Below are positions 1 through 64,000 of a DNA stretch of 64,000 nt, piece by piece. Each line of letters opens with the position of its first letter. Position 1 is the stretch's first letter. The DNA lies in assembly GCF_013374095.1 (NCBI RefSeq), contig NZ_AP022672.1, positions 2,807,501 to 2,871,500 of the forward strand, written 5' to 3'. Under the pieces are notes generated by a model that searched no databases, had not been told where the DNA came from, and saw only the letters and a list, made by a program, of their open reading frames with translations. Made by a program: the position numbers and the translations under genes. Origin of the DNA: Sphingomonas sp. HMP6. GTDB taxonomy: Bacteria > Pseudomonadota > Alphaproteobacteria > Sphingomonadales > Sphingomonadaceae.

Positions 1-173
1 TCGCACGGGTCGAGGGTTCCGTGCTCGAGGAATTGGTGATCACCGATTCGATCGGCAGCCATGAGGTAATCGATGCCGCGAAGAAGATCCGCCACCTGAC
101 GATCGCCCCGCTGCTCGCCGAGGCGATCCGTCGCATTGCGGATGAGAGTTCGGTATCGAGCCTGTTCGATTGA
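1..173 (+). CDS. prs: Ribose-phosphate pyrophosphokinase, C-terminal end (partial)
   Basis: The window opens inside an open frame (codons begin at base 3) that encodes about 56 residues ending in DESSVSSLFD and a TGA stop. The stretch with LVITDSI, then KIRHLTIAPLLAEAIRRIADE and the SSLF tail is the characteristic C-terminus of PRPP synthetase, which makes phosphoribosyl pyrophosphate from ribose-5-phosphate and ATP in the cytoplasm. The substrate-binding and catalytic parts lie upstream of the window. It converges on crtZ across a repeat-containing spacer. Identification rests on the conserved C-terminal motif only. Confidence 0.9.
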   Translation, partial: ARVEGSVLEELVITDSIGSHEVIDAAKKIRHLTIAPLLAEAIRRIADESSVSSLFD

Positions 174-244
174 GCGTCGGCGCGGGCCGAAAGCCGCAAA
201 AGGTTGCTAGAGCGGGCTGACGTTAGCTTGATCCACTCCCCAAT

Positions 245-333
245 CCGTTCGTGCTGAGCTTGTCGAAGCACCCGTGCAACACGCCAGCCTTTGCTTGTTG
301 CACGGGCCCTTCGACAAGCTCAGGGCGAACGGG
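245..333. repeat. Palindromic intergenic repeat, family A (copy 1)
   Basis: The left arm at 246-270 contains GTGCTGAGCTTGTCGAAGCA and the right arm at 308-333 contains CCTTCGACAAGCTCAGGGCG, so the arms are near-perfect inverted repeats. An inner 10-bp stem also pairs exactly (271-280 with 297-306). The copy lies between the convergent ends of prs and crtZ. Related copies occur at 37720-37807, 43879-43969 and 55941-56023. Palindromes of this kind are common between genes in sphingomonads. A role in mRNA 3'-end stability or termination is inference. Confidence 0.85.
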
Positions 334-354
334 TCATGCTAATGTCATCCTGCT

Positions 355-885
355 CTAAACCCGCTCTACCACGCGTCCCGATCCGTCCTGCGCGCCCGCC
401 GCGCGCACACCGTCCAGCCCGCGGCGCTTCAATTCGGCCTTGAGCGCCTCGGGCTTCGGCGCATAAATGAAGCCGAAGCTGACCGTGCCATGCTTGGTGC
501 TGACGACATGGTGCAGCCGATGCGCCTGCACGATGCGCTTCATATAGCTCCAGCGCGGGACATAGCCGCTTTCGACCCGGCGGTGGACGATCACGTCGTG
601 GAACCCGAGATAGATCGCGCCATAGCCAGCGATTCCGGCGCCGATCCAGGTCGCCCAATCGCCGGTCGTGCCGCTCGTCCCCAGGATCAGCAGGACGATC
701 GACGGCAGCGCGAAAATCACGAAATACCAGTCGTTCAGCTCCCAGAAGCCGGTGCGCGGGCGGTGGTGGCTTTCGTGCAGGAACCAGCCGAAGCCGTGCA
801 TCACCCAGCGGTGGACGACATAGGCGAAGATTTCCATCCCCAGGATGGTCGCGAAAAAGGTCAGCAGGCCGGTTGTCCAGGACAT
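355..885 (-). CDS. crtZ: Beta-carotene 3-hydroxylase
   Basis: Encodes about 176 residues, the usual size for CrtZ. This di-iron membrane enzyme hydroxylates the beta-ionone rings of carotene to give zeaxanthin. All four histidine clusters of the fatty-acid hydroxylase superfamily are visible: HRWVMH, HESHH, HDVIVH and HRLHH, set among hydrophobic segments. The start was placed at the Met of MSWTTGLLTFF because the open frame upstream of it runs antisense into the neighbouring lipoprotein gene and lacks family character. The gene is divergent from that lipoprotein (28 bp apart). No other carotenoid gene is seen nearby, so it stands alone here. Confidence 0.9.
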   Translation of the reverse strand: MSWTTGLLTFFATILGMEIFAYVVHRWVMHGFGWFLHESHHRPRTGFWELNDWYFVIFALPSIVLLILGTSGTTGDWATWIGAGIAGYGAIYLGFHDVIVHRRVESGYVPRWSYMKRIVQAHRLHHVVSTKHGTVSFGFIYAPKPEALKAELKRRGLDGVRAAGAQDGSGRVVERV

Positions 886-913
886 GCTGCCGATATAGCA
901 TCGCGGCCACGAT

Positions 914-1216
914 ATGCGACCCTTCTTCGTCCTTTTTGCGTGTGCTGCGCTGGCGGCCTGTTCGACGCCAGAGACCTTGACGCGCTCCGGCTTGGTCAGC
1001 GCCGGAATCCCCAAGCCGATCGCCGCGTGCATGGCGGGGCGGATGGTGGATCGGCTGTCGATCCTGCAATTGCGGCGGCTGTCGGGGCTCGGCAAGGCCG
1101 ACCGGTCGCGCGACCTCGATCAGTTCCTCTACCGCGTGCGATCACTGCGTGACCCGGAGATCATCGCGGTGACCGGGTCTTCGGCGGCGCTGTGTGCCAG
1201 CGGGATCGCACGCTGA
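914..1216 (+). CDS. Small putative lipoprotein of unknown function
   Basis: Encodes 100 residues. The N-terminus [17 protein letters not shown] is a lipoprotein signal peptide with a lipobox ending in Cys16, so the product is probably anchored in the envelope. The rest is mostly helical-looking and has two further cysteines, one in PIAACMAG and one near the C-terminus. No recognised domain. The gene is divergent from crtZ and lies 70 bp upstream of sucC in the same direction. Confidence 0.65.
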
Positions 1217-1286
1217 GGGGGTGGATTCGCAGGGCCCGCTGTGCTTAAGGCCTGCGCATCCCCATCTCTGGCAAAGGCCCCGCCCC

Positions 1287-2486
1287 ATGAACATCCATGA
1301 ATATCAGGCGAAGGAAGTGCTGGCGAAATTCGGTGTTCCGGTGCCCGCAGGCTTTGCCGCGCTGACCGTCGACGAAGCCGTTGCCGCCGCCGCAAAGCTG
1401 CCCGGACCGCTCTATGTCGTGAAAGCGCAAATCCACGCCGGCGGGCGCGGCAAGGGCAAGTTCAAGGAACTCGGCCCTGATGCCAAGGGCGGCGTCCGCC
1501 TCGCGCGCAGTGCCGACGAAGTCCGCGCCGCAGCGACCGACATGCTCGGCAACACGCTGGTGACGATTCAGACCGGCGAGCATGGCAAGCAGGTCAACCG
1601 CCTGTACGTCACCGACGGCGTCGATATCGCCAAGGAATTCTACCTCGCGTTGCTCGTCAACCGCGCCACTGGCCGCGTGTCGATGGTCGCCTCGACCGAG
1701 GGCGGGATGGACATCGAAACCGTCGCGCATGACACGCCCGAGAAGATTCATTCGATCGACATCGATTGCGCGACTGGCTTCCAGCCACATCATGGCCGCG
1801 CCGTTGCCGCAGCCCTCGAACTGTCGGGCGATCTCGCCAAGCAAGCGGCGAACGTCGCGGCGAAGCTGTACGACGCCTTCCTCGGCACCGATGCAGAGCA
1901 GATCGAGATCAACCCGCTCGCCGTGACCGATGACGGCAAGCTGATGGTGCTCGACGCCAAGGTCGCCTTCGACGGCAATGCGATGTTCCGCCACAAGGAT
2001 CTGATGGAGTTGCGCGACGAGACCGAAGAGGATCCGGCCGAGCTCGAAGCGTCGAAGTACGACCTCGCCTACATCAAGCTCGACGGCGACATCGGCTGCA
2101 TGGTCAATGGCGCGGGTCTGGCGATGGCGACGATGGACATCATCAAGCTGAACGGCATGTTCCCCGCGAACTTCCTCGACGTCGGCGGTGGCGCCTCGAA
2201 GGAGAAGGTGACCGCGGCGTTCAAGATCATCCTTGCCGATCCGAACGTGAAGGGCATCCTCGTTAACATCTTCGGCGGGATCATGAAGTGCGACATCATC
2301 GCCGAGGGTATCGTTGCCGCGGCGAAGGAAGTGAATTTGAGCGTGCCGCTTGTCGTTCGGCTCGAGGGCACCAATGTTCAGCAGGGCAAGGACATCCTCG
2401 CCAATTCGGGCCTCGCGATCGTTCCGGCGAACGATCTGGGCGATGCCGCGAGGAAGATCGTCGCCGAGGTAAAAGCGGCCGCTTGA
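1287..2486 (+). CDS. sucC: Succinyl-CoA ligase (ADP-forming), beta subunit
   Basis: Encodes 399 residues starting [20 protein letters not shown], the standard SucC N-terminus. The ATP-grasp region follows ([14 protein letters not shown]), and the C-terminal part carries [16 protein letters not shown] and [13 protein letters not shown], both typical. SucC provides nucleotide binding in the TCA-cycle step that turns succinyl-CoA into succinate with ATP formation. The start was set at this ATG and not at upstream in-frame codons, because [10 protein letters not shown] is the family start. Its partner sucD is not adjacent. etfB and etfA follow 46 bp downstream on the same strand. Confidence 0.97.
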
Positions 2487-2532
2487 GCGCTTTCCTCCCC
2501 AGGAGCGCGACAGGACGAACGGAGAGTTTGCA

Positions 2533-3279
2533 ATGAAGGTTATGGTCCCCGTCAAGCGCGTGCTTGACTATAACGTAAAGCCCCGTGTGAAAGCGGATGG
2601 GACGGGGGTCGATCTGGCCAACGTCAAGATGAGCATGAACCCGTTCGACGAGATCGCGGTCGAGGAAGCGATTCGCCTCAAGGATAAGGGCGTGACCGAG
2701 ATCGTGGTGGTCTCGATCGGCGAGCAGAAATCGCAGGAAACGCTGCGCACCGCGCTCGCCATGGGTGCCGACCGCGCGATTCTCGTCGTCAGCGAAGACA
2801 AGGTCGAGCCGCTCGGCGTCGCAAAGCTGCTCAAGGCGATCGTCGCGGAGGAAAAGCCCGATCTGATCATCCTCGGCAAGCAAGCGATCGACGATGACAA
2901 CAACCAGACCGGGCAAATGCTCGCCGGGTTGATGGGCGTCGGCCAGGCGACCTTCGCGTCCAAGGTCGAACTGACCGCCGACAGCGTCACCGTGACGCGC
3001 GAAGTCGATGGCGGGTCGGAGACCGAGACGCTCACGCTGCCCGCGATCATCACGGTCGATCTGCGCCTCAACGAACCGCGCTATGCCTCGCTGCCCAACA
3101 TCATGAAGGCAAAATCCAAGCCGATGGCGCAGAAAACGCCGGCCGATTACGGTGTCGATGTCGCACCGCGCCTCACCACGCTGAAGGTGGTCGAGCCGGC
3201 CAAGCGTTCGGCTGGCGTCAAGGTCGCCGATGTCGATGAACTCGTCGCAAAGCTCAAGGCAATGGGAGTTTCGAAGTGA
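2533..3279 (+). CDS. etfB: Electron transfer flavoprotein, beta subunit
   Basis: Encodes 248 residues starting [20 protein letters not shown]. It shows the conserved [12 protein letters not shown] segment and the AMP-binding/signature stretch [21 protein letters not shown]. EtfB forms a heterodimer with EtfA and carries electrons from acyl-CoA and other dehydrogenases to ETF:ubiquinone oxidoreductase. A good ribosome binding site (ACGGAGAG) lies just upstream. The stop overlaps the etfA start by 4 bases (GTGA), so the two subunits are translationally coupled. Confidence 0.97.
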
Positions 3280-4205
3280 AGACGCTCGTCTGGGTCGAAC
3301 ATGACGGCGCCACCGTCAAGGATGCCACGCTCGCCGTGGTCACCGCCGCCTCGCAACTGGGCGAGGTCCATTTGCTCGTCGCGGGGCAAGGCGTGGACGG
3401 CGTCGCTGCCGAAGCCGCCAAGATCGCGGGCGTCGGCAAGGTGTATGTCGCCGATGAGGCCGCTTACGCCCATGCATTGGCCGAGAATGTCGCGCCGCTG
3501 ATCGCCGGGCTGATGGCTGATCATGACGCGTTCCTCGCGCCTGCTACCACCAACGGCAAGAACATCGCGCCGCGCGTCGCCGCCTTGCTCGACGTGATGC
3601 AGATTTCGGACATCCTCTCGGTCGAGAGCGAAGACACGTTCACGCGGCCGATCTATGCCGGCAATGCGATCGCGACGGTGCAGACCAAGGACGCCAAGAA
3701 GGTCATCACCGTGCGCGGCACGGCCTTCGCCAAGGCGGCGACTGAGGGTGGTTCGGGCACGATCGAGGCCGTCGCCACGACGGGTGACGCTGGGCTGTCG
3801 ACCTATGTCGGCTCAGAAATCGCCAAGTCGGAGCGGCCCGAACTGACCTCGGCCAAGATCATCGTGTCGGGCGGCCGTGCGCTGGGTTCGGACGAGCAGT
3901 TCCACGCGATCATCGATCCGCTTGCCGATAAGCTCGGCGCAGGCGTCGGCGCAAGCCGCGCTGCGGTCGATGCCGGCTATGCCCCGAACGACTATCAGGT
4001 TGGCCAGACCGGCAAGATCGTCGCCCCGGAAGTGTATGTTGCGGTCGGCATTTCGGGCGCGATCCAGCATCTCGCGGGGATGAAGGACAGCAAGACGATC
4101 ATCGCCATCAACAAGGACGAGGACGCGCCAATCTTCCAGGTCGCGGATTACGGGTTGGTGGGTGATCTGTTCAAGCTGGTGCCGGAACTCACTGGAAAAT
4201 TGTAA
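3276..4205 (+). CDS. etfA: Electron transfer flavoprotein, alpha subunit
   Basis: Encodes 309 residues from a GTG start that overlaps the etfB stop. The C-terminal FAD-binding domain is clear: [12 protein letters not shown], then [26 protein letters not shown] and [10 protein letters not shown]. It binds the FAD that shuttles electrons to the respiratory chain. Length is normal for the family. The gene ends at a stem-loop followed by a T-rich tract (4223-4249), so sucC-etfB-etfA is likely one transcription unit. Confidence 0.97.
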
Positions 4206-4222
4206 GACCTCAGCAATGACGA

Positions 4223-4249
4223 TGCCGGCGCCCCCAGCGGGCGTCGGCA
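4223..4249 (+). terminator. Rho-independent terminator after etfA
   Basis: An 11-bp GC-rich stem (4223-4233 with 4239-4249, one G-T pair) with a 5-base loop starts 17 bases after the etfA stop. It is followed by the T-rich run TTAAATCTTTTGTTTTG. Structure and position fit an intrinsic terminator for the sucC-etfBA unit. Confidence 0.75.
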
Positions 4250-4302
4250 GTTAAATCTTTTGTTTTGATTGCGGTTGTCGATTTCTAACGCAAGTATGGC
4301 GC

Positions 4303-5196
4303 ATGGCTAACGGCGTTTTTATCCACCGCGAAGACTCGATTTATCGCGACACACCGGCTGTTCGATATCATTTTCCGAAGCCATATCTTGACCGAGTTCG
4401 CGCCTGCGTCGGAGACTGGATCGTCTATTACGAGCCGGTGAAGGTTCGCGAAACCCGGGGTTATTGGGCCGTCGCGCGAGTCCAGACCGTGATGGCCGAT
4501 CCCGAGCAGTCCAACATGTTCTACGCGCTGATTGAGCCGGGCAGCTTTCTTCAGTTCACGGACCCGGTTCCCTTTATCGAAAAGGATGGCCCTGTTGAGC
4601 GCGGCCTCCTTAATGATTTCGGCAAGCTCTCGGGGCGGGCTCAGGCGGCTGTTAGGCCCCTTTCGCAGCAGGATTTTATCCGGATCGTAAATGCCGGCTT
4701 GCCCGATGCTGACCTACTTCCCCGCATTGACCCCCCTTCTGATGCAACAAGGCTGAGAGAAGATCGGCTTGGTTACGATCTGGGTGAGCGTACGCGGGTA
4801 GCGCAACTCACGTTACGGCCACTGCGCGACCGTGCCTTCCGCAAGTCTGTCCTGAATGCATATGGGGAACGCTGTGCGCTAACCGGCCTCAAGCTAATTA
4901 ACGGTGGTGGCCGAGCTGAAGTCGAGGCGGCGCATATCCGATCAGTCGAAGCAAACGGCCCAGATTTGGTTGCAAACGGCCTCGCGTTGTCGGGCACCGT
5001 TCATTGGATGTTCGATCGTGGGCTAATCACGCTCACCGATGATCTCTCGATCCGCGTCTCGAGTCACGTTAATGATCGCAACGGGGTAGCGGCCCTGCTC
5101 AATAAGGATGGGAAAGCTCGGATGCCCGTCCGCGCAGGGGATCGACCGCACCCGATTTTTCTCGAATGGCACCGCGACACATGCTTCAAAGCATAA
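4303..5196 (+). CDS. HNH endonuclease family protein (putative restriction-type nuclease)
   Basis: Encodes 297 residues. The C-terminal part (about 185-297) looks like an HNH_2-type nuclease fold: FRKSVLNAYGERCALTG, then AHIRSVEANGPD, NGLALSGTVHWMFDRG and ITLTDD. The AHI and VHWMFDRG motifs supply the usual metal-binding histidines. The first ~110 residues (YHFPKPYLDRVRACVGDWIVYYEP) resemble the small modified-base or PUA-like readers often fused to such nucleases. The gene stands alone after the etfA terminator. By eye its codon use is less GC-rich than its neighbours', which suggests acquisition. A role in DNA restriction or phage defence is inference; no methylase is adjacent. Confidence 0.8.
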   Translation: MANGVFIHREDSIYRDTPAVRYHFPKPYLDRVRACVGDWIVYYEPVKVRETRGYWAVARVQTVMADPEQSNMFYALIEPGSFLQFTDPVPFIEKDGPVERGLLNDFGKLSGRAQAAVRPLSQQDFIRIVNAGLPDADLLPRIDPPSDATRLREDRLGYDLGERTRVAQLTLRPLRDRAFRKSVLNAYGERCALTGLKLINGGGRAEVEAAHIRSVEANGPDLVANGLALSGTVHWMFDRGLITLTDDLSIRVSSHVNDRNGVAALLNKDGKARMPVRAGDRPHPIFLEWHRDTCFKA

Positions 5197-5272
5197 GGCG
5201 CACATGGGCCGCCCAAGGTTTCCCGTGCCGGCCTGAGCCGCGCCTTAGCCCCTTTGCGCATGTCGGAGCGGG

Positions 5273-6280
5273 CTAAAACCCGCCCAGAAAACTCGCCACG
5301 TTCGCGCCCAAAGCATCGACGGCGTACCCGCCTTCCATCGCCACCACCGTCGGCCACCCACACGCCGTAATATCCGCCGCCAGCACCGCATAATCTGCAG
5401 TCGTCAGCTTGAAGTGCGAGATTGGGTCGCCCTCCCACGTATCCACGCCCAGGCTGACGATCAGCAGATCGGGCGCGAACCGAGCAATCGCCTCCAGCGC
5501 AGCACCCTGCGCGCGGCGGAACGGTTCCAGCCCTGACCCTTGCGGCAGCGGAAGGTTCAGCGTCGTCCCCAACCCGTCGCCCGCGCCCACTTCATCGGCA
5601 TGGCCCCAGTAGAAGGGGTAATCCGTCGCCGGATCGGCATGGATGCTGGCGTAGAACACGTCGCGGCGCTCCCAGAAGATGTCCTGCGTGCCATTGCCGT
5701 GGTGATAGTCGATGTCGAGAATCGCGACCCGCGCCCGACCTGCATCCAGCGCCGCCTGCGCGGCAATCGCGGCGGTGTTGAGGTAGCAATAGCCGCCAAG
5801 ATAATCCGCGCCCGCATGGTGCCCCGGCGGGCGGCACAAGGCGAAGGCGGCGCGCTCGCCACCCAGCACCGCTTGCGTCGCCGCCAGCACGCTCTGCGCG
5901 CTCCAATAGGCCGATCCCCATGTCTCCGCAGTCAGCGGGGTCGAGGCATCGAAGCTGTAACGCCCGATCAGCCCGTCGATCCGCTTGAGCTTAAGCGAAC
6001 GCCGTCCGACCACCGGCCAGACATAGCCCATCGCATCCCCCGGCCGCCCTGCCGCCGCCCAGCGTGCGGGCGCCTCCTGCAAAAACGCCAGATAGTCTAC
6101 AGTGTGGACGGCACGGATCGCCGCGTCGCCGTAGTCGACCGGCTCCTCCGCCCCGCCGATCGCGCGGACAATCATCTCGGCGCGCGACGGCGTTTCGGCA
6201 TGCGCGGAAAAGCCGCCATTGTGGAGTTCGGTCGCGGGGGCGTGCGCCAATTGCTGCGGCGAGAAGAAGCGCCGCATCAT
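5273..6280 (-). CDS. Histone deacetylase-like / acetylpolyamine amidohydrolase family protein
   Basis: Encodes about 335 residues. Zinc-deacetylase motifs are clear: CRPPGHHAG (catalytic His-His pair), DIDYHHGNGTQDIF (metal-binding Asp and His) and a C-terminal EGGY with the transition-state Tyr. Members remove acetyl groups from polyamines, small molecules or protein lysines, and the substrate cannot be told from sequence. The start at MMRRFFSP overlaps the nhaA stop by 4 bases (ATGA). It is the last gene of the lysK-nhaA-deacetylase unit. Confidence 0.9.
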   Translation of the reverse strand: MMRRFFSPQQLAHAPATELHNGGFSAHAETPSRAEMIVRAIGGAEEPVDYGDAAIRAVHTVDYLAFLQEAPARWAAAGRPGDAMGYVWPVVGRRSLKLKRIDGLIGRYSFDASTPLTAETWGSAYWSAQSVLAATQAVLGGERAAFALCRPPGHHAGADYLGGYCYLNTAAIAAQAALDAGRARVAILDIDYHHGNGTQDIFWERRDVFYASIHADPATDYPFYWGHADEVGAGDGLGTTLNLPLPQGSGLEPFRRAQGAALEAIARFAPDLLIVSLGVDTWEGDPISHFKLTTADYAVLAADITACGWPTVVAMEGGYAVDALGANVASFLGGF

Positions 6281-7539
6281 GCCGCCTCGGCCATCCGTTT
6301 CGTGCGCGGTGCGAAGCGCAACACCAGAAAGCCAGCTATGCCCGACAGGATCGATCCGCACAGCACGCCCAGCTTCACCTCGTCGACCAGTAAGGCATTG
6401 TCCGGAAACGCCAGCCCACCGATGAACAGGCTCATCGTAAAGCCGATCCCCGCAAGCAGCGACACGCCGTAGATCTGCAGCCAGCTCGCCCCACCCGGGC
6501 GCCGCGCAAGGCCAAGCCGCTCGGCCAGCGCAATGCTGCCGACGATCCCGATCTGCTTGCCCAGAAACAGCCCGAGCGTGATGCCCAGCACCAGCGGCTC
6601 GGCGAGCGAGGCGATGCTCGTGCCGACGAGCGACACCCCGGCATTGGCAAAGCCGAACAGCGGCACGATCAGGAAGGCGACATAAGGATGCAGCGCATGT
6701 TCGAGCCGGTGCAGCGGGGATTCGGCCGAATCCGGCGCGCCGGGCGATTTCGTGATCGGGATCAGGAACGCGGTCACCACCCCGGCGATTGTCGCATGGA
6801 CCCCCGACAGCAGCACCAGCAGCCATAGCACCACGAACCCGGCGAGATACGGCGCAAGCCGCTTCACCCCGCCACGGTTGAGCGCGTATAGTCCGCCTGC
6901 GACCGCCACCGCGCCCACCAGCGCAAGCACGTTGATATGGTCGGTATAGGCGACCGCGATGATCGCGACGGCCCCCATGTCATCGACGATCGCGACCGTC
7001 GTCAGGAACAGCTTCAGCGCAGGCGGCGCGCGCGAGCCGAGCAGCGCCAGCACCCCGATCGCAAAGGCGATATCGGTCGCCGCCGGGATCGCCCAGCCGC
7101 GCACCACCGCCGGATCGCCGCCTGCGACGCCGAGATAGATCAACGCCGGCACGATCATCCCCGCTGCCGCCGCAATGAACGGCAAGCGCCGCCGCTCCCA
7201 CGTGGCGAGCCGCCCATCGACGAACTCGCGTTTGATCTCCAGCCCGACAAGCAGGAAGAAAATCGCCATTAGCCCGTCATTGATCCACAAATGCACCGTC
7301 ATCGGGCCGAGCTGCTCGACCAGCACCGGACCGGTGGCGAAGTGGAGGAAATCGAAATAATCTTTGGCCAGCGCCGAATTGGCGGCGATCATCGCCAGCA
7401 CGGCGGCGGCGATCAGTACGATCCCGCCCGATGCCTCGTTGATCAGGAACTGCCGCGTCGCCGAACGCGCCCGGCGGATGATCGCGCGCGGCACCCGGGC
7501 CAGCGCGGCGATCGGCATTGGGGGTGTCGGTTCAGCCAT
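6277..7539 (-). CDS. nhaA: Na+/H+ antiporter NhaA
   Basis: Encodes about 420 residues with roughly eleven to twelve hydrophobic segments. The central TVAIVDDMGAVAIIA carries the paired aspartates that bind Na+ and H+. FLLVGLEIKREFVDG and IPAATDIAFAIGVLALLGSR are also standard NhaA motifs. It exports Na+ in exchange for protons at the inner membrane and serves in pH and salt homeostasis. The chosen start (MAEPTPPMPIAAL) overlaps the lysK stop by one base (TGATG), which suggests coupled translation. The N-terminal leader is somewhat longer than in the E. coli protein (388 residues). Confidence 0.95.
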   Translation of the reverse strand: MAEPTPPMPIAALARVPRAIIRRARSATRQFLINEASGGIVLIAAAVLAMIAANSALAKDYFDFLHFATGPVLVEQLGPMTVHLWINDGLMAIFFLLVGLEIKREFVDGRLATWERRRLPFIAAAAGMIVPALIYLGVAGGDPAVVRGWAIPAATDIAFAIGVLALLGSRAPPALKLFLTTVAIVDDMGAVAIIAVAYTDHINVLALVGAVAVAGGLYALNRGGVKRLAPYLAGFVVLWLLVLLSGVHATIAGVVTAFLIPITKSPGAPDSAESPLHRLEHALHPYVAFLIVPLFGFANAGVSLVGTSIASLAEPLVLGITLGLFLGKQIGIVGSIALAERLGLARRPGGASWLQIYGVSLLAGIGFTMSLFIGGLAFPDNALLVDEVKLGVLCGSILSGIAGFLVLRFAPRTKRMAEAA

Positions 7540-9116
7540 CAGTCCCCCAATGCCTCGGCAATCAGCGCGCGGGTATTGGCGATGCCGTACAGCGCGATGA
7601 AGCTGCCCATGCGCGGCCCTTGCGAGGACCCGAGCAGCGTTTCGTACAGCGCCCCGAACCACGCGCGTAACGGATCGAACCCGCCTTCGTTGCCGATTGC
7701 GTAGACGATGTTCTGCAAATTCACCGCAGACGCATCGGCGGGGGCAGCAGCAAGCTCGCGGTCGAGCCGTTCGAGTGCGGCAATTTCGATCCCCTCGGGC
7801 TTGCGGCGCTTGAGCGTCGGCGCGACATAATCGCGATTGTACGCCAGCGCATGGCCGATCAGCGCATCGAGCTCGGGGGTGATCTCGCCCGCGACGTAAT
7901 TGCTGAGATAGCCGCGCATCTGCTCCGCCGTCGCGCTCGCGCCGAGCACGCCCGCAAGGTTGAGCAGCAAGCCGAACGTCACCGGCGGCACGTCGGACGG
8001 CACCGCGCCATCATGGATATGGTGGACGGGATTGCCGAGCTTCTGCTCCACGGCAAGCGCCGCATAGGTGCCGCGGAACTGGAAATAGTCGTCCACCGCG
8101 CGCGGGATGACGCCGATGTGGAGCTGCTTGGCCTTTTTCGGTTCGCGGTACGCGAAGAAGGACAGGCTCTCCTGCGTGCCATACTCAAGCCATTGGTCGA
8201 GCGTCAGGCCATTGCCCTTCGACTTCGAAATCTTCTCGCCTTTCTCGTCGAGGAACATCTCGTAGATCAGCCCCTCGGGCGGGCGTCCGCCGAGCACGCG
8301 CGCGATCTTGCCCGATTGCACGCCGCTATCGATCAGATCCTTGCCGTACATCTCATAATCGACGCCGAGCGCGACCCAGCGCATCGCCCAATCGACCTTC
8401 CATTGCAGCTTGGCGTGGCCCCCCAGCACCGATTGCACGAGCACCTCGCCATCGCTGTCGGTGAAGCGGATCGTGCCAGCGTCCGCATCAACCACTTCGA
8501 CCGGCACTTGCAACACCCCGCCGGTCTTGGGGCTGATCGGCAGGATCGGCGAATAGGTCGCGGCGCGCTCCTTGCGCAGCGTCGGCAGCATCACCCCCAT
8601 GATCGCCTGATAGTGGCGTAGTACGCCCTTCAGCGCATCATCGAACACGCCCGCCTCATATTGCGAGGCGGAGGAAATGAACTCGTATTCGAAGCCGAAG
8701 CGATCGAGAAAGTCGCGCAGCATCGCATTGTTGTGCGCGGCAAAACTCTCATACTTCTCGAACGGATCGGGAATGCGGCTGAGCGGCTTGCCGAGATGCG
8801 TCGCCAGCATCGCCTGGTTGGGTACGTTGTCCGGCACTTTCCGCAACCCGTCCATATCGTCGCTGAACTCGATCAGCCGCGTCGGCGCATCGGACAGCGT
8901 CTGGAAGGCATGGCGCACCATCGTCGTACGCAGCACTTCGTTGAACGTGCCGATATGCGGCAGCCCCGACGGGCCATAGCCGGTCTCGAAGATGATCGGT
9001 GCGGGCTGCCCGTCCCTCGCGGGTTTCCCCTCCGGATAGCGCTTGAGCAACTTGCGCGCCTCTTCATAAGGCCAGGCTTTGGAATCGAGAGCGGCGGTGC
9101 GGAAATCGGTGGTCAT
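7539..9116 (-). CDS. lysK: Lysyl-tRNA synthetase, class I
   Basis: Encodes 525 residues. Class I signatures are present: GPSGLPHIGTFNEV (HIGH-like, about residues 48-61) and KISKSKGN (KMSKS). It charges tRNA-Lys with lysine. Class I LysRS is typical of archaea and of many alphaproteobacteria, in contrast to the class II enzyme of most bacteria. It starts at MTTDFRTAALDSKAWPYEEARK and heads a minus-strand unit with nhaA and the deacetylase. Confidence 0.97.
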   Translation of the reverse strand: MTTDFRTAALDSKAWPYEEARKLLKRYPEGKPARDGQPAPIIFETGYGPSGLPHIGTFNEVLRTTMVRHAFQTLSDAPTRLIEFSDDMDGLRKVPDNVPNQAMLATHLGKPLSRIPDPFEKYESFAAHNNAMLRDFLDRFGFEYEFISSASQYEAGVFDDALKGVLRHYQAIMGVMLPTLRKERAATYSPILPISPKTGGVLQVPVEVVDADAGTIRFTDSDGEVLVQSVLGGHAKLQWKVDWAMRWVALGVDYEMYGKDLIDSGVQSGKIARVLGGRPPEGLIYEMFLDEKGEKISKSKGNGLTLDQWLEYGTQESLSFFAYREPKKAKQLHIGVIPRAVDDYFQFRGTYAALAVEQKLGNPVHHIHDGAVPSDVPPVTFGLLLNLAGVLGASATAEQMRGYLSNYVAGEITPELDALIGHALAYNRDYVAPTLKRRKPEGIEIAALERLDRELAAAPADASAVNLQNIVYAIGNEGGFDPLRAWFGALYETLLGSSQGPRMGSFIALYGIANTRALIAEALGD

Positions 9117-9188
9117 CGGGAGCGTCTAGCGCGGTGGGCGCGGTTCGTCACGGGTTGGGTTATACTAGGGGCAGAGCGAGTTCCGGTG

Positions 9189-9683
9189 TCAGGGTGCGAC
9201 GGCGATGTGCGCGAGCCCGAAATCGCCGCCGGAACAGCCGGCGCTGGTCGCCACTGCAATCGGAACACTGCGCGATATATGAACGCCAAATCGGTCGAGG
9301 CTGCGCGGCACAAGACGATAGAGCAACGCTGTTAATTCGGGCGGGCCAACCGTGCGATTGCCGCGATAGAGATAGCGGACCGACCCGATCCGCGCCATTT
9401 GTTCGCGAAACGCCTCGGCATAATGCGCAGCGTTGACCGCGTCGCGCGCGGCGATCCGGCATGCGCCGCGTGTCCCGAAAAAGATCCAGCTCTGGAAGCG
9501 GTGCGGCTCGACGCGCACTGCGAAGCCCTGGCCGCGTAACATGGCGGCAATCGCGGCGTTGGTCTTGCCCGACAGTTCGACTTGCGGCGCCGAGGCAAGC
9601 GCGTCTTTCACCGCGAGCGACCCGATCGTCGCCAGTGCGAAGATGCCCGCCCAGATGCTAAGCGCGACGGGCGAGCGCATCAT
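9189..9683 (-). CDS. Unknown membrane-anchored protein co-encoded with an exosortase
   Basis: Encodes 164 residues. The N-terminus MMRSPVALSIWAGIFALATIGSLAV is a signal anchor or transmembrane helix, and the remainder (containing FFGTRGACRIAARDA) looks soluble and periplasmic. It overlaps the 3' end of the exosortase gene by 26 bases, so the two are co-translated. No named domain recognised. Position suggests an accessory factor for the exosortase, as small single-pass partners are common in such loci. Two cysteines occur (in RGACRIA and SAGCSGG). Confidence 0.7.
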   Translation of the reverse strand: MMRSPVALSIWAGIFALATIGSLAVKDALASAPQVELSGKTNAAIAAMLRGQGFAVRVEPHRFQSWIFFGTRGACRIAARDAVNAAHYAEAFREQMARIGSVRYLYRGNRTVGPPELTALLYRLVPRSLDRFGVHISRSVPIAVATSAGCSGGDFGLAHIAVAP

Positions 9684-10419
9684 AGGCTCCGGCCCCGGTG
9701 ATCAGCCCGGCTAACAGCAACCCGGCCCAGCCAAACAGCGTCGCGCCCGTGCCGAGATGCAGCCATTCGAAATCCGCCGGGAACAGTGCGATCGCCGACA
9801 GCCGCGCGAGATTGAGCGCGTACATCGCCGCCATTGCCGCCACGCCGACCAGGATCAGCCGGCGGTCGATCGTCAAATCGAGTAAGGCGACAACACAGCT
9901 CCACAGCAAGAGCGCCAGCGAGATGTTGTGGACCGAAGAACACGGCCCGCCGATCACGAACTGTCCGCCGCCGACAAACCCGACCAGATTGCCCGTCGCA
10001 CCCGTCCCGACGATCGCGCCGACGATTTGCCCGTCCGCCGCGAGCACAATCGGGGCGAAGGCGAGGAGGACGATCTTGCCCCAGAGCAACGTTCCGCTGA
10101 GCGCAAGCAAAACCAGCGAGATGCGGCGCGCGCGCCCGTCCTGCGCGGTCAGCACGAGATAGGCACCGAGCAGAAATACGCCAACTGCCGCCGTCCACGT
10201 TGCGGGTAGCAGCGCGCACAGCGCCGTAATGCCTAGCACGATGCCATCGCCGCGCCGCCATGCCGAAGCACCGGGCTCAACCGCAATGCGCAGCGCCGCG
10301 AACAGGCCGAACCACAGTACCGCGCTGACCCCGGCCAGCGATACGATGGCATCGATCAAGCCGGCTTCGTGGATCGACCCAAGGATCGTGTCGGCCAGCG
10401 CGTTGATCGCAGCGAACAC
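9658..10419 (-). CDS. Exosortase/archaeosortase family transpeptidase
   Basis: Encodes about 253 residues, nearly all in transmembrane segments (about eight). The three exosortase catalytic positions are visible late in the protein: Cys in FVIGGPCSSVHNISLALL, Arg in ALNLARLSAIAL and His in FEWLHLGTGATLF. Exosortases cut PEP-CTERM-like C-terminal tails of exported proteins at the inner membrane. The GTG start given is uncertain, because the frame stays open upstream to about 10503 with a protein-like sequence. The gene lies 80 bp after a tiny gene whose product looks like its substrate and overlaps an accessory gene downstream. The exosortase subfamily was not assigned. Confidence 0.85.
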   Translation of the reverse strand: MFAAINALADTILGSIHEAGLIDAIVSLAGVSAVLWFGLFAALRIAVEPGASAWRRGDGIVLGITALCALLPATWTAAVGVFLLGAYLVLTAQDGRARRISLVLLALSGTLLWGKIVLLAFAPIVLAADGQIVGAIVGTGATGNLVGFVGGGQFVIGGPCSSVHNISLALLLWSCVVALLDLTIDRRLILVGVAAMAAMYALNLARLSAIALFPADFEWLHLGTGATLFGWAGLLLAGLITGAGAYDALARRA

Positions 10420-10499
10420 GCCGACGCCCGCAAAGCCGACGGCGCGATCAACGGCGAGACTGTTAAGCGAGAAATCGTACGGTGCGGCGTGGGCCGCGC

Positions 10500-10673
10500 T
10501 CAGCGCTGCGCCCGGCGCTTGAGTGCGCGGTAGCCGAGACCGATCAGCGCGACGGCACCAAGTCCGACGCCTGCAATGGGGGCAGGAGTGGCCGGAAGAC
10601 CGGCGAAGGCGGGAGCAGCTTCGGTCAGCAGCAGCGTGAAAGCGGCGGCGGTGAAAGCATGGTTACGCAACAT
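10500..10673 (-). CDS. 57-residue exported peptide with a sorting-signal-like tail (putative exosortase substrate)
   Basis: Read from the sequence: an ATG preceded by a GGGGGA-type ribosome site starts a 57-residue product. Residues 1-24 (MLRNHAFTAAAFTLLLTEAAPAFA) form a signal peptide ending AFA. Residues 25-57 are a short proline-rich motif GLPATPAPIAG, a hydrophobic helix (VGLGAVALIGLGYRAL) and the basic end KRRAQR. That tripartite tail is the architecture of a PEP-CTERM-type sorting signal. Almost nothing lies between the export signal and the tail. It is immediately upstream of the exosortase on the same strand. Substrate status is inference. Confidence 0.75.
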   Translation of the reverse strand: MLRNHAFTAAAFTLLLTEAAPAFAGLPATPAPIAGVGLGAVALIGLGYRALKRRAQR

Positions 10674-10757
10674 TGGAAAATTCCCCCCTTGTGGTCAGGC
10701 GGGCAGCGTAGCATCCCGGCAGTGGCACGCAAGGTGCCAGGCAAAAGGAATTTGCAG

Positions 10758-11531
10758 GTGGGGCAGGTGAGCTGGATTTGGGCGGCAGCGCTCGCCATCT
10801 GCTTCGTGTCGCTCGCGCTTTTGGAATCCGTGATTCCCGCCTCGCGGGGTACGCGGCCACCGGGCACCACCGACGCACGACTCGTCACCAATTTCGGGCT
10901 CGGTCTGCTGACGATCGGCATGAGCGGCATGTTGCCGGTCTCGACGCTCGCCGCCGCCCTGCTTGCCGGGGATAAGGGGATTGGACTCGGCCAGTCAGTC
11001 GCTTTGCCGTGGATTGTACTGTTCGCACTCCTGCTGCTCGCGCGCAGTTTCACAACCTATTGGGTGCACCGGGCGAGCCATGCGATCCCGTGGATCTGGC
11101 GCGTCCACCGCGTTCACCATGCCGATGCCGCGGTTGATGTATCGACCGCCTTGCGCAATCACCCGATCGAATTGCTGATCGTCGCGCCGGTCGCGGCGGC
11201 GACGGTGTTGCTGATCGGCCCGCCGGTCACGGTCGTGCTCGCGGTCGATACGCTGCTGTTCGCGCTTGGCCTATGGCAACACGCTAATATCGCGCTGCCG
11301 CGACCGATCGAGCGTATGCTTGATCGGATCGTGGTCACCCCCGGCTTCCACCGCGCGCACCACGCGCCGGACCGCGCGTGCCATGATCGTAACTATGGAG
11401 ATTTGGTGCCGCTGTGGGATCGCCTGTTTGGCACGCTCGCCCCACCCGCCGACCGCGCAGCGCCGGTTGGGCTTAACCGGGCGCATCCTGATCGGCTGCT
11501 GGTGCAATTGCTCGATCCGGCGCAACGGTGA
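10758..11531 (+). CDS. Sterol desaturase / fatty-acid hydroxylase superfamily membrane protein
   Basis: Encodes about 257 residues with several membrane helices. Histidine boxes are present: HRASH, HRVHH, a lone His in LWQHANI, and HRAHH, which match the di-iron hydroxylase superfamily. The substrate could be a fatty acid, a sterol-like lipid or another lipid. The GTG at 10758 was chosen as start because GGAA lies 7 bases upstream and the frame further up overlaps the divergent mini-peptide gene; in-frame GTG 10767 or ATG 10659 are alternatives. It is divergent from the exosortase locus. Confidence 0.8.
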   Translation: MGQVSWIWAAALAICFVSLALLESVIPASRGTRPPGTTDARLVTNFGLGLLTIGMSGMLPVSTLAAALLAGDKGIGLGQSVALPWIVLFALLLLARSFTTYWVHRASHAIPWIWRVHRVHHADAAVDVSTALRNHPIELLIVAPVAAATVLLIGPPVTVVLAVDTLLFALGLWQHANIALPRPIERMLDRIVVTPGFHRAHHAPDRACHDRNYGDLVPLWDRLFGTLAPPADRAAPVGLNRAHPDRLLVQLLDPAQR

Positions 11532-11570
11532 CGCGTTGCCATTTCGTTCTGCTCGCGCGATAGGTTGGGC

Positions 11571-14327
11571 GTGACCAACACGTTCCAACCCGTGCTCCCC
11601 TACCCCGCCCTCCACGCCAGCCACAGCGGCATCTGGATCGCGGATGAGACCGGTACGCGGCCGATCGGCAGGGGGGAGGCGATCCGGATTGCGGCGGATA
11701 CGCCGGTGATCCTGCTCAACGCCGCGCTAATCGGGCAGCGGCTGGGCTATGCCGATTTGTCGGGGCTCGATCTGCTCGAACTGTTCGCGTTTCTGTGTCC
11801 GGCGCGCTTCATGGTGCCGACGCCGCGTGGCCTCGCGCGCGTTGCCGGGCTGCCTGCCCCGCGCGAGGATGCCGAGGTGGCGAGCTTCCTGCGCGCCGCG
11901 ACCACCGCATTGCTAGGCATGACCGATCCGGGCAGCGACTGGCCCGAGCGCGAAGGCGCATGGACGGCGGCGCAATCCTTGTTCCGGCTGCGCTGGACCT
12001 GGGCACCGGTGCTGGCGCAACGGTTGAAGAAACCCGAAGTGGCCGAACGCTGGCTCTATTCGAAACTGCCCGAATGGTCTGAAGGCGCGCCCCGCCCGCA
12101 ACCGCGCACCGTGACGCTTGATCCGGCGGAAACGCAGGCCCGCCTCGCCGCGCTGACCGGTTCGGCGGCCGAGCAACGCCAAGGCCAGCGCGCCTATGCC
12201 CAGGCCGCGCGCGAGGCATTCGGGCCGCGCATGACGGCGGGTGCGCCCAACATGGTGCTGGCCGAGGCGGGCACCGGCATCGGCAAGACGCTCGGCTATC
12301 TCGCGCCCGCCTCGCTCTGGGCGGAAAAGGCCGATGGCGCGGTGTGGGTGTCGACCTTCACCAAGGCGCTGCAACGCCAATTGGGGCAGGAAAGCGCCCG
12401 CCTCTTCCCCGATGCCGCAATGCGCCGCGCAAAGGTGGTGACGCGCAAGGGCCGCGAGAATTACCTGTGCCTGCTCAACCTTGAGGATGCGTTGCAAGGC
12501 GGGTTCGCCGGGCGTGCTGCGGTCCTCGCGCAGCTTGTCGCGCGCTGGGCGGCGTATAGCGCCGATGGCGATATGGTCGGGGGCGATCTGCCCGGCTGGC
12601 TGCCGACGTTGTTCCGCCGCAACGGTGCGACCGCTTTGACCGACCGGCGCGGCGAATGCGTCTATGCCGGCTGCCCGCATTACCGGAAGTGCTTCATCGA
12701 ACGCAGCAGCCGGGCGAGTGCAGAGGCCGATCTGGTCATCGCCAACCACGCTTTGGTGATGGTCAATGCCGCGCGCGGCCGCGAATCGACCACGCGCCCG
12801 ACGCGCTATGTTTTTGACGAAGGGCATCATATTTTCGATGCCGCCGACGCGATGTTCTCAACCGCGCTGACCGGCAGCGAGACGATCGAGCTGCGCCGCT
12901 GGGTGATCGGTCCTGAGTCCGGCGGGCGCGGGCGGCGGCGTGGGCTCGCGGCGCGGCTATCGGATGTCGCGAGCTATGACGAGGGCGGCGGGCGAGCGAT
13001 TGCCGACGCGGTAGCGGCGGCGCAGGCGCTCGCCAGCGACGGCTGGCTCCAGCGGATCGGTGAAGGCGCGCCGTTCGGCCCGATCGAGGCGCTGCTCGCC
13101 GCGGTGCGCGGGCTGACCTATGCCCGTGCCGAGAAAGAGGGCGAGGCGGGCTATGGCCTCGAAACCGAACTGGCCGAGCCCGATCCCGCGTTGATCGAGG
13201 CGGCGGGCCCGGCGGCGGAGGCGCTCGATGCGCTGGTCCGTCCGCTGGTCGCGCTCGGGCGACGGCTCGAGGCGGTGCTCGACGAAGCGCCCGACTGGAT
13301 GGACGGCCCCGCACGCGCCCGGATCGAAGGCGCGGTCGCCTCGCTCGCGTGGCGGGCGGATACGGTCGCGGCCTGGCTGTCGCTGCTGGCGCGGATCGGC
13401 GGGCCTATCGCTGGCGATTTCGTCGACTGGCTCGCGGTCGACCGGGTCGAGGGGCGCGACTATGATATCGGGCTGCACCGCCACTGGCTCGATCCGACGC
13501 GGCCCTTTGCCGAAACCGTGCTGAAGCAAGCACATGGCGTGCTCGTCACTTCGGCGACGCTTCGGGGCGGCGGCGCCGATAGCGAGCAAGGCTGGGACGT
13601 GGCCGAGGCGCGCACCGGGGCCAACCATCTGCTGCGCGGGGCGAGCCGGTTCGCCGCCGAATCGCCGTTCGATTATGCGTCTCAGGCAGAGGTGCTGATC
13701 GTCACCGACGTCAAGCGCGGCGACATGGGCGCACTCGCCAACGCCTATGCGCGGCTGGGCGTGGCGAGCGGCGGCGGGATGCTCGGGCTGTTCACCGCGA
13801 TCCGGCGGTTGCGCGGGGTCCATGCGCGGATCGCCGACCGGCTCGCCCGTGAGGGGCTGCCGCTCTACGCGCAACATGTCGATCCGATCGACACCGGCAC
13901 CTTGGTCGATATCTTTCGTGATGATCCGGCGGCGTCGTTGCTCGGCACCGATGCGCTTCGTGACGGCGTCGATGTACCGGGCCGCTCGCTCCGGCTGGTC
14001 GTGCTGGAGGGCGTGCCGTGGCCCAAGCCGACCGTGCTCCACGCCGCGCGGCGGCTGGCCGGCGGCGGTAGCGCCTATGATGACCGGATCGTACGCGCGC
14101 GGCTCGCCCAGGCGTTCGGGCGGCTAATTCGCCGCGCCGACGATCATGGCGCGTTCGTTCTGCTCTCCGCTGCGATGCCCTCGCGGCTGCTGACGGCGTT
14201 TCCGCCTGGCGTTTCGATCCGGCGCGTCACGCTCGATGAAGCTGTTCCGCGTGCAGCGGCGCTTCCCTCGGTTACACAAACGGGGCATGAGGCGCGCGCG
14301 ACTGCGGCGACGGAGACGAATACGTGA
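11571..14327 (+). CDS. ATP-dependent DNA helicase, DinG/XPD-like (superfamily 2)
   Basis: Encodes about 918 residues. Helicase motif I is AEAGTGIGKTLGYLAP, and the DEAH box appears as VFDEGHHIFDAAD. Between them, cysteines in NYLCLLN and GECVYAGCPHYRKC are placed like the [4Fe-4S] cluster ligands of XPD-family helicases. C-terminal motifs include LVTSATL and AFGRLIRRADDHG. The family unwinds DNA during repair or at unusual structures. The start is GTG 11571, with TTG 11565 as an alternative. The ~215-residue N-terminal part before motif I is not a domain I recognise. The stop overlaps the phosphatase start (GTGA). Confidence 0.88.
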   Translation: MTNTFQPVLPYPALHASHSGIWIADETGTRPIGRGEAIRIAADTPVILLNAALIGQRLGYADLSGLDLLELFAFLCPARFMVPTPRGLARVAGLPAPREDAEVASFLRAATTALLGMTDPGSDWPEREGAWTAAQSLFRLRWTWAPVLAQRLKKPEVAERWLYSKLPEWSEGAPRPQPRTVTLDPAETQARLAALTGSAAEQRQGQRAYAQAAREAFGPRMTAGAPNMVLAEAGTGIGKTLGYLAPASLWAEKADGAVWVSTFTKALQRQLGQESARLFPDAAMRRAKVVTRKGRENYLCLLNLEDALQGGFAGRAAVLAQLVARWAAYSADGDMVGGDLPGWLPTLFRRNGATALTDRRGECVYAGCPHYRKCFIERSSRASAEADLVIANHALVMVNAARGRESTTRPTRYVFDEGHHIFDAADAMFSTALTGSETIELRRWVIGPESGGRGRRRGLAARLSDVASYDEGGGRAIADAVAAAQALASDGWLQRIGEGAPFGPIEALLAAVRGLTYARAEKEGEAGYGLETELAEPDPALIEAAGPAAEALDALVRPLVALGRRLEAVLDEAPDWMDGPARARIEGAVASLAWRADTVAAWLSLLARIGGPIAGDFVDWLAVDRVEGRDYDIGLHRHWLDPTRPFAETVLKQAHGVLVTSATLRGGGADSEQGWDVAEARTGANHLLRGASRFAAESPFDYASQAEVLIVTDVKRGDMGALANAYARLGVASGGGMLGLFTAIRRLRGVHARIADRLAREGLPLYAQHVDPIDTGTLVDIFRDDPAASLLGTDALRDGVDVPGRSLRLVVLEGVPWPKPTVLHAARRLAGGGSAYDDRIVRARLAQAFGRLIRRADDHGAFVLLSAAMPSRLLTAFPPGVSIRRVTLDEAVPRAAALPSVTQTGHEARATAATETNT

Positions 14328-14860
14328 AGACGCTCACCTTGCTCCGCCATGCCAAATCGGATTGGAACGACCCGGCGCAGCGTGATTTCGATCGCGGACT
14401 GAACGCTCGGGGGAAGCGCGCGGCGGCGCTGATCGGCGGCTACTTGCGCAGCGGTAACGCGATGTTCGATCATGTGGTCGCGTCGCCGGCGGTGCGTGTG
14501 GTCGAAACGCTCGAGCAGGTCGAAATCGGCTATGGTCGCACTCTCGCGCCGCTATGGGACCGGCGGATCTATCTGGCGTCGGCGGTCACGTTGCTCGATG
14601 TCGTACAGGAGGCTCCGGCCGAAGCGGCGCATGTCCTGCTGGTCGGGCACAATCCGGGGCTGGAGGATCTCGCTTTGTGGCTGGTGCCCGAATCGGGTGA
14701 TCCGCCGCGCGTTGCGCTGGAGGTGAAATATCCGACCGCGACGATCGCCGAAATCACGTTCGAAGGGGGCTGGCGCGACCTGGCACCCGGTGGCGCGCAC
14801 CTCGCCCGTTTCGTCCGCCCGCGCGATCTCGATGCAACGCTTGGGCCGGACGAGGATTAA
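14324..14860 (+). CDS. SixA-like histidine phosphatase
   Basis: Encodes 178 residues from a GTG start overlapping the helicase stop. The N-terminal LLRHAKSDW is the RHG-type catalytic motif (RHA variant, as in SixA), and VGHNPGLEDL holds the second catalytic His. SixA-like enzymes dephosphorylate phosphohistidine in signalling proteins; the target here is unknown. It is convergent with the YceD-family gene, the two ends overlapping by 4 bases. Confidence 0.88.
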   Translation: MKTLTLLRHAKSDWNDPAQRDFDRGLNARGKRAAALIGGYLRSGNAMFDHVVASPAVRVVETLEQVEIGYGRTLAPLWDRRIYLASAVTLLDVVQEAPAEAAHVLLVGHNPGLEDLALWLVPESGDPPRVALEVKYPTATIAEITFEGGWRDLAPGGAHLARFVRPRDLDATLGPDED

Positions 14861-15393
14861 TCCTTTCCGAACAGGCCCTTCAACCCGGCCAAAGCGCCCG
14901 CCGGTTTCGCTTCCTCCTCGCTGATCACCCCCGCCGCGCGCAGCGCCGCCGCCGCATTCGGCCCACGTGGGAAGGGATCGAGCGCCAGCGCCATCGTCTC
15001 CGCCGCCGCCTCGCCCAGATCGACGCCATTCCCATCATAGGCCATCGTGTCGAGCGCATCGCCGTCGAGTTCGATCTCTTCCTCGGCCGCAGCCTCCCGC
15101 TCGGTCACGAAGCGCAGCGCCACCTCCTCGGAGACCGTCACCGGCAGCGGATCATCGGTGACCGAACAGGCTTGGACCACCGCCGCTTCGACCCGCCCGC
15201 GCGCGACGATCCCGCTGGCGTCGCGCTGTACGGCGAAGCGCGCCTCGAGCCGATCGACCGCCAGCAGCCCAAAGCGCGCCGCCAGCGCAGCGCGCTCGGT
15301 CTCGTCCGCGGTGATCGAAATGCTGCGCGCACCCGCACCGATCGTATCGATTCGCTCGATCCGGGAGAATTCCGGGGTAGGCTCGCCCGACAT
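14857..15393 (-). CDS. YceD-family (DUF177) protein
   Basis: Encodes 178 residues starting MSGEPTPEFSRIERIDTIG. The central VEAAVVQACSVTDDPLPV with its single Cys, followed by an acidic stretch ending in DLGEAAAETMALALDPFPR, is the YceD/DUF177 pattern. The family has been linked to 23S rRNA accumulation or ribosome maturation. In many alphaproteobacteria it follows the CBP3-like chaperone, as here. The start overlaps that gene's stop by one base. Confidence 0.88.
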   Translation of the reverse strand: MSGEPTPEFSRIERIDTIGAGARSISITADETERAALAARFGLLAVDRLEARFAVQRDASGIVARGRVEAAVVQACSVTDDPLPVTVSEEVALRFVTEREAAAEEEIELDGDALDTMAYDGNGVDLGEAAAETMALALDPFPRGPNAAAALRAAGVISEEEAKPAGALAGLKGLFGKD

Positions 15394-15962
15394 CAGGGCA
15401 TCCGCCCGTCGATCAACGCGGCGGCGGGCGTCGCGGCCAGCGCATCGCGGAGCGCGAACAGCGCGGCTTGCGTATGCGCGAGCGCCGCGGGCGCCGGCGT
15501 CACGCCGCGATAGAGGTTGCGAACCAGCGCCGTCTCGAGATCGCCAGCAGCCAGTCCGTCGCGATAGGCCCCCAGCCGCCCGCCGAGCATTCCCATCATC
15601 TTGCCGATATGCTTCCCCACGCCGATATCGCCGACCCCGCTTTCGCGCAATTGGCCGTCCATGTCGGTGACGAAGCGCTCGGTCAGCCGCGCGCTTGCCG
15701 GGCCCGCGCTGGCGTCGCCCTCCAGTCGCAGCAGCACCAGCGCCAGGATCGCGGCGACCATGTCGAAACGCCCGTCGAGCGTATCGGGAACGCCGCCCGC
15801 CTCATACCAATGCGGCGCGCGCGCGGATGCAATCACGCCATCGTACAATGCCAGGGCGACCGCGTCGCGCTCGCGGCCCAAAAGTCTGTCGAACCAGCCC
15901 AAAATCCACTTGTCCTTGGTCACATCATGGTCGCGCCCTTGTTTGGCCGCGTTTCCCGGCAT
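15393..15962 (-). CDS. Ubiquinol-cytochrome c chaperone (CBP3/UQCC1 family)
   Basis: Encodes up to 189 residues. The body (LYDGVIASARAPHWYEAGGVPDTLDGRFDMV, shown here only as its key parts LYDGVIASAR, WYEAGGVPDT and GRFDMV, then FVTDMDGQLRESGVGD and GKMMGMLGGRLGAY) matches the CBP3 family, which helps mature cytochrome b of the bc1 complex. GTG 15923 (VTKDKWILGWF) is a plausible alternative start giving 176 residues. It is coupled to the YceD gene and divergent from bamE (95 bp). Confidence 0.87.
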   Translation of the reverse strand: MPGNAAKQGRDHDVTKDKWILGWFDRLLGRERDAVALALYDGVIASARAPHWYEAGGVPDTLDGRFDMVAAILALVLLRLEGDASAGPASARLTERFVTDMDGQLRESGVGDIGVGKHIGKMMGMLGGRLGAYRDGLAAGDLETALVRNLYRGVTPAPAALAHTQAALFALRDALAATPAAALIDGRMP

Positions 15963-16057
15963 ATTGAGGCAGACGGTCGGCGATGCAATGCGTTGTTGCC
16001 AGAATCGCCTGCCCAGAATTGCCTACCACGGTTGCGTGCCCTGAACGGAGAGTGTCG

Positions 16058-16564
16058 ATGCGTCTGAAGTCCGTCCGCCAGATGACGGCTGTCGCCCTGC
16101 TCGCTGTGGTTGGGTTGGGCGCGAGTGCATGCGCGCCGCTCCGGTCGCACCAGGGCTATGTCGTCGATCCCGATCTCGTAAACTCGGTTCAGGCCGGCAC
16201 CGACACGCGCCAGTCGGTGCTCGCGGTGCTGGGCAAGCCCAGCTTCACGTCCGAATTCAACCAGGGCGATTGGTATTACATCTCCCGCGACGCGCGCAAT
16301 TTCGCGTATAATAATCCGCGCGTGCGCGACCAGATGACGCTGCGCATCAGCTTCGACGAAAGCGGTGTCGTGTCGGCGGTACGCCGTTCGGGGGTGGAGC
16401 AGGTCGCGTCGATCAGTCCGTCGAGCAAGACCACGCCGACGCTCGGCAAGAAGCGCAGCTTCTTCGACGAATTGTTCGGCAATATCGGCACGGTCGGCGC
16501 GGTTGGCGGCGGCGGGCAGCAGGGCGGCGGCAATAACACCGGTGGCGGTCGCGACACGCCGTAA
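16058..16564 (+). CDS. bamE: Outer membrane assembly lipoprotein BamE (SmpA/OmlA)
   Basis: Encodes 168 residues. The signal peptide MRLKSVRQMTAVALLAVVGL ends in the lipobox SACAP. The BamE core follows: GYVVDPDLVNSVQAGTDTRQ, VLGKPSFTSEF and WYYISRD. BamE is the small lipoprotein of the BAM complex, which inserts beta-barrel proteins into the outer membrane. The C-terminus extends into a Gly/Asn-rich tail (GGGGQQGGGNN) beyond the usual domain. The ATG follows a CGGAGAG ribosome site. Divergence from the CBP3 gene is typical of alphaproteobacteria. Confidence 0.92.
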   Translation: MRLKSVRQMTAVALLAVVGLGASACAPLRSHQGYVVDPDLVNSVQAGTDTRQSVLAVLGKPSFTSEFNQGDWYYISRDARNFAYNNPRVRDQMTLRISFDESGVVSAVRRSGVEQVASISPSSKTTPTLGKKRSFFDELFGNIGTVGAVGGGGQQGGGNNTGGGRDTP

Positions 16565-16713
16565 CGATCTTGGCCTCCACATGGGCTGAGACACTTTGAT
16601 ACAACCCTGACCGAATCCTGACGGCGGCGTTCGCGCGCCGTTCAGGGGCGCGGCGCCATAACCCTCTGCATGGTTCGACCTTCTCAACCGGTCGGCCACA
16701 GATGGAGGATATG

Positions 16714-17220
16714 ATGCGGAAATTCATTATTACCGCGCTGATGGCCGCAACGCTGATACCCGTTGCCGCAAGCGCGCAATCGAATGCCGAAGTGCGCCGC
16801 GACCGGCAGGATCTTCGGTCCGAACAGCGCGATCTGCGCGACGCCCGTCGCACCGGCGACCGCCGCGACATCCGCGATCAGCGCGAAGACGTGCGCGATG
16901 CACGCCAGGAACTGCGCGAGGACGTCCGCGACCGCAACCGCGCTTATGGTCGCAACGATTGGCGCGGCTGGCGCGATCGCAATCCCGTCAACTTCAATCG
17001 CGGAAACTGGAACGCGCCGTTCCGCTACAACGCGTTCCGTCCGGGTCTGCGGATTTCGAGCGGCTATTACGGTCAGCGCTATGTCATCGCCGATCCGTGG
17101 CGCTATCGTCTACGTCGTCCGGCTTACGGCCAGCAATGGATCCGGCATTACAATGACGTGATCCTGGTCGATACGCGGCGTGGCGTTGTGATCGACGTCA
17201 ATCGCGGCTTCTACCGCTAA
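16714..17220 (+). CDS. RcnB-like periplasmic protein
   Basis: Encodes 168 residues. A signal peptide (MRKFIITALMAATLIPVAASA) precedes a charged repeat region rich in DxRD/RR motifs (LRSEQRDLRDARRTGDRRDI), predicted to be coiled coil. The C-terminal IRHYNDVILVDTRRGVVIDV resembles the RcnB domain found in a periplasmic Ni/Co homeostasis protein. ATG 16714 was chosen because GGAGG is 5 bases upstream; ATG 16702 and 16711 are in frame too. Metal specificity cannot be assigned. It ends at a stem-loop shared with pbpC. Confidence 0.75.
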   Translation: MRKFIITALMAATLIPVAASAQSNAEVRRDRQDLRSEQRDLRDARRTGDRRDIRDQREDVRDARQELREDVRDRNRAYGRNDWRGWRDRNPVNFNRGNWNAPFRYNAFRPGLRISSGYYGQRYVIADPWRYRLRRPAYGQQWIRHYNDVILVDTRRGVVIDVNRGFYR

Positions 17221-17244
17221 GCTTCAGCGTTTCGTCACGGGCAG

Positions 17245-17273
17245 CGGCCGCGTTCCTTATGGGAGCGCGGCCG
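17245..17273. terminator. Stem-loop between convergent RcnB-like gene and pbpC
   Basis: A 12-bp GC-rich stem (17245-17256 with 17262-17273, one G-T pair) with a 5-base loop lies in the 62-bp gap between two convergent genes. There is only a modest T content on either side. It probably serves as a bidirectional terminator. Confidence 0.6.
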
Positions 17274-17282
17274 TTGGTCGTT

Positions 17283-19442
17283 TCAGCGGATCGTGAACAG
17301 TACTTGATCGACCACGTGGCCGCCGACATCGGTCAGCCGCAAGCGGTGGACGCCCGGCGCGGCGATGATCGCGGGACTCGAATCCGCCGCGCCGAGGTCG
17401 GTCTTGTCGAGCCACAGCCGGTGCGCGGTGGCGGCTCCCGATACGTCGATCGACAGTCGCTGCCGGTCGGGCGGAATGTCGGGGTCGATCGCATAGACGC
17501 TGCCCGAGACCGGATTGGTGATGCGCGGGCGGCGCGATTCGGGCGGCGCGAAGGCGATCCGCGCCTGGCCGGTGCCGGTCAGGAAATATTCGGTGCGGGG
17601 TTGCTCGATTGCGTTCGCAAAGCTGATCGCCTTGGCCTCGACCCCGGCGGGGCGCGGCGGTGCGCTGCCACGTTGCTCGGCATTCAGCGCGAGCATGATG
17701 TCGCGCCACACTGGGGCCGCCCCGCTTGCGCCCGACACCGCGCGCATCGAATCGCCTTCGAGATTGCCGACCCACACGCCAACGGTGTATTTCTGCGTGA
17801 AGCCGATGCACCAATTGTCGCGCATGGCTTTCGATGTTCCGGTTTTGACTGCCGCCCAGAAGGGCAGGCGCAGTGCTGAATCGAGCCCGAAAGTCGCGAC
17901 GCGGGCGTTGGGGTCGGCCATCATGTCGGCGACCAGCCATGCGGCCTGCGGGGTGGTGACGGCGCGACCAGCCTCGCGCCGGGCATCGAGCGTGAGCCGC
18001 AGCGGCGACCAGCGCCCACCTTGCGCCAGGCTGCGATAGGCGTTCGCCTGTTCGAGCAACGTCACTTCGGCTGAACCGAGTGCCAGCGAATAGCCGTAAT
18101 ACGCGCCATCCTCGACCAGCCCGCGATAACCGCTGTCCCACAGCCGATCGCGAAACGGCTCGACCCCGACGAGCAGCAGCGTCCGCACCGCCGGGACGTT
18201 GAGCGATCCGGCAAGCGCGGTGCGCGCCGACACCGGCCCCTTGAAGCCGCGGTCGTAATTTTGCGGCACGTACAGGCCCGACGCCGTGTCGAGTTGCACC
18301 GGCGAATCATCGAGGATCGAGGCGGGGGTGAGGTAGCCGCGCTCGATCGCCTGCGCGTAGAGGAACGGTTTGAGCGTCGATCCCGCCTGGCGATAGGCAT
18401 TCGCGCCATCAACCGACGCCGCGGTCGAGGCCCCGCCAATGCCGCCGACATAGGCCAGCACCTCGCCACTCGCATTGTCGATCACCACCGCAGCACCGTC
18501 GCGCGCGCGCGTGCCGCCAAGGCCCTGTAATTGCCGTTTCAGCGCGACGATCGCCAGCGTCTGGATGCGCCGGTCGAGCGTGGTGGTGACCTTGAGGCCG
18601 GGTTTGGTCAGCAACCGATCCGACAGATGCGGTGCGAGGCCGGGATCGAGCGCGAGGCTACGCGCCGGGCCGAGCATCGATGCCGCCTCGCCGGCAAAGC
18701 GCGCGCAATCGGCTTCGTGGCTGACGGCGCAGGCACGGCGCGCGACGGCGGCGGGGTCGGCCTGCGGATTGGGCAGCAGTGCCGCCAACAGCACCGCATC
18801 GTCACGCGCGAGCGCATCGGGGGTCTTGCCGAACAGGCCGAGGGCGGCGGCGCCGATGCCCTGCGCCTCGCCCCGAAACCCGGCGAGATTGAGGTACGCC
18901 TCGAGGATCTGGTCCTTCGACCAGCCCGCTTCGAGGCTCCAGGCCGCGCGCATCTGGCGGAGCTTGTCCCAGAAATGGCGCTTGCCGGGCGCAGCGAGAT
19001 CGGGCGCGAGGAAGCCCGCGACTTGCATCGACAGCGTGCTCGCGCCGCGTGCGCGCTCGCCCCGTGCCTTGTCGCGCGCGACACCGGCCAGTGCGAGCAA
19101 GTCGACGCCGCCATGGCTGAAGAAGCGCTTGTCCTCGACCCCGACGATCGTTTCGCGGGTGACCGGCGAGACGTGGTCGAGCGCGGTCCACCCCAGCCGC
19201 CGCGCGGTGAAATCGACGCGCGCGCTGTCGATCAGCGCGCCGTTACGGTCGTAGAGCCACGCTTCGGACGGGTGCCAAGCGCTGCGGACTTGCGCGTAGG
19301 CTGGGAGTGGCGGGGGGAGCGTGGCGTAGTCGATCGCGAGGAAGGCGAGGATGGCGAGCGCGAGGGCGGAGAGGGTGAGGCCGCGTTTGGTCCGGAGGCG
19401 GGACAAGATCGCAGCCGCGCCGTTGCCGATTCTAACGTTCAC
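17283..19442 (-). CDS. pbpC: Penicillin-binding protein 1C (bifunctional peptidoglycan glycosyltransferase/transpeptidase)
   Basis: Encodes about 719 residues: an N-terminal membrane helix, a GT51 glycosyltransferase domain (EDKRFFSHGGVD, GASTLSMQVA), a transpeptidase domain with Ser355 in AGSTLKPF, SLN and KTGTSKAMRDNWCIG, and a C-terminal all-beta BiPBP_C-like domain (about the last 85 residues). It builds and cross-links peptidoglycan in the periplasm. GTG 19442 was chosen as start, since the longer open frame runs into a palindromic repeat. It follows the alpha-2-macroglobulin gene, the classic yfhM-pbpC pairing. Confidence 0.93.
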   Translation of the reverse strand: MNVRIGNGAAAILSRLRTKRGLTLSALALAILAFLAIDYATLPPPLPAYAQVRSAWHPSEAWLYDRNGALIDSARVDFTARRLGWTALDHVSPVTRETIVGVEDKRFFSHGGVDLLALAGVARDKARGERARGASTLSMQVAGFLAPDLAAPGKRHFWDKLRQMRAAWSLEAGWSKDQILEAYLNLAGFRGEAQGIGAAALGLFGKTPDALARDDAVLLAALLPNPQADPAAVARRACAVSHEADCARFAGEAASMLGPARSLALDPGLAPHLSDRLLTKPGLKVTTTLDRRIQTLAIVALKRQLQGLGGTRARDGAAVVIDNASGEVLAYVGGIGGASTAASVDGANAYRQAGSTLKPFLYAQAIERGYLTPASILDDSPVQLDTASGLYVPQNYDRGFKGPVSARTALAGSLNVPAVRTLLLVGVEPFRDRLWDSGYRGLVEDGAYYGYSLALGSAEVTLLEQANAYRSLAQGGRWSPLRLTLDARREAGRAVTTPQAAWLVADMMADPNARVATFGLDSALRLPFWAAVKTGTSKAMRDNWCIGFTQKYTVGVWVGNLEGDSMRAVSGASGAAPVWRDIMLALNAEQRGSAPPRPAGVEAKAISFANAIEQPRTEYFLTGTGQARIAFAPPESRRPRITNPVSGSVYAIDPDIPPDRQRLSIDVSGAATAHRLWLDKTDLGAADSSPAIIAAPGVHRLRLTDVGGHVVDQVLFTIR

Positions 19443-19472
19443 GGTCTCAAGGCGCGCCCACAGCCGCGCGCC

Positions 19473-19574
19473 ACCCCGGCGAACGCCGGGGCCCAGTTGC
19501 GCTAGCCATTGGAAGAACGCGCTCCGCTCGAACACTCAAATCGCTCGCTACTGGGCCCCGGCCTTCGCCGGGGT
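19473..19574. repeat. Palindromic repeat, family B, between alpha-2-macroglobulin gene and pbpC
   Basis: Two 25-base arms (19473-19497 and 19550-19574) are inverted repeats with one mismatch: ACCCCGGCGAACGCCGGGGC... against ...GCCCCGGCCTTCGCCGGGGT. Each arm is itself a small hairpin. The loop of about 52 bases has no evident gene. It lies in the 155-bp gap of a likely operon and may stabilise or attenuate the transcript (inference). Confidence 0.8.
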
Positions 19575-19597
19575 GGGGCCTCAGGGGAAGGCAGAGA

Positions 19598-22500
19598 CTA
19601 GCGCTGCACCACAGTTACCGGCGCAAGCGGCAGTTGCGCGCGGATCGCGGGCGAATACATCGCTTCGACCCGGCTCGGCGGCAGGCTGAAGCGGCCCGCT
19701 CCGTTGAGGCGCAGCATGTACGACGCGCTAAACGCCCCGCGTGGAACCCAGCCATAAAAGGCTCGCCACGAATCGTTGCGCCGCTCGACATAGGCTGGGA
19801 CCACACCGGCCTGGATTTCCCACAGCTTGCCATCGGCATCGCGCGCCTGAAACTTGCTGCCCGGCCCGGCCGAGGCCTGACCTGCCAGGATCTGCGATTG
19901 CCCGCCGAGATCGCCGATGATCGTCGCGCCTGCCGGGATCGGATCGTTGATCACCACCCAATTGCGCTCGGCACTTGCCTTTACCGTGATCGTCACCTTC
20001 ACGACATCCCCGCGCGTGAGAACGCCCTTGGTCCGCGCCTGTACCACCTCGACGTTGCGCTGCATCTCATAGCCCGCGAACAGCGCCTTGGTCAGCGGCA
20101 CCGCCGCCGAGACGGACACGTTCGCCCATGGCCCGGCGCCAGCGTGCGACAGTTTGAGCGGGGTCAGCATCGCCGGCAGCGTGAAGCTCGCCGAGCGTAC
20201 GGTCGTCGCCAGCGGCCACGCCTTGCTGATCGTCTGCCCGCCGAGGCTCATCGTGGTCGATCCAACGATCGCGCTTGCCGGATAAAGGCTGGCGAACTTC
20301 TTCGCGGCGATCGTGCCCCAGGCGTTGGCGGTGGTCGTGTCCCACCGGCCCTTGGACTGGCGCAAAGCGACGCCGACCATCATCTTCGGCGCGTCATCCT
20401 GCCAGCCGGGGCGGCCGAGCGTCGCGATCACAGCCTTGATCGACGCCTCGTCACCCGACGACATCAGCCACCACGGCTGGTTGCTGCTGTCCGACAGATC
20501 GAGCCGCGTGCCTTCATAGACCAGCCGCGTGCGCAGCGTGTCGGCAGCCGCCGCCTTCAGCGCGGCGCCGTTCGCCAGACCCGAGAGGTGATCGAGCGAG
20601 ACGACATAGTCGGCGAGCAACGCGGTCGGCATTTCCTTGGGCGTCATGCTCAATTGCCCGAGCATCGCCGGGGTCGCGGCATTTGCGCGGGCGAGTGCGT
20701 TGAAAGCGTAAACGCGCTGGAGCCGAACATCGCCATAGTCCTCGTGGCGGAGGCGCCCGTCGAGCACCGCCTTCAACCCCTCGATCATTTTCGCGCGCGG
20801 GCCTTCCGGGATCGTCAGCCCCGCATCCGAGGTCATCGCCAGCACATAAGCGGTCAGCGCCTCCGACCCGCTCAGGCTCCCCGACGGCCAGTAGCGCAAC
20901 AGCCCGTCCTCCGCCTGATAGGCCGGGATTTCGCCCGCGAGTGCCTGCCACTGCGCGGCATCGCCCAGCGCGACCGCGCGCGACAGCCGTTGTTCGAAGC
21001 AATCGTAGGGATAGCGCGCCATGAACGCCCGCACCCCTTCGAGTGGCGGCGCGAGCGTGTCGTCGAGCCGGATATCGACCGTCCCGCGGCCCGCGATCGC
21101 CCCCATCGGCGGCTGGATCGGGATCGTGGTATCGGCGCCGATGCGCGCGAGCGTGCCCGCCCAAACTTCGACCGGATAGAGCGACTGGACCGCCTGATCG
21201 GTGGTGATCTGGTCGACCGCCTTGCCGTCCGACGATTTCGCGCTGACGTGCCAGCGCAGCCGGTCGAGATTGGCGGGCGCGGTCAGATTCCACGCGACCG
21301 GCACTGCGCCGCCCGCCGGGATCATGACGGTCAGCGGTTTGCCTTGCGCAATCGCCGGGGTGACGTCGACGGTCGCGGTGACGGTCATCGGCTTGTCCGA
21401 TCCGTTGCGCAGCGTGAACCCTGCTGCATAGAAATCGCCGCTGCGCACCACCGGCGGGAGACCTGCAAAGATCGACAGATCCTGCGCGGTGCGTACGCTC
21501 GCTATGCCGGTGCCGTACAATTGCGCGCCATCGGTAGCGATCGCGACCAGCTTGAACGAAGTCAGCGCGTCGGACAGTGCGACGGGAATGCGCGCATGGC
21601 CATTGGCATCGAGCGCGACATGGCCCTGCCACAGGATGACCGGCTTGAAATTCTCGCGGTTGAGGCCCGATCCGTCGGCCGCGCCGCCGCCATCGCCGCC
21701 GATTTCGACGGCTTTCTTGCCATAATGCCGCTTGCCGACGACTTGCGTCTGCGCGGTCGAAGTGATGACCGACAGCGGGCGTTCACCCATCAACGCGGTC
21801 AGCACGTCCCAGCTATCGTTGGGCGCAAGCTGCAACAGCGCTTCGTCGACCGCGGCAAAGGCAAGATCGGCACCGCGCGCTGGTTTCCCATCGGGGGTTT
21901 TCACTTGCACATCGACTTGCGCGACGTCGCGCGCGGCGTAGCGCGTGCGGTCGGCCTTGACCGCGACGTTCAACTGATGCGCTTCCCAGCCGACCTTCAC
22001 CTTGGCGATGCCGATGCGGTAGCTCGGCTTGGCGAGATCGACCAAAGCGGTCGGTTCCTGCCCCTCGGGCGGATCGCTGGCGAGCCCGACCGAGCGGGCA
22101 ACGCCGTGCAGCCACGTCCAGAAGCCGCTCTCGGTCCGCCCGCGCACGACCATTACCGAGACGAACACGTCGGGCGCATAGCTGCCCGGCATCTTCACTT
22201 CGACCACCGGATCGGTGCCGCTGAGTTCGGTGACGTACGACGCGAGCACGCCCTCGCGCTCGACCGTGACGAGCGCGGTTGCCTGACGGAACGGCATGCG
22301 CACCTGAAACTTCGCGATGTCGCCGGATTTGTACGACAGTTTTTCGGGGATGACGTCCATCCGGTCGCCATTGTCGCCGCCGAACCACCAATCGTCCTTG
22401 CCGGCCAGCCACACGCTTTGCGTCGCGCGCGCTTCGTTACCGTTGGCGTCCTTGGTGACGGCCACCGCATAGACTTCGCCCGAAATGCCGGGATCGAGCT

Positions 22501-25417
22501 TGCACGTCGCCAGCCCCTGCGCATCGGTTGTCGCCGTGCAGCTTTGCGCGAGCTTGGTCGTCTTCATGCGATTGTCGTACGCATAGAAGCCGCCGATCAG
22601 CCGCCGCCGCGCAGTAAGGATCTGGCGGCTGTAGAGCGCGACCGTGATCGACTGGTTGGCGATCGGCTTGCCATTGGTGTCGAGTGCCACGAACCGCAGC
22701 CGCAGATCGTCCTGCTTCATCAGCCAGCCGTCGGTCTTGACGCCCAATTGCACGCCGCTGGCATAGATCGGGATGCGCTTGGACGCGGTCAGGACTTCGC
22801 CATTCGCATCCTGATAATCCATCTCGACCAGCATGTCGGTCGTGCCATCGAGGCCTTGCGGGATGCTCAGCGTCTGCTTCGCAGTGCCGTCACCGCCCAA
22901 AGTCGCGGGCAGCATTTGCGTTGGGGGGAGCGGGGTCTGTTCCTCCTCGCCGTCACCGTTGAGCGGTCGCGTGCCCTCGGCAATCGCCTTGCCGCCGAAG
23001 CTATAGCCTTCATAGCCGTCGGGTTTGGAATCATGCCCGAAATAGCCGACGCGCATATCGACCGCGAGGTTCGACGCACCCCCGCCCGAGAGATACCCGA
23101 CGAAAAGGTCGAGCGGCAGCGTGGTGGGGCGGATCGCGGCGTCCTTCGGCCCGGTCACGCTCGCACGCATCGTCGGCAGCTTGAATTCGTCGACCTTGAA
23201 GCTTTGCCCGGTCTCGATCGTGCGATCGTCGGCGATCACAGAAAGGTCGTAATCGCCCATCGGCGCGCCGGCAGGCGCGGTCCATTCGTTGGTGCCGATG
23301 CCGTTCGCATCGATGCTGAGCGGCAAATCGAATTGCGTATCCGATCCGCGATGTTGCAGCCGCAGCGTGCCGGAAACCGCCGGAGCCAGGCCGAAGCCCG
23401 CGCCGACCGAGGTGCGCAGGATGTGCTTCATATGCACCGTCTCGCCCTGCCGGATCAGCGCGGTATCGAACACGGTGTGGAGCGTCTCACCGCGCGCCGA
23501 ATAGCCATAGGGCAAGTCGAAATCATACGGCCGTATGCCCTGGCCCCATTCGGTCAGCGTGAAGCTGAAATCGTCGCCGACGCGTGCCGAGATCATCAGC
23601 GGTGCCTGGCCATATTTGCAATCGCCATACGTTTCGGGCGCGGGGAGGCCGGGAGGTGCGTAGACAGCGCCGCTCTTGTCGGTCGTGCCGTGCGCAAGGC
23701 TTGCGCCGGTGCAGCTATCGGTGATCCGCACCGCCGCGCCCGCGACGGGCTTGCCGGTGTCGAGCGCAGTCACCCAGGCGAGGCTCTTCTCGCGGCCCCA
23801 TTTGAAATGCACTGCCATATTGGTGACGAGCGCGGCGGCAGCGACATAGCGCGGGGCTTTGCGCCCGAGCAGCGCTTGCCCCAGCACGGGACTTGCCAGT
23901 TCGACCACGTAGAAGCCCGGCTTGCCCCCGCCGAGCGGCATGCCGACGACTTCAAAATCCTTGCCTTTGCCCGGTAGCCCGACTTTGAACGCGGCACCCT
24001 GTTTGCCGAGGATCGCGGTCGCACCGGTGTCGTTGATCGTTACCGATTCCTTGCCGCGTTTCTCCTCATGGCTGTCATTCTGCCCGGCCTTGTCGACCGT
24101 GCGCAGCCATTCGGCGATCGTGCCGTCGGTGCCATCGACGCGGAAGGCTTGTCCGGCGATCGTCAGGTTCTGGCCCTGCAACGCCGGTTCGACATTGCGC
24201 ACCGTCACCGGCAGGACGCCGCCCTGCTTCGATTCGAGTATGCCGAAGGTCGCGGCGAACTTCACCAGCGGCGGCGCGGCGCCGAAGCGCACGTCGAGCG
24301 GGAAGCGCGCGGCGTTGGAGAGTGGCCGCCCGCTTTCGTCCTTCACGCCTTCGGGCAGTGTGAGCTTGCCCGTCTGTGCCTCGGGCAATGGGGCCTTGAA
24401 ACCGACCGCTGAGACGGTTGCATTGGTCTTCGTGTCGCCGCGCTCGCCATCGTTTTCGGAATCGAGGATTGTTGGGGTTAGCAGCTTGCCATCGGCGGTC
24501 TGGATGCGGATTTGCTTCGCCAGATCGGTTGCGATCGGCGCGGAGAAGCGCACCCACGCCTTTTCGACCGGGTTGCATCCGGCGGCGGCATTGACGCGGC
24601 TGCATTCGAACTTCGCAGTGAAGGGCTGGCGCACGGTGTAATCGAAGCGCTGATCGGTGCCTGCGGTCTTGCCACCCGCGCCTGCGATATTTGCGCCCCA
24701 TACCAAAGCCATGTCGGTGCCGGCCGGCAACGGGCGACGGCAACGCAGCGCGGTCACGCCGGCATAGGCTTTGGCACGGTCGGCAGGCGCGGGGATCGCG
24801 GCGGGCAAGCCGCCGTTCTCCAGGAAGCTGCGCACAGTCCAGCTATCGGTGCCGAGTTCACCCAGGATCTTGCCCGCCAGATCGGGCGCGAGCACGTCGA
24901 CCGGGATCTTCTCGCCGATCCCCTTGACCGAACAATAGGCATTGGCAGCGACCGAGGCCGGAGTAGCGGGCAAATTCGCCGCGACGAGGAAGACCTGGTC
25001 TTCCTCGATTTCACTCGAATCCGGCCCCGGCAAGACCGCCCGCGCAACCGGGCCACCGGCATCGACGGTGAATTCGCGCTGGCCGGTGGCGGCATAGCCG
25101 CTGACGCTCTTCAATCCGTCGCGCAGCGCGAATTTGCAGACCGTGCCGCCCGGCAGGCCGCTCGCGAAATCATAGACGAAAGTCTGCGGATCGACCCAGC
25201 GCCCCTGTCCACTCACCGCGCAGGATACTTCAAAGGGTGATGCCGCGCGCGGATCGCCCAGCGGCACCATCGGCTGGTTGAAGCGCGTGGTGAAGCGTTC
25301 GATCGCGCCGTCCCCGACGCCGGGCGTGGCGAGGATGACTTGCGGGCTCGAATCGCCGAATGCGGCAATCGGCGCGACGGCAAGGGCAAGCAGTGCGATT
25401 CGGTACGCCAGCTTCAT
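19598..25417 (-). CDS. Bacterial alpha-2-macroglobulin (large periplasmic protease-trap protein)
   Basis: Encodes about 1939 residues. A signal peptide (MKLAYRIALLALAVAPIAAF) precedes macroglobulin-like beta domains and then the thioester motif YDCFEQ (Cys at about residue 1473) inside an alpha-helical domain, and it ends ...PVTVVQR. The thioester Cys-Gln bond traps attacking proteases in this family. The lipobox of E. coli YfhM is absent, so the protein may be periplasmic and soluble. ATG 25417 was chosen for its spacing from GGAGGG; ATG 25420 is next to it. The co-directional neighbour is PbpC, a peptidoglycan repair enzyme, in line with a defence role when the wall is breached. Confidence 0.93.
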   Translation of the reverse strand: MKLAYRIALLALAVAPIAAFGDSSPQVILATPGVGDGAIERFTTRFNQPMVPLGDPRAASPFEVSCAVSGQGRWVDPQTFVYDFASGLPGGTVCKFALRDGLKSVSGYAATGQREFTVDAGGPVARAVLPGPDSSEIEEDQVFLVAANLPATPASVAANAYCSVKGIGEKIPVDVLAPDLAGKILGELGTDSWTVRSFLENGGLPAAIPAPADRAKAYAGVTALRCRRPLPAGTDMALVWGANIAGAGGKTAGTDQRFDYTVRQPFTAKFECSRVNAAAGCNPVEKAWVRFSAPIATDLAKQIRIQTADGKLLTPTILDSENDGERGDTKTNATVSAVGFKAPLPEAQTGKLTLPEGVKDESGRPLSNAARFPLDVRFGAAPPLVKFAATFGILESKQGGVLPVTVRNVEPALQGQNLTIAGQAFRVDGTDGTIAEWLRTVDKAGQNDSHEEKRGKESVTINDTGATAILGKQGAAFKVGLPGKGKDFEVVGMPLGGGKPGFYVVELASPVLGQALLGRKAPRYVAAAALVTNMAVHFKWGREKSLAWVTALDTGKPVAGAAVRITDSCTGASLAHGTTDKSGAVYAPPGLPAPETYGDCKYGQAPLMISARVGDDFSFTLTEWGQGIRPYDFDLPYGYSARGETLHTVFDTALIRQGETVHMKHILRTSVGAGFGLAPAVSGTLRLQHRGSDTQFDLPLSIDANGIGTNEWTAPAGAPMGDYDLSVIADDRTIETGQSFKVDEFKLPTMRASVTGPKDAAIRPTTLPLDLFVGYLSGGGASNLAVDMRVGYFGHDSKPDGYEGYSFGGKAIAEGTRPLNGDGEEEQTPLPPTQMLPATLGGDGTAKQTLSIPQGLDGTTDMLVEMDYQDANGEVLTASKRIPIYASGVQLGVKTDGWLMKQDDLRLRFVALDTNGKPIANQSITVALYSRQILTARRRLIGGFYAYDNRMKTTKLAQSCTATTDAQGLATCKLDPGISGEVYAVAVTKDANGNEARATQSVWLAGKDDWWFGGDNGDRMDVIPEKLSYKSGDIAKFQVRMPFRQATALVTVEREGVLASYVTELSGTDPVVEVKMPGSYAPDVFVSVMVVRGRTESGFWTWLHGVARSVGLASDPPEGQEPTALVDLAKPSYRIGIAKVKVGWEAHQLNVAVKADRTRYAARDVAQVDVQVKTPDGKPARGADLAFAAVDEALLQLAPNDSWDVLTALMGERPLSVITSTAQTQVVGKRHYGKKAVEIGGDGGGAADGSGLNRENFKPVILWQGHVALDANGHARIPVALSDALTSFKLVAIATDGAQLYGTGIASVRTAQDLSIFAGLPPVVRSGDFYAAGFTLRNGSDKPMTVTATVDVTPAIAQGKPLTVMIPAGGAVPVAWNLTAPANLDRLRWHVSAKSSDGKAVDQITTDQAVQSLYPVEVWAGTLARIGADTTIPIQPPMGAIAGRGTVDIRLDDTLAPPLEGVRAFMARYPYDCFEQRLSRAVALGDAAQWQALAGEIPAYQAEDGLLRYWPSGSLSGSEALTAYVLAMTSDAGLTIPEGPRAKMIEGLKAVLDGRLRHEDYGDVRLQRVYAFNALARANAATPAMLGQLSMTPKEMPTALLADYVVSLDHLSGLANGAALKAAAADTLRTRLVYEGTRLDLSDSSNQPWWLMSSGDEASIKAVIATLGRPGWQDDAPKMMVGVALRQSKGRWDTTTANAWGTIAAKKFASLYPASAIVGSTTMSLGGQTISKAWPLATTVRSASFTLPAMLTPLKLSHAGAGPWANVSVSAAVPLTKALFAGYEMQRNVEVVQARTKGVLTRGDVVKVTITVKASAERNWVVINDPIPAGATIIGDLGGQSQILAGQASAGPGSKFQARDADGKLWEIQAGVVPAYVERRNDSWRAFYGWVPRGAFSASYMLRLNGAGRFSLPPSRVEAMYSPAIRAQLPLAPVTVVQR

Positions 25418-25573
25418 CATGCCCTCCCAAACAGTAACAACGATCTTATACCGCGACGAACCGTGCAAGTATAGCGACGAACGGAGCAGTTTACCGCAAA
25501 TTTGCGCGACCGTCGCAGATGTTGAAGACTGTCTAGATCGACTCGGGGGTGCGGTCGAGGGGAGCGATGTGCG

Positions 25574-26971
25574 GTGGGGGCAGAGTGGGCTTTGGCTGCG
25601 CTCGACGCGGTCTCGCGAGAAGCGATGTACTTCGCCGCGATCGGTTTTTTGATCGGCGGGCTCGACGATCTGGCAGTCGATCTCGCATGGTGCTGGACGT
25701 GGCGGGCGCGGCGGACGCTGGCGGTTCCCGCGCTGCTGGAGGCCTATGCCCCCACGCCGCGCCGGATGGCGGTGTTCGTGGCGGCTTGGGAGGAGGCCGA
25801 GGTAATCGGCGCGATGCTCCGCGCGACCCTCGCCCGGCTCGATCATCCTGATTATCGGCTCTACGTTGGCACCTATCCCAATGATCGTGCGACGATCGCT
25901 GCGGTGGCCGATGTCGCGGCGGATGATCTGCGCGTTCGGCTCGTGATCGGCGCGCACGATGGGCCGACGACCAAGGCCGATTGCCTCAACACGCTGTGGC
26001 GCGCGCTGGAACGGGATGAGGCGCGCGGTGGGGGGCACGCGGCGGCGGTGGTGCTGCACGATGCCGAAGATGTCGTGCATCCCGGCGAACTCCGCGTGTT
26101 CGATGCGCTGATCGGCGACCATGCCGTCGTGCAGGTCCCGGTACTGCCGCTGATCGATCCGGCGGCGACGTTGATCTCGGGCCATTATGCAGACGAATTT
26201 GCAGAGGCACATGCCAAAAGTCTGGTTGTACGCCAAGCGCTTGGTGCGGGATTGCCACTGGCGGGGGTCGGTTGCGCGATCGACCGTGCGATGCTCGATC
26301 GGATCGCATTGGCGCAGGCTGGGCTGCCGTTCGATGCCGGATCGCTGACCGAGGACTACGAATTGGGGCTGCATATCGCGGGCCTCGGCGGGCGTGGCGT
26401 GCTGGCGCGCGTGCGCGAGCGACCGGGCGGACCTTTGGTCGCGGTGCGCGCTTACTTCCCGTCGACGCTCGACGCGGCGGTCCGGCAAAAGGCGCGGTGG
26501 ATGACGGGGATCGCGCTCGCCGGATGGGACCGGATCGGCTGGACCCGAACGCTCGACTGGCGCGAGCATTGGATGCGGATGCGCGATCGCCGCGCCCCGC
26601 TTGCGGTCTTGGTCCTGGCGGTGGCGTATGTCGCTTTGGTGGCATGGGGCGCTTCGCTCGTGGCGCATGCGGTGGCGGGCGTGCCCGCGCCGCCAGTATC
26701 GCCAGCGATGGAGTTGCTGTTGCGCGTCAACGCGGCGCTGCTCGGCTGGCGGCTCGGCTCGCGCGCGCTCTTCACCGGTTTTGCCTATGGCTGGCGCGAG
26801 GCATTGTGGTCGCTGCCGCGTGCACTCGTTGCCAATCTTGTCGCCTTGCTCGCGGCGCGCCGGGCGGTGACCGCTTATGCCCGATCGCTGCGCGGTGGAG
26901 CGCTGACCTGGGACAAGACACACCATGTCTTTCCCGACGATGTCGTCGCGCGCCGAGAAAGCGAGGCGTAA
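25574..26971 (+). CDS. NfrB-like membrane glycosyltransferase (GT2 family)
   Basis: Encodes 465 residues. Early hydrophobic segment YFAAIGFLIGGLDDLAVDLAWCW; GT2 core with VFVAAWEEAEVIGAMLR, the acidic HDAEDVVHP (DxD-like), SLTEDYELGLHIAGLG and KARWMTGIALAGWDRIGW (Q-x-x-R-W-like); then several C-terminal membrane helices. It matches the glycosyltransferase part of NfrB, the inner-membrane component of the phage N4 receptor system that makes a surface glycan. The c-di-GMP-binding MshEN domain of longer NfrB proteins is not seen. The GTG start follows AGGGGAG. Its stop overlaps the next start by one base (TAATG), which ties it to the NfrA-like gene. Confidence 0.85.
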   Translation: MGAEWALAALDAVSREAMYFAAIGFLIGGLDDLAVDLAWCWTWRARRTLAVPALLEAYAPTPRRMAVFVAAWEEAEVIGAMLRATLARLDHPDYRLYVGTYPNDRATIAAVADVAADDLRVRLVIGAHDGPTTKADCLNTLWRALERDEARGGGHAAAVVLHDAEDVVHPGELRVFDALIGDHAVVQVPVLPLIDPAATLISGHYADEFAEAHAKSLVVRQALGAGLPLAGVGCAIDRAMLDRIALAQAGLPFDAGSLTEDYELGLHIAGLGGRGVLARVRERPGGPLVAVRAYFPSTLDAAVRQKARWMTGIALAGWDRIGWTRTLDWREHWMRMRDRRAPLAVLVLAVAYVALVAWGASLVAHAVAGVPAPPVSPAMELLLRVNAALLGWRLGSRALFTGFAYGWREALWSLPRALVANLVALLAARRAVTAYARSLRGGALTWDKTHHVFPDDVVARRESEA

Positions 26972-27986
26972 TGCCAGGGCAAGGCAGGCCGCTGCGTTTT
27001 CTAGGCGCTGTGCTCGGCGGATGGATCGGCCTGCGCGTCGTGATGCTGTGGCCGCAACTCGATTCGCCCGCAGCGATATTGCGCGCAGTGGCCCCGCCGC
27101 CGATCGCTGCTGCGCAGCCCCCACAGAACGCGCACCCCAGCGCCGTGACAGGGCGCGGCTTGGTGTGGACACCGGGGCCCCCCGGCTCGCGCGCCGCCAT
27201 AGCGCTCGCACCGCGCCGCGCCGCCGATCCCACCCGCGTCGCGCTCGCCTTGCTTGGGCTAGTGCGCTTCGGCGATCCCGTGCCGGTGGAGGATACCGCC
27301 GCATTGCTGCCGGGCATCCCGCGCCCGATCCCGCCCGCACCGTCGCTGCGGCCACCGTCGCGCTGGTCGCGCAGTGCCTGGGTGGTTGCGCGCGGTGGCG
27401 CGGGGATCGCACCGGGGGGCTGGGCGGCCAGCTCGGTGGATCACAAGCGGGTGCTCGGGTCGCGTATCTTTTCGATCGCAAGCATCGCATCGCGCTCGCG
27501 GGTCGCGTCACATCTCCGCTCGGGCGCGGCCTGCGCGAGGCGGCGATCGGCGTGGAGTGGCAGCCGACGCGCCTGCCCATCCGTGTGGTCGCCGAACAGC
27601 GCTTCGCCGTGGATGGCGGGCGCAGCGGCCCTGCGCTTGGCATGGTCGGCGGTATCGGCCCGGTCGCGTTGCCGCGCGATTTCCGGCTGGAGGCTTATGG
27701 TCAGGCGGGTGTGATCCGCCGCGCGGTGACCGAGCCCTATGCCGATGGTGCCGTACGCATTGCGCACCCGCTCGCGACTGTCGGCGGCGTGCCGATCGAT
27801 CTGGGCGCCGGGGTGTGGGGCGGTGCGCAGCGCGGCGCGGCGCGGCTCGATCTTGGTCCGTCGGTGGGCGTATCGCTCCCGCTCGGCCAGCAAAGGGTGC
27901 GCGTGATGCTCGATTGGCGGCAACGTGTGGCGGGCGATGCCCGGCTAGGTTCAGGCGCGGCGCTGACGCTCGGTACCGACTTTTAG
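26971..27986 (+). CDS. NfrA C-terminal-like outer-membrane protein, apparently frameshifted
   Basis: Starts MPGQGRPLRFLGAVLGGWIGLRVVML (signal anchor), then a Pro/Ala-rich linker. Coding sense continues in frame 1 to SAWVVARGGAGIAPGG and then resumes in frame 3 with LGGQLGGSQAGARVAYLFDR, ending LGSGAALTLGTDF at 27986. The frames join across the G6 run at 27414-27419; one extra G would restore a single frame of about 338 residues. The second half is rich in alternating beta strands and resembles the C-terminal barrel region of NfrA. As written the frame-1 product stops at 27714. It is partner to the NfrB-like gene. Confidence 0.65.
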
Positions 27987-27988
27987 GC

Positions 27989-29887
27989 CTAGCGCGCGCC
28001 GACCACTACGCTGACGAGCAATCGCCGCCCGAGTTCGGGGAAGCCCACCGCCGTCTCGGCCCGGCTGTCGGCGAGATTGCGCAACACCGCGCTCACCGCG
28101 ACCCCGCCCGAACCCGTCCAGCGCGCACCGATATCCGCCTGCGCCCGGCCGCGTGTCGCGACCAGCCCGGTCGGTACCGAGCTGTCGGCATAATCGCCGT
28201 TGAAGCGCACCGCGCTGTTCAGCTCGATTCGGCGCGACGGACGCCAGGCGAGCCGGAGATTTCCCTGCCAGTTGGGACGGTTGCGCAGGGGCGTCGGGCT
28301 GTCGATGTGGAGCCAGGTCAGCGCCCCCGACACGTCGATCGTGCGCCCGGCACGCAGCGTCGCGTCGCTTTCTATGCCCCTGATTGTCACCCGGTCGCGA
28401 TTGACCAGCGCGAAGCTCTGCGGGTCGAAATCGATCAGGTCGCGGAAGCGATTATCGAAATAGGCCAGATGCAAACGGTGTCCGCCGCGCGTCCATTCCG
28501 CGCCCGCCTCCCAATTGCGGCTGCGCTCGGGCCGCAACCCGGGCCGACCGATTAGCGGATTGCCGAGCGCATAGAAGCTGGGAAGCTTGAAACCGGTGCC
28601 GTAGCGCGCGAACAGCACCGGCAGATGCGCCGCCGGCTGCCACCCCATCCCACCGCGCCCGGTCCATACCCGCGGACCGCCGCGAACCGCATCGTAGCGC
28701 CCCGCCGCGGTGAGCGTGAAGCCCAGACCGGGACGCAAAATACCTTCGGCAAAACCGCTCAGCGTCCGCCGATCGATGCGGAAGTCGGTCGGCAGCGGGA
28801 AGCCAAAATCGATCGTGCCGGTGCTGCGGCCGTGTTCGTCGAGCAGCGCCCCGCCGACCGTCGCGGTCAGCGGGCCAAGCGTCGCGGTCACATCCGCGAT
28901 CGCCTCTACCCGCGACAGCCGGTTGCGCACGGTGATCGCCGGGACCGCCGACAGGATCCCGGGGCGGATCGCGGGGGTCGCCGACTGGTCGGTCTGCTGC
29001 GACCAGCTGAGCGACAGATTGGGCCGCACCGCCGCCTCCGGGCCGCGCCGCAGCGACGCGCCGAGCGTCCACACGCTACCGCTGCCCGTCTCCTGCGCGC
29101 GGTTGACCGCCAGCCGCGGACCGCCGCTATCCTGCGGAAAGGCGCGATGCGCGTTGGTCGCGTACAGGCCGAGCAGCGCCGCGTCATAGCCGCCGATCCG
29201 CTGTCGCAGCCGCGCAATGCCTTGCCCACGCTGCACGTCGGATCCGGCGTCGCTTGCGCCGCTGTCATAGGCCGCGGCACCGAGCAGCAGCCCGCCGCTC
29301 TTCCAGCCGTGCGCGAGCGTGACGCCACCGCCGCGCTCGCTGTCGCTGCCCGCCATGACGCGGCCGCTCACGTCGGTGGACGCGCGTCGCGGGTCGCGCA
29401 GCCGGATGTTGATCACACCGGCCAGCGCATCCGACCCGTGCACCGCCGAAGCAGCCCCCCGCTCGACCTCGACCGCCGCGACCAGAGCGGGGTCGAGCAA
29501 GGTGAAATCGAAGGCACCGCCCTGGCTGTTGGTCGCATTGTGCACGCGGATGCCGTCGAGGAGCACCAGCGAGAAATTGGGCTCGCCGCCGCGCACTGAA
29601 ACGAAGCTGCCCCCGCCGACGCCATTGGTCGACACCGCGCGCACCCCTGCGACATCGTTGAGCGCATCGAGCAGCGTGGGCGGCTGCAGCCGCGCGATCG
29701 TCTCGGCCGAAATCGTTGCGGGGGCCGCGGTGCCATCCGAGCCGGTGCGCGACGCGGTCACCACGATCGGTGCGGGGTCGCTCGACTCGGTCGCGCTTTG
29801 CGCCTGAGCCGTACCCGCCGCGACGGTGCAACTTACGACCGCCAGTGTGGCCGCACCGATCCGATTACGCATAGCAACGATCATCAT
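27989..29887 (-). CDS. TonB-dependent outer-membrane receptor, BtuB-like
   Basis: Encodes about 632 residues. Signal peptide (MRNRIGAATLAVVSCTVAAGTAQAQS), TonB-box-like APIVVTASRTGS, plug domain (LLDALNDVAGVRAVSTNG, SVRGGEPNFSLVLLDGIRVH, VERGAASAVHGSDALAGVIN) and a C-terminal 22-strand-type barrel. Length and plug fit vitamin B12/BtuB-type receptors; the ligand is uncertain. It ends ...VSVVVGAR and lacks the usual terminal Phe. The start (MMIVAMRNR) follows GGGGAA; ATG 29872 is an alternative. No convincing cobalamin riboswitch was found upstream. It ends 2 bp from the NfrA-like gene, convergently. Confidence 0.85.
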   Translation of the reverse strand: MMIVAMRNRIGAATLAVVSCTVAAGTAQAQSATESSDPAPIVVTASRTGSDGTAAPATISAETIARLQPPTLLDALNDVAGVRAVSTNGVGGGSFVSVRGGEPNFSLVLLDGIRVHNATNSQGGAFDFTLLDPALVAAVEVERGAASAVHGSDALAGVINIRLRDPRRASTDVSGRVMAGSDSERGGGVTLAHGWKSGGLLLGAAAYDSGASDAGSDVQRGQGIARLRQRIGGYDAALLGLYATNAHRAFPQDSGGPRLAVNRAQETGSGSVWTLGASLRRGPEAAVRPNLSLSWSQQTDQSATPAIRPGILSAVPAITVRNRLSRVEAIADVTATLGPLTATVGGALLDEHGRSTGTIDFGFPLPTDFRIDRRTLSGFAEGILRPGLGFTLTAAGRYDAVRGGPRVWTGRGGMGWQPAAHLPVLFARYGTGFKLPSFYALGNPLIGRPGLRPERSRNWEAGAEWTRGGHRLHLAYFDNRFRDLIDFDPQSFALVNRDRVTIRGIESDATLRAGRTIDVSGALTWLHIDSPTPLRNRPNWQGNLRLAWRPSRRIELNSAVRFNGDYADSSVPTGLVATRGRAQADIGARWTGSGGVAVSAVLRNLADSRAETAVGFPELGRRLLVSVVVGAR

Positions 29888-30048
29888 TTGCGGCTTCCCC
29901 CCAACACCCGTTTGGAATGTGGCAAATTTATCGGCGGCGGTCACGGCCCGGCGGGCGGTGAAAGGACCAATCCGGGCGAATCGCCGATTGTGTCCGCTTG
30001 GCAGCGGGCGTAGCCAGGGATCCTCGGCTTTTAGCGAGGACAAGCGCG

Positions 30049-31035
30049 ATGATCGGTGCTCTGAAGCCTATCGTTCGAATGGTCGCCGTGGCGGGGCTTG
30101 GGTTGGCCGCGTCGTTCGGCAGTGCGCAGACCTACGAAACCTACGGCGTCCATAACGATCCCAAGGTCAGCCCGTGCCAATCGCCCGATTGCCGCTATCC
30201 GCGCGCGCCGGGCACGCCCGCCGATCCGGTCTATCCGGCCTATTGGTCGGCGAAGTGGACGATGTACCGGGTCTTCAACAGCTATCAGAAATACGGCCCG
30301 CCCTATCGCGGTCGGCCGCCGCTCCCGCTGCGTCCGGGGCGTGATTACGAGATATCCTACGGCGCGACCTATTATGATTCGACGTGGCGCGGACGCTCGG
30401 GCGAGGGCGCGATGATGGAGCATTACGACAAGCGCTGCTTGCCGATCTTCCCCATCTCGAACCATTTCACCTGCTCGTTCATCTCGCTCGGCGACACAGC
30501 TTTTTTCGTCACCTATCCGCAGGATCGGCCAAAGGGCATGCCGCCGGTGTGCCTGTTCTCGCCTGCCAACCACCCGCCGCGGCGCGATTTCATATCGCAT
30601 CTGCCGTATAGCGCGGGCGACAGCGCGCGGATCGGCCCGGGCGGGCAGGGCTATTCGTTCTGGATCGCGGCCGATGGCGGCAAAGTGGTGCAGACCGGGG
30701 CCAGCCCTGATCGCACCGCCGACCAGGCGATCCTGTTCGGCTATGGGTTCAAGGCAGACGGCAGCGCGCAGCAAGTGCCACAATCCTTCTATTTCTCGGG
30801 CTATCCGCTCGCCCCCGCCAATGCGCCGATCGTCAGCCAGAATTACACCAGCTTCGCGCCCGTTCGCCCCGATCCGGCCAAGACCTGGAATCAAGTGAGT
30901 GGTCTCGATCCCGCCACGCTGCCGGCGTGCCATTTGTTCGACCCGGTGAGTAGCCCGAAGGATGCGCTGATGGGCAAGTCCGTTGGCACGCGCGCGCCAA
31001 CCTGGGGCGATATCGGGCGATGGAGGAAACGCTAG
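30049..31035 (+). CDS. Secreted protein of unknown function
   Basis: Encodes 328 residues. The N-terminus (MIGALKPIVRMVAVAGLGLAASFGSAQ) is a signal peptide. The mature part is rich in Tyr, Pro and Gly. A Cys pair lies in SPCQSPDC, with later Cys residues in KRCLPIF, HFTCSF, PVCLF and LPACHLF, which suggests disulfides. No domain recognised. It is divergent from the TonB receptor (161 bp) and preceded by a small stem-loop (TCCTCG/CGAGGA near 30020-30040). A GAGGA site lies upstream of the ATG. Confidence 0.6.
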   Translation: MIGALKPIVRMVAVAGLGLAASFGSAQTYETYGVHNDPKVSPCQSPDCRYPRAPGTPADPVYPAYWSAKWTMYRVFNSYQKYGPPYRGRPPLPLRPGRDYEISYGATYYDSTWRGRSGEGAMMEHYDKRCLPIFPISNHFTCSFISLGDTAFFVTYPQDRPKGMPPVCLFSPANHPPRRDFISHLPYSAGDSARIGPGGQGYSFWIAADGGKVVQTGASPDRTADQAILFGYGFKADGSAQQVPQSFYFSGYPLAPANAPIVSQNYTSFAPVRPDPAKTWNQVSGLDPATLPACHLFDPVSSPKDALMGKSVGTRAPTWGDIGRWRKR

Positions 31036-31101
31036 TCCTGGAGCGGTAATCCTGCGGAGCCGCTCGCTTCGCGATGCCGGGGTAACCACGCCGACGCGAA
31101 A

Positions 31102-31132
31102 AACCCCGGTGGCCGATCGGGCCACCGGGGTT
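31102..31132 (-). terminator. Rho-independent terminator downstream of flagellin
   Basis: A perfect 13-bp stem (31102-31114 with 31120-31132) with a 5-base loop. Read on the minus strand, the hairpin is followed by TTTTTCG, so it is a strong terminator for the flagellin transcript, about 90 bases past the flagellin stop. On the plus strand it is followed only by TTCTTGCT, so it may also act weakly on the convergent gene. Confidence 0.85.
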
Positions 31133-31222
31133 CTTGCTAGACCGTCCCTCGCCAGGGAGCCAGGGATAGCCCGCTCGGCCCCGACACCCTTATAGGGGGG
31201 CGGGTGCCAGGGCCGGTCTCGT

Positions 31223-32032
31223 TTAGCCGAGCAGCTTCAGCACGCCCTGCTGCGACTGGTTCGCCTGGGCGAGCAGTGCGGTCGACGCCTGGCTGAGGAT
31301 CTGCGCCTTGGCGAGGCTGGTCGTCTCGGTCGAGAAGTCGACGTCTTCGATCCGGCTGCGCGCGTCGGTCAAATTGGCGACATTGGTTGTCAGGTTGTTG
31401 ACCACCGAGCTCAGACGGCTCTGGCCGGCACCGAGCGAAGCGCGGGTCGTGGCCACTGCCTTCAGCGCCGTGTCGAGATCGGTCAGCGCTGCCGTGGCAC
31501 CGGCTGAGGTCGAAATGTCGGATGCGATCGCATCGTCGAGATCGATGCCGCCGACGTTGAGGGTGACAGTATCCGTGCCTGCCGAACCGGTCTGAATCTT
31601 GACCGTTGCAGCAGCCTTGCTGAGCAGCGAAACGCCGTTGAAGTTGGTCTTGCTCTGAATGTCGGTCAGCTGACCGGTCAGCTCGGTAACTTCGGCCTGC
31701 AGGTTAGTGCGGTCGTCGTCGCTATAGGTGCCCGATGCGGACTGAACCGACAGCTCGCGGACGCGCTGCAGGATGTTGGTGACTTCGCCGAGCGCGCCGT
31801 CTGCCGTCTGCGACAGTGCGATGCCATCGTTCGAATTGCGGATCGCCTGGTTCTGACCCTTGATCTGCGAGGTCAGCGACGATGCGATGGCGAGGCCGGC
31901 GGCGTCGTCCTTCGCGGAGTTGATGCGCTTGCCGGTCGAGAGGCGTTCGATGCTGGTCTGCAGCGCTGCGCTTGCCGAGTTCGAGGCGTTGGTCGCGCGG
32001 AGTGCGGCGACGTTGGTTCCGATAACAGTCAT
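31223..32032 (-). CDS. fliC: Flagellin
   Basis: Encodes 269 residues. N-terminal D0/D1 region [20 protein letters not shown] with [24 protein letters not shown], and C-terminal D1/D0 region [25 protein letters not shown] ... QGVLKLLG (shown in parts). The middle domain is only about 70 residues, so this is a minimal flagellin without large D2/D3 domains. It polymerises into the flagellar filament. A GGAGAT ribosome site lies 7 bases before the ATG. It is oriented opposite the fli operon and shares with it the 258-bp spacer 32033-32290, where I could not place a convincing sigma-54 or sigma-28 promoter. Confidence 0.95.
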
Positions 32033-32290
32033 GGGTCTATCTCCATTATGGTCCGGCAATCCCGCCGCCCCCTATCGGAGAGCCGAGCCGCCAAAGGTGG
32101 TAACGACCGGCTGATCTGGAGATTAAGCACTTTTGCAAACCACGTCGGTTTTTCGCGGTTTTGCGGGCCTATTATAGCGGATTGCGGCACGCCACGCTGC
32201 CGGATGCGGAAATTCTTTGCCGCTGCGGCAGCATGTTTAACGGCTCGTTTACCAAAGATGCCGCATTCCCCGTTCGACAGGGGGAATTCC

Positions 32291-33589
32291 ATGCGTTCGA
32301 TCGTTCCATCCGCCGCCATTCTGCGCCAGCATTATCCGCTGGTATCGGCGCTTCGTGCTCAAGGTTTCGTGATCGGTGGTGGTGCCGACACCAAGGCACG
32401 CAGCGGCGACCTCTATCTGGTGGCGGAGGGGGAAACTCCGCCGGCGGCCGCGCGCACCGTCGTGATCGGATCGGACGCACGCTGCATCATTCCCTCGCGC
32501 GACGGCAGCCCGGCACGCGTTTCGTTCGGTTCCGCCGATGCCGCGGTTGGCGCTGGCTTCGTCCGCGCACTGCTCGCCGAGCCCGAAATGCCGACCGCCG
32601 CCGATCCCGAGAGCCTCGCGCTCTACGCGCTGGCCGAACGCGTCGCCGCGGCGGACATTACAGTGCTGATCAACGGCCTGACCGGCACTGGTAAGGAAGT
32701 CCTAGCCCGCGCGATCCATTTGAATTCGGCGCGCGCAACCGGGCCGTTCATCGCGATCAATTGCGCCGCCCTTCCCGAAACCATGCTCGAAGCGATGCTG
32801 TTCGGGCATCAGAAAGGTGCCTTCACCGGCGCATCCTCGGGCGGCGAAGGCTTTTTCCGTGCCGCGAACGGCGGCACGCTGCTGCTCGACGAAATCGCCG
32901 AAATGCCGCTCCAGCTTCAGGCGAAACTGCTGCGCGCGCTGCAGGAACGTGAAGTCGTGCCGATCGGCGCGACCAGCCCGCAAGCGATCGACGTCCGCGT
33001 CATCGCCTGCGCCAACCGCGATTTGCAGGACGAAGTCGCGGCCGGCCGCTTCCGCGCCGATCTTTACTATCGCCTGTCGGTGTTCCCGCTGACGACCAAG
33101 CCGCTGGCCGAGCGCCCGCAGGATATCCCTGCGCTCGCCGCGACATTGATCCTGCGCCACGCCGGCAAGCGCCAGACGATCCCGTGGCCCGACATGTCGG
33201 CGATCGATTTGCTGCTGCGCCACGATTGGCCGGGCAATGTCCGCGAGCTGGAGAATGTCGTGCAGCGCGCGCTGCTGTTTGCAGGCGGCGATACGGTTTC
33301 GGCCGAACACATCGTGTTCGATCGCCCGAGCGCGTTGCAAGCGAGCGCGGCGAATGATCAGTCGGCACCCGCGACGCCCCCCGCAACTCTGGGCAACATC
33401 GTGCAGATGCACGAATTCCAGGCGATCCGCGAAACGCTGGCGGCGTGCAACGGCAGCCGGGTCGAAACCGCGCGGCGGCTCGGTATTTCCGAGCGCACGC
33501 TGCGCTACCGCCTCGCCAAGGCGCGCGAACAGGGTGATGACATCGTGACCACCGCCAATCGGACCGCCAACCGGAGTGTATGGGCATGA
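32291..33589 (+). CDS. Sigma-54-dependent flagellar regulator (FlbD-like AAA+ activator)
   Basis: Encodes 432 residues. The AAA+ domain carries Walker A GLTGTGKE (129-136), the sigma-54 contact loop GAFTGA (about 176-181), Walker B GTLLLDEIAEM and the R-finger region. The C-terminal Fis-type helix-turn-helix ends in VETARRLGISERTLRYRL. The first ~125 residues do not show the Asp/Asp/Lys set of a receiver domain. By position at the head of the fli operon it is probably the FlbD-type activator of class II flagellar genes. The ATG follows GGGGGAA. Its stop overlaps fliE (ATGA). Confidence 0.88.
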   Translation: MRSIVPSAAILRQHYPLVSALRAQGFVIGGGADTKARSGDLYLVAEGETPPAAARTVVIGSDARCIIPSRDGSPARVSFGSADAAVGAGFVRALLAEPEMPTAADPESLALYALAERVAAADITVLINGLTGTGKEVLARAIHLNSARATGPFIAINCAALPETMLEAMLFGHQKGAFTGASSGGEGFFRAANGGTLLLDEIAEMPLQLQAKLLRALQEREVVPIGATSPQAIDVRVIACANRDLQDEVAAGRFRADLYYRLSVFPLTTKPLAERPQDIPALAATLILRHAGKRQTIPWPDMSAIDLLLRHDWPGNVRELENVVQRALLFAGGDTVSAEHIVFDRPSALQASAANDQSAPATPPATLGNIVQMHEFQAIRETLAACNGSRVETARRLGISERTLRYRLAKAREQGDDIVTTANRTANRSVWA

Positions 33590-33948
33590 GCATCGACGGA
33601 ATCGGTGGTGGTGGCGGCGCGATGAGCGTCGACCGCGTGATGGCGCTCCGCGCGCAAATCCTCGAACGCAACCAGGCACTCGCGCGCGCTGGTGCAAGCG
33701 ACGGGCCGGCAGCGACCCAAGCCAAGCCGTCCAGCTTCGCCGCGACGATGGAAGACGCGCTGAAGAGCGTGAACCAGGGCCAGGTCGAGGCCGGTCGCCT
33801 GTCCGAAGCCTATGAACGCGGCGAGACGATCGACATCGCGAAAGTGATGATGGCGCGTCAGCAAGCGTCGGTCGGCTTCGAGGCAACGCTGCAAGTCCGC
33901 AACAAACTCCTGTCCGCTTACAAGGACATCATGAGCATGCCGGTATAA
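33586..33948 (+). CDS. fliE: Flagellar hook-basal body protein FliE
   Basis: Encodes about 120 residues from an ATG overlapping the regulator stop (ATGA); ATG 33580 is also in frame. FliE character: FAATMEDALKSVNQGQVEA, then IDIAKVMMARQQASVGFEA and a C-terminal VRNKLLSAYKDIMSMPV. FliE joins the MS ring to the proximal rod. An unusual Gly run (GIGGGGGA) occurs near the N-terminus. The gene is followed directly by the 269-bp structured element. Confidence 0.93.
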   Translation: MSIDGIGGGGGAMSVDRVMALRAQILERNQALARAGASDGPAATQAKPSSFAATMEDALKSVNQGQVEAGRLSEAYERGETIDIAKVMMARQQASVGFEATLQVRNKLLSAYKDIMSMPV

Positions 33949-33950
33949 TG

Positions 33951-34219
33951 GGGGTGTGTCCTCATCATCTGCAGGGGCCAGCATTGCCCGGAGCGCCACA
34001 CCGGCAAGGAACGGTGCGCCGTCGCGTAGCAGAGCTACGCGCAAGTGGTGTGACGCAGCCGGTGTGGCGCTCCGGGCAACCCCCGCGGGGCGGGCGCCTT
34101 TTGCCTCACGGCAGCGTTGCTCGTCGGTCACGATGGCAAACCATCGCTCCCTTCTCGCGCCTCCCCGTGAGGCAAAATCCGCTCCGTGATGGCCCCTGCA
34201 GATGATGAGGACACACCCC
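33951..34219. repeat. Highly structured 269-bp inverted-repeat element between fliE and fliF
   Basis: Perfect 30-bp terminal inverted repeats (33951-33980 and 34190-34219) enclose two further stems: a 22-bp perfect stem (33984-34005 with 34058-34079) capped by a CGCGTAGC/GCTACGCG hairpin (34023-34041), and a 13-bp stem (34099-34111 with 34165-34177) capped by a CGATGG/CCATCG hairpin (34131-34146). A CCCCGCGGGG palindrome (34081-34090) sits between them. No credible ORF. It could be a non-autonomous mobile element (MITE-like) or a folded mRNA element; function unknown. Its right end lies 2 bp before the fliF ATG. Confidence 0.85.
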
Positions 34220-34221
34220 AA

Positions 34222-35961
34222 ATGAGCAACGCCCTCACCCCCTCGCCGCAGTCCGGAGTCGCCGCCTTGGTGCCCGAGCGCTTCGCCAACCCCCTCAACC
34301 AGTTGCAGGGCTTGCTCGCGCAACCTGCGGTGCGGCGCAGTTTGCCGATGGTGCTGCTCGTCGGCTTGGTCGCGGCGGCGGCACTCGCCTGGATGATGAT
34401 CGCCACGCCGAACCAGAAGACGCTGTTCGCGGGGCTGGCCGATGCCGACAAAGCGTCGGTGACCGCCGCGTTGCAGCAGGCCAACATCACGTCGAAGATC
34501 GATGAGGGCACCGGCGCGCTGACCGTCAACGAAGACGATTATTCGCGCGCGCGCATCCTGCTCGCCGGGCAGGGCCTGCCCAAAGCGGCACCCGGCGGCT
34601 ATCAAATCCTCGATAATCTGCCGATGGGCGTGTCGCGCGCGGTGGAGGGCGAACGCTTGCGCCAGGCGCGCGAGACCGAGCTTGCCCGCTCGATCCAGGA
34701 AATCGATGCCGTGGCCGAGGCGCGCGTCCATCTCGCCACGCCTGAACAATCGGTCTTCGTGCGCGACAATGCAGCACCGTCCGCGTCGGTCATCGTCAAA
34801 TTGCAGCCCGGGCGCAGCCTCGGCGACGCGCAGGTCTCCTCGATCGTCAATCTCGTCGCCTCGTCGGTCCCCGGCATGAAGCCCGAGGGCGTGACGATCG
34901 TCGATCAGATGGGCGGCTTGCTGACCAAGGGCGCGCATGAAAGCCAGCTCGGCATCGCCAGCGACGAACGCATCGCGTTTCAGCGCCGGGTCGAGGATAA
35001 ATATCGCGCGCAAGTCGTGCAATTGCTCACGCCCTTGATCGGCGCGGGCAATTTCACCACCGAAGTGCAGGCCGATGTCGATCTGAACGAAACGCAGGCG
35101 ACGCGCGAAAGCTATGACAAGCAAGGCGCGTTGCGGGTCGAACAGGGTAATTGGACCGGCAATGGCAATCCGGCAACGGCGGCCCCCGGCGGTATCCCCG
35201 GCGCGCTGTCGAATACCCCGCCGCCCGCCTCGACGCTGTCCGCACCACAGCCTGCAGCAACGCCGACGCCTGGTGCCACTCCGGTGGCCGGAGCGACGAC
35301 ACCGGGTGCGGTCGCGCCGGTCGTCGCGGCGGCAGCGGGTGCGGTCAGCGATGCGCTGAAGGCGAGCGACCAATATTCGCGGGCCTATGATCTCGGCAAG
35401 GAAGTGTCGGTCAGCCGTACCGCGCCGGGCACGATCACGCGCCTGTCGGTTGCAGTGCTGTTGCGCGATCCCGACACGGGCAAGCCGCGCGGCACGGTCG
35501 AAATCCAGCAGATCACCTCGCTGGTGCAGACCGCGGTCGGCTTCAGCCCAGGCCGTGGCGACCGCGTCACCGTGATCAGCCGCAAATTTGCTGGGGCCAC
35601 CGCGCTCGATGAAAAGCAGCCCTGGTATGAAGCCGGGTGGCTGCCCGTGGTGGCGCGCAACGTGACGGCGATCGTCATTGCGTTGCTGGTGCTGTTCCTC
35701 GGCATCCGCCCGCTCGCCAAGGCGGTGCTCAAGAAGCGCGAGGAGCCTGCGCCGCAGCCCCGCGCCGCGCTCGGCCGCGATTATGTCGCCGAATCGCAAG
35801 GCGGTGGCCAGATGCCGCCCCCGCCCGGGGACCAGCCCGTCAGCATCGACGCGCTCGAAAAGACGCGCGGTTATGACGACCGGATCGGCATGGTGCGCGG
35901 CTTCACCCGCGACAATCCGGCGCGCGCTGCGCTCGCCGTACGGGATATGATCAAGTCATGA
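34222..35961 (+). CDS. fliF: Flagellar MS-ring protein FliF
   Basis: Encodes 579 residues. N-terminal membrane helix (LPMVLLVGLVAAAALAWMMI), periplasmic ring-building domains with GQGLPKAAPGGYQILDNLPMGVSR split across GQGLPKAAPGG and ILDNLPMGVS, a Pro/Ala-rich insert at about 315-385, a second membrane helix (VTAIVIALLVLFLGIRPLAK) and a C-terminal FliG-binding tail (DDRIGMVRGFTRDNPARAAL). It is the base ring of the flagellar motor. The start is ATG 34222 (MSNALTPS); the GAGGA 10 bases upstream lies within the right arm of the structured element. It overlaps fliG (ATGA). Confidence 0.96.
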   Translation: MSNALTPSPQSGVAALVPERFANPLNQLQGLLAQPAVRRSLPMVLLVGLVAAAALAWMMIATPNQKTLFAGLADADKASVTAALQQANITSKIDEGTGALTVNEDDYSRARILLAGQGLPKAAPGGYQILDNLPMGVSRAVEGERLRQARETELARSIQEIDAVAEARVHLATPEQSVFVRDNAAPSASVIVKLQPGRSLGDAQVSSIVNLVASSVPGMKPEGVTIVDQMGGLLTKGAHESQLGIASDERIAFQRRVEDKYRAQVVQLLTPLIGAGNFTTEVQADVDLNETQATRESYDKQGALRVEQGNWTGNGNPATAAPGGIPGALSNTPPPASTLSAPQPAATPTPGATPVAGATTPGAVAPVVAAAAGAVSDALKASDQYSRAYDLGKEVSVSRTAPGTITRLSVAVLLRDPDTGKPRGTVEIQQITSLVQTAVGFSPGRGDRVTVISRKFAGATALDEKQPWYEAGWLPVVARNVTAIVIALLVLFLGIRPLAKAVLKKREEPAPQPRAALGRDYVAESQGGGQMPPPPGDQPVSIDALEKTRGYDDRIGMVRGFTRDNPARAALAVRDMIKS

Positions 35962-36977
35962 ACGCTCCGACCAATTCCCTGGGCCGAACCTATACCGGCG
36001 TCGAACGCGCCGCTGTGCTGATGATGCTGGTCGGCGAGGAAGAGGCGGCTGCAATCCTGCAGAAGCTGGATCCCGAAGAAGTGCGTCAGCTCGGCAAGGC
36101 GATGTTCGCGGTTGCCGATGTCAGCGAAATCGAGGTCGAGCATGTGCTCGACGATTTCGTCGGAAAAGCCCGTGAAAGAACTGCGATCGGCTTCGACCCG
36201 CGCCCGCGGATCGAGGCGGTGATGACGCGCGCGCTGGGTCAGGAAAAGGCCGACAGCGTGCTCGCGCGGATCGTGCCGGCGCAGGAGGCGTGCCAGATCG
36301 ATCTGCTCGACTGGCTCGACGCCGGGGAAATTGCCGCGATGATCGAGAAAGAGCATCCGCAAATCGCCGCGGTGCTGATCGCCAATCTCGATCCCGCGGT
36401 CGGCGCGCAAGTGCTCGAACTGATGCCCGATGCGGTGCAGCCCGACATCCTCCACCGCCTCGCGCGGCTTGGGCCGATCACGCCCGAGGCGGTCGCCACG
36501 CTGAAAACCATGCTCGCCAACCGCACCACGTCGAGCCAGACGCAGACCGGGGTCACGCTCGGCGGCACGCGCGATGCGGCCAAGATCCTGTCGAGCGGGC
36601 GCAAGGCGACCGAGCTGCGCGTCATGCCCAAATTGTTCAAGATCGACCGCGAAGTCGCCAAGGCGATCGAAGAGGCGATGTTCGTGTTCGACAATCTGCT
36701 CGAGCTCGACGACAAGAATCTCGGCACGCTGATCCGCAATATCGACAGCGACATTCTCACGCGCGCGCTGAAGGGCGTCGACGAGAGCATCCGCAGCCGT
36801 TTCCTCGGCTGCATGTCGAGCCGCGCCGCCGATGGCATTCGCGACGAGATGGAGGCGCGCGGGCCGATGAAGCTCAGCGAAGTGCTCGATGCGCAAAAGG
36901 TGATCATCCAGATCGCACGCAATCTCGCCAAGGACGGCACGATCCAAATGGGCGGCGGTGACGACGATTATGTCTGA
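35958..36977 (+). CDS. fliG: Flagellar motor switch protein FliG
   Basis: Encodes 339 residues. Shows VERAAVLMMLVGEEEAAAIL, EHPQIAAVLIANLDP (EHPQT-like) and the C-terminal torque helix region VDESIRSRFLGCMSSRAAD. FliG sits on the MS ring and interacts with the stator. It overlaps fliF by 4 bases (ATGA) and fliH by 8. Length and motifs are normal. Confidence 0.96.
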   Translation: MNAPTNSLGRTYTGVERAAVLMMLVGEEEAAAILQKLDPEEVRQLGKAMFAVADVSEIEVEHVLDDFVGKARERTAIGFDPRPRIEAVMTRALGQEKADSVLARIVPAQEACQIDLLDWLDAGEIAAMIEKEHPQIAAVLIANLDPAVGAQVLELMPDAVQPDILHRLARLGPITPEAVATLKTMLANRTTSSQTQTGVTLGGTRDAAKILSSGRKATELRVMPKLFKIDREVAKAIEEAMFVFDNLLELDDKNLGTLIRNIDSDILTRALKGVDESIRSRFLGCMSSRAADGIRDEMEARGPMKLSEVLDAQKVIIQIARNLAKDGTIQMGGGDDDYV

Positions 36978-37707
36978 GTTTACAGCCGGTTTTTCATCGC
37001 GGGGCCATGGCGTCGCGGAGGCGCTGCAAGCCGCGTTTGCGCCGCGTGTTGGCGGTTTTGCCGTCGCCGACCTGCGCGAACGCGCGACGCGGGGGCCCGT
37101 CCATTTCGCGCCGCAAGGGGAGGGCGAGGCCGGCCCGAAGCACTTCGCACCGGCCAACCCGGCTGTGAATCCGACCGCAGGCTGGGATCCGCTCGACGCC
37201 GCCGCGCCACAGACCAGCTTCGTCGATCCCGTCGTGGCGGCGCATGCAGCGGGATATGCCGAGGGCGTCGAGGCCGCGTTGGCGGAGATCGCCGCGACCG
37301 GGGAGCGCGACCGCGCCTTGCTCGCGTCCCTGACCGCCGCCTTGCAAGCCGACGACCGGGTTGACCGCGACGCGGTGGCGCAGCGCTTGCGGCAGACGGT
37401 GCTGTTCCTCGTCACACGGCTCGTCGGCGAAGTCGGCATTGCGCCCGATATCCTCGCACGCCGGATCGATGCTGCCGCCGAAATGCTGAGCGATGCCGCA
37501 GAATCGGCGATGCTGCGCGTTCATCCCGACGATCTTCCCTTGCTTGAGGGCACGCTGCCGCGCCAGATTTTCGCGATCGCCGATGCGCGCGTCGCGCGCG
37601 GTGCGTTCGTGCTCGAAAGCGCCTCGACGATCGTCGAGGACGGTCCGGAAGAATGGCTCGAACAATTGGCGCAAGCGATCGACCGCGTTGCGGTGCCGGG
37701 CGCATGA
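36970..37707 (+). CDS. fliH: Flagellar assembly protein FliH
   Basis: Encodes about 245 residues. The C-terminal half (DRDAVAQRLRQTVLFLVTRLVGEVGI, then MLRVHPDDLPLLEG) resembles FliH/HrpE stator-like proteins that regulate the export ATPase FliI. The N-terminal part is of low complexity. ATG 36970 (MSEFTAG) overlaps the end of fliG. A family A palindrome follows the stop within 13 bases. Confidence 0.82.
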   Translation: MSEFTAGFSSRGHGVAEALQAAFAPRVGGFAVADLRERATRGPVHFAPQGEGEAGPKHFAPANPAVNPTAGWDPLDAAAPQTSFVDPVVAAHAAGYAEGVEAALAEIAATGERDRALLASLTAALQADDRVDRDAVAQRLRQTVLFLVTRLVGEVGIAPDILARRIDAAAEMLSDAAESAMLRVHPDDLPLLEGTLPRQIFAIADARVARGAFVLESASTIVEDGPEEWLEQLAQAIDRVAVPGA

Positions 37708-37719
37708 ACGCACTCTCGA

Positions 37720-37807
37720 CCGTTCGTGCTGAGCCTGTCGAAGCACCGTCCACCACGCGTACCGAAGCCCGTGGGGCACCTGCCCTTCGACAAACTCAGG
37801 GCGAACC
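37720..37807. repeat. Palindromic repeat, family A (copy 2), between fliH and fliI
   Basis: Left arm CGTTCGTGCTGAGCCTGTCG at 37721-37740 and right arm CCCTTCGACAAACTCAGGGC with CGAACC to 37807 form an imperfect inverted repeat of about 26 bp. It lies inside the fli operon, 13 bp after the fliH stop and 18 bp before the fliI start. Confidence 0.8.
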
Positions 37808-37825
37808 GGAAGGGCATGCCCCGTC

Positions 37826-39154
37826 ATGCTGAACCGCTTCACCGGCGACTATCTCGATTCGCTCGGCCTCCCCGATTTCACGCCGCGCCCTAAGGTATCT
37901 GGGCGGCTTGCGTCGTTCGATGGTCTGTTGATGGAGGCGGTCGGCCTCACGCTGCCGGTCGGGACCGTCTGCCAGGTCGGCGACCGCGCATCAGGCGTCG
38001 AGGCTGAGGTAATCGGTTTCCGCAATGGCCGCACACTGTTGATGAATCTCGGCGGGGCGGCGGCACTCCTTCCGCAAGCCCCCGTCCGTCCGCTCGGCGC
38101 GCCGGGCGAGGCCGAGGTCGGGCCTGCCATGCTCGGCCGCGTGGTCGATGGCGCGGGCAAGCCGATCGACGGCTTGGGACCAATTCGCGGTGCGGCGCGC
38201 TGGCCGCTTGCGGGCAAGATGCAATCGCCGCTCGATCGCGGCCGCGTGCTCAAACCGCTCGATGTCGGGGTACGCGCGATCAACGGCTTGCTCACCGTTG
38301 GTCAGGGTCAACGCATTGGCATCATGGCGGGGTCTGGCGTCGGTAAATCGGTGCTGCTCGGCATGATCGTGCGCGCGGCCGAAGCCGATGTCATCGTGAT
38401 CGGCCTGATCGGCGAGCGCAGCCGCGAAGTTGCCGACTTCCTCGAAACCAAGGTCGCGGGCGAAGCACGCAAGCGCGCCGTCGTCGTCGCGGTCCCCGCC
38501 AACCATTCGCCGGTGCTGCGCATCCGTGGGGCTCTCCGCACCCACGCCATTGCCGAGGCGTTTCGTGCGCAAGGCAAGAAGGTGTTGCTGATCATGGATT
38601 CGCTCACGCGCGTCGCCCATGCCGGGCGTGAGATTGGCTTGGCGCTCGGCGAACCCGCCAGCGCGCGCGGTTACCCGCCCTCGGCAATCGCGATGCTGCC
38701 CAATCTGATCGAGCGGGCGGGCGTCGATGTCCACACCGGCGGATCGATCACCGCGATCTACACCGTGCTCGCCGATGGCGACGACGGTAACGATCCGGTG
38801 GTCGACAGCGCGCGCTCGATCCTCGACGGGCATATCGTGCTCTCGCGCCAGCTCGCCGAGCGCGGCGTATACCCTGCGATCGACATCGGCCCCTCGGTCA
38901 GCCGCGTGATGAGCGACATCGTCGGCACGCCGCATTTGAAGGCCGCGCGCGTGCTGCGGCGTCACCTCGCCACCTATGAGGAAAATCGCGATCTCGTGCT
39001 GATGGGCGCGTATCGCTCGGGTGCCGATCCGGCGATCGATGCCGCCATCGCCTGCCACCCGGCGGTGATGGAATATATCAAGCAGGATCCCGACGAAATG
39101 GTCACGCTCGATGATGCCGCGGCCGAGCTGATCGGCGTCTTCGCGGATGGCTAA
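37826..39154 (+). CDS. fliI: Flagellum-specific ATP synthase FliI (export ATPase)
   Basis: Encodes 442 residues. Walker A AGSGVGKS (168-175), Walker B region KVLLIMDSLTRVAHA, and GYPPSAIAMLPNLIERAG as in FliI/F1-beta-like ATPases. It powers export of flagellar subunits with FliH and FliJ. It overlaps fliJ by 8 bases. Confidence 0.96.
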   Translation: MLNRFTGDYLDSLGLPDFTPRPKVSGRLASFDGLLMEAVGLTLPVGTVCQVGDRASGVEAEVIGFRNGRTLLMNLGGAAALLPQAPVRPLGAPGEAEVGPAMLGRVVDGAGKPIDGLGPIRGAARWPLAGKMQSPLDRGRVLKPLDVGVRAINGLLTVGQGQRIGIMAGSGVGKSVLLGMIVRAAEADVIVIGLIGERSREVADFLETKVAGEARKRAVVVAVPANHSPVLRIRGALRTHAIAEAFRAQGKKVLLIMDSLTRVAHAGREIGLALGEPASARGYPPSAIAMLPNLIERAGVDVHTGGSITAIYTVLADGDDGNDPVVDSARSILDGHIVLSRQLAERGVYPAIDIGPSVSRVMSDIVGTPHLKAARVLRRHLATYEENRDLVLMGAYRSGADPAIDAAIACHPAVMEYIKQDPDEMVTLDDAAAELIGVFADG

Positions 39155-39563
39155 ATCCAAACTCGACCGCATCCTGCGCGTCCGCACCTTGCAGCTCGGA
39201 CTCGTCCAGGCCGAGGAATCGCGGGCACAGGAACGCGCGGCGAGCGAGGCGATGCTCAAATCCCGGATCGCGCAGCTCGTCGCAGGGGTCTCGCCAGCGC
39301 CGGCACCCGTCGCTGCCTTCTCGCTCGTCGCTGCGGCGCATTTCCGCGAGCGCTTGCACCAATCCGCCGAAGCCGCCGAGGGGCGGCTGCGCGCGGCGCA
39401 AGCCGTCGTCGAACGTGCCGCGGAAGCAACGCGTGAGGCGCGGCGCGACCAGAGCGCGATCGAGAAGCTGATCGCCCGCGCCGAGGCCGACGCCGTGGTC
39501 AAGGCGATCCGCGCGATGGAAGCAATGCCGCCGTCGCGCAAAATCCGGCATGATCCTTGCTGA
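39147..39563 (+). CDS. fliJ: Flagellar export chaperone FliJ (probable)
   Basis: Encodes 138 residues, mostly a predicted coiled coil (RILRVRTLQLGLVQAEESRA, EAAEGRLRAAQAVVERAAEA), the FliJ pattern. The sequence is poorly conserved; the call rests on coiled-coil character, length and position between fliI and fliK. Confidence 0.8.
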   Translation: MAKSKLDRILRVRTLQLGLVQAEESRAQERAASEAMLKSRIAQLVAGVSPAPAPVAAFSLVAAAHFRERLHQSAEAAEGRLRAAQAVVERAAEATREARRDQSAIEKLIARAEADAVVKAIRAMEAMPPSRKIRHDPC

Positions 39564-39604
39564 AACTCGGACGGGTGCCCGTGTTGGGCCCCGCTGGAGT
39601 TTGC

Positions 39605-40834
39605 ATGATCGACCTGTCGTCCGCTTTGCCACCGCGTGCCCCGCCCGCGCCGCCACCCGTCGTGGTGGCCGAGGGTGCCGTGACGCCAGGGGCTCAGTTC
39701 GCACGGACGCTGGGCGCTTTTCTCGATGCCAAAGAGGCCGCGCTGGAGCCGCAAGCGGCGAACCCGCTCCTTCCCGAACGGCAAGCCGCTGCCGAACCCG
39801 GCAAGGATTTGCCTGTCGCGGGCGACGATGACTCCGCTGCGGCCGATCCGGCGGCAGAAAACCTGTGGCTGGCCGCGCTGCCGCTGCCTGCGCCGCTTCC
39901 CGCCGTGGCGACCGTGCCGACGCCCGATGGCGTGGGAAGCACGACCGCGATTGCGCCAAGCGCGCCGCCCATGACCGGCGATCAGCCCACTGCGCGCGGT
40001 GCTGTGCCGGAGACCCCGCCGCGCGAAACTCTGCCGGTTCAGGACGGTGTGACCGGGCAGATGCCCCCGGCGATTGACGCGCAACCGACGCCGCAAGCGC
40101 TGCCGCCGAAGGTGCTCGATGCGCTGTCTCCCTTGCCCCGTTCCGCAGCGAGCAGCGTTGCTTCGCAACCGATGGCCGATGTCCCGCACGTGACGCCTGA
40201 CGTGTCGGTAGGAGCATCCGCCCCGGTCGATACGCCGGCGCAAGCAATCGCCGTCAGCACGCTGCCGCAGCCCGCCGGTCAGGTCTTTGCGACCGCCCGC
40301 GCGCTTGCCGGGTCGTGGCGCGATCGCACCGCGCCCGGCGAGGGACGCGACCAGATCGAGCTTCCGATGTCCTTCGCCGGTGCCGTGCCGGTCGATTTGC
40401 GCGAACGCGCGCTCGTCCACGCCGCCGCCCAGACCGCGAACCCGGCGCTCGATCTGACCGCCGATAGCGGGCTGCAGCGGATGATCGACCGGATCGAAAT
40501 GCTGCGCGACACTGCCGATGCCGGCGACACGCGCGTGCGGCTCATTCCCGATGCGCTGGGCAGTATCGACGTCGCGGTGCGGCAAGAGGGCGACCGCGTC
40601 CACATCCGCTTCACCGCTGAGCACGAAGCCACGCGCGCCCTGATCGCCGAGGCGCAACCGCGCCTGACCGAACTTGCCGCTGCGCGCGGGGTGCGGATCG
40701 GCGACACCAGCGTCTCGACCGGAACCGGCGGCGGCGGCACCGCACCGCCGCCGCGCCCGGCCCGGCCACCCGCGCCTGCTTCGGCATTGGCCGATGCCAC
40801 CGCGCTTTCCACCCCCGACCACCGCCTCGCCTGA
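39605..40834 (+). CDS. fliK: Flagellar hook-length control protein FliK
   Basis: Encodes about 409 residues. The long first part is Pro/Ala-rich and of low complexity, as usual. The C-terminal domain has VRLIPDALGSIDVAVRQEGD and VHIRFTAEHEATRALIAEAQ, matching the FliK/HpaP-type substrate-specificity switch region (LxPxxLGxVxV). ATG 39605 (MIDLSSALPP) was preferred over TTG 39557 because GGAG lies 6 bases upstream. Confidence 0.87.
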   Translation: MIDLSSALPPRAPPAPPPVVVAEGAVTPGAQFARTLGAFLDAKEAALEPQAANPLLPERQAAAEPGKDLPVAGDDDSAAADPAAENLWLAALPLPAPLPAVATVPTPDGVGSTTAIAPSAPPMTGDQPTARGAVPETPPRETLPVQDGVTGQMPPAIDAQPTPQALPPKVLDALSPLPRSAASSVASQPMADVPHVTPDVSVGASAPVDTPAQAIAVSTLPQPAGQVFATARALAGSWRDRTAPGEGRDQIELPMSFAGAVPVDLRERALVHAAAQTANPALDLTADSGLQRMIDRIEMLRDTADAGDTRVRLIPDALGSIDVAVRQEGDRVHIRFTAEHEATRALIAEAQPRLTELAAARGVRIGDTSVSTGTGGGGTAPPPRPARPPAPASALADATALSTPDHRLA

Positions 40835-40851
40835 CATGAAGGAGCAAGACC

Positions 40852-41454
40852 GTGAGTGACAAGACTGCCATTGAGGACACGCCCAAGAAGAAAAAGGGCG
40901 GCGCGATGAAAATCGTGCTGATCGCCGTCGGTGCCGTGGCTGTGCTCGGCGGCGGTGCCGGCGGCGCGCTCTATGCGATGAACGCGGGGATGCTCGGCGG
41001 GCATGGCGGCGCTGCCGTTGCCGAGGGGCCGCGGCTCGTCCCCAAGGTCGAGCAGAAGCGCGCCGGATCAGGCGAGGGCGAGGGCCATGAATCGAGTGGT
41101 GGGCATAAGCCGCCGACCGGGACCGGCGGCGACAAATATGCCTCCAATTATTATGCGATGGATAAGGAGTTCACCTCCAACCTGCAGGACAGCGTGCACT
41201 TCGTCCAGATCGGCATCGCCGTCTCCACGCCGTATGACGACACCGTCATCGAGAACATCAAGACCAACGAAATCGCCGTGCGATCGTCGATCCTGATGGC
41301 GCTGGGCGACACCACCGAGGAGCAGGTTTTTACCAGCAATGGCAAGCAGATGCTGCAGCGCCGGATCGCCAAGGCGATCAACGATACGCTGAAGGAAAAG
41401 GAAGGTTTCGGGGGCGTTGGTAACGTTTACTTTACCACTTTCGTTGTTCAGTGA
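40852..41454 (+). CDS. fliL: Flagellar basal body-associated protein FliL
   Basis: Encodes 200 residues from a GTG start with AGGAGC upstream. A lysine-rich cytoplasmic head, one membrane helix (MKIVLIAVGAVAVLGGGAGG), a linker and a periplasmic stomatin-like FliL domain (FTSNLQDSVHFVQIGIAVST, then NEIAVRSSILMAL and GNVYFTTFVVQ). FliL assists stator function around the motor. Confidence 0.93.
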   Translation: MSDKTAIEDTPKKKKGGAMKIVLIAVGAVAVLGGGAGGALYAMNAGMLGGHGGAAVAEGPRLVPKVEQKRAGSGEGEGHESSGGHKPPTGTGGDKYASNYYAMDKEFTSNLQDSVHFVQIGIAVSTPYDDTVIENIKTNEIAVRSSILMALGDTTEEQVFTSNGKQMLQRRIAKAINDTLKEKEGFGGVGNVYFTTFVVQ

Positions 41455-41457
41455 GGC

Positions 41458-42453
41458 ATGGTTAACGAAGGCCTTAAGCGCAGCAGCGGCCAGTCAGCGG
41501 ACGAGCGGCGGGAACGTCCCCGGCGCGCGGCGGAGCATGCCGGGCTGGGGGCGACCAATCTCAATCCGTTCGGCGATCTGCACACCGTGCAGCATCTGTC
41601 GGCACGCCTCGCACGCGGCGTGCGCGGCGTGTTTGAACCGTTGTTGCGCAAGGAAGTGCGCTGCTGGGCCGAACCGCTCGTCGTGCAGCGCCTCGCCGAC
41701 TATCGCGCCGAACGCCCCGCCGGGCTGACCGCGTGGCTGCCAATGGCGATGTCGGCGGTCGGTGCGAATGGGGGAACCCTGCCGACCGGCCAGACGCTCG
41801 CCGTGCTCGACGGGCGCTTCGTTATGGAATTGCTCGACCTGTTCTTTGGCGGCACCGGCCATGCGCCGCATGATCTGCCGAGTGAATTCACGCCGGCTGC
41901 CGAAGCGATGATCGCGCAGCTCGGCACGATGCTCGCCGAACCGATACGGACGGCGTGGGAACCGCTCGCCAAGATCAGTTTCGTCCCCGGCCATGTCGAA
42001 GTGAACCCGGCGCTGATCCCCGATTTCGATACCGAGGATGCGGTCGTGGTTACGCGTTTCGGCATTGCAGCCGGCACCGCGAAGCCGGTATTTCTCGATC
42101 TCCTCTATCCCGTCGCAGCACTCAAGCCGCATGGCCCGTCGCTCACCGGCAAGGTGCACGGCAAGACCGCCGAGCCCGATCCGGCGTGGCGCAACGGCCT
42201 CACCCGCGCGGTGATGGACGTGCGCTTCGGCGTGCGCTCGGTGCTTGCCGAACCAATGGTCTCGCTCAGCATGCTGATGGAGCTGAAGCCGGGTGACGTG
42301 ATTCCGATCAGCGTCGGCGGTGATGTTCCGGTGATGGTCGGCGGTGACCGGCTCGGCGCAGGCACGGTGGGCACGTCGAACGGCAAGGCCGCGATCAAGC
42401 TCACCAGTATTTCCTACGAACTGAATACCGACCTCGGGGGCAATTTCCAATGA
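41458..42453 (+). CDS. fliM: Flagellar motor switch protein FliM
   Basis: Encodes 331 residues. The middle domain has LDLFFGGTGHAP (GGxG) and the C-terminal SpoA domain has ELKPGDVIPIS. FliM links FliG to FliN in the C ring and normally binds phospho-CheY by an N-terminal LSQ-EID-LL helix. That helix is not present: the protein begins MVNEGLKRSSGQSADERRER, and an in-frame stop lies directly upstream, so no longer start is possible. It overlaps fliN by 4 bases (ATGA). Confidence 0.93.
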   Translation: MVNEGLKRSSGQSADERRERPRRAAEHAGLGATNLNPFGDLHTVQHLSARLARGVRGVFEPLLRKEVRCWAEPLVVQRLADYRAERPAGLTAWLPMAMSAVGANGGTLPTGQTLAVLDGRFVMELLDLFFGGTGHAPHDLPSEFTPAAEAMIAQLGTMLAEPIRTAWEPLAKISFVPGHVEVNPALIPDFDTEDAVVVTRFGIAAGTAKPVFLDLLYPVAALKPHGPSLTGKVHGKTAEPDPAWRNGLTRAVMDVRFGVRSVLAEPMVSLSMLMELKPGDVIPISVGGDVPVMVGGDRLGAGTVGTSNGKAAIKLTSISYELNTDLGGNFQ

Positions 42454-42740
42454 ACGACATGACGGGTGGGTTTCCGGTCGATGCGAGCCTCGCGGCCAAC
42501 TTCCGGCTGCTGCAGGATGTCGACGTCAAATTGACAGTCGAGATCGGTTCGACCTCGCTCACGCTGCGCGAATTGCTCGCGCTCGGCGAATCGAGCGTGA
42601 TCGAGCTCGACCGCCAGGCCAATGAATTGCTCGACGTGCTGGTCAACGGCACGCTGATCGGGCGCGGCGAAGTGGTGATGGTCGGTGACCGCTTCGGCGT
42701 GCGCATGACCGAGCTGGTTTCCCCTGAAAAGCGGGCCTGA
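42450..42740 (+). CDS. fliN: Flagellar motor switch protein FliN
   Basis: Encodes 96 residues, essentially one SpoA domain: LLQDVDVKLTVEIGSTSLTL, LLALGESSVIELDR, VLVNGTLIGRGEVVMVGDRFGVRMTEL (in parts). It forms the bottom of the C ring. It is coupled to fliM (ATGA). Confidence 0.96.
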   Translation: MNDMTGGFPVDASLAANFRLLQDVDVKLTVEIGSTSLTLRELLALGESSVIELDRQANELLDVLVNGTLIGRGEVVMVGDRFGVRMTELVSPEKRA

Positions 42741-42745
42741 CGGCG

Positions 42746-43006
42746 ATGATGTGGTCCTATGTCCTGAAGCTGGTCGTGCTGCTGCCGCTCGTCTGCGGCC
42801 TGATGATCGGGTGCCTCTACGCCTGGCGCAAACTTGAATCACGGATGCCGGGGCAACCCGCCAACCGGATGCTCAAGGTCAACGAAACGATGATGATCTC
42901 GCCCAGCGTCCGCCTGGCCGTGATCGATTTCGAGGGGCGCAAGCTGCTCGTCTCGGTCAGCCGCACCGGCGTCACGCTGATCGATCGCGGAAGCGACGCG
43001 GCGTGA
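42746..43006 (+). CDS. fliO: Flagellar biosynthesis protein FliO
   Basis: Encodes 86 residues: one membrane helix (YVLKLVVLLPLVCGLMIGC) and a small beta domain (LKVNETMMISPSVRLAVIDF, RKLLVSVSRTGVTLID), the FliO layout. FliO helps assemble FliP in the export gate. Placed between fliN and fliP with a GTGA overlap to fliP. Confidence 0.88.
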   Translation: MMWSYVLKLVVLLPLVCGLMIGCLYAWRKLESRMPGQPANRMLKVNETMMISPSVRLAVIDFEGRKLLVSVSRTGVTLIDRGSDAA

Positions 43007-43857
43007 GCGTCAAGATCGTCCGCAAGGGCTCGGGCCCGGCGCTGATCCGCCAGCCGGAGAAGCGCACCTCGCCTTGGGGCAAACTCTTCCTGGTCCTGCT
43101 CGGCATCGTCTTCGCGCTGATCGTCGCGCATCCGGCACTCGCCCAGACCGTCCCGCTCCCTGCTCCCACGCCCGGCGTCGGCGATGCGGCGGACAAGGCC
43201 TTGAAGGAACTCGGCGGCGGCGACGCGCCGATGGCGCTCAGCTTGCAGATCCTCATCGTCATGGGGCTGCTGACGATCCTGCCCGGTATTCTGTTGATGA
43301 TGACCAGCTTCACGCGGATCATCATCGTGCTGGCGATCGTGCGGCAGGCGATGGGCCTGCAACAGACCCCGCCCAATCAAGTGCTGATCGGCCTGTCGCT
43401 GTTCCTGTCGTTCTTCGTGATGGCGCCGACGATCAACAAGATCAACGCAACCGCGATCCAGCCGTATGCCGAGAGCAGGATCGGCGCGACCGACATGATT
43501 AAATTGGGCGCGATCCCGCTGCACGAATTCATGGCGAAGCAGACGCGCAAAAAGGACATCACGATGTTCGCTGGAATCGCCAAGAGCGGGCCGTATCAAA
43601 AGGCGGAGGACATCCCCTTTTCGGTGCTCCTCCCGGCCTTCGTGACGAGCGAACTCAAGACCGCGTTCCAGATCGGCTTCCTGGTGTTCCTGCCCTTCAT
43701 CGTGATCGACCTGGTCGTCGCGACGGTGCTGATGTCGCTCGGCATGATGATGCTGTCGCCGACGATCATTTCGATGCCGTTCAAGCTGTTGTTGTTCGTG
43801 CTGGTCGACGGATGGGCGCTGACGATGGGTTCGCTTGCCAATAGTTTCGTGAGTTAG
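43003..43857 (+). CDS. fliP: Flagellar export gate protein FliP
   Basis: Encodes 284 residues from a GTG that overlaps fliO. After a membrane segment (LVLLGIVFALIVAHPALAQT) come the FliP motifs SLQILIVMGLLTILPGILLM, MTSFTRIIIVLAIVRQA and VLLPAFVTSELKTAFQIGF. It forms the core of the export channel with FliQ and FliR. The N-terminal extension of ~35 residues before the hydrophobic part is longer than in enterics. Confidence 0.96.
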   Translation: MSVKIVRKGSGPALIRQPEKRTSPWGKLFLVLLGIVFALIVAHPALAQTVPLPAPTPGVGDAADKALKELGGGDAPMALSLQILIVMGLLTILPGILLMMTSFTRIIIVLAIVRQAMGLQQTPPNQVLIGLSLFLSFFVMAPTINKINATAIQPYAESRIGATDMIKLGAIPLHEFMAKQTRKKDITMFAGIAKSGPYQKAEDIPFSVLLPAFVTSELKTAFQIGFLVFLPFIVIDLVVATVLMSLGMMMLSPTIISMPFKLLLFVLVDGWALTMGSLANSFVS

Positions 43858-43878
43858 CGGCATGGACGTCATTCCCCA

Positions 43879-43969
43879 CCCGTTCGGGCTGAGCCTGTCG
43901 AAGCCTCCTCTCCACCCACGACCCGCTACGGTTGGCGCAATGCCCTTCGACAGGCTCAGGGCGAACGGG
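43879..43969. repeat. Palindromic repeat, family A (copy 3), between fliP and fliQ
   Basis: Left arm CCCGTTCGGGCTGAGCCTGT at 43879-43898 (continuing CGAAG) pairs with the right arm CTTCGACAGGCTCAGGGCG...CGGG ending at 43969. It fills most of the 125-bp gap between fliP and fliQ and ends 13 bp before the fliQ ATG. Confidence 0.82.
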
Positions 43970-43982
43970 GGCGAGTGCTGAC

Positions 43983-44252
43983 ATGGACGCAGACTATTTC
44001 CTCACCATCGCCAATCAGACGATGTGGGTGCTGGCGCTCGCCTCCGCCCCGATCCTGATCCCGGCGCTGCTCGCCGGGCTCATCACCGGCATGATCCAGG
44101 CGGCGACCTCGATCAACGAACAGACCCTGTCGTTCGTGCCCAAGCTGATCGTCGTCGCGGTCTCGCTGCTGATTTTCGGTGGGCTCATCATCGGGCTGAT
44201 CAGCGACTTCACGATCGGTATTTTCGAGCGGATCCCGGATCTGGTTCGCTGA
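43983..44252 (+). CDS. fliQ: Flagellar export gate protein FliQ
   Basis: Encodes 89 residues with two membrane helices: YFLTIANQTMWVLALASAPI and KLIVVAVSLLIFGGLIIGLI, with the conserved GMIQAATSINEQTLSFVPK between them. The ATG at MDADYFL was preferred because the longer open frame includes the palindromic repeat. Confidence 0.95.
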   Translation: MDADYFLTIANQTMWVLALASAPILIPALLAGLITGMIQAATSINEQTLSFVPKLIVVAVSLLIFGGLIIGLISDFTIGIFERIPDLVR

Positions 44253-44253
44253 A

Positions 44254-45045
44254 GTGGGCAGCGCGGCTGGCCCCCTCGGCTTCGGCCTGTCGGTCGAGCC
44301 CCAGCTTTGGGCGTTGATCTTCGTGATGGTGCGCGTCGGCGCAGCGTTCATCGCCGCCCCGGTGTTCAGCGCGGTGTCGATCCCGCTGACGGTGCGCGTC
44401 ACGCTGTCAGGCGCGATCGGCGTGCTGGTGCTCGCCGTCCATCCGGTGACCCCGCCCGAACATGTCTTCGCCTTCAACACCTTCCTCGCGGTGGCGGCCG
44501 AGGCGCTGGTCGGCTTCGCGATGGGCTTCATCCTGCAGATCGCCTTTGCAGCACCGATGATCGCGAGCGAAGTGATCGGCACGTCGATGGGGATCGGCTT
44601 CGCCTCGGCGATCGATCCGCAGAACGGCCGCTCGACCCCGGCGCTCGGGCAATTCTTCTCGATGATGCTCACGCTGCTGTTCCTCAGCGTCAACGGCCAT
44701 CTGATCCTCGTCGAGATGATTGTGAAAAGCTATGATGCGCTGCCGCCGGGTGGCGCGTGGCTTAAGCCGCAACAGCTCGAAAACATCGCGTTCTTCGGCG
44801 GATACACCTTTCTCGCTGGGCTGCTGCTCGCGCTGCCGGTCGGATTCCTGCTGCTGTGCCTCAATCTGATCGTCGGGATGATCTCGCGTTCGGCCCCGTC
44901 GCTCAACCTGTTCGCGGTCGGCCTGCCCGCCAGCCTCGCGGTCGGCGTCGTCGCGCTTGCGCTCGGCTTCCCGGCGATGGGCGATTATCTGCTCGTCATC
45001 ATCGATGAGGCGCTCGCCGCCACGCAAAGCCTAGTGCTAGGCTGA
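44254..45045 (+). CDS. fliR: Flagellar export gate protein FliR
   Basis: Encodes 263 residues from a GTG start one base after the fliQ stop. Multiple membrane helices, with FVMVRVGAAFIAAPVFSAVS, EALVGFAMGFILQIAFAA and GTSMGIGFASAIDPQNGRST typical of FliR. It completes the FliPQR gate. The stop overlaps flhB by one base (TGATG). Confidence 0.95.
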   Translation: MGSAAGPLGFGLSVEPQLWALIFVMVRVGAAFIAAPVFSAVSIPLTVRVTLSGAIGVLVLAVHPVTPPEHVFAFNTFLAVAAEALVGFAMGFILQIAFAAPMIASEVIGTSMGIGFASAIDPQNGRSTPALGQFFSMMLTLLFLSVNGHLILVEMIVKSYDALPPGGAWLKPQQLENIAFFGGYTFLAGLLLALPVGFLLLCLNLIVGMISRSAPSLNLFAVGLPASLAVGVVALALGFPAMGDYLLVIIDEALAATQSLVLG

Positions 45046-46184
45046 TGTCAGAGGATTTCGGCGAAAAAACAGAAGCACCAACCGCAAAGCGCAAACGCGA
45101 CGCGGCCGAACAAGGTGACATTCTCAAATCGCGCGAATTCGCGACGGCGCTGGTGATCCTGGCGGGCTGTGGCTGGCTTGGTGTGATGGGGCCTAGCCTC
45201 GTTGGGGCCTGCAAGGAGGTGATGGCGTCGAGCTTCGCCTTCGATCACCGCGACGTGGAGGATTTCTCGCCCTTCCGCGCGCTCGCGCAAAGCGGGTGGA
45301 AGCTCGCCCCGGCGCTCGGTTCGTTGCTGGTGGTGACTTTCGTAGCAGCGATTCTCAGCCAGGCCGGGCTCGGGCATCTCGGCTTCAACGGCTCCTTGCT
45401 CGCGCCCAAGGCATCGCGGATCAATCCGGGGTCGGGGCTGAAACGCATTTTCGGGCCGCAAGGCTGGATCGAGCTTGGCAAATCGTTGCTCAAGGTCGTG
45501 CTGCTTGGCAGCATCGGCTGGTACATGCTGGGGCAAGTGGCGCGCAGCACGATCGGCCTCGCCTCGACCAATATCGGCACCGCGGTTGGTTCGCTCGGCG
45601 GCACCTTCATGGGCGTCTTGTTCACGATGGCGTTCGGGTTGGTGATCATCGCTGGCATCGATGTGCCGATCCAGATCATCCAGTTGCTGCGCAAGCTGCG
45701 CATGTCGAAACAGGCGATCAAGGACGAGAATAAGGAAACCGAAGGATCGCCCGAGGCGAAGGGCGCGATGCGGCAGCGTCAGCGCGAGATGGCGACGCGC
45801 AACATGCGCAAGGCGGTCAGCGAGGCGCATGTCATCCTCACCAACCCGACGCATTTTGCGGTCGCGCTGCGCTATGATCGGGGGAAAGACCAGGTGCCGG
45901 TGGTCGTCGCCAAGGGGCGCGGCGTCATCGCGCTGGCGATCCGCGAACTGGGCGCGGAAAACCGCGTGCCTGTGCTCGAATATCCCTCGCTCGCCCGCGC
46001 CGTCTATTACACCAGCCGCGAGGGGCAGGAGGTCCGCGACGATCTGTACGTTGCGCTCGCGACGATCCTCGCCTTCGTCTTCGGGCTCAACGCCGAGGCA
46101 GGCGGTACGCCCGCGACCACGCCGCCGCCGGTGCTGGTGCCGCCGACCGCGCGTTTCGACGAAAATGGCGTGAAGGAATCCTAA
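45045..46184 (+). CDS. flhB: Flagellar export switch protein FlhB
   Basis: Encodes 379 residues. Starts SEDFGEKTEAPTAKRKRDAAEQG, with four membrane helices, and carries the autocleavage motif NPTH in VILTNPTHFAVALRYD. FlhB controls the switch from hook to filament substrates. Its place directly after fliR is standard. FlhA is not found in the window. Confidence 0.96.
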   Translation: MSEDFGEKTEAPTAKRKRDAAEQGDILKSREFATALVILAGCGWLGVMGPSLVGACKEVMASSFAFDHRDVEDFSPFRALAQSGWKLAPALGSLLVVTFVAAILSQAGLGHLGFNGSLLAPKASRINPGSGLKRIFGPQGWIELGKSLLKVVLLGSIGWYMLGQVARSTIGLASTNIGTAVGSLGGTFMGVLFTMAFGLVIIAGIDVPIQIIQLLRKLRMSKQAIKDENKETEGSPEAKGAMRQRQREMATRNMRKAVSEAHVILTNPTHFAVALRYDRGKDQVPVVVAKGRGVIALAIRELGAENRVPVLEYPSLARAVYYTSREGQEVRDDLYVALATILAFVFGLNAEAGGTPATTPPPVLVPPTARFDENGVKES

Positions 46185-46239
46185 AGATGCGCGGGTTTCG
46201 GTCGTTCTATCATCTGAGTTTTGTAACGGGATCAAAGCC

Positions 46240-47724
46240 ATGGTGACGACCAGCGCGACGGGGACCAATCTCGGCCAGTCGATCCTGACCGCGTCGAACG
46301 CCGGATCGGGCGTGGATACCGCATCGCTGGTATCGTCGCTGGTGCAGGCGCAATTCGCCGCCAAGAATGCCGCGCTGACCAAGCAGGAAAACACCCTCAC
46401 CGCGCAAATTTCGTCGGTCGCCAAGGTCCAAAGCGGGATCACCGGCTTTGCGGCGGGTCTGAAGAGCCTGGTCAAGGGCGGCAGCCTCGTCACGCAACCG
46501 ACCAGTTCGGATTCCGCTGTGCTGACCGCAAGCGCCTTGCCCGGCGCGAAATTATCAGGCCTGTCGGCCTCGATTGAGGTCACGCGCCTCGCCACACCGC
46601 AAATCGCGACGACCGCGACGCCCTTCGCCAGCCGCACGACGACCATCGGCACCGGCACGCTGACGCTGACCTTCGGCACCGGCACGGTTAGCAATGGCGC
46701 GCTCACCGGCTTTACGGCAGGACCCGCTTCGGCGATCGAAATTCCGATCGACAGCAGCAATCAAACGCTCGACGGCGTCGCCAAGGCGATCAACGCCAAA
46801 GCGGCCGGCGTAACCGCAAGCGTCGTCACCGATGCCGACGGCACCGCGCGCCTGACGTTGAAAGGCGCGACCGGCAGCGTCCAGGCCTTCACGCTGAGCG
46901 GCGACACCCCGGGCCTCGCGCAACTGAACGTCGGCGTCGGCGAAGGCGCGACCGCGATCGGCAGCGCCGCGCAGAATGCCCAGCTGAAGCTCGACGGCGT
47001 CGCGGTCGAGCGTGCGAGCAATACCGTGACCGACTTGATCGACGGCGTGAAGCTCAACCTTGCCAGTGCTGCGGTCGGCAAGACCGTGACGCTCGGCAGC
47101 AGCACGCCGACCGCCGGTCTTTCGCAGGCGGTGACCGATTTTGTCGATACCTTCAATCAGCTCCAGGCGATCCTGAAGAGCGAAACCGATTCGGCAACTG
47201 GCCCGTTACGCAAGGATTATAACGCGACCGGTCTATCGCGTGCGCTGCGCGGGCTGACATTGACCACGCTTACGACCAACGCCGCCGCGGGCGCCCCCAC
47301 CAACCTTTCGGCGATCGGCGTGTCGACCAACCGTGACGGGACGCTGAGCGTCGATTCGGCCAGGCTCGCCGCGGTGCTTGCCAGCAATCCCGACGGGGTC
47401 GAGGCGTTGTTCGCCGATGGCACCGGCGCAAGCGGCGGCGGGATCGCGGCGGCACTCGACGCGATCTCGACGGCGGCGGTCGACAAGGCGGTGACCGTCA
47501 ACGGCAAGACCGAACGCATCGGCCTGGTCGGCAGTGCCGCGCTTTACACCGCTGCCAAGACGCGCGTGACCGATTCGGAGGCCAAGGTTGCGACCGACAC
47601 AACGGCGTATCAAGAGCGCCTGACCAAGCAATATGCCGCCTCCGACGCGCGCGTTGCCGCCTATAAAGCGAGCCAGACCGCGCTGACGAACCAGATCGCC
47701 CAGTGGAACAAGAGCAGCGCGTGA
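46240..47724 (+). CDS. fliD: Flagellar filament cap protein FliD
   Basis: Encodes 494 residues. N-terminal LTASNAGSGVDTASLVSSLVQAQ and C-terminal coiled coil (AKTRVTDSEAKVATDTTAYQ, ALTNQIAQWNKSS) match FliD. It caps the filament and directs flagellin polymerisation. Composition is rich in Ala and Thr. The stop overlaps the fliS start (GTGA). Confidence 0.93.
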   Translation: MVTTSATGTNLGQSILTASNAGSGVDTASLVSSLVQAQFAAKNAALTKQENTLTAQISSVAKVQSGITGFAAGLKSLVKGGSLVTQPTSSDSAVLTASALPGAKLSGLSASIEVTRLATPQIATTATPFASRTTTIGTGTLTLTFGTGTVSNGALTGFTAGPASAIEIPIDSSNQTLDGVAKAINAKAAGVTASVVTDADGTARLTLKGATGSVQAFTLSGDTPGLAQLNVGVGEGATAIGSAAQNAQLKLDGVAVERASNTVTDLIDGVKLNLASAAVGKTVTLGSSTPTAGLSQAVTDFVDTFNQLQAILKSETDSATGPLRKDYNATGLSRALRGLTLTTLTTNAAAGAPTNLSAIGVSTNRDGTLSVDSARLAAVLASNPDGVEALFADGTGASGGGIAAALDAISTAAVDKAVTVNGKTERIGLVGSAALYTAAKTRVTDSEAKVATDTTAYQERLTKQYAASDARVAAYKASQTALTNQIAQWNKSSA

Positions 47725-48125
47725 CCGCCGCCTATGCCACGGCGTTCGGCCGCAACCCGGAGGCGACCTATCGCCAGATCGAGCTCGGCGGGCAGACCGC
47801 CGAGGCCGATGGCCCGGCGCTGGTACAATTGCTCTATGACGAAGCGATCCGCGCGCTGCGCGGGGCGGCATGGGCCGCCGAAAACGGCAATTATGCGATG
47901 AAGAGCGACAAGGTGACGCGCGCGACGGCGATCCTCTTCGCGCTCGAGGCGGGGCTCGATTTCGAAGCGGGTGGCAGCGTCGCCCCGGCGCTCGCCAATC
48001 TCTACGCCGGCGCGCGCCAGACGGTGGTCAATGCGAGCATCGGCAACGATCCGCGCCCGTTTCGCGAGGTGGCAGCGACGCTTGACGAGATCGGCCAGGC
48101 GTGGCGCGCGGTCCGCGCCGGGTAG
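47721..48125 (+). CDS. fliS: Flagellar export chaperone FliS
   Basis: Encodes about 134 residues from GTG 47721, overlapping the fliD stop. Helical FliS signature: TYRQIELGGQTAEADGPALVQLLYDEAIRAL in parts YRQIEL and LVQLLYDEAIRALRGA. It keeps flagellin unfolded before export. GTG 47703 is an in-frame alternative inside fliD. Confidence 0.9.
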   Translation: MTAAYATAFGRNPEATYRQIELGGQTAEADGPALVQLLYDEAIRALRGAAWAAENGNYAMKSDKVTRATAILFALEAGLDFEAGGSVAPALANLYAGARQTVVNASIGNDPRPFREVAATLDEIGQAWRAVRAG

Positions 48126-48193
48126 CCGGCTGAAAAAAAGAGTTTCCGCGTCGTTAACCAAATTGTGACGTCGCGGGGTCTAGAGTGCGCGGC

Positions 48194-48778
48194 ATGCGTG
48201 ATCTTCCTCCTCCCGACCCGACCACACCGCGCCGCGCGCTCGGCACCATCCTCGTGGTCGATGACAGCCGTACCAATCTCACCGTGCTCGGGCGGCGGCT
48301 CGGGCATCTCGGCTATCTTACGGTGCTCAGCGACAATGGCGCCGAGGCGCTCGATCTCATCGCCGCGCGCGGGTTCGATCTGGTGCTGCTCGATATGGTG
48401 ATGCCGCGTCTGGCGGGCGTGCAAGTGCTGCGCGAACTCCGCAGTAACCGCGATACGATCGATTTGCCCGTGATCATGCTGACCGGGCGCAGCGATCCCG
48501 CGGCCGCAGTCGAGGCGTTGGCCGCCGGGGCGGACGATCATGTCGCCAAGCCGTTCGATTTCGACGTGCTCGCCGCGCGCATCGCGCGGACGCTGGCGCG
48601 CGCGCGCCGGATCGCTGAGCTGAAACGGTCGAACGCCAATCTCGACGCCCGCATCGCCGCGCGTGCGGTGGAATTAGGCGAAGCCAAGACGCAACTCGCC
48701 GCCACCCGCGCTGACCGGCAGCGGCTCGTCGCCTCGATCCAGGCGCTGAGCGACGAGGTCGAACGGCTCAGCCGCTAG
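48194..48778 (+). CDS. Orphan response-regulator receiver protein with C-terminal coiled coil
   Basis: Encodes about 194 residues. The receiver domain has ILVVDDSRTN, LVLLDMVMPRLAG (phosphorylated Asp), VIMLTGRS and VAKPFDFD (conserved Lys), followed by a ~65-residue coiled coil (RRIAELKRSNANLDARIAAR ... EVERLSR). No output domain is seen. It lies 68 bp after fliS and could be a motility-related signalling adaptor; the partner kinase is not nearby. Confidence 0.85.
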   Translation: MRDLPPPDPTTPRRALGTILVVDDSRTNLTVLGRRLGHLGYLTVLSDNGAEALDLIAARGFDLVLLDMVMPRLAGVQVLRELRSNRDTIDLPVIMLTGRSDPAAAVEALAAGADDHVAKPFDFDVLAARIARTLARARRIAELKRSNANLDARIAARAVELGEAKTQLAATRADRQRLVASIQALSDEVERLSR

Positions 48779-48787
48779 GCTAAAGCA

Positions 48788-49738
48788 TCAACCGAACCAG
48801 CGCCGCACGCTGAAGTATCCGACGATGCCGACCGATACTGCAATGCAGATACCGCCGATCACGTCGAACGCCCATGGCTCCTTGGCAAACGGCAGGCCCT
48901 CCACGTTCATGCCGTACAGCCCGGTCAGGAACGTCAGTGGCAGGAAGATCAGAGCGACGATCGAAATCAGCAGCGAGCGCGAATCGATCTGCTCGGCGCG
49001 CAAATCGGTCAGCGCTTCGTGCATCAGCGCCGATCTTTCGCGGATCGCCTCAAGCTCCTCCGCCATTCGCGCCGCACGGTCGGCGGCGGAATTGAGGTGG
49101 AGCCGGTCGTCGTCGTGCAGCCACGCGCACGGCAGCGACGCGAGCTTTTCGAGTGCGGCGCGCTGCGGTTGCAGGAAGCGGCGATAGCCGATCGCGGCAA
49201 CCCGCACCTTGGTCACGCCGCGACGCAGTTCGAACACTTTGTCGGCCGCAAGCTCGGCTTCGCAATCGTCGAGCCGATCGCCCAGATCGGCGACTTCGGG
49301 GTCGAGTTCCTCGGTGATCGCGCTCGCGAATTCCGCGATCAGATCGCCGGGATCGCGCACCATGCCGCCCTCGACCAGTTTGACGACATCGTCGATCGCG
49401 GTGACCGAGCGCCGCGCGACCGAAATCACCCGCCCCGCCGTCGCCCAGACGCGCAGCGACGCGAGCGGGTCGGACATCGTCATTTCTTCATTGGAGCGCC
49501 CGCGCAGATTAAGGAGCGCGCCGTCGCCCAGCGCATCGCAGCGTGGCCGCGATTCGGTGGTGGTCAGCGCATCGAGGACGTAATCCGGGGCCTGCGCCAC
49601 GTCCCTCAGCCATTGCTGTGCGTGTTCGTTATTGGTCGTGAGATGCACCCAGATCAGGTCGGCCGGTGCCTCAAGCGCGCGTACAATGTCGAGCCGTTCG
49701 GCTTTCCCTTCCGCGACGCGATATGCAAAGCCGCTCAT
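48788..49738 (-). CDS. CorA-family divalent metal transporter (ZntB-like)
   Basis: Encodes about 316 residues: a soluble N-terminal domain, a long helix, and two C-terminal membrane helices with the signature YGMNVEGLP (GMN motif). CorA/ZntB proteins move Mg2+ or Zn2+ across the inner membrane. N-terminal resemblance and the GMN-V context favour ZntB-like. The ATG 49738 overlaps the siroheme synthase stop (ATGA). It is convergent with the receiver gene (9 bp). Confidence 0.88.
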   Translation of the reverse strand: MSGFAYRVAEGKAERLDIVRALEAPADLIWVHLTTNNEHAQQWLRDVAQAPDYVLDALTTTESRPRCDALGDGALLNLRGRSNEEMTMSDPLASLRVWATAGRVISVARRSVTAIDDVVKLVEGGMVRDPGDLIAEFASAITEELDPEVADLGDRLDDCEAELAADKVFELRRGVTKVRVAAIGYRRFLQPQRAALEKLASLPCAWLHDDDRLHLNSAADRAARMAEELEAIRERSALMHEALTDLRAEQIDSRSLLISIVALIFLPLTFLTGLYGMNVEGLPFAKEPWAFDVIGGICIAVSVGIVGYFSVRRWFG

Positions 49739-50517
49739 GCCCACTCCATCCAGACCGTAAGCCCCGCTTCCCCCGCCGCCGGTGGGCTATTCGAAGCGAT
49801 CCGAACCGCATCGGCGCGCGCGCGGTCGAGGATCGCGGGCGGGATGCTGGCTAAATGATAGATGCGGTCGGCGAGCGCCAGCGCGCGCGCCGCACCCAGT
49901 GTAAGATCGTCGGGATCGGCCGACCGCAACCGCACCGTGACGTGGCGATTGGATGGTGCCTCGGGGGTCGTAAGCCAGGTCCCGACCGCTTCGGCTGTGG
50001 CCCGCAGTGGATCGAGCGCGCCGCCCTGCGCAAAGGCTGCACCCAGCGCGCGACGGCGGTCATCGAGCACCGGGTATGCAAGCCGGATCGCGGCGCGTAG
50101 GCCATAGAGCCGTTCGGTCAGCGGCCCGAGCGTCGCGGGCAGCATCGCCTCCAATCGTTGGCGCAGCGCCGCCGCAAGCCCGGCCGACGCCCCGCCGGTG
50201 CCGATCGCGACGATTACCGGGCTGCGATCGATGATCGCGGGCAAAGTGAAATCGCAGTGCTCGGGCCGGTCGACCGCATTGACCAGCACGCCGCGCGCCT
50301 TCAGCCGCGCGATCGCCGCCAGCGCTTCGGCGTCATCCTCGATCGCGACGATCGCGAGCGCTGCCTCCGCCGCTTCGCCGACGATCGCCGCGCCCGCGCG
50401 TTCCAGCAACCGCCGCTTGGCCGCTGCCGGCTCGCCCTCACCCAGCAGGATCACCGCTCGTCCAGCCATGCGCACGAACAGGGGCAAGCTGTGCAGAGCA
50501 GGTTGGGGGAGACTCAC
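49735..50517 (-). CDS. Precorrin-2 dehydrogenase / sirohydrochlorin ferrochelatase-type siroheme synthase domain
   Basis: Encodes about 260 residues. N-terminal Rossmann region LPLFVRMAGRAVILLGEGEPAAAKRRLL (in parts) and TGGASAGLAAALRQRLE are typical of the CysG N-terminal (Met8p-like) enzyme, which turns precorrin-2 into siroheme. The uroporphyrinogen methyltransferase half of full CysG is missing, so it must be encoded elsewhere. GTG 50517 overlaps the lysA stop (GTGA); ATG 50529 is an alternative. Confidence 0.82.
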   Translation of the reverse strand: MSLPQPALHSLPLFVRMAGRAVILLGEGEPAAAKRRLLERAGAAIVGEAAEAALAIVAIEDDAEALAAIARLKARGVLVNAVDRPEHCDFTLPAIIDRSPVIVAIGTGGASAGLAAALRQRLEAMLPATLGPLTERLYGLRAAIRLAYPVLDDRRRALGAAFAQGGALDPLRATAEAVGTWLTTPEAPSNRHVTVRLRSADPDDLTLGAARALALADRIYHLASIPPAILDRARADAVRIASNSPPAAGEAGLTVWMEWA

Positions 50518-51776
50518 CCCTTGAGCCATTCCGGGATGCGCTCGGCGGCGAGGATCGTCTCGGGCAGGATGCGGTCGGCCACCACGGCAAAGCGGTCGCC
50601 GTCGACCAGTACTTCGGGCACCAGGGCACGGCTGTTATAGGTCGAGGCCATCGTCGCGCCGTAAGCGCCCGCAGTGCGGAAGATGGCGAGGTCGCCGCGC
50701 GCGACCGCATCGATCTCGCGTCCCATCGCGAAGGTGTCGCCGCTTTCGCATACCGGTCCCGCGATATTGGCGGTCATGCGTGCGCCGCTCGGGCGAACCG
50801 CTGCGAAATCATGCCACGCATCATACAAAGCAGGCCGCGCCAGATCGTTCATCGCGGCATCGACGATGACATAGGGGTTGGTGACGCCGGGCTTGACCCA
50901 GATCACCTTGGTCAACAACACCCCGGCATTGCCCGCGATCACGCGGCCGGGCTCGAACATCAATCGCACGCCCCAGCCGCGCGTCACGCGCGCGACCATC
51001 GCGCCCAGTTCGGCCGGGCTGGGGAAGACCTCGCCGGCGCGGTACGGCACGCCCAGGCCACCGCCGAGATCGACACGTTCGATCGGCAATCCCATGCCGC
51101 GAATCTCCGCGACCAGTTCGCCGACGCGGGTATATGCGGCTTCGAGCGGTGCGAGGTCGCTCAACTGGCTGCCGATATGGATCGCAACGCCACGCATCGC
51201 GAGCCCCGGGAGCGCCGCAAGCCGCGCGAAGATGGCAGGGGCCTGGTCGATCGCCACGCCGAACTTGTTCTCGCGCTTGCCGGTCGAGATCTTGGCGTGG
51301 GTGCCGGCATCGACATCGGGGTTCACACGCAGCACGGCGTCCGCGACCATCCCCTTCGCCGCCGCGAGCGCGGCCAGCACGACCCCTTCTTCCTCCAGCT
51401 CGAGGTTGAATTGCCCCAGGCCGACATCGAGTGCGGTCGAGAGTTCGGCTTCGGTCTTGCCGACGCCCGAAAATACCACGTCTGCCGCCGGGATGCCGGC
51501 CGCCAGCGCGCGCGCAAGCTCCCCGCCCGATACGACATCGGCACCGTACCCGGCCTTGGCCAGCACCCGCAGTACCGCGAGATTGGGATTGGCCTTGATC
51601 GCATATGCGAGATGAACGTCGCCCGCCGCCGACAAGCCTTCGCGAAAGGCGCGGGCATGCTGTTCGAACATGGCGGTGGAATAGACGTAGACGGGCGTGC
51701 CGACTTGCTCGGCAATCACCGACAACGGCACGCCCTCGCAGTGCATTACGCCGTCGATCAGCGAAAAGTGATCCAT
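50514..51776 (-). CDS. lysA: Diaminopimelate decarboxylase
   Basis: Encodes 420 residues. The PLP-lysine motif is AYAIKANPNLAVLRVLAKAG, followed by GYGADVVSGGEL and the C-terminal GPVCESGDTFAMGREI. It catalyses the last step of lysine biosynthesis in the cytoplasm, decarboxylating meso-diaminopimelate. It follows the small lipoprotein gene by 27 bp. Confidence 0.97.
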   Translation of the reverse strand: MDHFSLIDGVMHCEGVPLSVIAEQVGTPVYVYSTAMFEQHARAFREGLSAAGDVHLAYAIKANPNLAVLRVLAKAGYGADVVSGGELARALAAGIPAADVVFSGVGKTEAELSTALDVGLGQFNLELEEEGVVLAALAAAKGMVADAVLRVNPDVDAGTHAKISTGKRENKFGVAIDQAPAIFARLAALPGLAMRGVAIHIGSQLSDLAPLEAAYTRVGELVAEIRGMGLPIERVDLGGGLGVPYRAGEVFPSPAELGAMVARVTRGWGVRLMFEPGRVIAGNAGVLLTKVIWVKPGVTNPYVIVDAAMNDLARPALYDAWHDFAAVRPSGARMTANIAGPVCESGDTFAMGREIDAVARGDLAIFRTAGAYGATMASTYNSRALVPEVLVDGDRFAVVADRILPETILAAERIPEWLKG

Positions 51777-51803
51777 GATGTCAGCCTGGAATTGAAGGAA
51801 AAA

Positions 51804-52046
51804 TCAATTGGGGGGCGGCAGATTGAACTCGTCGCCGCGGCGCTCTTGCGACCGTCGGAGCAATTCGTCGCTGCGCGCGGGGCGGGCCTGGTCGCTCGGT
51901 TTGAGCAAGTCGGCCGGGGTCGGCGTGGCCGTTGCGCCATACGGCGCGACCGGCAACGCTTCGCCCTTGGCCGGTTTCAAATTGGTCGCGGCGCCACAGC
52001 CGGCCAGCAGCAGGATCGATCCGAACAGGAGCAAAGCGCGCATCAT
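51804..52046 (-). CDS. Small lipoprotein, LptM-like
   Basis: Encodes 80 residues. A lipoprotein signal ([18 protein letters not shown]) is followed by a short Pro-rich mature part ([38 protein letters not shown]). Small lipoproteins between argH and lysA are common and belong to the LptM (YifL) type, which supports LptD maturation; the match here is by position and lipobox only. Its ATG overlaps the argH stop (ATGA). Confidence 0.7.
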
Positions 52047-53410
52047 CTCTCTCCTTCGCGCGCGGCGGCAATTGCCGCGCGCACGCGCACCGGGGCGGTG
52101 CCGCCGAAGCTCGTCCGGCTCGCGACCGAGGCATCGACCGACAGCACGCCGTAAACCCGTTCGTCGATCCGCGCATCGATCGCCTGCAAATCGGCGAGCG
52201 GCACCGCATCGAGCGTGACGCCCAGCGCCTCGGCACGAGCGACTGCGCGCCCGGTGATGTGATGCGCCTCGCGGAACGGCACGCCTGCTTCGCGCACCAG
52301 CCAATCCGCGAGATCGGTCGCGGTGGCAAAGCCCGCCTCGGCCAGGCCCCGCATCCGATCGGTCCGGAAGGTCGCGCTTGCGACCATGCCCGTCATCGCG
52401 GCGACGCTCAGGCCAAGCAGGTCGTGCGCTTCGAACACCGGCGGCTTATCGTCCTGCATGTCCTTTGAATAAGCCAGTGGCAGCCCCTTCATCGTCACCA
52501 TCAGCGCGGTCATGCACCCAAGGATGCGCCCGGCATGCCCGCGCACCAGCTCGGCGGCATCGGGATTGCGCTTCTGCGGCATGATCGAGCTGCCGGTCGA
52601 CCATTGATCGCTCAACGCCACGAAGCCGAACGGCTGCGACGCCCACAGCACGAATTCCTCGGCGAGGCGGCTAAGGTGGAGCGAACATTGCGTCGCGCAG
52701 GTCAGATACTCGATCGCGAAGTCGCGGTCGGACACGCCATCGAGCGAATTGCGCGTCGGCCCGTCGAAACCAAGCGCCGCGGCGGTCATCTCCCGATCGA
52801 TCGGGAAACCTGTCCCGGCAAGCGCCGCCGAGCCGAGCGGGCACAAATTCATCCGCGCCCGCGCATCGGCAAAACGGCTGCGGTCGCGCAGCATCATCTC
52901 GTGATACGCCATCAGATGATGGCCGAGCGTCACCGGCTGCGCGCTTTGCAGATGCGTGAAGCCCGGCATCACGCTGTCGGCATGCTCTTCCGCGCGGGTC
53001 AGCAACGCTGCCTGGAAAGCGCCCAGCGCGGCATCGACCTCGTCGATGGCATCGCGCACCCACAATTTGAAATCGGTCGCGACCTGATCGTTGCGCGATC
53101 GTGCGGTATGCAGCCGCCCGGCGACCGGGCCGATCGCCTCGGCCAGCCGCGCTTCGGACTGCATATGAATGTCTTCGAGCGCCATGTCCTCGGCCACGCC
53201 ATACGCTGCATAGTGCGCGGCGACCGTCTCGAGTCCGGCCGAAATCGTCGCGGCATCCTCGGCCGAGACGATCCCGGTCGCGCCCAGCATCGCGACATGC
53301 GCCTTGGATCCGGCGATGTCCTGCCGCCACAGCCGCTTGTCGAACGGGATCGAGGCATTTATCGCACGCATTACCGCTGCCGGCCCTTCGGCGAAGCGGC
53401 CACCCCACAT
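52043..53410 (-). CDS. argH: Argininosuccinate lyase
   Basis: Encodes 455 residues starting [20 protein letters not shown]. Fumarase/lyase signature [20 protein letters not shown] and other conserved blocks ([36 protein letters not shown]). It splits argininosuccinate into arginine and fumarate. The start lies only 19 bp from the divergent thioredoxin-like gene; an in-frame ATG at 53481 exists but would overlap that gene. Confidence 0.96.
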
Positions 53411-53429
53411 CGCATTGGATGCGCCCGTG

Positions 53430-53999
53430 ATGTCTTTCCGTTCGGTAATCGCTTTTGTCCTGCCGCTCGCCCTGGCCATGGGTCTTCTGGCCGGGTGCGA
53501 TAAGCAAGTCTCGTCGAACGAGCAAGCGGCGGTCCCCGCCCCGTCTGCGCCGGTCGCACCGTCTGGCCCGACCGAAGGCAAGATCGACCGCAGTCACAAA
53601 GGCGAAGCTGCGCCGAAATTGACCTTCGAAGGGCCAGACGGCAAGCCGACCAAGCTCGCCAACTTCGTGGGCAAGCCGGTGCTGGTCAATTTGTGGGCCA
53701 CATGGTGCGGCCCGTGCGTCAAGGAAATGCCGACGCTCGATGCCGCGGCGGCGACCATTCCTGTCGTCGCGATCAGCCAGGATAAGGATCGCCCGACGAT
53801 CACCGCCTTCTTCGCCAAGCAGAAACTGGCCCGACTCCAGCCCTATCTCGATAAGGACCTCGGCTTCAGCATCGCCTATAATGCCAGCCTGCCGATGAGC
53901 ATTCTGTTCGATTCGTCGGGGAAGGAAGTCTGGCGCTCGAGCGGTGGGATGGACTGGACCGGTGCCGCCGCCAAGTCGGCCCTCGCCGAAGCGAAGTGA
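53430..53999 (+). CDS. TlpA-family thioredoxin-like lipoprotein
   Basis: Encodes 189 residues. Lipoprotein signal ([20 protein letters not shown] then AGC), a Pro/Ser-rich linker, and a thioredoxin fold with [16 protein letters not shown] (CxxC) and cis-Pro [10 protein letters not shown]. It acts in the periplasm, probably as a disulfide reductase for cytochrome maturation or related targets. The stop overlaps the ATP-grasp start (GTGA). Confidence 0.88.
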
Positions 54000-54901
54000 C
54001 CGATCTTGCGATTCTGTACGAACACCCGGCCTGGTTCACGCCGCTGTTCGCATCCCTCGACCGGCGCGGCGTCGATTATGTCGCGCTGACGCCAGACGGA
54101 CATTTCGATCCGGCCGACATGACGCCCCCGGCGCGCGTGGTATTCAACCGCATTGCCATGTCGAGCTTCCTGCGCTCGGCCGAGCATCCGATCTTTCATG
54201 CTACTGCCATGCTCGATCATTGGCGGCGCGGTGGGGCGCGGATCGTCAACGGCGCGCACGTGCTGGCGATCGATTCGTCCAAGGCGCGGCAACTCTCGCT
54301 GATCGCATCGCTCGGCCTCGCCATCCCGGCGACACGCGTCGTGCACCGCGCCGAGGATGTCGTCGCGGCCGCCCAAGCGATCGGCTTCCCGCTGGTGGTG
54401 AAGGCCAATATCGGCGGATCGGGCGCGGGGATCGTCCGCGCCGATAACCTCTCCGAACTGCGCTATCTGGTCGATTCGGGTGAATTGCCGTCGAGCGTCG
54501 ATGGCGTGCTGCTGGTGCAGGATTATGTCCCCGCGCGCGGCGGCACGGTCACGCGGATCGAGACGCTCGACCGCACATTCCTCTATGCGCTCGATATTCA
54601 GGGTGGCGGTGCGTTCGATCTGTGCCCGGCGGATGCGTGCGTCGATGAAAGCGCGCCGATCCCGATGGTTGCGACCGACCCCGGCCCCGCGCTCCGCGAT
54701 GCCGCCGAAGCGATCGCGCGCGCCGTCGATCTGGATGTCGGCGGGATCGAGGTGATGATCGACGATCGCGACGGCATTCCGCGCTTCTATGACATCAATG
54801 CGCTCTCCAATTTCGTCGCAAAGCCAGTGGACGTGCTCGGCTACGACCCGCACGACGCCCTGGTCGACTATCTCATCGCCCGGATCGAGGAAGCAGGCTG
54901 A
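53996..54901 (+). CDS. ATP-grasp ligase, RimK-like
   Basis: Encodes 301 residues from a GTG overlapping the thioredoxin gene. ATP-grasp motifs: FPLVVKANIGGSGAGIVRA (ATP-binding lysine and Gly loop), VLLVQDYVPARGG, and the metal-binding VGGIEVMIDDRDG with FYDINALSNF near the C-terminus. The family joins a carboxylate to an amine with ATP, e.g. adding glutamate to small molecules or peptides. The substrate is unknown. It is coupled to the flavin oxidoreductase (TGATG). Confidence 0.82.
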   Translation: MTDLAILYEHPAWFTPLFASLDRRGVDYVALTPDGHFDPADMTPPARVVFNRIAMSSFLRSAEHPIFHATAMLDHWRRGGARIVNGAHVLAIDSSKARQLSLIASLGLAIPATRVVHRAEDVVAAAQAIGFPLVVKANIGGSGAGIVRADNLSELRYLVDSGELPSSVDGVLLVQDYVPARGGTVTRIETLDRTFLYALDIQGGGAFDLCPADACVDESAPIPMVATDPGPALRDAAEAIARAVDLDVGGIEVMIDDRDGIPRFYDINALSNFVAKPVDVLGYDPHDALVDYLIARIEEAG

Positions 54902-55917
54902 TGCGCTATGGGTTCTGGATGCCGGTGTTCGGCGGCTGGCTGCGCAATGTGCCCGATGAGGGGATGGAGGCGAGCTGGGACTATGCCAAGCGCCTGACGC
55001 AGCGGGCCGAGAAGATCGGCTATGACCTGACGCTAATCGCCGAGCTGAACCTCAACGATATAAAGGGAATAGAGCAGCCGACGCTCGACGCCTGGTCGAC
55101 CGCCGCCGCGCTTGCTGCGGTAACCGAGACGATCGAGCTGATGGTCGCGGTGCGCCCCAATTTTCACCACCCGGCGTTGTTCGCGAAGGCGGCGGCGAAT
55201 ATCGACCGGATCGCGAACGGGCGGCTCGCGCTCAACGTCGTCTCGTCCTGGTGGGCCGATGAGGCCAAGCAATATGGCCTGCAATTCGATCAGCATGACG
55301 ATCGCTATGCCCGGACCGAGGAATGGTTGCAGGTCGTCGATGGGTTGTGGACCGAAGAGCGGTTCGATTTCACCGGTGATTTCTACCGGACCGAAGGCGC
55401 GATCTGCGCCCCCAAACCGGCGCGCAAGCCGGTCGTCTATGCCGGCGGCGAAAGCGAAAAGGCCAAGGCGATGATTGCCGCGCGCTGCGACGCTTACGTC
55501 ATGCACGGCGATCCAGTCGAAGCGGTCGCGCCCAAGATCGCCGACATGGCCGCGCGCCGCGAAGCCGCGGGTGGGGCGCCGATGCACTACGGCATGGCCG
55601 CCTATGCCATCGTGCGTGACAGCGAGGCCGAGGCGCAGCGCGAGTTGGCGCGGATCACCAGCGTGACCGAATTACCGGCTGGCTATGCCAATTTCGACCA
55701 ATGGCTGTCGGGTACGCAATTGGAACGCGAGATGAAGATCGCGGAATATTCGGTCTCCAACCGTGGCCTCCGCCCTAATCTGGTCGGCACGCCCGAACAG
55801 CTACGCGAGCGCATCGCCGAATATGAAGCGGCCGGGCTCGACCTGTTGCTGCTGCAGATGAGCCCGCAGGAAGAGGAAATGGAACGCTTTGCAGCCCAGG
55901 TGATCGGCACGGTCTAA
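54901..55917 (+). CDS. LLM-class flavin-dependent oxidoreductase (SsuD/SfnG-like)
   Basis: Encodes 338 residues. TIM-barrel luciferase-like features: RYGFWMPVFGGWLRNVPDEG, AKRLTQRAEKIGYDL, IELMVAVRPNFHHPALFAKA and NVVSSWWADEAKQYG, close to alkanesulfonate/dimethylsulfone monooxygenases. Uses reduced FMN and O2. The start overlaps the ATP-grasp stop by one base, so the two enzymes likely work in one pathway. Substrate not assigned. Confidence 0.85.
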   Translation: MRYGFWMPVFGGWLRNVPDEGMEASWDYAKRLTQRAEKIGYDLTLIAELNLNDIKGIEQPTLDAWSTAAALAAVTETIELMVAVRPNFHHPALFAKAAANIDRIANGRLALNVVSSWWADEAKQYGLQFDQHDDRYARTEEWLQVVDGLWTEERFDFTGDFYRTEGAICAPKPARKPVVYAGGESEKAKAMIAARCDAYVMHGDPVEAVAPKIADMAARREAAGGAPMHYGMAAYAIVRDSEAEAQRELARITSVTELPAGYANFDQWLSGTQLEREMKIAEYSVSNRGLRPNLVGTPEQLRERIAEYEAAGLDLLLLQMSPQEEEMERFAAQVIGTV

Positions 55918-55940
55918 GGATTGAGCGTCCGACACCCCAT

Positions 55941-56023
55941 CCCGTTCGCCCTGAGCTTGTCGAAGGGCTGCGTGCCACACGGTTTGTTGCACGCTGGGCT
56001 TCGACAGGCTCAGCCCGAACGGG
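55941..56023. repeat. Palindromic repeat, family A (copy 4)
   Basis: Left arm CCCGTTCGCCCTGAGCTTGT at 55941-55960 and right arm GCTTCGACAGGCTCAGCCCG to CGGG at 56023 form an imperfect inverted repeat. It lies in the gap between the convergent LLM oxidoreductase and ydbL genes, where it may act as a shared 3'-end element. Confidence 0.82.
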
Positions 56024-56055
56024 ATTGGAATATACGCGTGGCGGGCCTGCGCCCC

Positions 56056-56433
56056 TCAAATGCAGCTTGCGATCCGTTCCGGCGGTGCGCTGGTCCGCGT
56101 CTTCCACGTCCCGTCGGGTGCCTTGTATTTCTCCCCCGGCACGGTCCGCGCAATCAGGTTGCAGCCGCTGGTGACGGCGAACTGATCGACCGTAGACCCG
56201 GATTGCGCGCTTTGCTGGGTGTAAGCGGCCTTGCGCTGAATGTTGATGTTGTTGATCATCGCGCGCAATTCCGCGGTCCCTGTGCCGACGACGCCGAGAT
56301 AGCCGTCGGGCTGCTCGCCGATCTGCCCTGCGGTGCGCGCCGCCTGATAGGCCGGGTCGCGCTGCGCCAGCGCCGCAGTCGATGCGCCGAGCAGCGCGAG
56401 CGCGGCGATTAAGATCTTGAACATGCGTGTCAT
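56056..56433 (-). CDS. ydbL: YdbL-family (DUF1318) periplasmic protein
   Basis: Encodes about 125 residues with a signal peptide (MTRMFKILIAALALLGASTA). The mature part RDPAYQAARTAGQIGEQPDG YLGVV (given in two parts) and INIQRKAAYTQQSAQSG, ending CI, matches DUF1318/YdbL. YdbL is a probable chaperone for YnbE in the YdbH-YnbE lipid-transport system. Its ATG overlaps the ynbE stop (ATGA). Confidence 0.88.
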   Translation of the reverse strand: MTRMFKILIAALALLGASTAALAQRDPAYQAARTAGQIGEQPDGYLGVVGTGTAELRAMINNINIQRKAAYTQQSAQSGSTVDQFAVTSGCNLIARTVPGEKYKAPDGTWKTRTSAPPERIASCI

Positions 56434-56615
56434 CAGAAAATCCCTGGTTGAGCTTGAATCAAACTCTTCGCCTGGCCGTCGAGCCGATAGACCACTTCCT
56501 GTGAGACCTTGATGTTGAGGTTGATGACGATCGGCTTGTCGGGTGCCGACACGGTGACGCACGCGCCCGTCATGCCCAGCGTTGCCAATACGGCCAGCTT
56601 CGTCAGTCTTTTCAT
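56433..56615 (-). CDS. ynbE: YnbE-family outer-membrane lipoprotein
   Basis: Encodes 60 residues. Lipoprotein signal MKRLTKLAVLATLGMTGAC, then PDKPIVINLNIKVSQEVVYR, the conserved YnbE strand. The tail ends QAQPGIF. YnbE is thought to link the YdbH bridge to the outer membrane. ATG 56615 gives the family length (60-61); a longer in-frame start (ATG 56681) overlaps ydbH. Confidence 0.88.
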   Translation of the reverse strand: MKRLTKLAVLATLGMTGACVTVSAPDKPIVINLNIKVSQEVVYRLDGQAKSLIQAQPGIF

Positions 56616-56677
56616 CACGGTCTTGGTCGGTCGATCCGTCGCCCCCGTCAATGCACTTTGCATCGATGCACTTTGCG

Positions 56678-59600
56678 TCATGGCAGCTTTCTGCTTTCGG
56701 ATGGCTGAATGGAGACGGGCGGCGTGAGCGGAGGCGCTGGCGGCGGCACAGGCGATGCCGGAGCGCGTTTGTTCTGCTCCTCAAGTAGCGTCGGCAGGTT
56801 GCGTTCGATCAGTCGTTTCGGATCATAGAAGCTCTGCGCCGAATCGATCAATTGGCGGAATGGTGCCTCAATCCGCAAGTTGAACACGATCGGCAATTTC
56901 TGTAGCCGGTCGAACAGGAGATTGCGCTTCGCCCCCGCGCCTTGCGCGATGCCCGCAAAGCGCACTTCGGTGATGATCTCGCCCGCCAGCGGCCCGTTCA
57001 TCACCACGTCGAGGTCGCGATAGCGCAGCGATTTCAGCGCCTGAAACGCGAAATTGCCCCAGAAACCGACGTCCTCCTGCGTCACCTCGCCGACATAGGC
57101 GATCGTCCCACCGCCGGGTCGCACCACCAGATGTCCGCCATCGACTCGGCCACCCGTGGCATCGAACACCATCGGCAGTGTCCCGTCGAACACGCCGGTT
57201 GCGTCGAGGTTCTTGAAGTCGAATTGCTGGAGGAACTGCGCTGCCTCGACGCCTGTGACGCGGAAAGTCATGCGGCGCTCCCGCGCCTCGCCGAAATCGA
57301 GCACGGTCGGCTCCAACGTCAGTGTGCCGCCCGCAAACGGCCAGCGCCCTTCCTCCACCGCGATGCGGGTGTTCGGCAGCAGATGGTAGCGCACCGTCCC
57401 GTCCGTGACCGGAACGCCCGGGTTGATCGTCTTGATCGTGAGCGTCTGCCCCGGCGCGGTTTCGAGCGCGAGCAGATCGGTGAAGCGGATCTCCCCCGCG
57501 ATCCCGGTTGCCGGGCCGAAGCCAGCCGCAAGATCGGTGCCGGGCGTGCGGAACACGCCGTCGCTGGTCACCCCTTGCGGAGTCCAGCGAATATGGCCTG
57601 CGCCATTCACCGACCCGGCGACCTGTGCGATGACGCCGAACGTCAGCCGCGTTAGCTGGTCGGGCTGGAAGCGCTCATCGAAGGTAATGCCGGGCACGGT
57701 CAGGTCGGCGTGGCCGGTGCCTGCGCCAAGGTCATGCGCGATCGTCACGTCGGCGACCTTCACCGCGTGGGTCGGCTCGAACAGCGTGCCGGTCGCGGCG
57801 ATGCGATTATTCACCAACGTCAGGGTCACGGCACGCGCGGCCAGCGGATTGAAGCGCGGCGCGGTCGCGGAGTCGGCCACCGTCAGCGCACCGTCGAGCG
57901 CGAGCCTGCCTGCCGCGAAGCGCCACGCGCCATCGGCTTCGGACAGCAACAGCGGCACGTTTCCGATCTGCCCACTTGCACTCGCAAAACGCCCTGACAG
58001 TCCGTCGCTGCCGAAGCTGCCGCCGAGCGTCGCCACATCGAGCCGCGTAAGCCGCTCGGTGGTGCCAAGCTGGACGTGTACTCCAGTTACGGCGAATTGG
58101 CGGTCGCCCAGCCGCCACTCGGCGCGCCTCGTGACGAGCTCGACCGGCGCACTGCCGAGCGTGCCGCCGAGTCGCACCGGGCCGATCCTTCCACCGCCGC
58201 GCATCGTGCCGCGATCCAGCCGGACGAGACCGCCATCTATCGGGCACAGCGTTACCGCCGATCGCCGCAGATCCAAACCGGCTGTCTGCAGGCGCTCGAA
58301 CGCCAGCGGCGCACAGGCGGCATTGACCACCAATTGGGTTTTGCCATCCCAGCTTGCCGCGATCGGCATGCTCAGTGCGTCGATCCGGCCATCGCCCAGC
58401 GCACCCGACAGGGCGACGCGAGTCTTGATCCGTGTGGCGCCACTGGGGCTCGCGCTGAAATCGATCGGCGCCAGCGTGAGCCGCGAGCTTCCCGCAACGT
58501 AGGGCGCGACCATCGCGCGCCCGATCAGCGCCGCGCCCGGTGTCGCCTGCGTTAGCTGAACGCGCGCATCGGGCAGCCCGCCGCCGGCGATCTGCGCCGC
58601 GCTGTCGATCCATACCGCCCCATCTGGCCAGCGAAAGCGGATACCGCGACCGCCCGAGATCATCGCGCGCGCGCCGGACGAGGACGCGAGCGCGAGGCGC
58701 GACACGCTCACCTCACCGCGCGCACCCGCGATGATGGTCGAAAGCTGGGCATCCAGATCGACCGACCGGGCAGCGGCCTGCGTTGCGGCGACGATCTTCG
58801 CGGCAAGCGGTGCGATCGGTGTTCCCGCCCCGATCGAGCGGTACGGAGCGAGTCCGACAAGCACGCGCTGCGGCACGACGACGCGGCGCGCGCGCGCGGT
58901 CCCGTCGAAGGCGAGCCCGCTTGCATAGCGATATTTGCCGGTCAGCGCGGTGCTGATGCCGCTGGTGCCCGCCGCCGCAAACGCACCCGATTGCAGGTCG
59001 ACCGTGCCCGACACATCCTGTGTCGATCCGACAAAGGTGACCGGCCCGGCGATGCCGCGCGCACGCGCGACGGCGCTGTCGACCGCCGCGATCGCGAGCC
59101 GCGCGGAGCCCTTCCAATGGTCCAGCCCGGTGTTCAGCGCGACCGACATATCGGCACGAGCATTGGCGACCTTCACGCCCTCACAGGTCGCCTGCGCCAG
59201 CGACAGCGGGCCGACCAGGCTCGGGCGCGCCTGCACGATCCGAACGGTCAGCGCGGCGGCGGCGGACTGGATTTGGCACCCGCCAAGATCCAGTCGTGCC
59301 GCGCGTGCGTTGAGGATACCCGCAAACCCGTCGTCGAGCCGCCCGGCACCTTTCACTTGCACCGCTATGGGGCCGTACGGCGTCGCCAGTGCGACCCGCG
59401 CGTCGCCGATCTCCGCATGCACCGCGGGCATGGCGAAGGGCTTGTCCGACGACGCGGGAAGCAAGCGATCGATCGCGCCGAACGACACCTTCCCATCGGC
59501 CAGCCGCGCGCGGAGCTCCACCTTGCCGACGCGGATTGCGGTGACCGACGCGCCTGAAACCCACAGGCTGGTATCGACTTCGACCCAATCGGCGAGCAGG

Positions 59601-59875
59601 TCGGGCCGGGCCGGATCACCGATCCTGACGTTGGTCAGCCGCTGCGTACGCAGCCCGATTTGCGCGATCTCATAGCGGGCCGCCACGCCGCGGGCGCGAA
59701 GTGCTTGATCGACAAAATGCGTCGCCAGCGGTTTGCGCAGCAGCACCAGCGCGCCGACCATGGCGAAAATCACCAGCGCCACGAAGCCGAGGACCCAGCG
59801 CCAACGCGCACGGCGCCGCGGTTCGCCCGCTTCCGCCGCTGCCGCCTCGCCGTCCGTCACGCACGCTCCCGTCAT
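56678..59875 (-). CDS. ydbH: YdbH-family AsmA-like intermembrane phospholipid transport protein
   Basis: Encodes 1065 residues. A cytoplasmic N-terminus, one membrane helix (WVLGFVALVIFAMVGALVLL) and a long beta-rich periplasmic part ending with the Dicarboxylate-transport/YdbH C-terminal region (RDLDVVMNGPLAGEIITEVR). With TamB and YhdP, YdbH bridges the inner and outer membranes to move phospholipids. It stands first in the ydbH-ynbE-ydbL unit, which supports the call. Confidence 0.9.
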   Translation of the reverse strand: MTGACVTDGEAAAAEAGEPRRRARWRWVLGFVALVIFAMVGALVLLRKPLATHFVDQALRARGVAARYEIAQIGLRTQRLTNVRIGDPARPDLLADWVEVDTSLWVSGASVTAIRVGKVELRARLADGKVSFGAIDRLLPASSDKPFAMPAVHAEIGDARVALATPYGPIAVQVKGAGRLDDGFAGILNARAARLDLGGCQIQSAAAALTVRIVQARPSLVGPLSLAQATCEGVKVANARADMSVALNTGLDHWKGSARLAIAAVDSAVARARGIAGPVTFVGSTQDVSGTVDLQSGAFAAAGTSGISTALTGKYRYASGLAFDGTARARRVVVPQRVLVGLAPYRSIGAGTPIAPLAAKIVAATQAAARSVDLDAQLSTIIAGARGEVSVSRLALASSSGARAMISGGRGIRFRWPDGAVWIDSAAQIAGGGLPDARVQLTQATPGAALIGRAMVAPYVAGSSRLTLAPIDFSASPSGATRIKTRVALSGALGDGRIDALSMPIAASWDGKTQLVVNAACAPLAFERLQTAGLDLRRSAVTLCPIDGGLVRLDRGTMRGGGRIGPVRLGGTLGSAPVELVTRRAEWRLGDRQFAVTGVHVQLGTTERLTRLDVATLGGSFGSDGLSGRFASASGQIGNVPLLLSEADGAWRFAAGRLALDGALTVADSATAPRFNPLAARAVTLTLVNNRIAATGTLFEPTHAVKVADVTIAHDLGAGTGHADLTVPGITFDERFQPDQLTRLTFGVIAQVAGSVNGAGHIRWTPQGVTSDGVFRTPGTDLAAGFGPATGIAGEIRFTDLLALETAPGQTLTIKTINPGVPVTDGTVRYHLLPNTRIAVEEGRWPFAGGTLTLEPTVLDFGEARERRMTFRVTGVEAAQFLQQFDFKNLDATGVFDGTLPMVFDATGGRVDGGHLVVRPGGGTIAYVGEVTQEDVGFWGNFAFQALKSLRYRDLDVVMNGPLAGEIITEVRFAGIAQGAGAKRNLLFDRLQKLPIVFNLRIEAPFRQLIDSAQSFYDPKRLIERNLPTLLEEQNKRAPASPVPPPAPPLTPPVSIQPSESRKLP

Positions 59876-59958
59876 CCTGGTCGATGCCGACCATGCCCGT
59901 ATTTGTCGGCATCAACCAGAGACGCGCAAGATCGTTGCGTGGCGGGCGTCTTTTGGCG

Positions 59959-60837
59959 TCAGGCGTCGGTGGGTGGCGGGGCGAGCTTGTCCTGCGTCTT
60001 GGTGTCGAAATCGCTCGCATCGTGGCGTTCGTGGAGCTGGCTGGCGGGATCGCCCATCACCCGGTTGACCATCCGCCCGCGCTGCACTGCCGGGCGCGCG
60101 CCGATCGCGTCGGTCCAGCGCGAGACGTTTGTATAGTCCTGTACCTGGAGAAATTCGCCCGCGTCATAGACCAGGCCCTTCACCAGCGCGCCGTACCACG
60201 GCCAAATCGCCATGTCGGCGATCGAATAGGCGTCGCCGCCGACATATTCGCTCTCGCCCAAGCGCCGGTCGAGCACGTCGAGCTGGCGCTTCACTTCCAT
60301 CGCGAAGCGGTCGATCGCATATTCGATCTTCACCGGCGCATAAGCGTAGAAATGCCCGAACCCGCCGCCCAGCATCGGGCCAGCGCCCATCTGCCAGAAC
60401 AGCCACGACAGCACTTCGGCGCGCTTGGCCGGATCGGTCGGCACGAACGCGCCGAACTTCTCGGCGAGGTACAGCAGGATCGAACCCGATTCGAACACGC
60501 GCACCGGTGACGCGCCGCTATGATCGACCAGCGCGGGAATCTTCGAATTAGGGTTGGCCGCGACGAAGCCACTGCCGAACTGGTCGCCCTCCATGATCTT
60601 GATCAGCCAGGCGTCATATTCCGCGCCCACATGTCCGGCGGCGAGCAATTCCTCGAGCATCACCGTGACCTTCACGCCATTGGGCGTGGCCAGCGAATAG
60701 AGCTGCAGCGGATGCTTGCCGACCGGCAGATCCTTGTCATGCGTCGCTCCGGCAATGGGTCGGTTGATGTTGGCGAAGCGGCCACCATTATCCTTGTTCC
60801 AGCTCCAGACTGTGGGGGGGGTATAGGAATCGGTCAT
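59959..60837 (-). CDS. yghU: Glutathione S-transferase-like disulfide-bond reductase YghU
   Basis: Encodes 292 residues. Very close to the YghU pattern: WSWNKDNGGRFANINRPIAG, LPVGKHPLQLYSLATPNGVK, VFESGSILLYLAEKFGAF and LHERHDASDFDTKTQDKL. It reduces disulfides with glutathione in the cytoplasm. The start was set at MTDSYTPPTVW, matching the family; the longer open frame has no family content. Confidence 0.94.
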   Translation of the reverse strand: MTDSYTPPTVWSWNKDNGGRFANINRPIAGATHDKDLPVGKHPLQLYSLATPNGVKVTVMLEELLAAGHVGAEYDAWLIKIMEGDQFGSGFVAANPNSKIPALVDHSGASPVRVFESGSILLYLAEKFGAFVPTDPAKRAEVLSWLFWQMGAGPMLGGGFGHFYAYAPVKIEYAIDRFAMEVKRQLDVLDRRLGESEYVGGDAYSIADMAIWPWYGALVKGLVYDAGEFLQVQDYTNVSRWTDAIGARPAVQRGRMVNRVMGDPASQLHERHDASDFDTKTQDKLAPPPTDA

Positions 60838-60914
60838 CCAGGCTCTCCGGTGTGGCGCGTCTGGCGCGGAGATGGCGAGCCCGTCGGATACGCGCAAGGG
60901 CCGCAGATCGCCGA

Positions 60915-61325
60915 CTAACCTAGCAACGGCTCGCCGGGATAGGGCTTGCGGTGGAGGCGCTGTGCCAGCCAGCCGCCGATCAGCGGCAGCACGACAGCGC
61001 CGATCTGCATCGACAGCGGATGCGGCAGGACAAACTGATTCATCAGCCCCGCCGCGAGAAAGACCGTTGCAACGATCCAGCCGCCGGGCCGCCAATCAGC
61101 GATCCGCAAGGCTAACCACGCTCCGGCAAGCGGTGCGATCAGCCAACCACCGGCGATGATCATTTTCGCCGCAATCGGCATTCCGGCGATGTAATCAGCC
61201 AACATGCCCGGATCGGCAGAATTGACGTTGTCGATCGGGAACAGCCAACTGCCGATCCAATCACTGGTCGCCACTAGCAAAAATGCGACTGCGATACCGA
61301 CAACCACGGCAACAAACTTTTTCAT
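60915..61325 (-). CDS. Small integral membrane protein of unknown function
   Basis: Encodes 136 residues with about four hydrophobic segments (FVAVVVGIAVAFLLVATSDW, MIIAGGWLIAPLAGAWLALR, WIVATVFLAAGLMNQFVL, MQIGAVVLPLIGGWLAQ). No named domain recognised. It is on the same strand as yghU, 77 bp upstream of it. Confidence 0.7.
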   Translation of the reverse strand: MKKFVAVVVGIAVAFLLVATSDWIGSWLFPIDNVNSADPGMLADYIAGMPIAAKMIIAGGWLIAPLAGAWLALRIADWRPGGWIVATVFLAAGLMNQFVLPHPLSMQIGAVVLPLIGGWLAQRLHRKPYPGEPLLG

Positions 61326-61375
61326 GACGTTCCCCCGCTCGGGGGCAGTCTAGCACGATGCTACGACGGAGAAAA

Positions 61376-61609
61376 TCAACCGCGCGGGCGCGCCACGGTG
61401 TGGGCCTGCGCCATGCGCGTGCCGGTCGCCCGGCACGATGCGGCCACGACCGGATAATCGATGTCGCTGTTGCGCGCGAGGGCGGCGGGCATCGCTTGAT
61501 GGCACGCCCGTATCGACTGGTACTGCGCAGGCTCGAGTCGGGTCTGTTGACACGCGGTGTTGCCGTCACCGCACCCCATGATCGCCATAACGTAGAAAAG
61601 CGGTTCCAT
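61376..61609 (-). CDS. Small Cys-containing protein of unknown function
   Basis: Encodes 77 residues starting MEPLFYVMAIMGCGDGNTAC, preceded by a GAGG ribosome site. Cys residues occur in GCGDGNTACQQ, IRACHQAM and AASCRATG, spacing that suggests a disulfide-bonded fold. Not seen as part of a larger gene. Plausible short gene; function unknown. Confidence 0.6.
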   Translation of the reverse strand: MEPLFYVMAIMGCGDGNTACQQTRLEPAQYQSIRACHQAMPAALARNSDIDYPVVAASCRATGTRMAQAHTVARPRG

Positions 61610-61703
61610 ACCCTCGTCCCTTCGCGTGTAAAAACGATGGGCCGAGGCGGTTGTTCCACGAAGCGCTTTCAGGGGCGCTTGACTGTGCCTACATGGGGGC
61701 CAG

Positions 61704-63527
61704 ATGCCACCCGATACCGCCACCACCTCGACCGCGCCCGAACGGCCCATGCTGCCGACGCTCAAGCGCTTCCTGCCCTATCTGTGGCCGGCCGACGCGC
61801 CGATCCTTCGCCTGCGGATCGTGGGGGCGATGACGCTGGTCGTGCTGTCGAAGGTCACGCAAGTCTATGCGAGCGCCTATACGCTGAAATGGGCGGTCGA
61901 CCGGATGGCGCAAGGGCAGCGCGGTGCGGTGTGGATCGTGATCGCCTTGGTACTCGGTTATGCCGGCGCGCGCTTTTCGACGACCCTGTTCGATAATTTG
62001 CGGAATGCCGTATTCGAGCGCGTCGGGCAGGACGCGACGCGGCGGCTGGCGGCGAGCGTGTTCCGGCACCTCCACCAACTCTCGCTGCGCTTCCATCTCG
62101 AACGCCGCACCGGCGCGGTGACCAAAGTGGTCGAACGTGGGACCAAGAGCATCGATACGATGCTCTATTTCATGCTCTTCAACATCGCGCCGACGGTGCT
62201 GGAATTAGGGCTGGTGCTCAATATCTTCCGCTCCAGTTTCGGCTGGGGCCTGGTTGCGGCGACGGTCGCGATGGTCGTGGTCTATATCTGGTTCACGCGG
62301 ATGGTGACCGATTGGCGCGCGGCCTTGCGCACGCGGATGAACGATCTGGATACCGGTGCTGTCAGCCATGCGGTCGATTCGCTGCTCAATTTCGAAACGG
62401 TCAAATATTTCGGCGCGGAGGAGCGCGAGGGGAAGCGCTACGACGCGGCGATGCTGGCGTACGCCAATGCCGCGGTTACCTCCGAAAACTCGCTGGCATG
62501 GCTCAACGTCGGGCAAGCGCTGATCACCAATCTGATGCTCGGCGGCGGGATGGCGTTCGTGGCGTATGGGTGGGGCCGGGGTGACTTCTCGGCGGGTGAC
62601 GTGGTGTTCGTCTCGACGCTGTTGTCGCAATTGTTCCGCCCGCTCGATTTGCTCGGCATGGTCTATCGCACGATCCGGCAGGGCGTGATCGACATGGGGG
62701 CGATGTTCGATTTGATCGATACGCCGTCGGAAGTGGTTGATGTGCCTGGCGCTGCCGCACTCACCGTGCCGAACGGGCATGTGCGCTTCGAAAACGTGCG
62801 TTTCGGTTATGACCCCGGCATGCCGATCCTGAAGGGAATCGACCTCGACATCCCGGCGGGCAAGACGCTCGCCGTGGTCGGGCCATCGGGCGCGGGCAAG
62901 TCGACACTCGCGCGGCTGCTGTACCGCTTCTACGATCTGACCGGCGGGCGTATTACCGTCGATGGGCAGGACATTTCGCAGGTGACGCAAGCGAGTTTGC
63001 GCGCCGCGATCGGCATCGTGCCGCAGGATACGGTGCTGTTCAACGACACGATCGGCTACAACATCGCTTATGGTCGCGAGGGCGCGGGGCGTGCGGAGAT
63101 CGAGAACGCCGCGCGCGGGGCCGCGATCGCTGGGTTCATCGAACGCCAACCGCAAGGATACGAGACGCGCGTCGGCGAACGCGGGTTGAAGCTGTCGGGC
63201 GGCGAGAAGCAGCGCGTCGCGATTGCGCGGACGCTGCTCAAGAACCCGCCGGTGCTGATCCTCGACGAGGCGACCAGCGCGCTCGACAGCCGGACCGAGG
63301 GCGAGATCCTCGACACGCTGCAAGCGATCGAGCGCGGTCGCACCACGATCGTCATCGCGCATCGCTTGTCGACGGTGGTCCATGCCGATGAGATCGTCGT
63401 GCTCGAGGCGGGGCAAGTGGTCGAGCGCGGCAGCCACGCCGCGCTGCTGCGCAAGAATGGCCTCTATGCCGAGATGTGGAACCGTCAGGCGCAGGAGCGG
63501 GCGGAAGAGGCCGTGGCGGCGGAGTGA
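61704..63527 (+). CDS. ABC transporter, ATM1-type (fused permease and ATPase)
   Basis: Encodes 607 residues: N-terminal six-helix permease domain (with VKYFGAEEREGKRYDAAM), then an ATPase domain with Walker A GPSGAGKST, signature LKLSGGEKQRVAIARTLL and Walker B PPVLILDEATSALDS. The NFETVKYFGAE segment and overall pattern match the ATM1/heavy-metal or glutathione-conjugate exporter group. It works as a homodimer in the inner membrane. Confidence 0.92.
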   Translation: MPPDTATTSTAPERPMLPTLKRFLPYLWPADAPILRLRIVGAMTLVVLSKVTQVYASAYTLKWAVDRMAQGQRGAVWIVIALVLGYAGARFSTTLFDNLRNAVFERVGQDATRRLAASVFRHLHQLSLRFHLERRTGAVTKVVERGTKSIDTMLYFMLFNIAPTVLELGLVLNIFRSSFGWGLVAATVAMVVVYIWFTRMVTDWRAALRTRMNDLDTGAVSHAVDSLLNFETVKYFGAEEREGKRYDAAMLAYANAAVTSENSLAWLNVGQALITNLMLGGGMAFVAYGWGRGDFSAGDVVFVSTLLSQLFRPLDLLGMVYRTIRQGVIDMGAMFDLIDTPSEVVDVPGAAALTVPNGHVRFENVRFGYDPGMPILKGIDLDIPAGKTLAVVGPSGAGKSTLARLLYRFYDLTGGRITVDGQDISQVTQASLRAAIGIVPQDTVLFNDTIGYNIAYGREGAGRAEIENAARGAAIAGFIERQPQGYETRVGERGLKLSGGEKQRVAIARTLLKNPPVLILDEATSALDSRTEGEILDTLQAIERGRTTIVIAHRLSTVVHADEIVVLEAGQVVERGSHAALLRKNGLYAEMWNRQAQERAEEAVAAE

Positions 63528-63596
63528 GGTTAGCGTTGAGCGCCAAGGCTTAAAGCGCCCAGTTGCCGACATTCAGCGCGTGTGGAATACCAAGCT

Positions 63597-63827
63597 ATGC
63601 AGGTCAGCCTCCACGAAGGTCCGACACTCGTCGGGACAGCCACAATTGAACACCTAGACCCGCCTATGGGTGTCGCGTTCGGCCCATTTGAGCCATCGGA
63701 GCACTACAGTCTCGATAGGCACGCAAATGTAATCGAAGGTGAATTTGTCGAGGATCGAGGAAGGGTCTTAACCGCCAGTGCAGATCGATATGGAGTTCTG
63801 AGAACCTGCACCGTTGCTTTAGCCTGA
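63597..63827 (+). CDS. Short protein of unknown function
   Basis: Encodes 76 residues from ATG 63597 (MQVSLHEGPTLVGTATIEHL) ending ...LRTCTVALA; GTG 63582 gives 81. By eye the codon use is less GC-rich than its neighbours'. The text MGVAFGPFEPSEHYSLDRHA looks protein-like, with no domain I recognise. After it, 63828-64000 holds no clear gene. Confidence 0.5.
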   Translation: MQVSLHEGPTLVGTATIEHLDPPMGVAFGPFEPSEHYSLDRHANVIEGEFVEDRGRVLTASADRYGVLRTCTVALA

Positions 63828-64000
63828 TCTATTCACCGGCAGCGTTTCTCAGCCGATGGGTCAGCGCAGGCGTCGTGTAGCCGCAGGCAGGGCGCATGGG
63901 TCCCAAGCGCCTGTCTCATCGCGGGTTCACAGTTTGGGGCGGAGTTGATGGGCGGGGTTCGTTTGGCGGCCACTGCCGCATCGATCATGGTCCCGTGGTG

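Follow-up and report, generated by a model that had tools for sequence, protein, structure and literature searches.

A candidate exosortase cassette in Sphingomonas with a 57-residue mini-substrate and a linked fatty-acid-hydroxylase-superfamily gene

In the part of PMC1569441 that concerns them, genomes with the PEP-CTERM/EpsH system carry a median of eight substrates, and EpsI is the companion encoded directly downstream of the exosortase in Methylobacillus. The periplasmic acceptor of bacterial exosortase products is described in the same part of that article as unknown. For archaeosortase A, the relevant section of PMC7157517 reports that a lipid-synthesis gene adjoins artA in some archaea, and that an amino-lipid acceptor was proposed and followed up from the adjacent lipid gene. 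N-acyl amino acid synthases have been linked with exosortases (Craig 2011, as cited by title in PMC11631085), and deletions of XrtF or its associated gene reduce surface colonisation and biofilm in Flavobacterium johnsoniae, according to the pertinent portion of PMC10936215. Large, diverse cargo makes exosortase acceptors hard to measure.

The locus described here lies in Sphingomonas sp. HMP6 and encodes an exosortase-family protein beside a substrate-like peptide with almost no cargo. The whole stretch of DNA that was analysed, called the window, comprises 64,000 nucleotides (positions 2807501-2871500 of contig C1 in genome G000, which is a single contig of 3.64 Mb).

Layout of the locus and its exosortase

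On the minus strand, a 57-aa peptide (10500..10673) is followed by an exosortase-family protein (9658..10503, start approximate) and a single-pass partner of 164 aa (9189..9683), and a fatty-acid-hydroxylase-superfamily gene (10758..11531, plus strand, start uncertain) is divergent from them. This order of peptide, exosortase and partner had been proposed in a sequence-only reading of the DNA and was borne out by the open reading frames, as was the 26-nt overlap of the partner gene with the exosortase gene. The 84 bp given there for the distance between peptide and hydroxylase holds if GTG 10758 is the start of the latter, and that start is a guess. A purine-rich Shine-Dalgarno stretch lies upstream of the peptide ORF. 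The cassette neighbours identified between 5.3 and 14.9 kb of the window are histone-deacetylase-like, NhaA, LysK, fatty-acid hydroxylase, helicase and histidine phosphatase genes, and no exopolysaccharide genes were found among them. NhaA is again near the cassette in L024, L025 and L026, and LysK in L024 and L025; both are on the opposite side from the one they occupy in the window, and the surroundings of the cassette have therefore been rearranged.

The exosortase scored 25.4 bits with TIGR04178 against a cut-off of 23, which places it in that family. The relatives in loci L021 (31.9 bits) and L022 (23.7) were also above the cut-off and that in L025 (19.5) was below it. No match at E<=10 was obtained in Pfam, including Exosortase_EpsH PF09721 of the XrtA type. 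A protein search with the exosortase returned 33 relatives at E<=0.001, and Cys188, Arg234 and His249 were invariant in all 26 exosortase proteins aligned. The AlphaFold2 model of the enzyme had a pLDDT of 88.7. The same genome carries a second exosortase, of the EpsH type, at G000:C1:610464-611216 (PF09721, E 5.6e-67).

No ATG, GTG or TTG occurs in the exosortase frame between the peptide stop and GTG 10419, yet the homology of the exosortase relatives reaches upstream of GTG 10419, so the CTG at 10503-10501 is the likeliest start. Judged from these reading frames, the exosortase probably begins with this CTG, which overlaps the TGA of the peptide (CTGA); the same overlapping CTG is present in S. 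psychrolutea. Automatic calls that begin at GTG 10419 (253 aa, as in P0002) would cut into and lose the first helix.

Conservation of the mini-peptide

The peptide, defined by its ORF and by alignment, can be divided into four segments on the minus strand. A predicted signal peptide of 24 aa ending in AFA (10602..10673, called by eye) is followed by GLPAT (10587..10601), which is the whole stretch from the predicted signal-peptidase site to the motif; then come the putative recognition motif PAPIAG, of the form PxPxxG (10569..10586), and a helix with conserved G-Y...L and the basic end KRRAQR (10503..10568). The tripartite layout of motif, helix and basic end together with the N-terminal signal peptide is PEP-CTERM-like. 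The window peptide itself gave no match to TIGR02595 or PF07589 at E<=10, and the tails of relatives remained below the cut-offs of both models (TIGR02595, 11.8 and 12.6 bits against 16; PF07589, 13.4 against 20.7). Annotations of some exosortase types include short PID-CTERM or VPEID-CTERM proteins; here PID_CTERM scored 17.4 bits against 26, and only the long substrate in L017 gave this match.

A PxPxxG-helix-basic-tail ORF was found just upstream of the exosortase in 13 of 13 Sphingomonadaceae loci, the window included. When about 164 kb from these loci was scanned in six frames for PxPxx[AG] followed by a helix and a basic C-terminus, all 16 matches were directly upstream of the exosortase and on its strand, one per locus and four in L021. 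With starts picked by eye from several candidates, the substrate is a mini-peptide of 53-59 aa in 10 of the 13 loci, with the four copies in L021 in tandem. In L017, L018 and L019 the slot is filled by a Gly/Asp/His-rich secreted protein of 106-159 aa with the same tail, and these three loci form one exosortase clade (support 99).

The sequence-only reading had named an unconserved frame or a non-coding substitution pattern as grounds for giving up the peptide, and had proposed aligning the tails of relatives. The comparison with S. psychrolutea was performed for the whole peptide and for its parts. Across the whole peptide, 25 codon changes are synonymous and 5 nonsynonymous; the signal peptide holds 7 of the synonymous and all 5 of the nonsynonymous changes, and the 33 codons after it hold 18 synonymous changes and no nonsynonymous one. 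The frame is conserved, the pattern of 18 to 0 is that of coding sequence, and the stub and tail are under purifying selection. The stub is identical in the two species.

A profile search with the peptide, covering proteins of approximately 31-100 aa, returned 529 proteins at E<=0.01. The 120 listed, a set biased by retrieval, are 53-75 aa long and, with one exception (P0147), carry the source name 'hypothetical protein'. Their aligned tails show the conserved PxPxxG motif before the helix that the earlier reading had proposed to look for: P1, P3 and G6 of the motif and G17, Y18, L21 and R24 at the helix end (helix residues counted from the motif's first P as 0) are invariant in 120 of 120 listed peptides. 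The residues just before the motif are variable among the listed peptides, and A-x-A and the motif are 4-6 residues apart in 112 of the 120; one has no A-x-A. In the window's own genome, the full-peptide profile gave one match at E<0.002 and the tail profile one true tail. A second such tail was not found there; the next match (E 0.0024) is inside a 256-aa membrane-protein ORF.

The exosortase is rare, occurring in 8 of 397 genomes in the family sample and 6 of 295 in the genus, with the window's own genome counted in both. Full-length peptide matches (E<1e-9) were found in 5 of the 397, all of them among the eight exosortase genomes, and the remaining three gave tail-only matches (E 2.9e-6 to 1.6e-4). 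These results support the earlier proposal of a self-contained exosortase cassette, dedicated to a substrate with hardly any cargo. More distant relatives were also found. Two Rhizobium plasmids (L128, NZ_CP042825.1; L129, NZ_CP017105.1) carry a distant exosortase followed immediately by a partner of the two-cysteine type; the neighbours in L128 are glycosyltransferase genes, and L129 is unannotated. No PxP tail was recognisable within about 5 kb of either, which suggests that exosortase and partner can work on other targets. In genome G1071, of another alphaproteobacterial family, a 65-aa signal-peptide-plus-tail peptide (SPAPAPVAG..., L062:7183-7380, E 1.2e-10) adjoins genes that by eye resemble type I secretion ABC/HlyD, and no exosortase was found in the 15 kb examined around it.

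Association with the partner protein and the hydroxylase

The partner is encoded at the 3' end of the exosortase gene in 13 of 13 loci and has two invariant cysteines (C75 and C150 in the window), which are also present in 17 of 17 rows of alignment A5. Three members scanned against Pfam and NCBIfam gave no match. The AlphaFold2 model (pLDDT 76.7) consists of a single long helix plus an alpha/beta domain, predicted to be periplasmic, and a PDB search with this model gave no informative match. The two-cysteine partner may help to assemble the exosortase or to control it by redox.

The motif of the substrate and the flank of the exosortase active site were compared. Nine loci combine PxP[IV][AV]G with CSSxHN, three combine PxPEAG with CSSx[KA]N, and five combine PxP[LIVM][LI][GA] with CSSxQG. 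Motif class and flank thus correspond in all 17 of the 17 loci; the classes were defined post hoc and run parallel to the exosortase tree. This match and the split between long and mini-substrates track few clades, and they therefore represent few independent events.

The window hydroxylase belongs to the PF04116 superfamily (111.8 bits against a cut-off of 31, E 4.3e-32). Its best NCBIfam match was the OlsE model NF052566, with 84.8 bits of the 475 required, and an assignment as OlsE equivalog was rejected. With the window hydroxylase as query, a homologue divergent from the mini-peptide was found in 9 of the 13 loci. Four further mini-peptide loci of another genus, reached by means of the peptide itself, each contain the full set of peptide, exosortase, partner and hydroxylase. 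Of the mini-peptide loci that allow the test, 13 of 13 have the hydroxylase next to the peptide, as against 0 of 3 loci with a long substrate (Fisher p 0.0018), a contrast that amounts to few independent events because the long-substrate loci are one clade; the 14th mini-peptide locus, L021, ends at a contig edge and was left out of this count. An orphan fifth peptide in genome G171 (contig C19, L063:3976-5032) is off the exosortase contig and divergent from a fatty-acid hydroxylase gene, which separates the pairing of peptide and hydroxylase from linkage to the exosortase.

The cassette hydroxylases are the nine nearest to the window hydroxylase among 65 from the 13 genomes (65 of 70 matches, five weak ones being left out). 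The cassette label required 2 changes on the hydroxylase tree compared with a mean of 9.4 after shuffling, and 0 of 500 shuffles were as low; the cassette hydroxylases cluster without forming a supported single clade in this quick tree with long branches. The adjacency in 13 of 13 loci, the G171 orphan and the tree strengthen the earlier hint that the hydroxylase belongs with the cassette. Among eight genes compared between the window and S. psychrolutea (L003), dS was 0.95 for the peptide, a noisy value from a short sequence, and 0.77 for the hydroxylase, as against 0.21-0.52 for six flanking genes. The peptide-hydroxylase segment (10500-11531) may perhaps have had its own recombination history.

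Proposed product and comparison with known systems

The reading we prefer, with moderate confidence, is that a dedicated exosortase cleaves the peptide at the PxPxxG motif and hands the leftover stub, roughly 5-8 residues long, on to an acceptor of the envelope, for which a hydroxylated lipid is a plausible candidate. Given the genes, their conservation, the purifying selection, the gene linkage and the catalytic residues, we infer the steps after export, namely cleavage, cut site, acceptor and lipid, as follows. The mini-peptide would be exported by its signal peptide, with the tail helix keeping it in the inner membrane, and signal peptidase would free a membrane peptide of 33 residues. The adjacent exosortase would recognise PxPxxG and the helix, its cysteine would attack at or near the motif, and the remaining stub would be transferred to the acceptor. 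The acceptor or product would most likely be a hydroxylated lipid, yielding a small lipopeptide; this lipid is our first guess because of the divergent hydroxylase link and the archaeosortase precedent. The secreted domain with the same tail in three loci is what would be expected of a cargo slot. Points against this reading are the Rhizobium pairs near which no tail was recognisable, the unusually strong conservation of the tail helix, the small number of clades behind the long/mini split and the motif-flank match, and the failure of the cassette hydroxylases to form a supported single clade. We propose only tentatively that the exosortases of this clade make a ribosomally encoded lipopeptide and do not anchor proteins, the sole task of the operon being to join the stub to a hydroxylated membrane lipid, with the tail serving as leader.

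The mini-peptide could instead stay uncut and serve the exosortase-partner complex, whose real targets would be elsewhere, as a permanent subunit made of one helix, as a chaperone or as a pseudo-substrate that acts as decoy. Its conserved tail helix, with G-Y...L...R in all 120 peptides listed, would also be in keeping with a lasting helix-helix partnership, and its strict adjacency to the exosortase and the near lack of cargo agree with such a role. We nevertheless consider this unlikely, since the slot is occupied by a genuine secreted domain in three loci, the four tandem copies of G171 and the orphan beside a hydroxylase are more easily explained by a product than by a subunit, and in the window genome, where no other such tail was found, a decoy would lack any competitor. 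That the exosortase frees a secreted signal, a pheromone of 5-8 residues, with the hydroxylase driven from the same promoter but serving the envelope independently, would be consistent with the predicted product length, the variable residues right before the motif and the several slightly differing copies in G171. The absence of a receptor or regulator gene among the identified window neighbours, the hydroxylase linkage and the unchanged stub in S. psychrolutea make it improbable.

Two other explanations appear very improbable to us. If the peptide were vestigial, a sorting tail remaining after loss of a cargo domain, the long versions in one clade could represent the earlier form; these versions, however, are a single clade within the mini-peptide loci, so the mini-peptide may be the older state, and the purifying selection on stub and tail and the 529 short relatives at E<=0.01 argue against decay. 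The peptide might also be processed by the EpsH-type exosortase at G000:C1:610464, which is present in the genome with a strong PF09721 match, while the local enzyme does something else. Against this, the tail has no match to the PEP-CTERM models, and the peptide shows its adjacency, its co-occurrence and its motif-flank agreement with the local enzyme.

Under the preferred reading of stub transfer, the only substrate would yield a stub just a few residues long, and a candidate lipid-modifying enzyme is encoded beside it, so the product could be detected directly by lipid mass spectrometry, and the cassette makes the exosortase acceptor question testable. The idea of a sorting substrate is widened to a conserved family whose conservation resides in the tail and not in the cargo. 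If true, the lipopeptide reading would give Alphaproteobacteria a new way of making lipopeptides.

By its sequence, the cassette is a variant of the exosortase/PEP-CTERM kind that has no model of its own in NCBIfam 20.0 or Pfam. It shares with PEP-CTERM/EpsH (XrtA) a Cys/Arg/His exosortase, a substrate with a signal peptide and a motif-helix-basic tail, and a companion gene directly downstream of the exosortase. It differs in having PxPxxG in place of PEP, with the PEP-CTERM models below cut-off or unmatched, one substrate found in the window genome compared with the median of eight, a cargo of about 5 residues, a position outside a polysaccharide cluster, and a partner that matches no library model. 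The rhombosortase/GlyGly-CTERM system likewise has a sorting enzyme and its only target encoded adjacently, as the relevant part of PMC3237569 describes, but its enzyme is an unrelated protease and its target a full protein. XrtF of Flavobacterium johnsoniae is an exosortase with an adjacent associated gene (PMC10936215, in the portion dealing with it), whereas it belongs to Bacteroidota, and the tail models are below cut-off here. OlsE shares the PF04116 superfamily with the cassette hydroxylase, which reaches 84.8 of 475 bits with the OlsE model. Archaeosortase A/PGF-CTERM of Haloferax has a large cargo, the S-layer glycoprotein, and archaeal lipids, whereas the cassette has a mini-cargo and a hydroxylase-superfamily gene; the two enzymes belong to the same superfamily, and the archaeal C-terminal processing goes together with lipid anchoring (PMC7157517).
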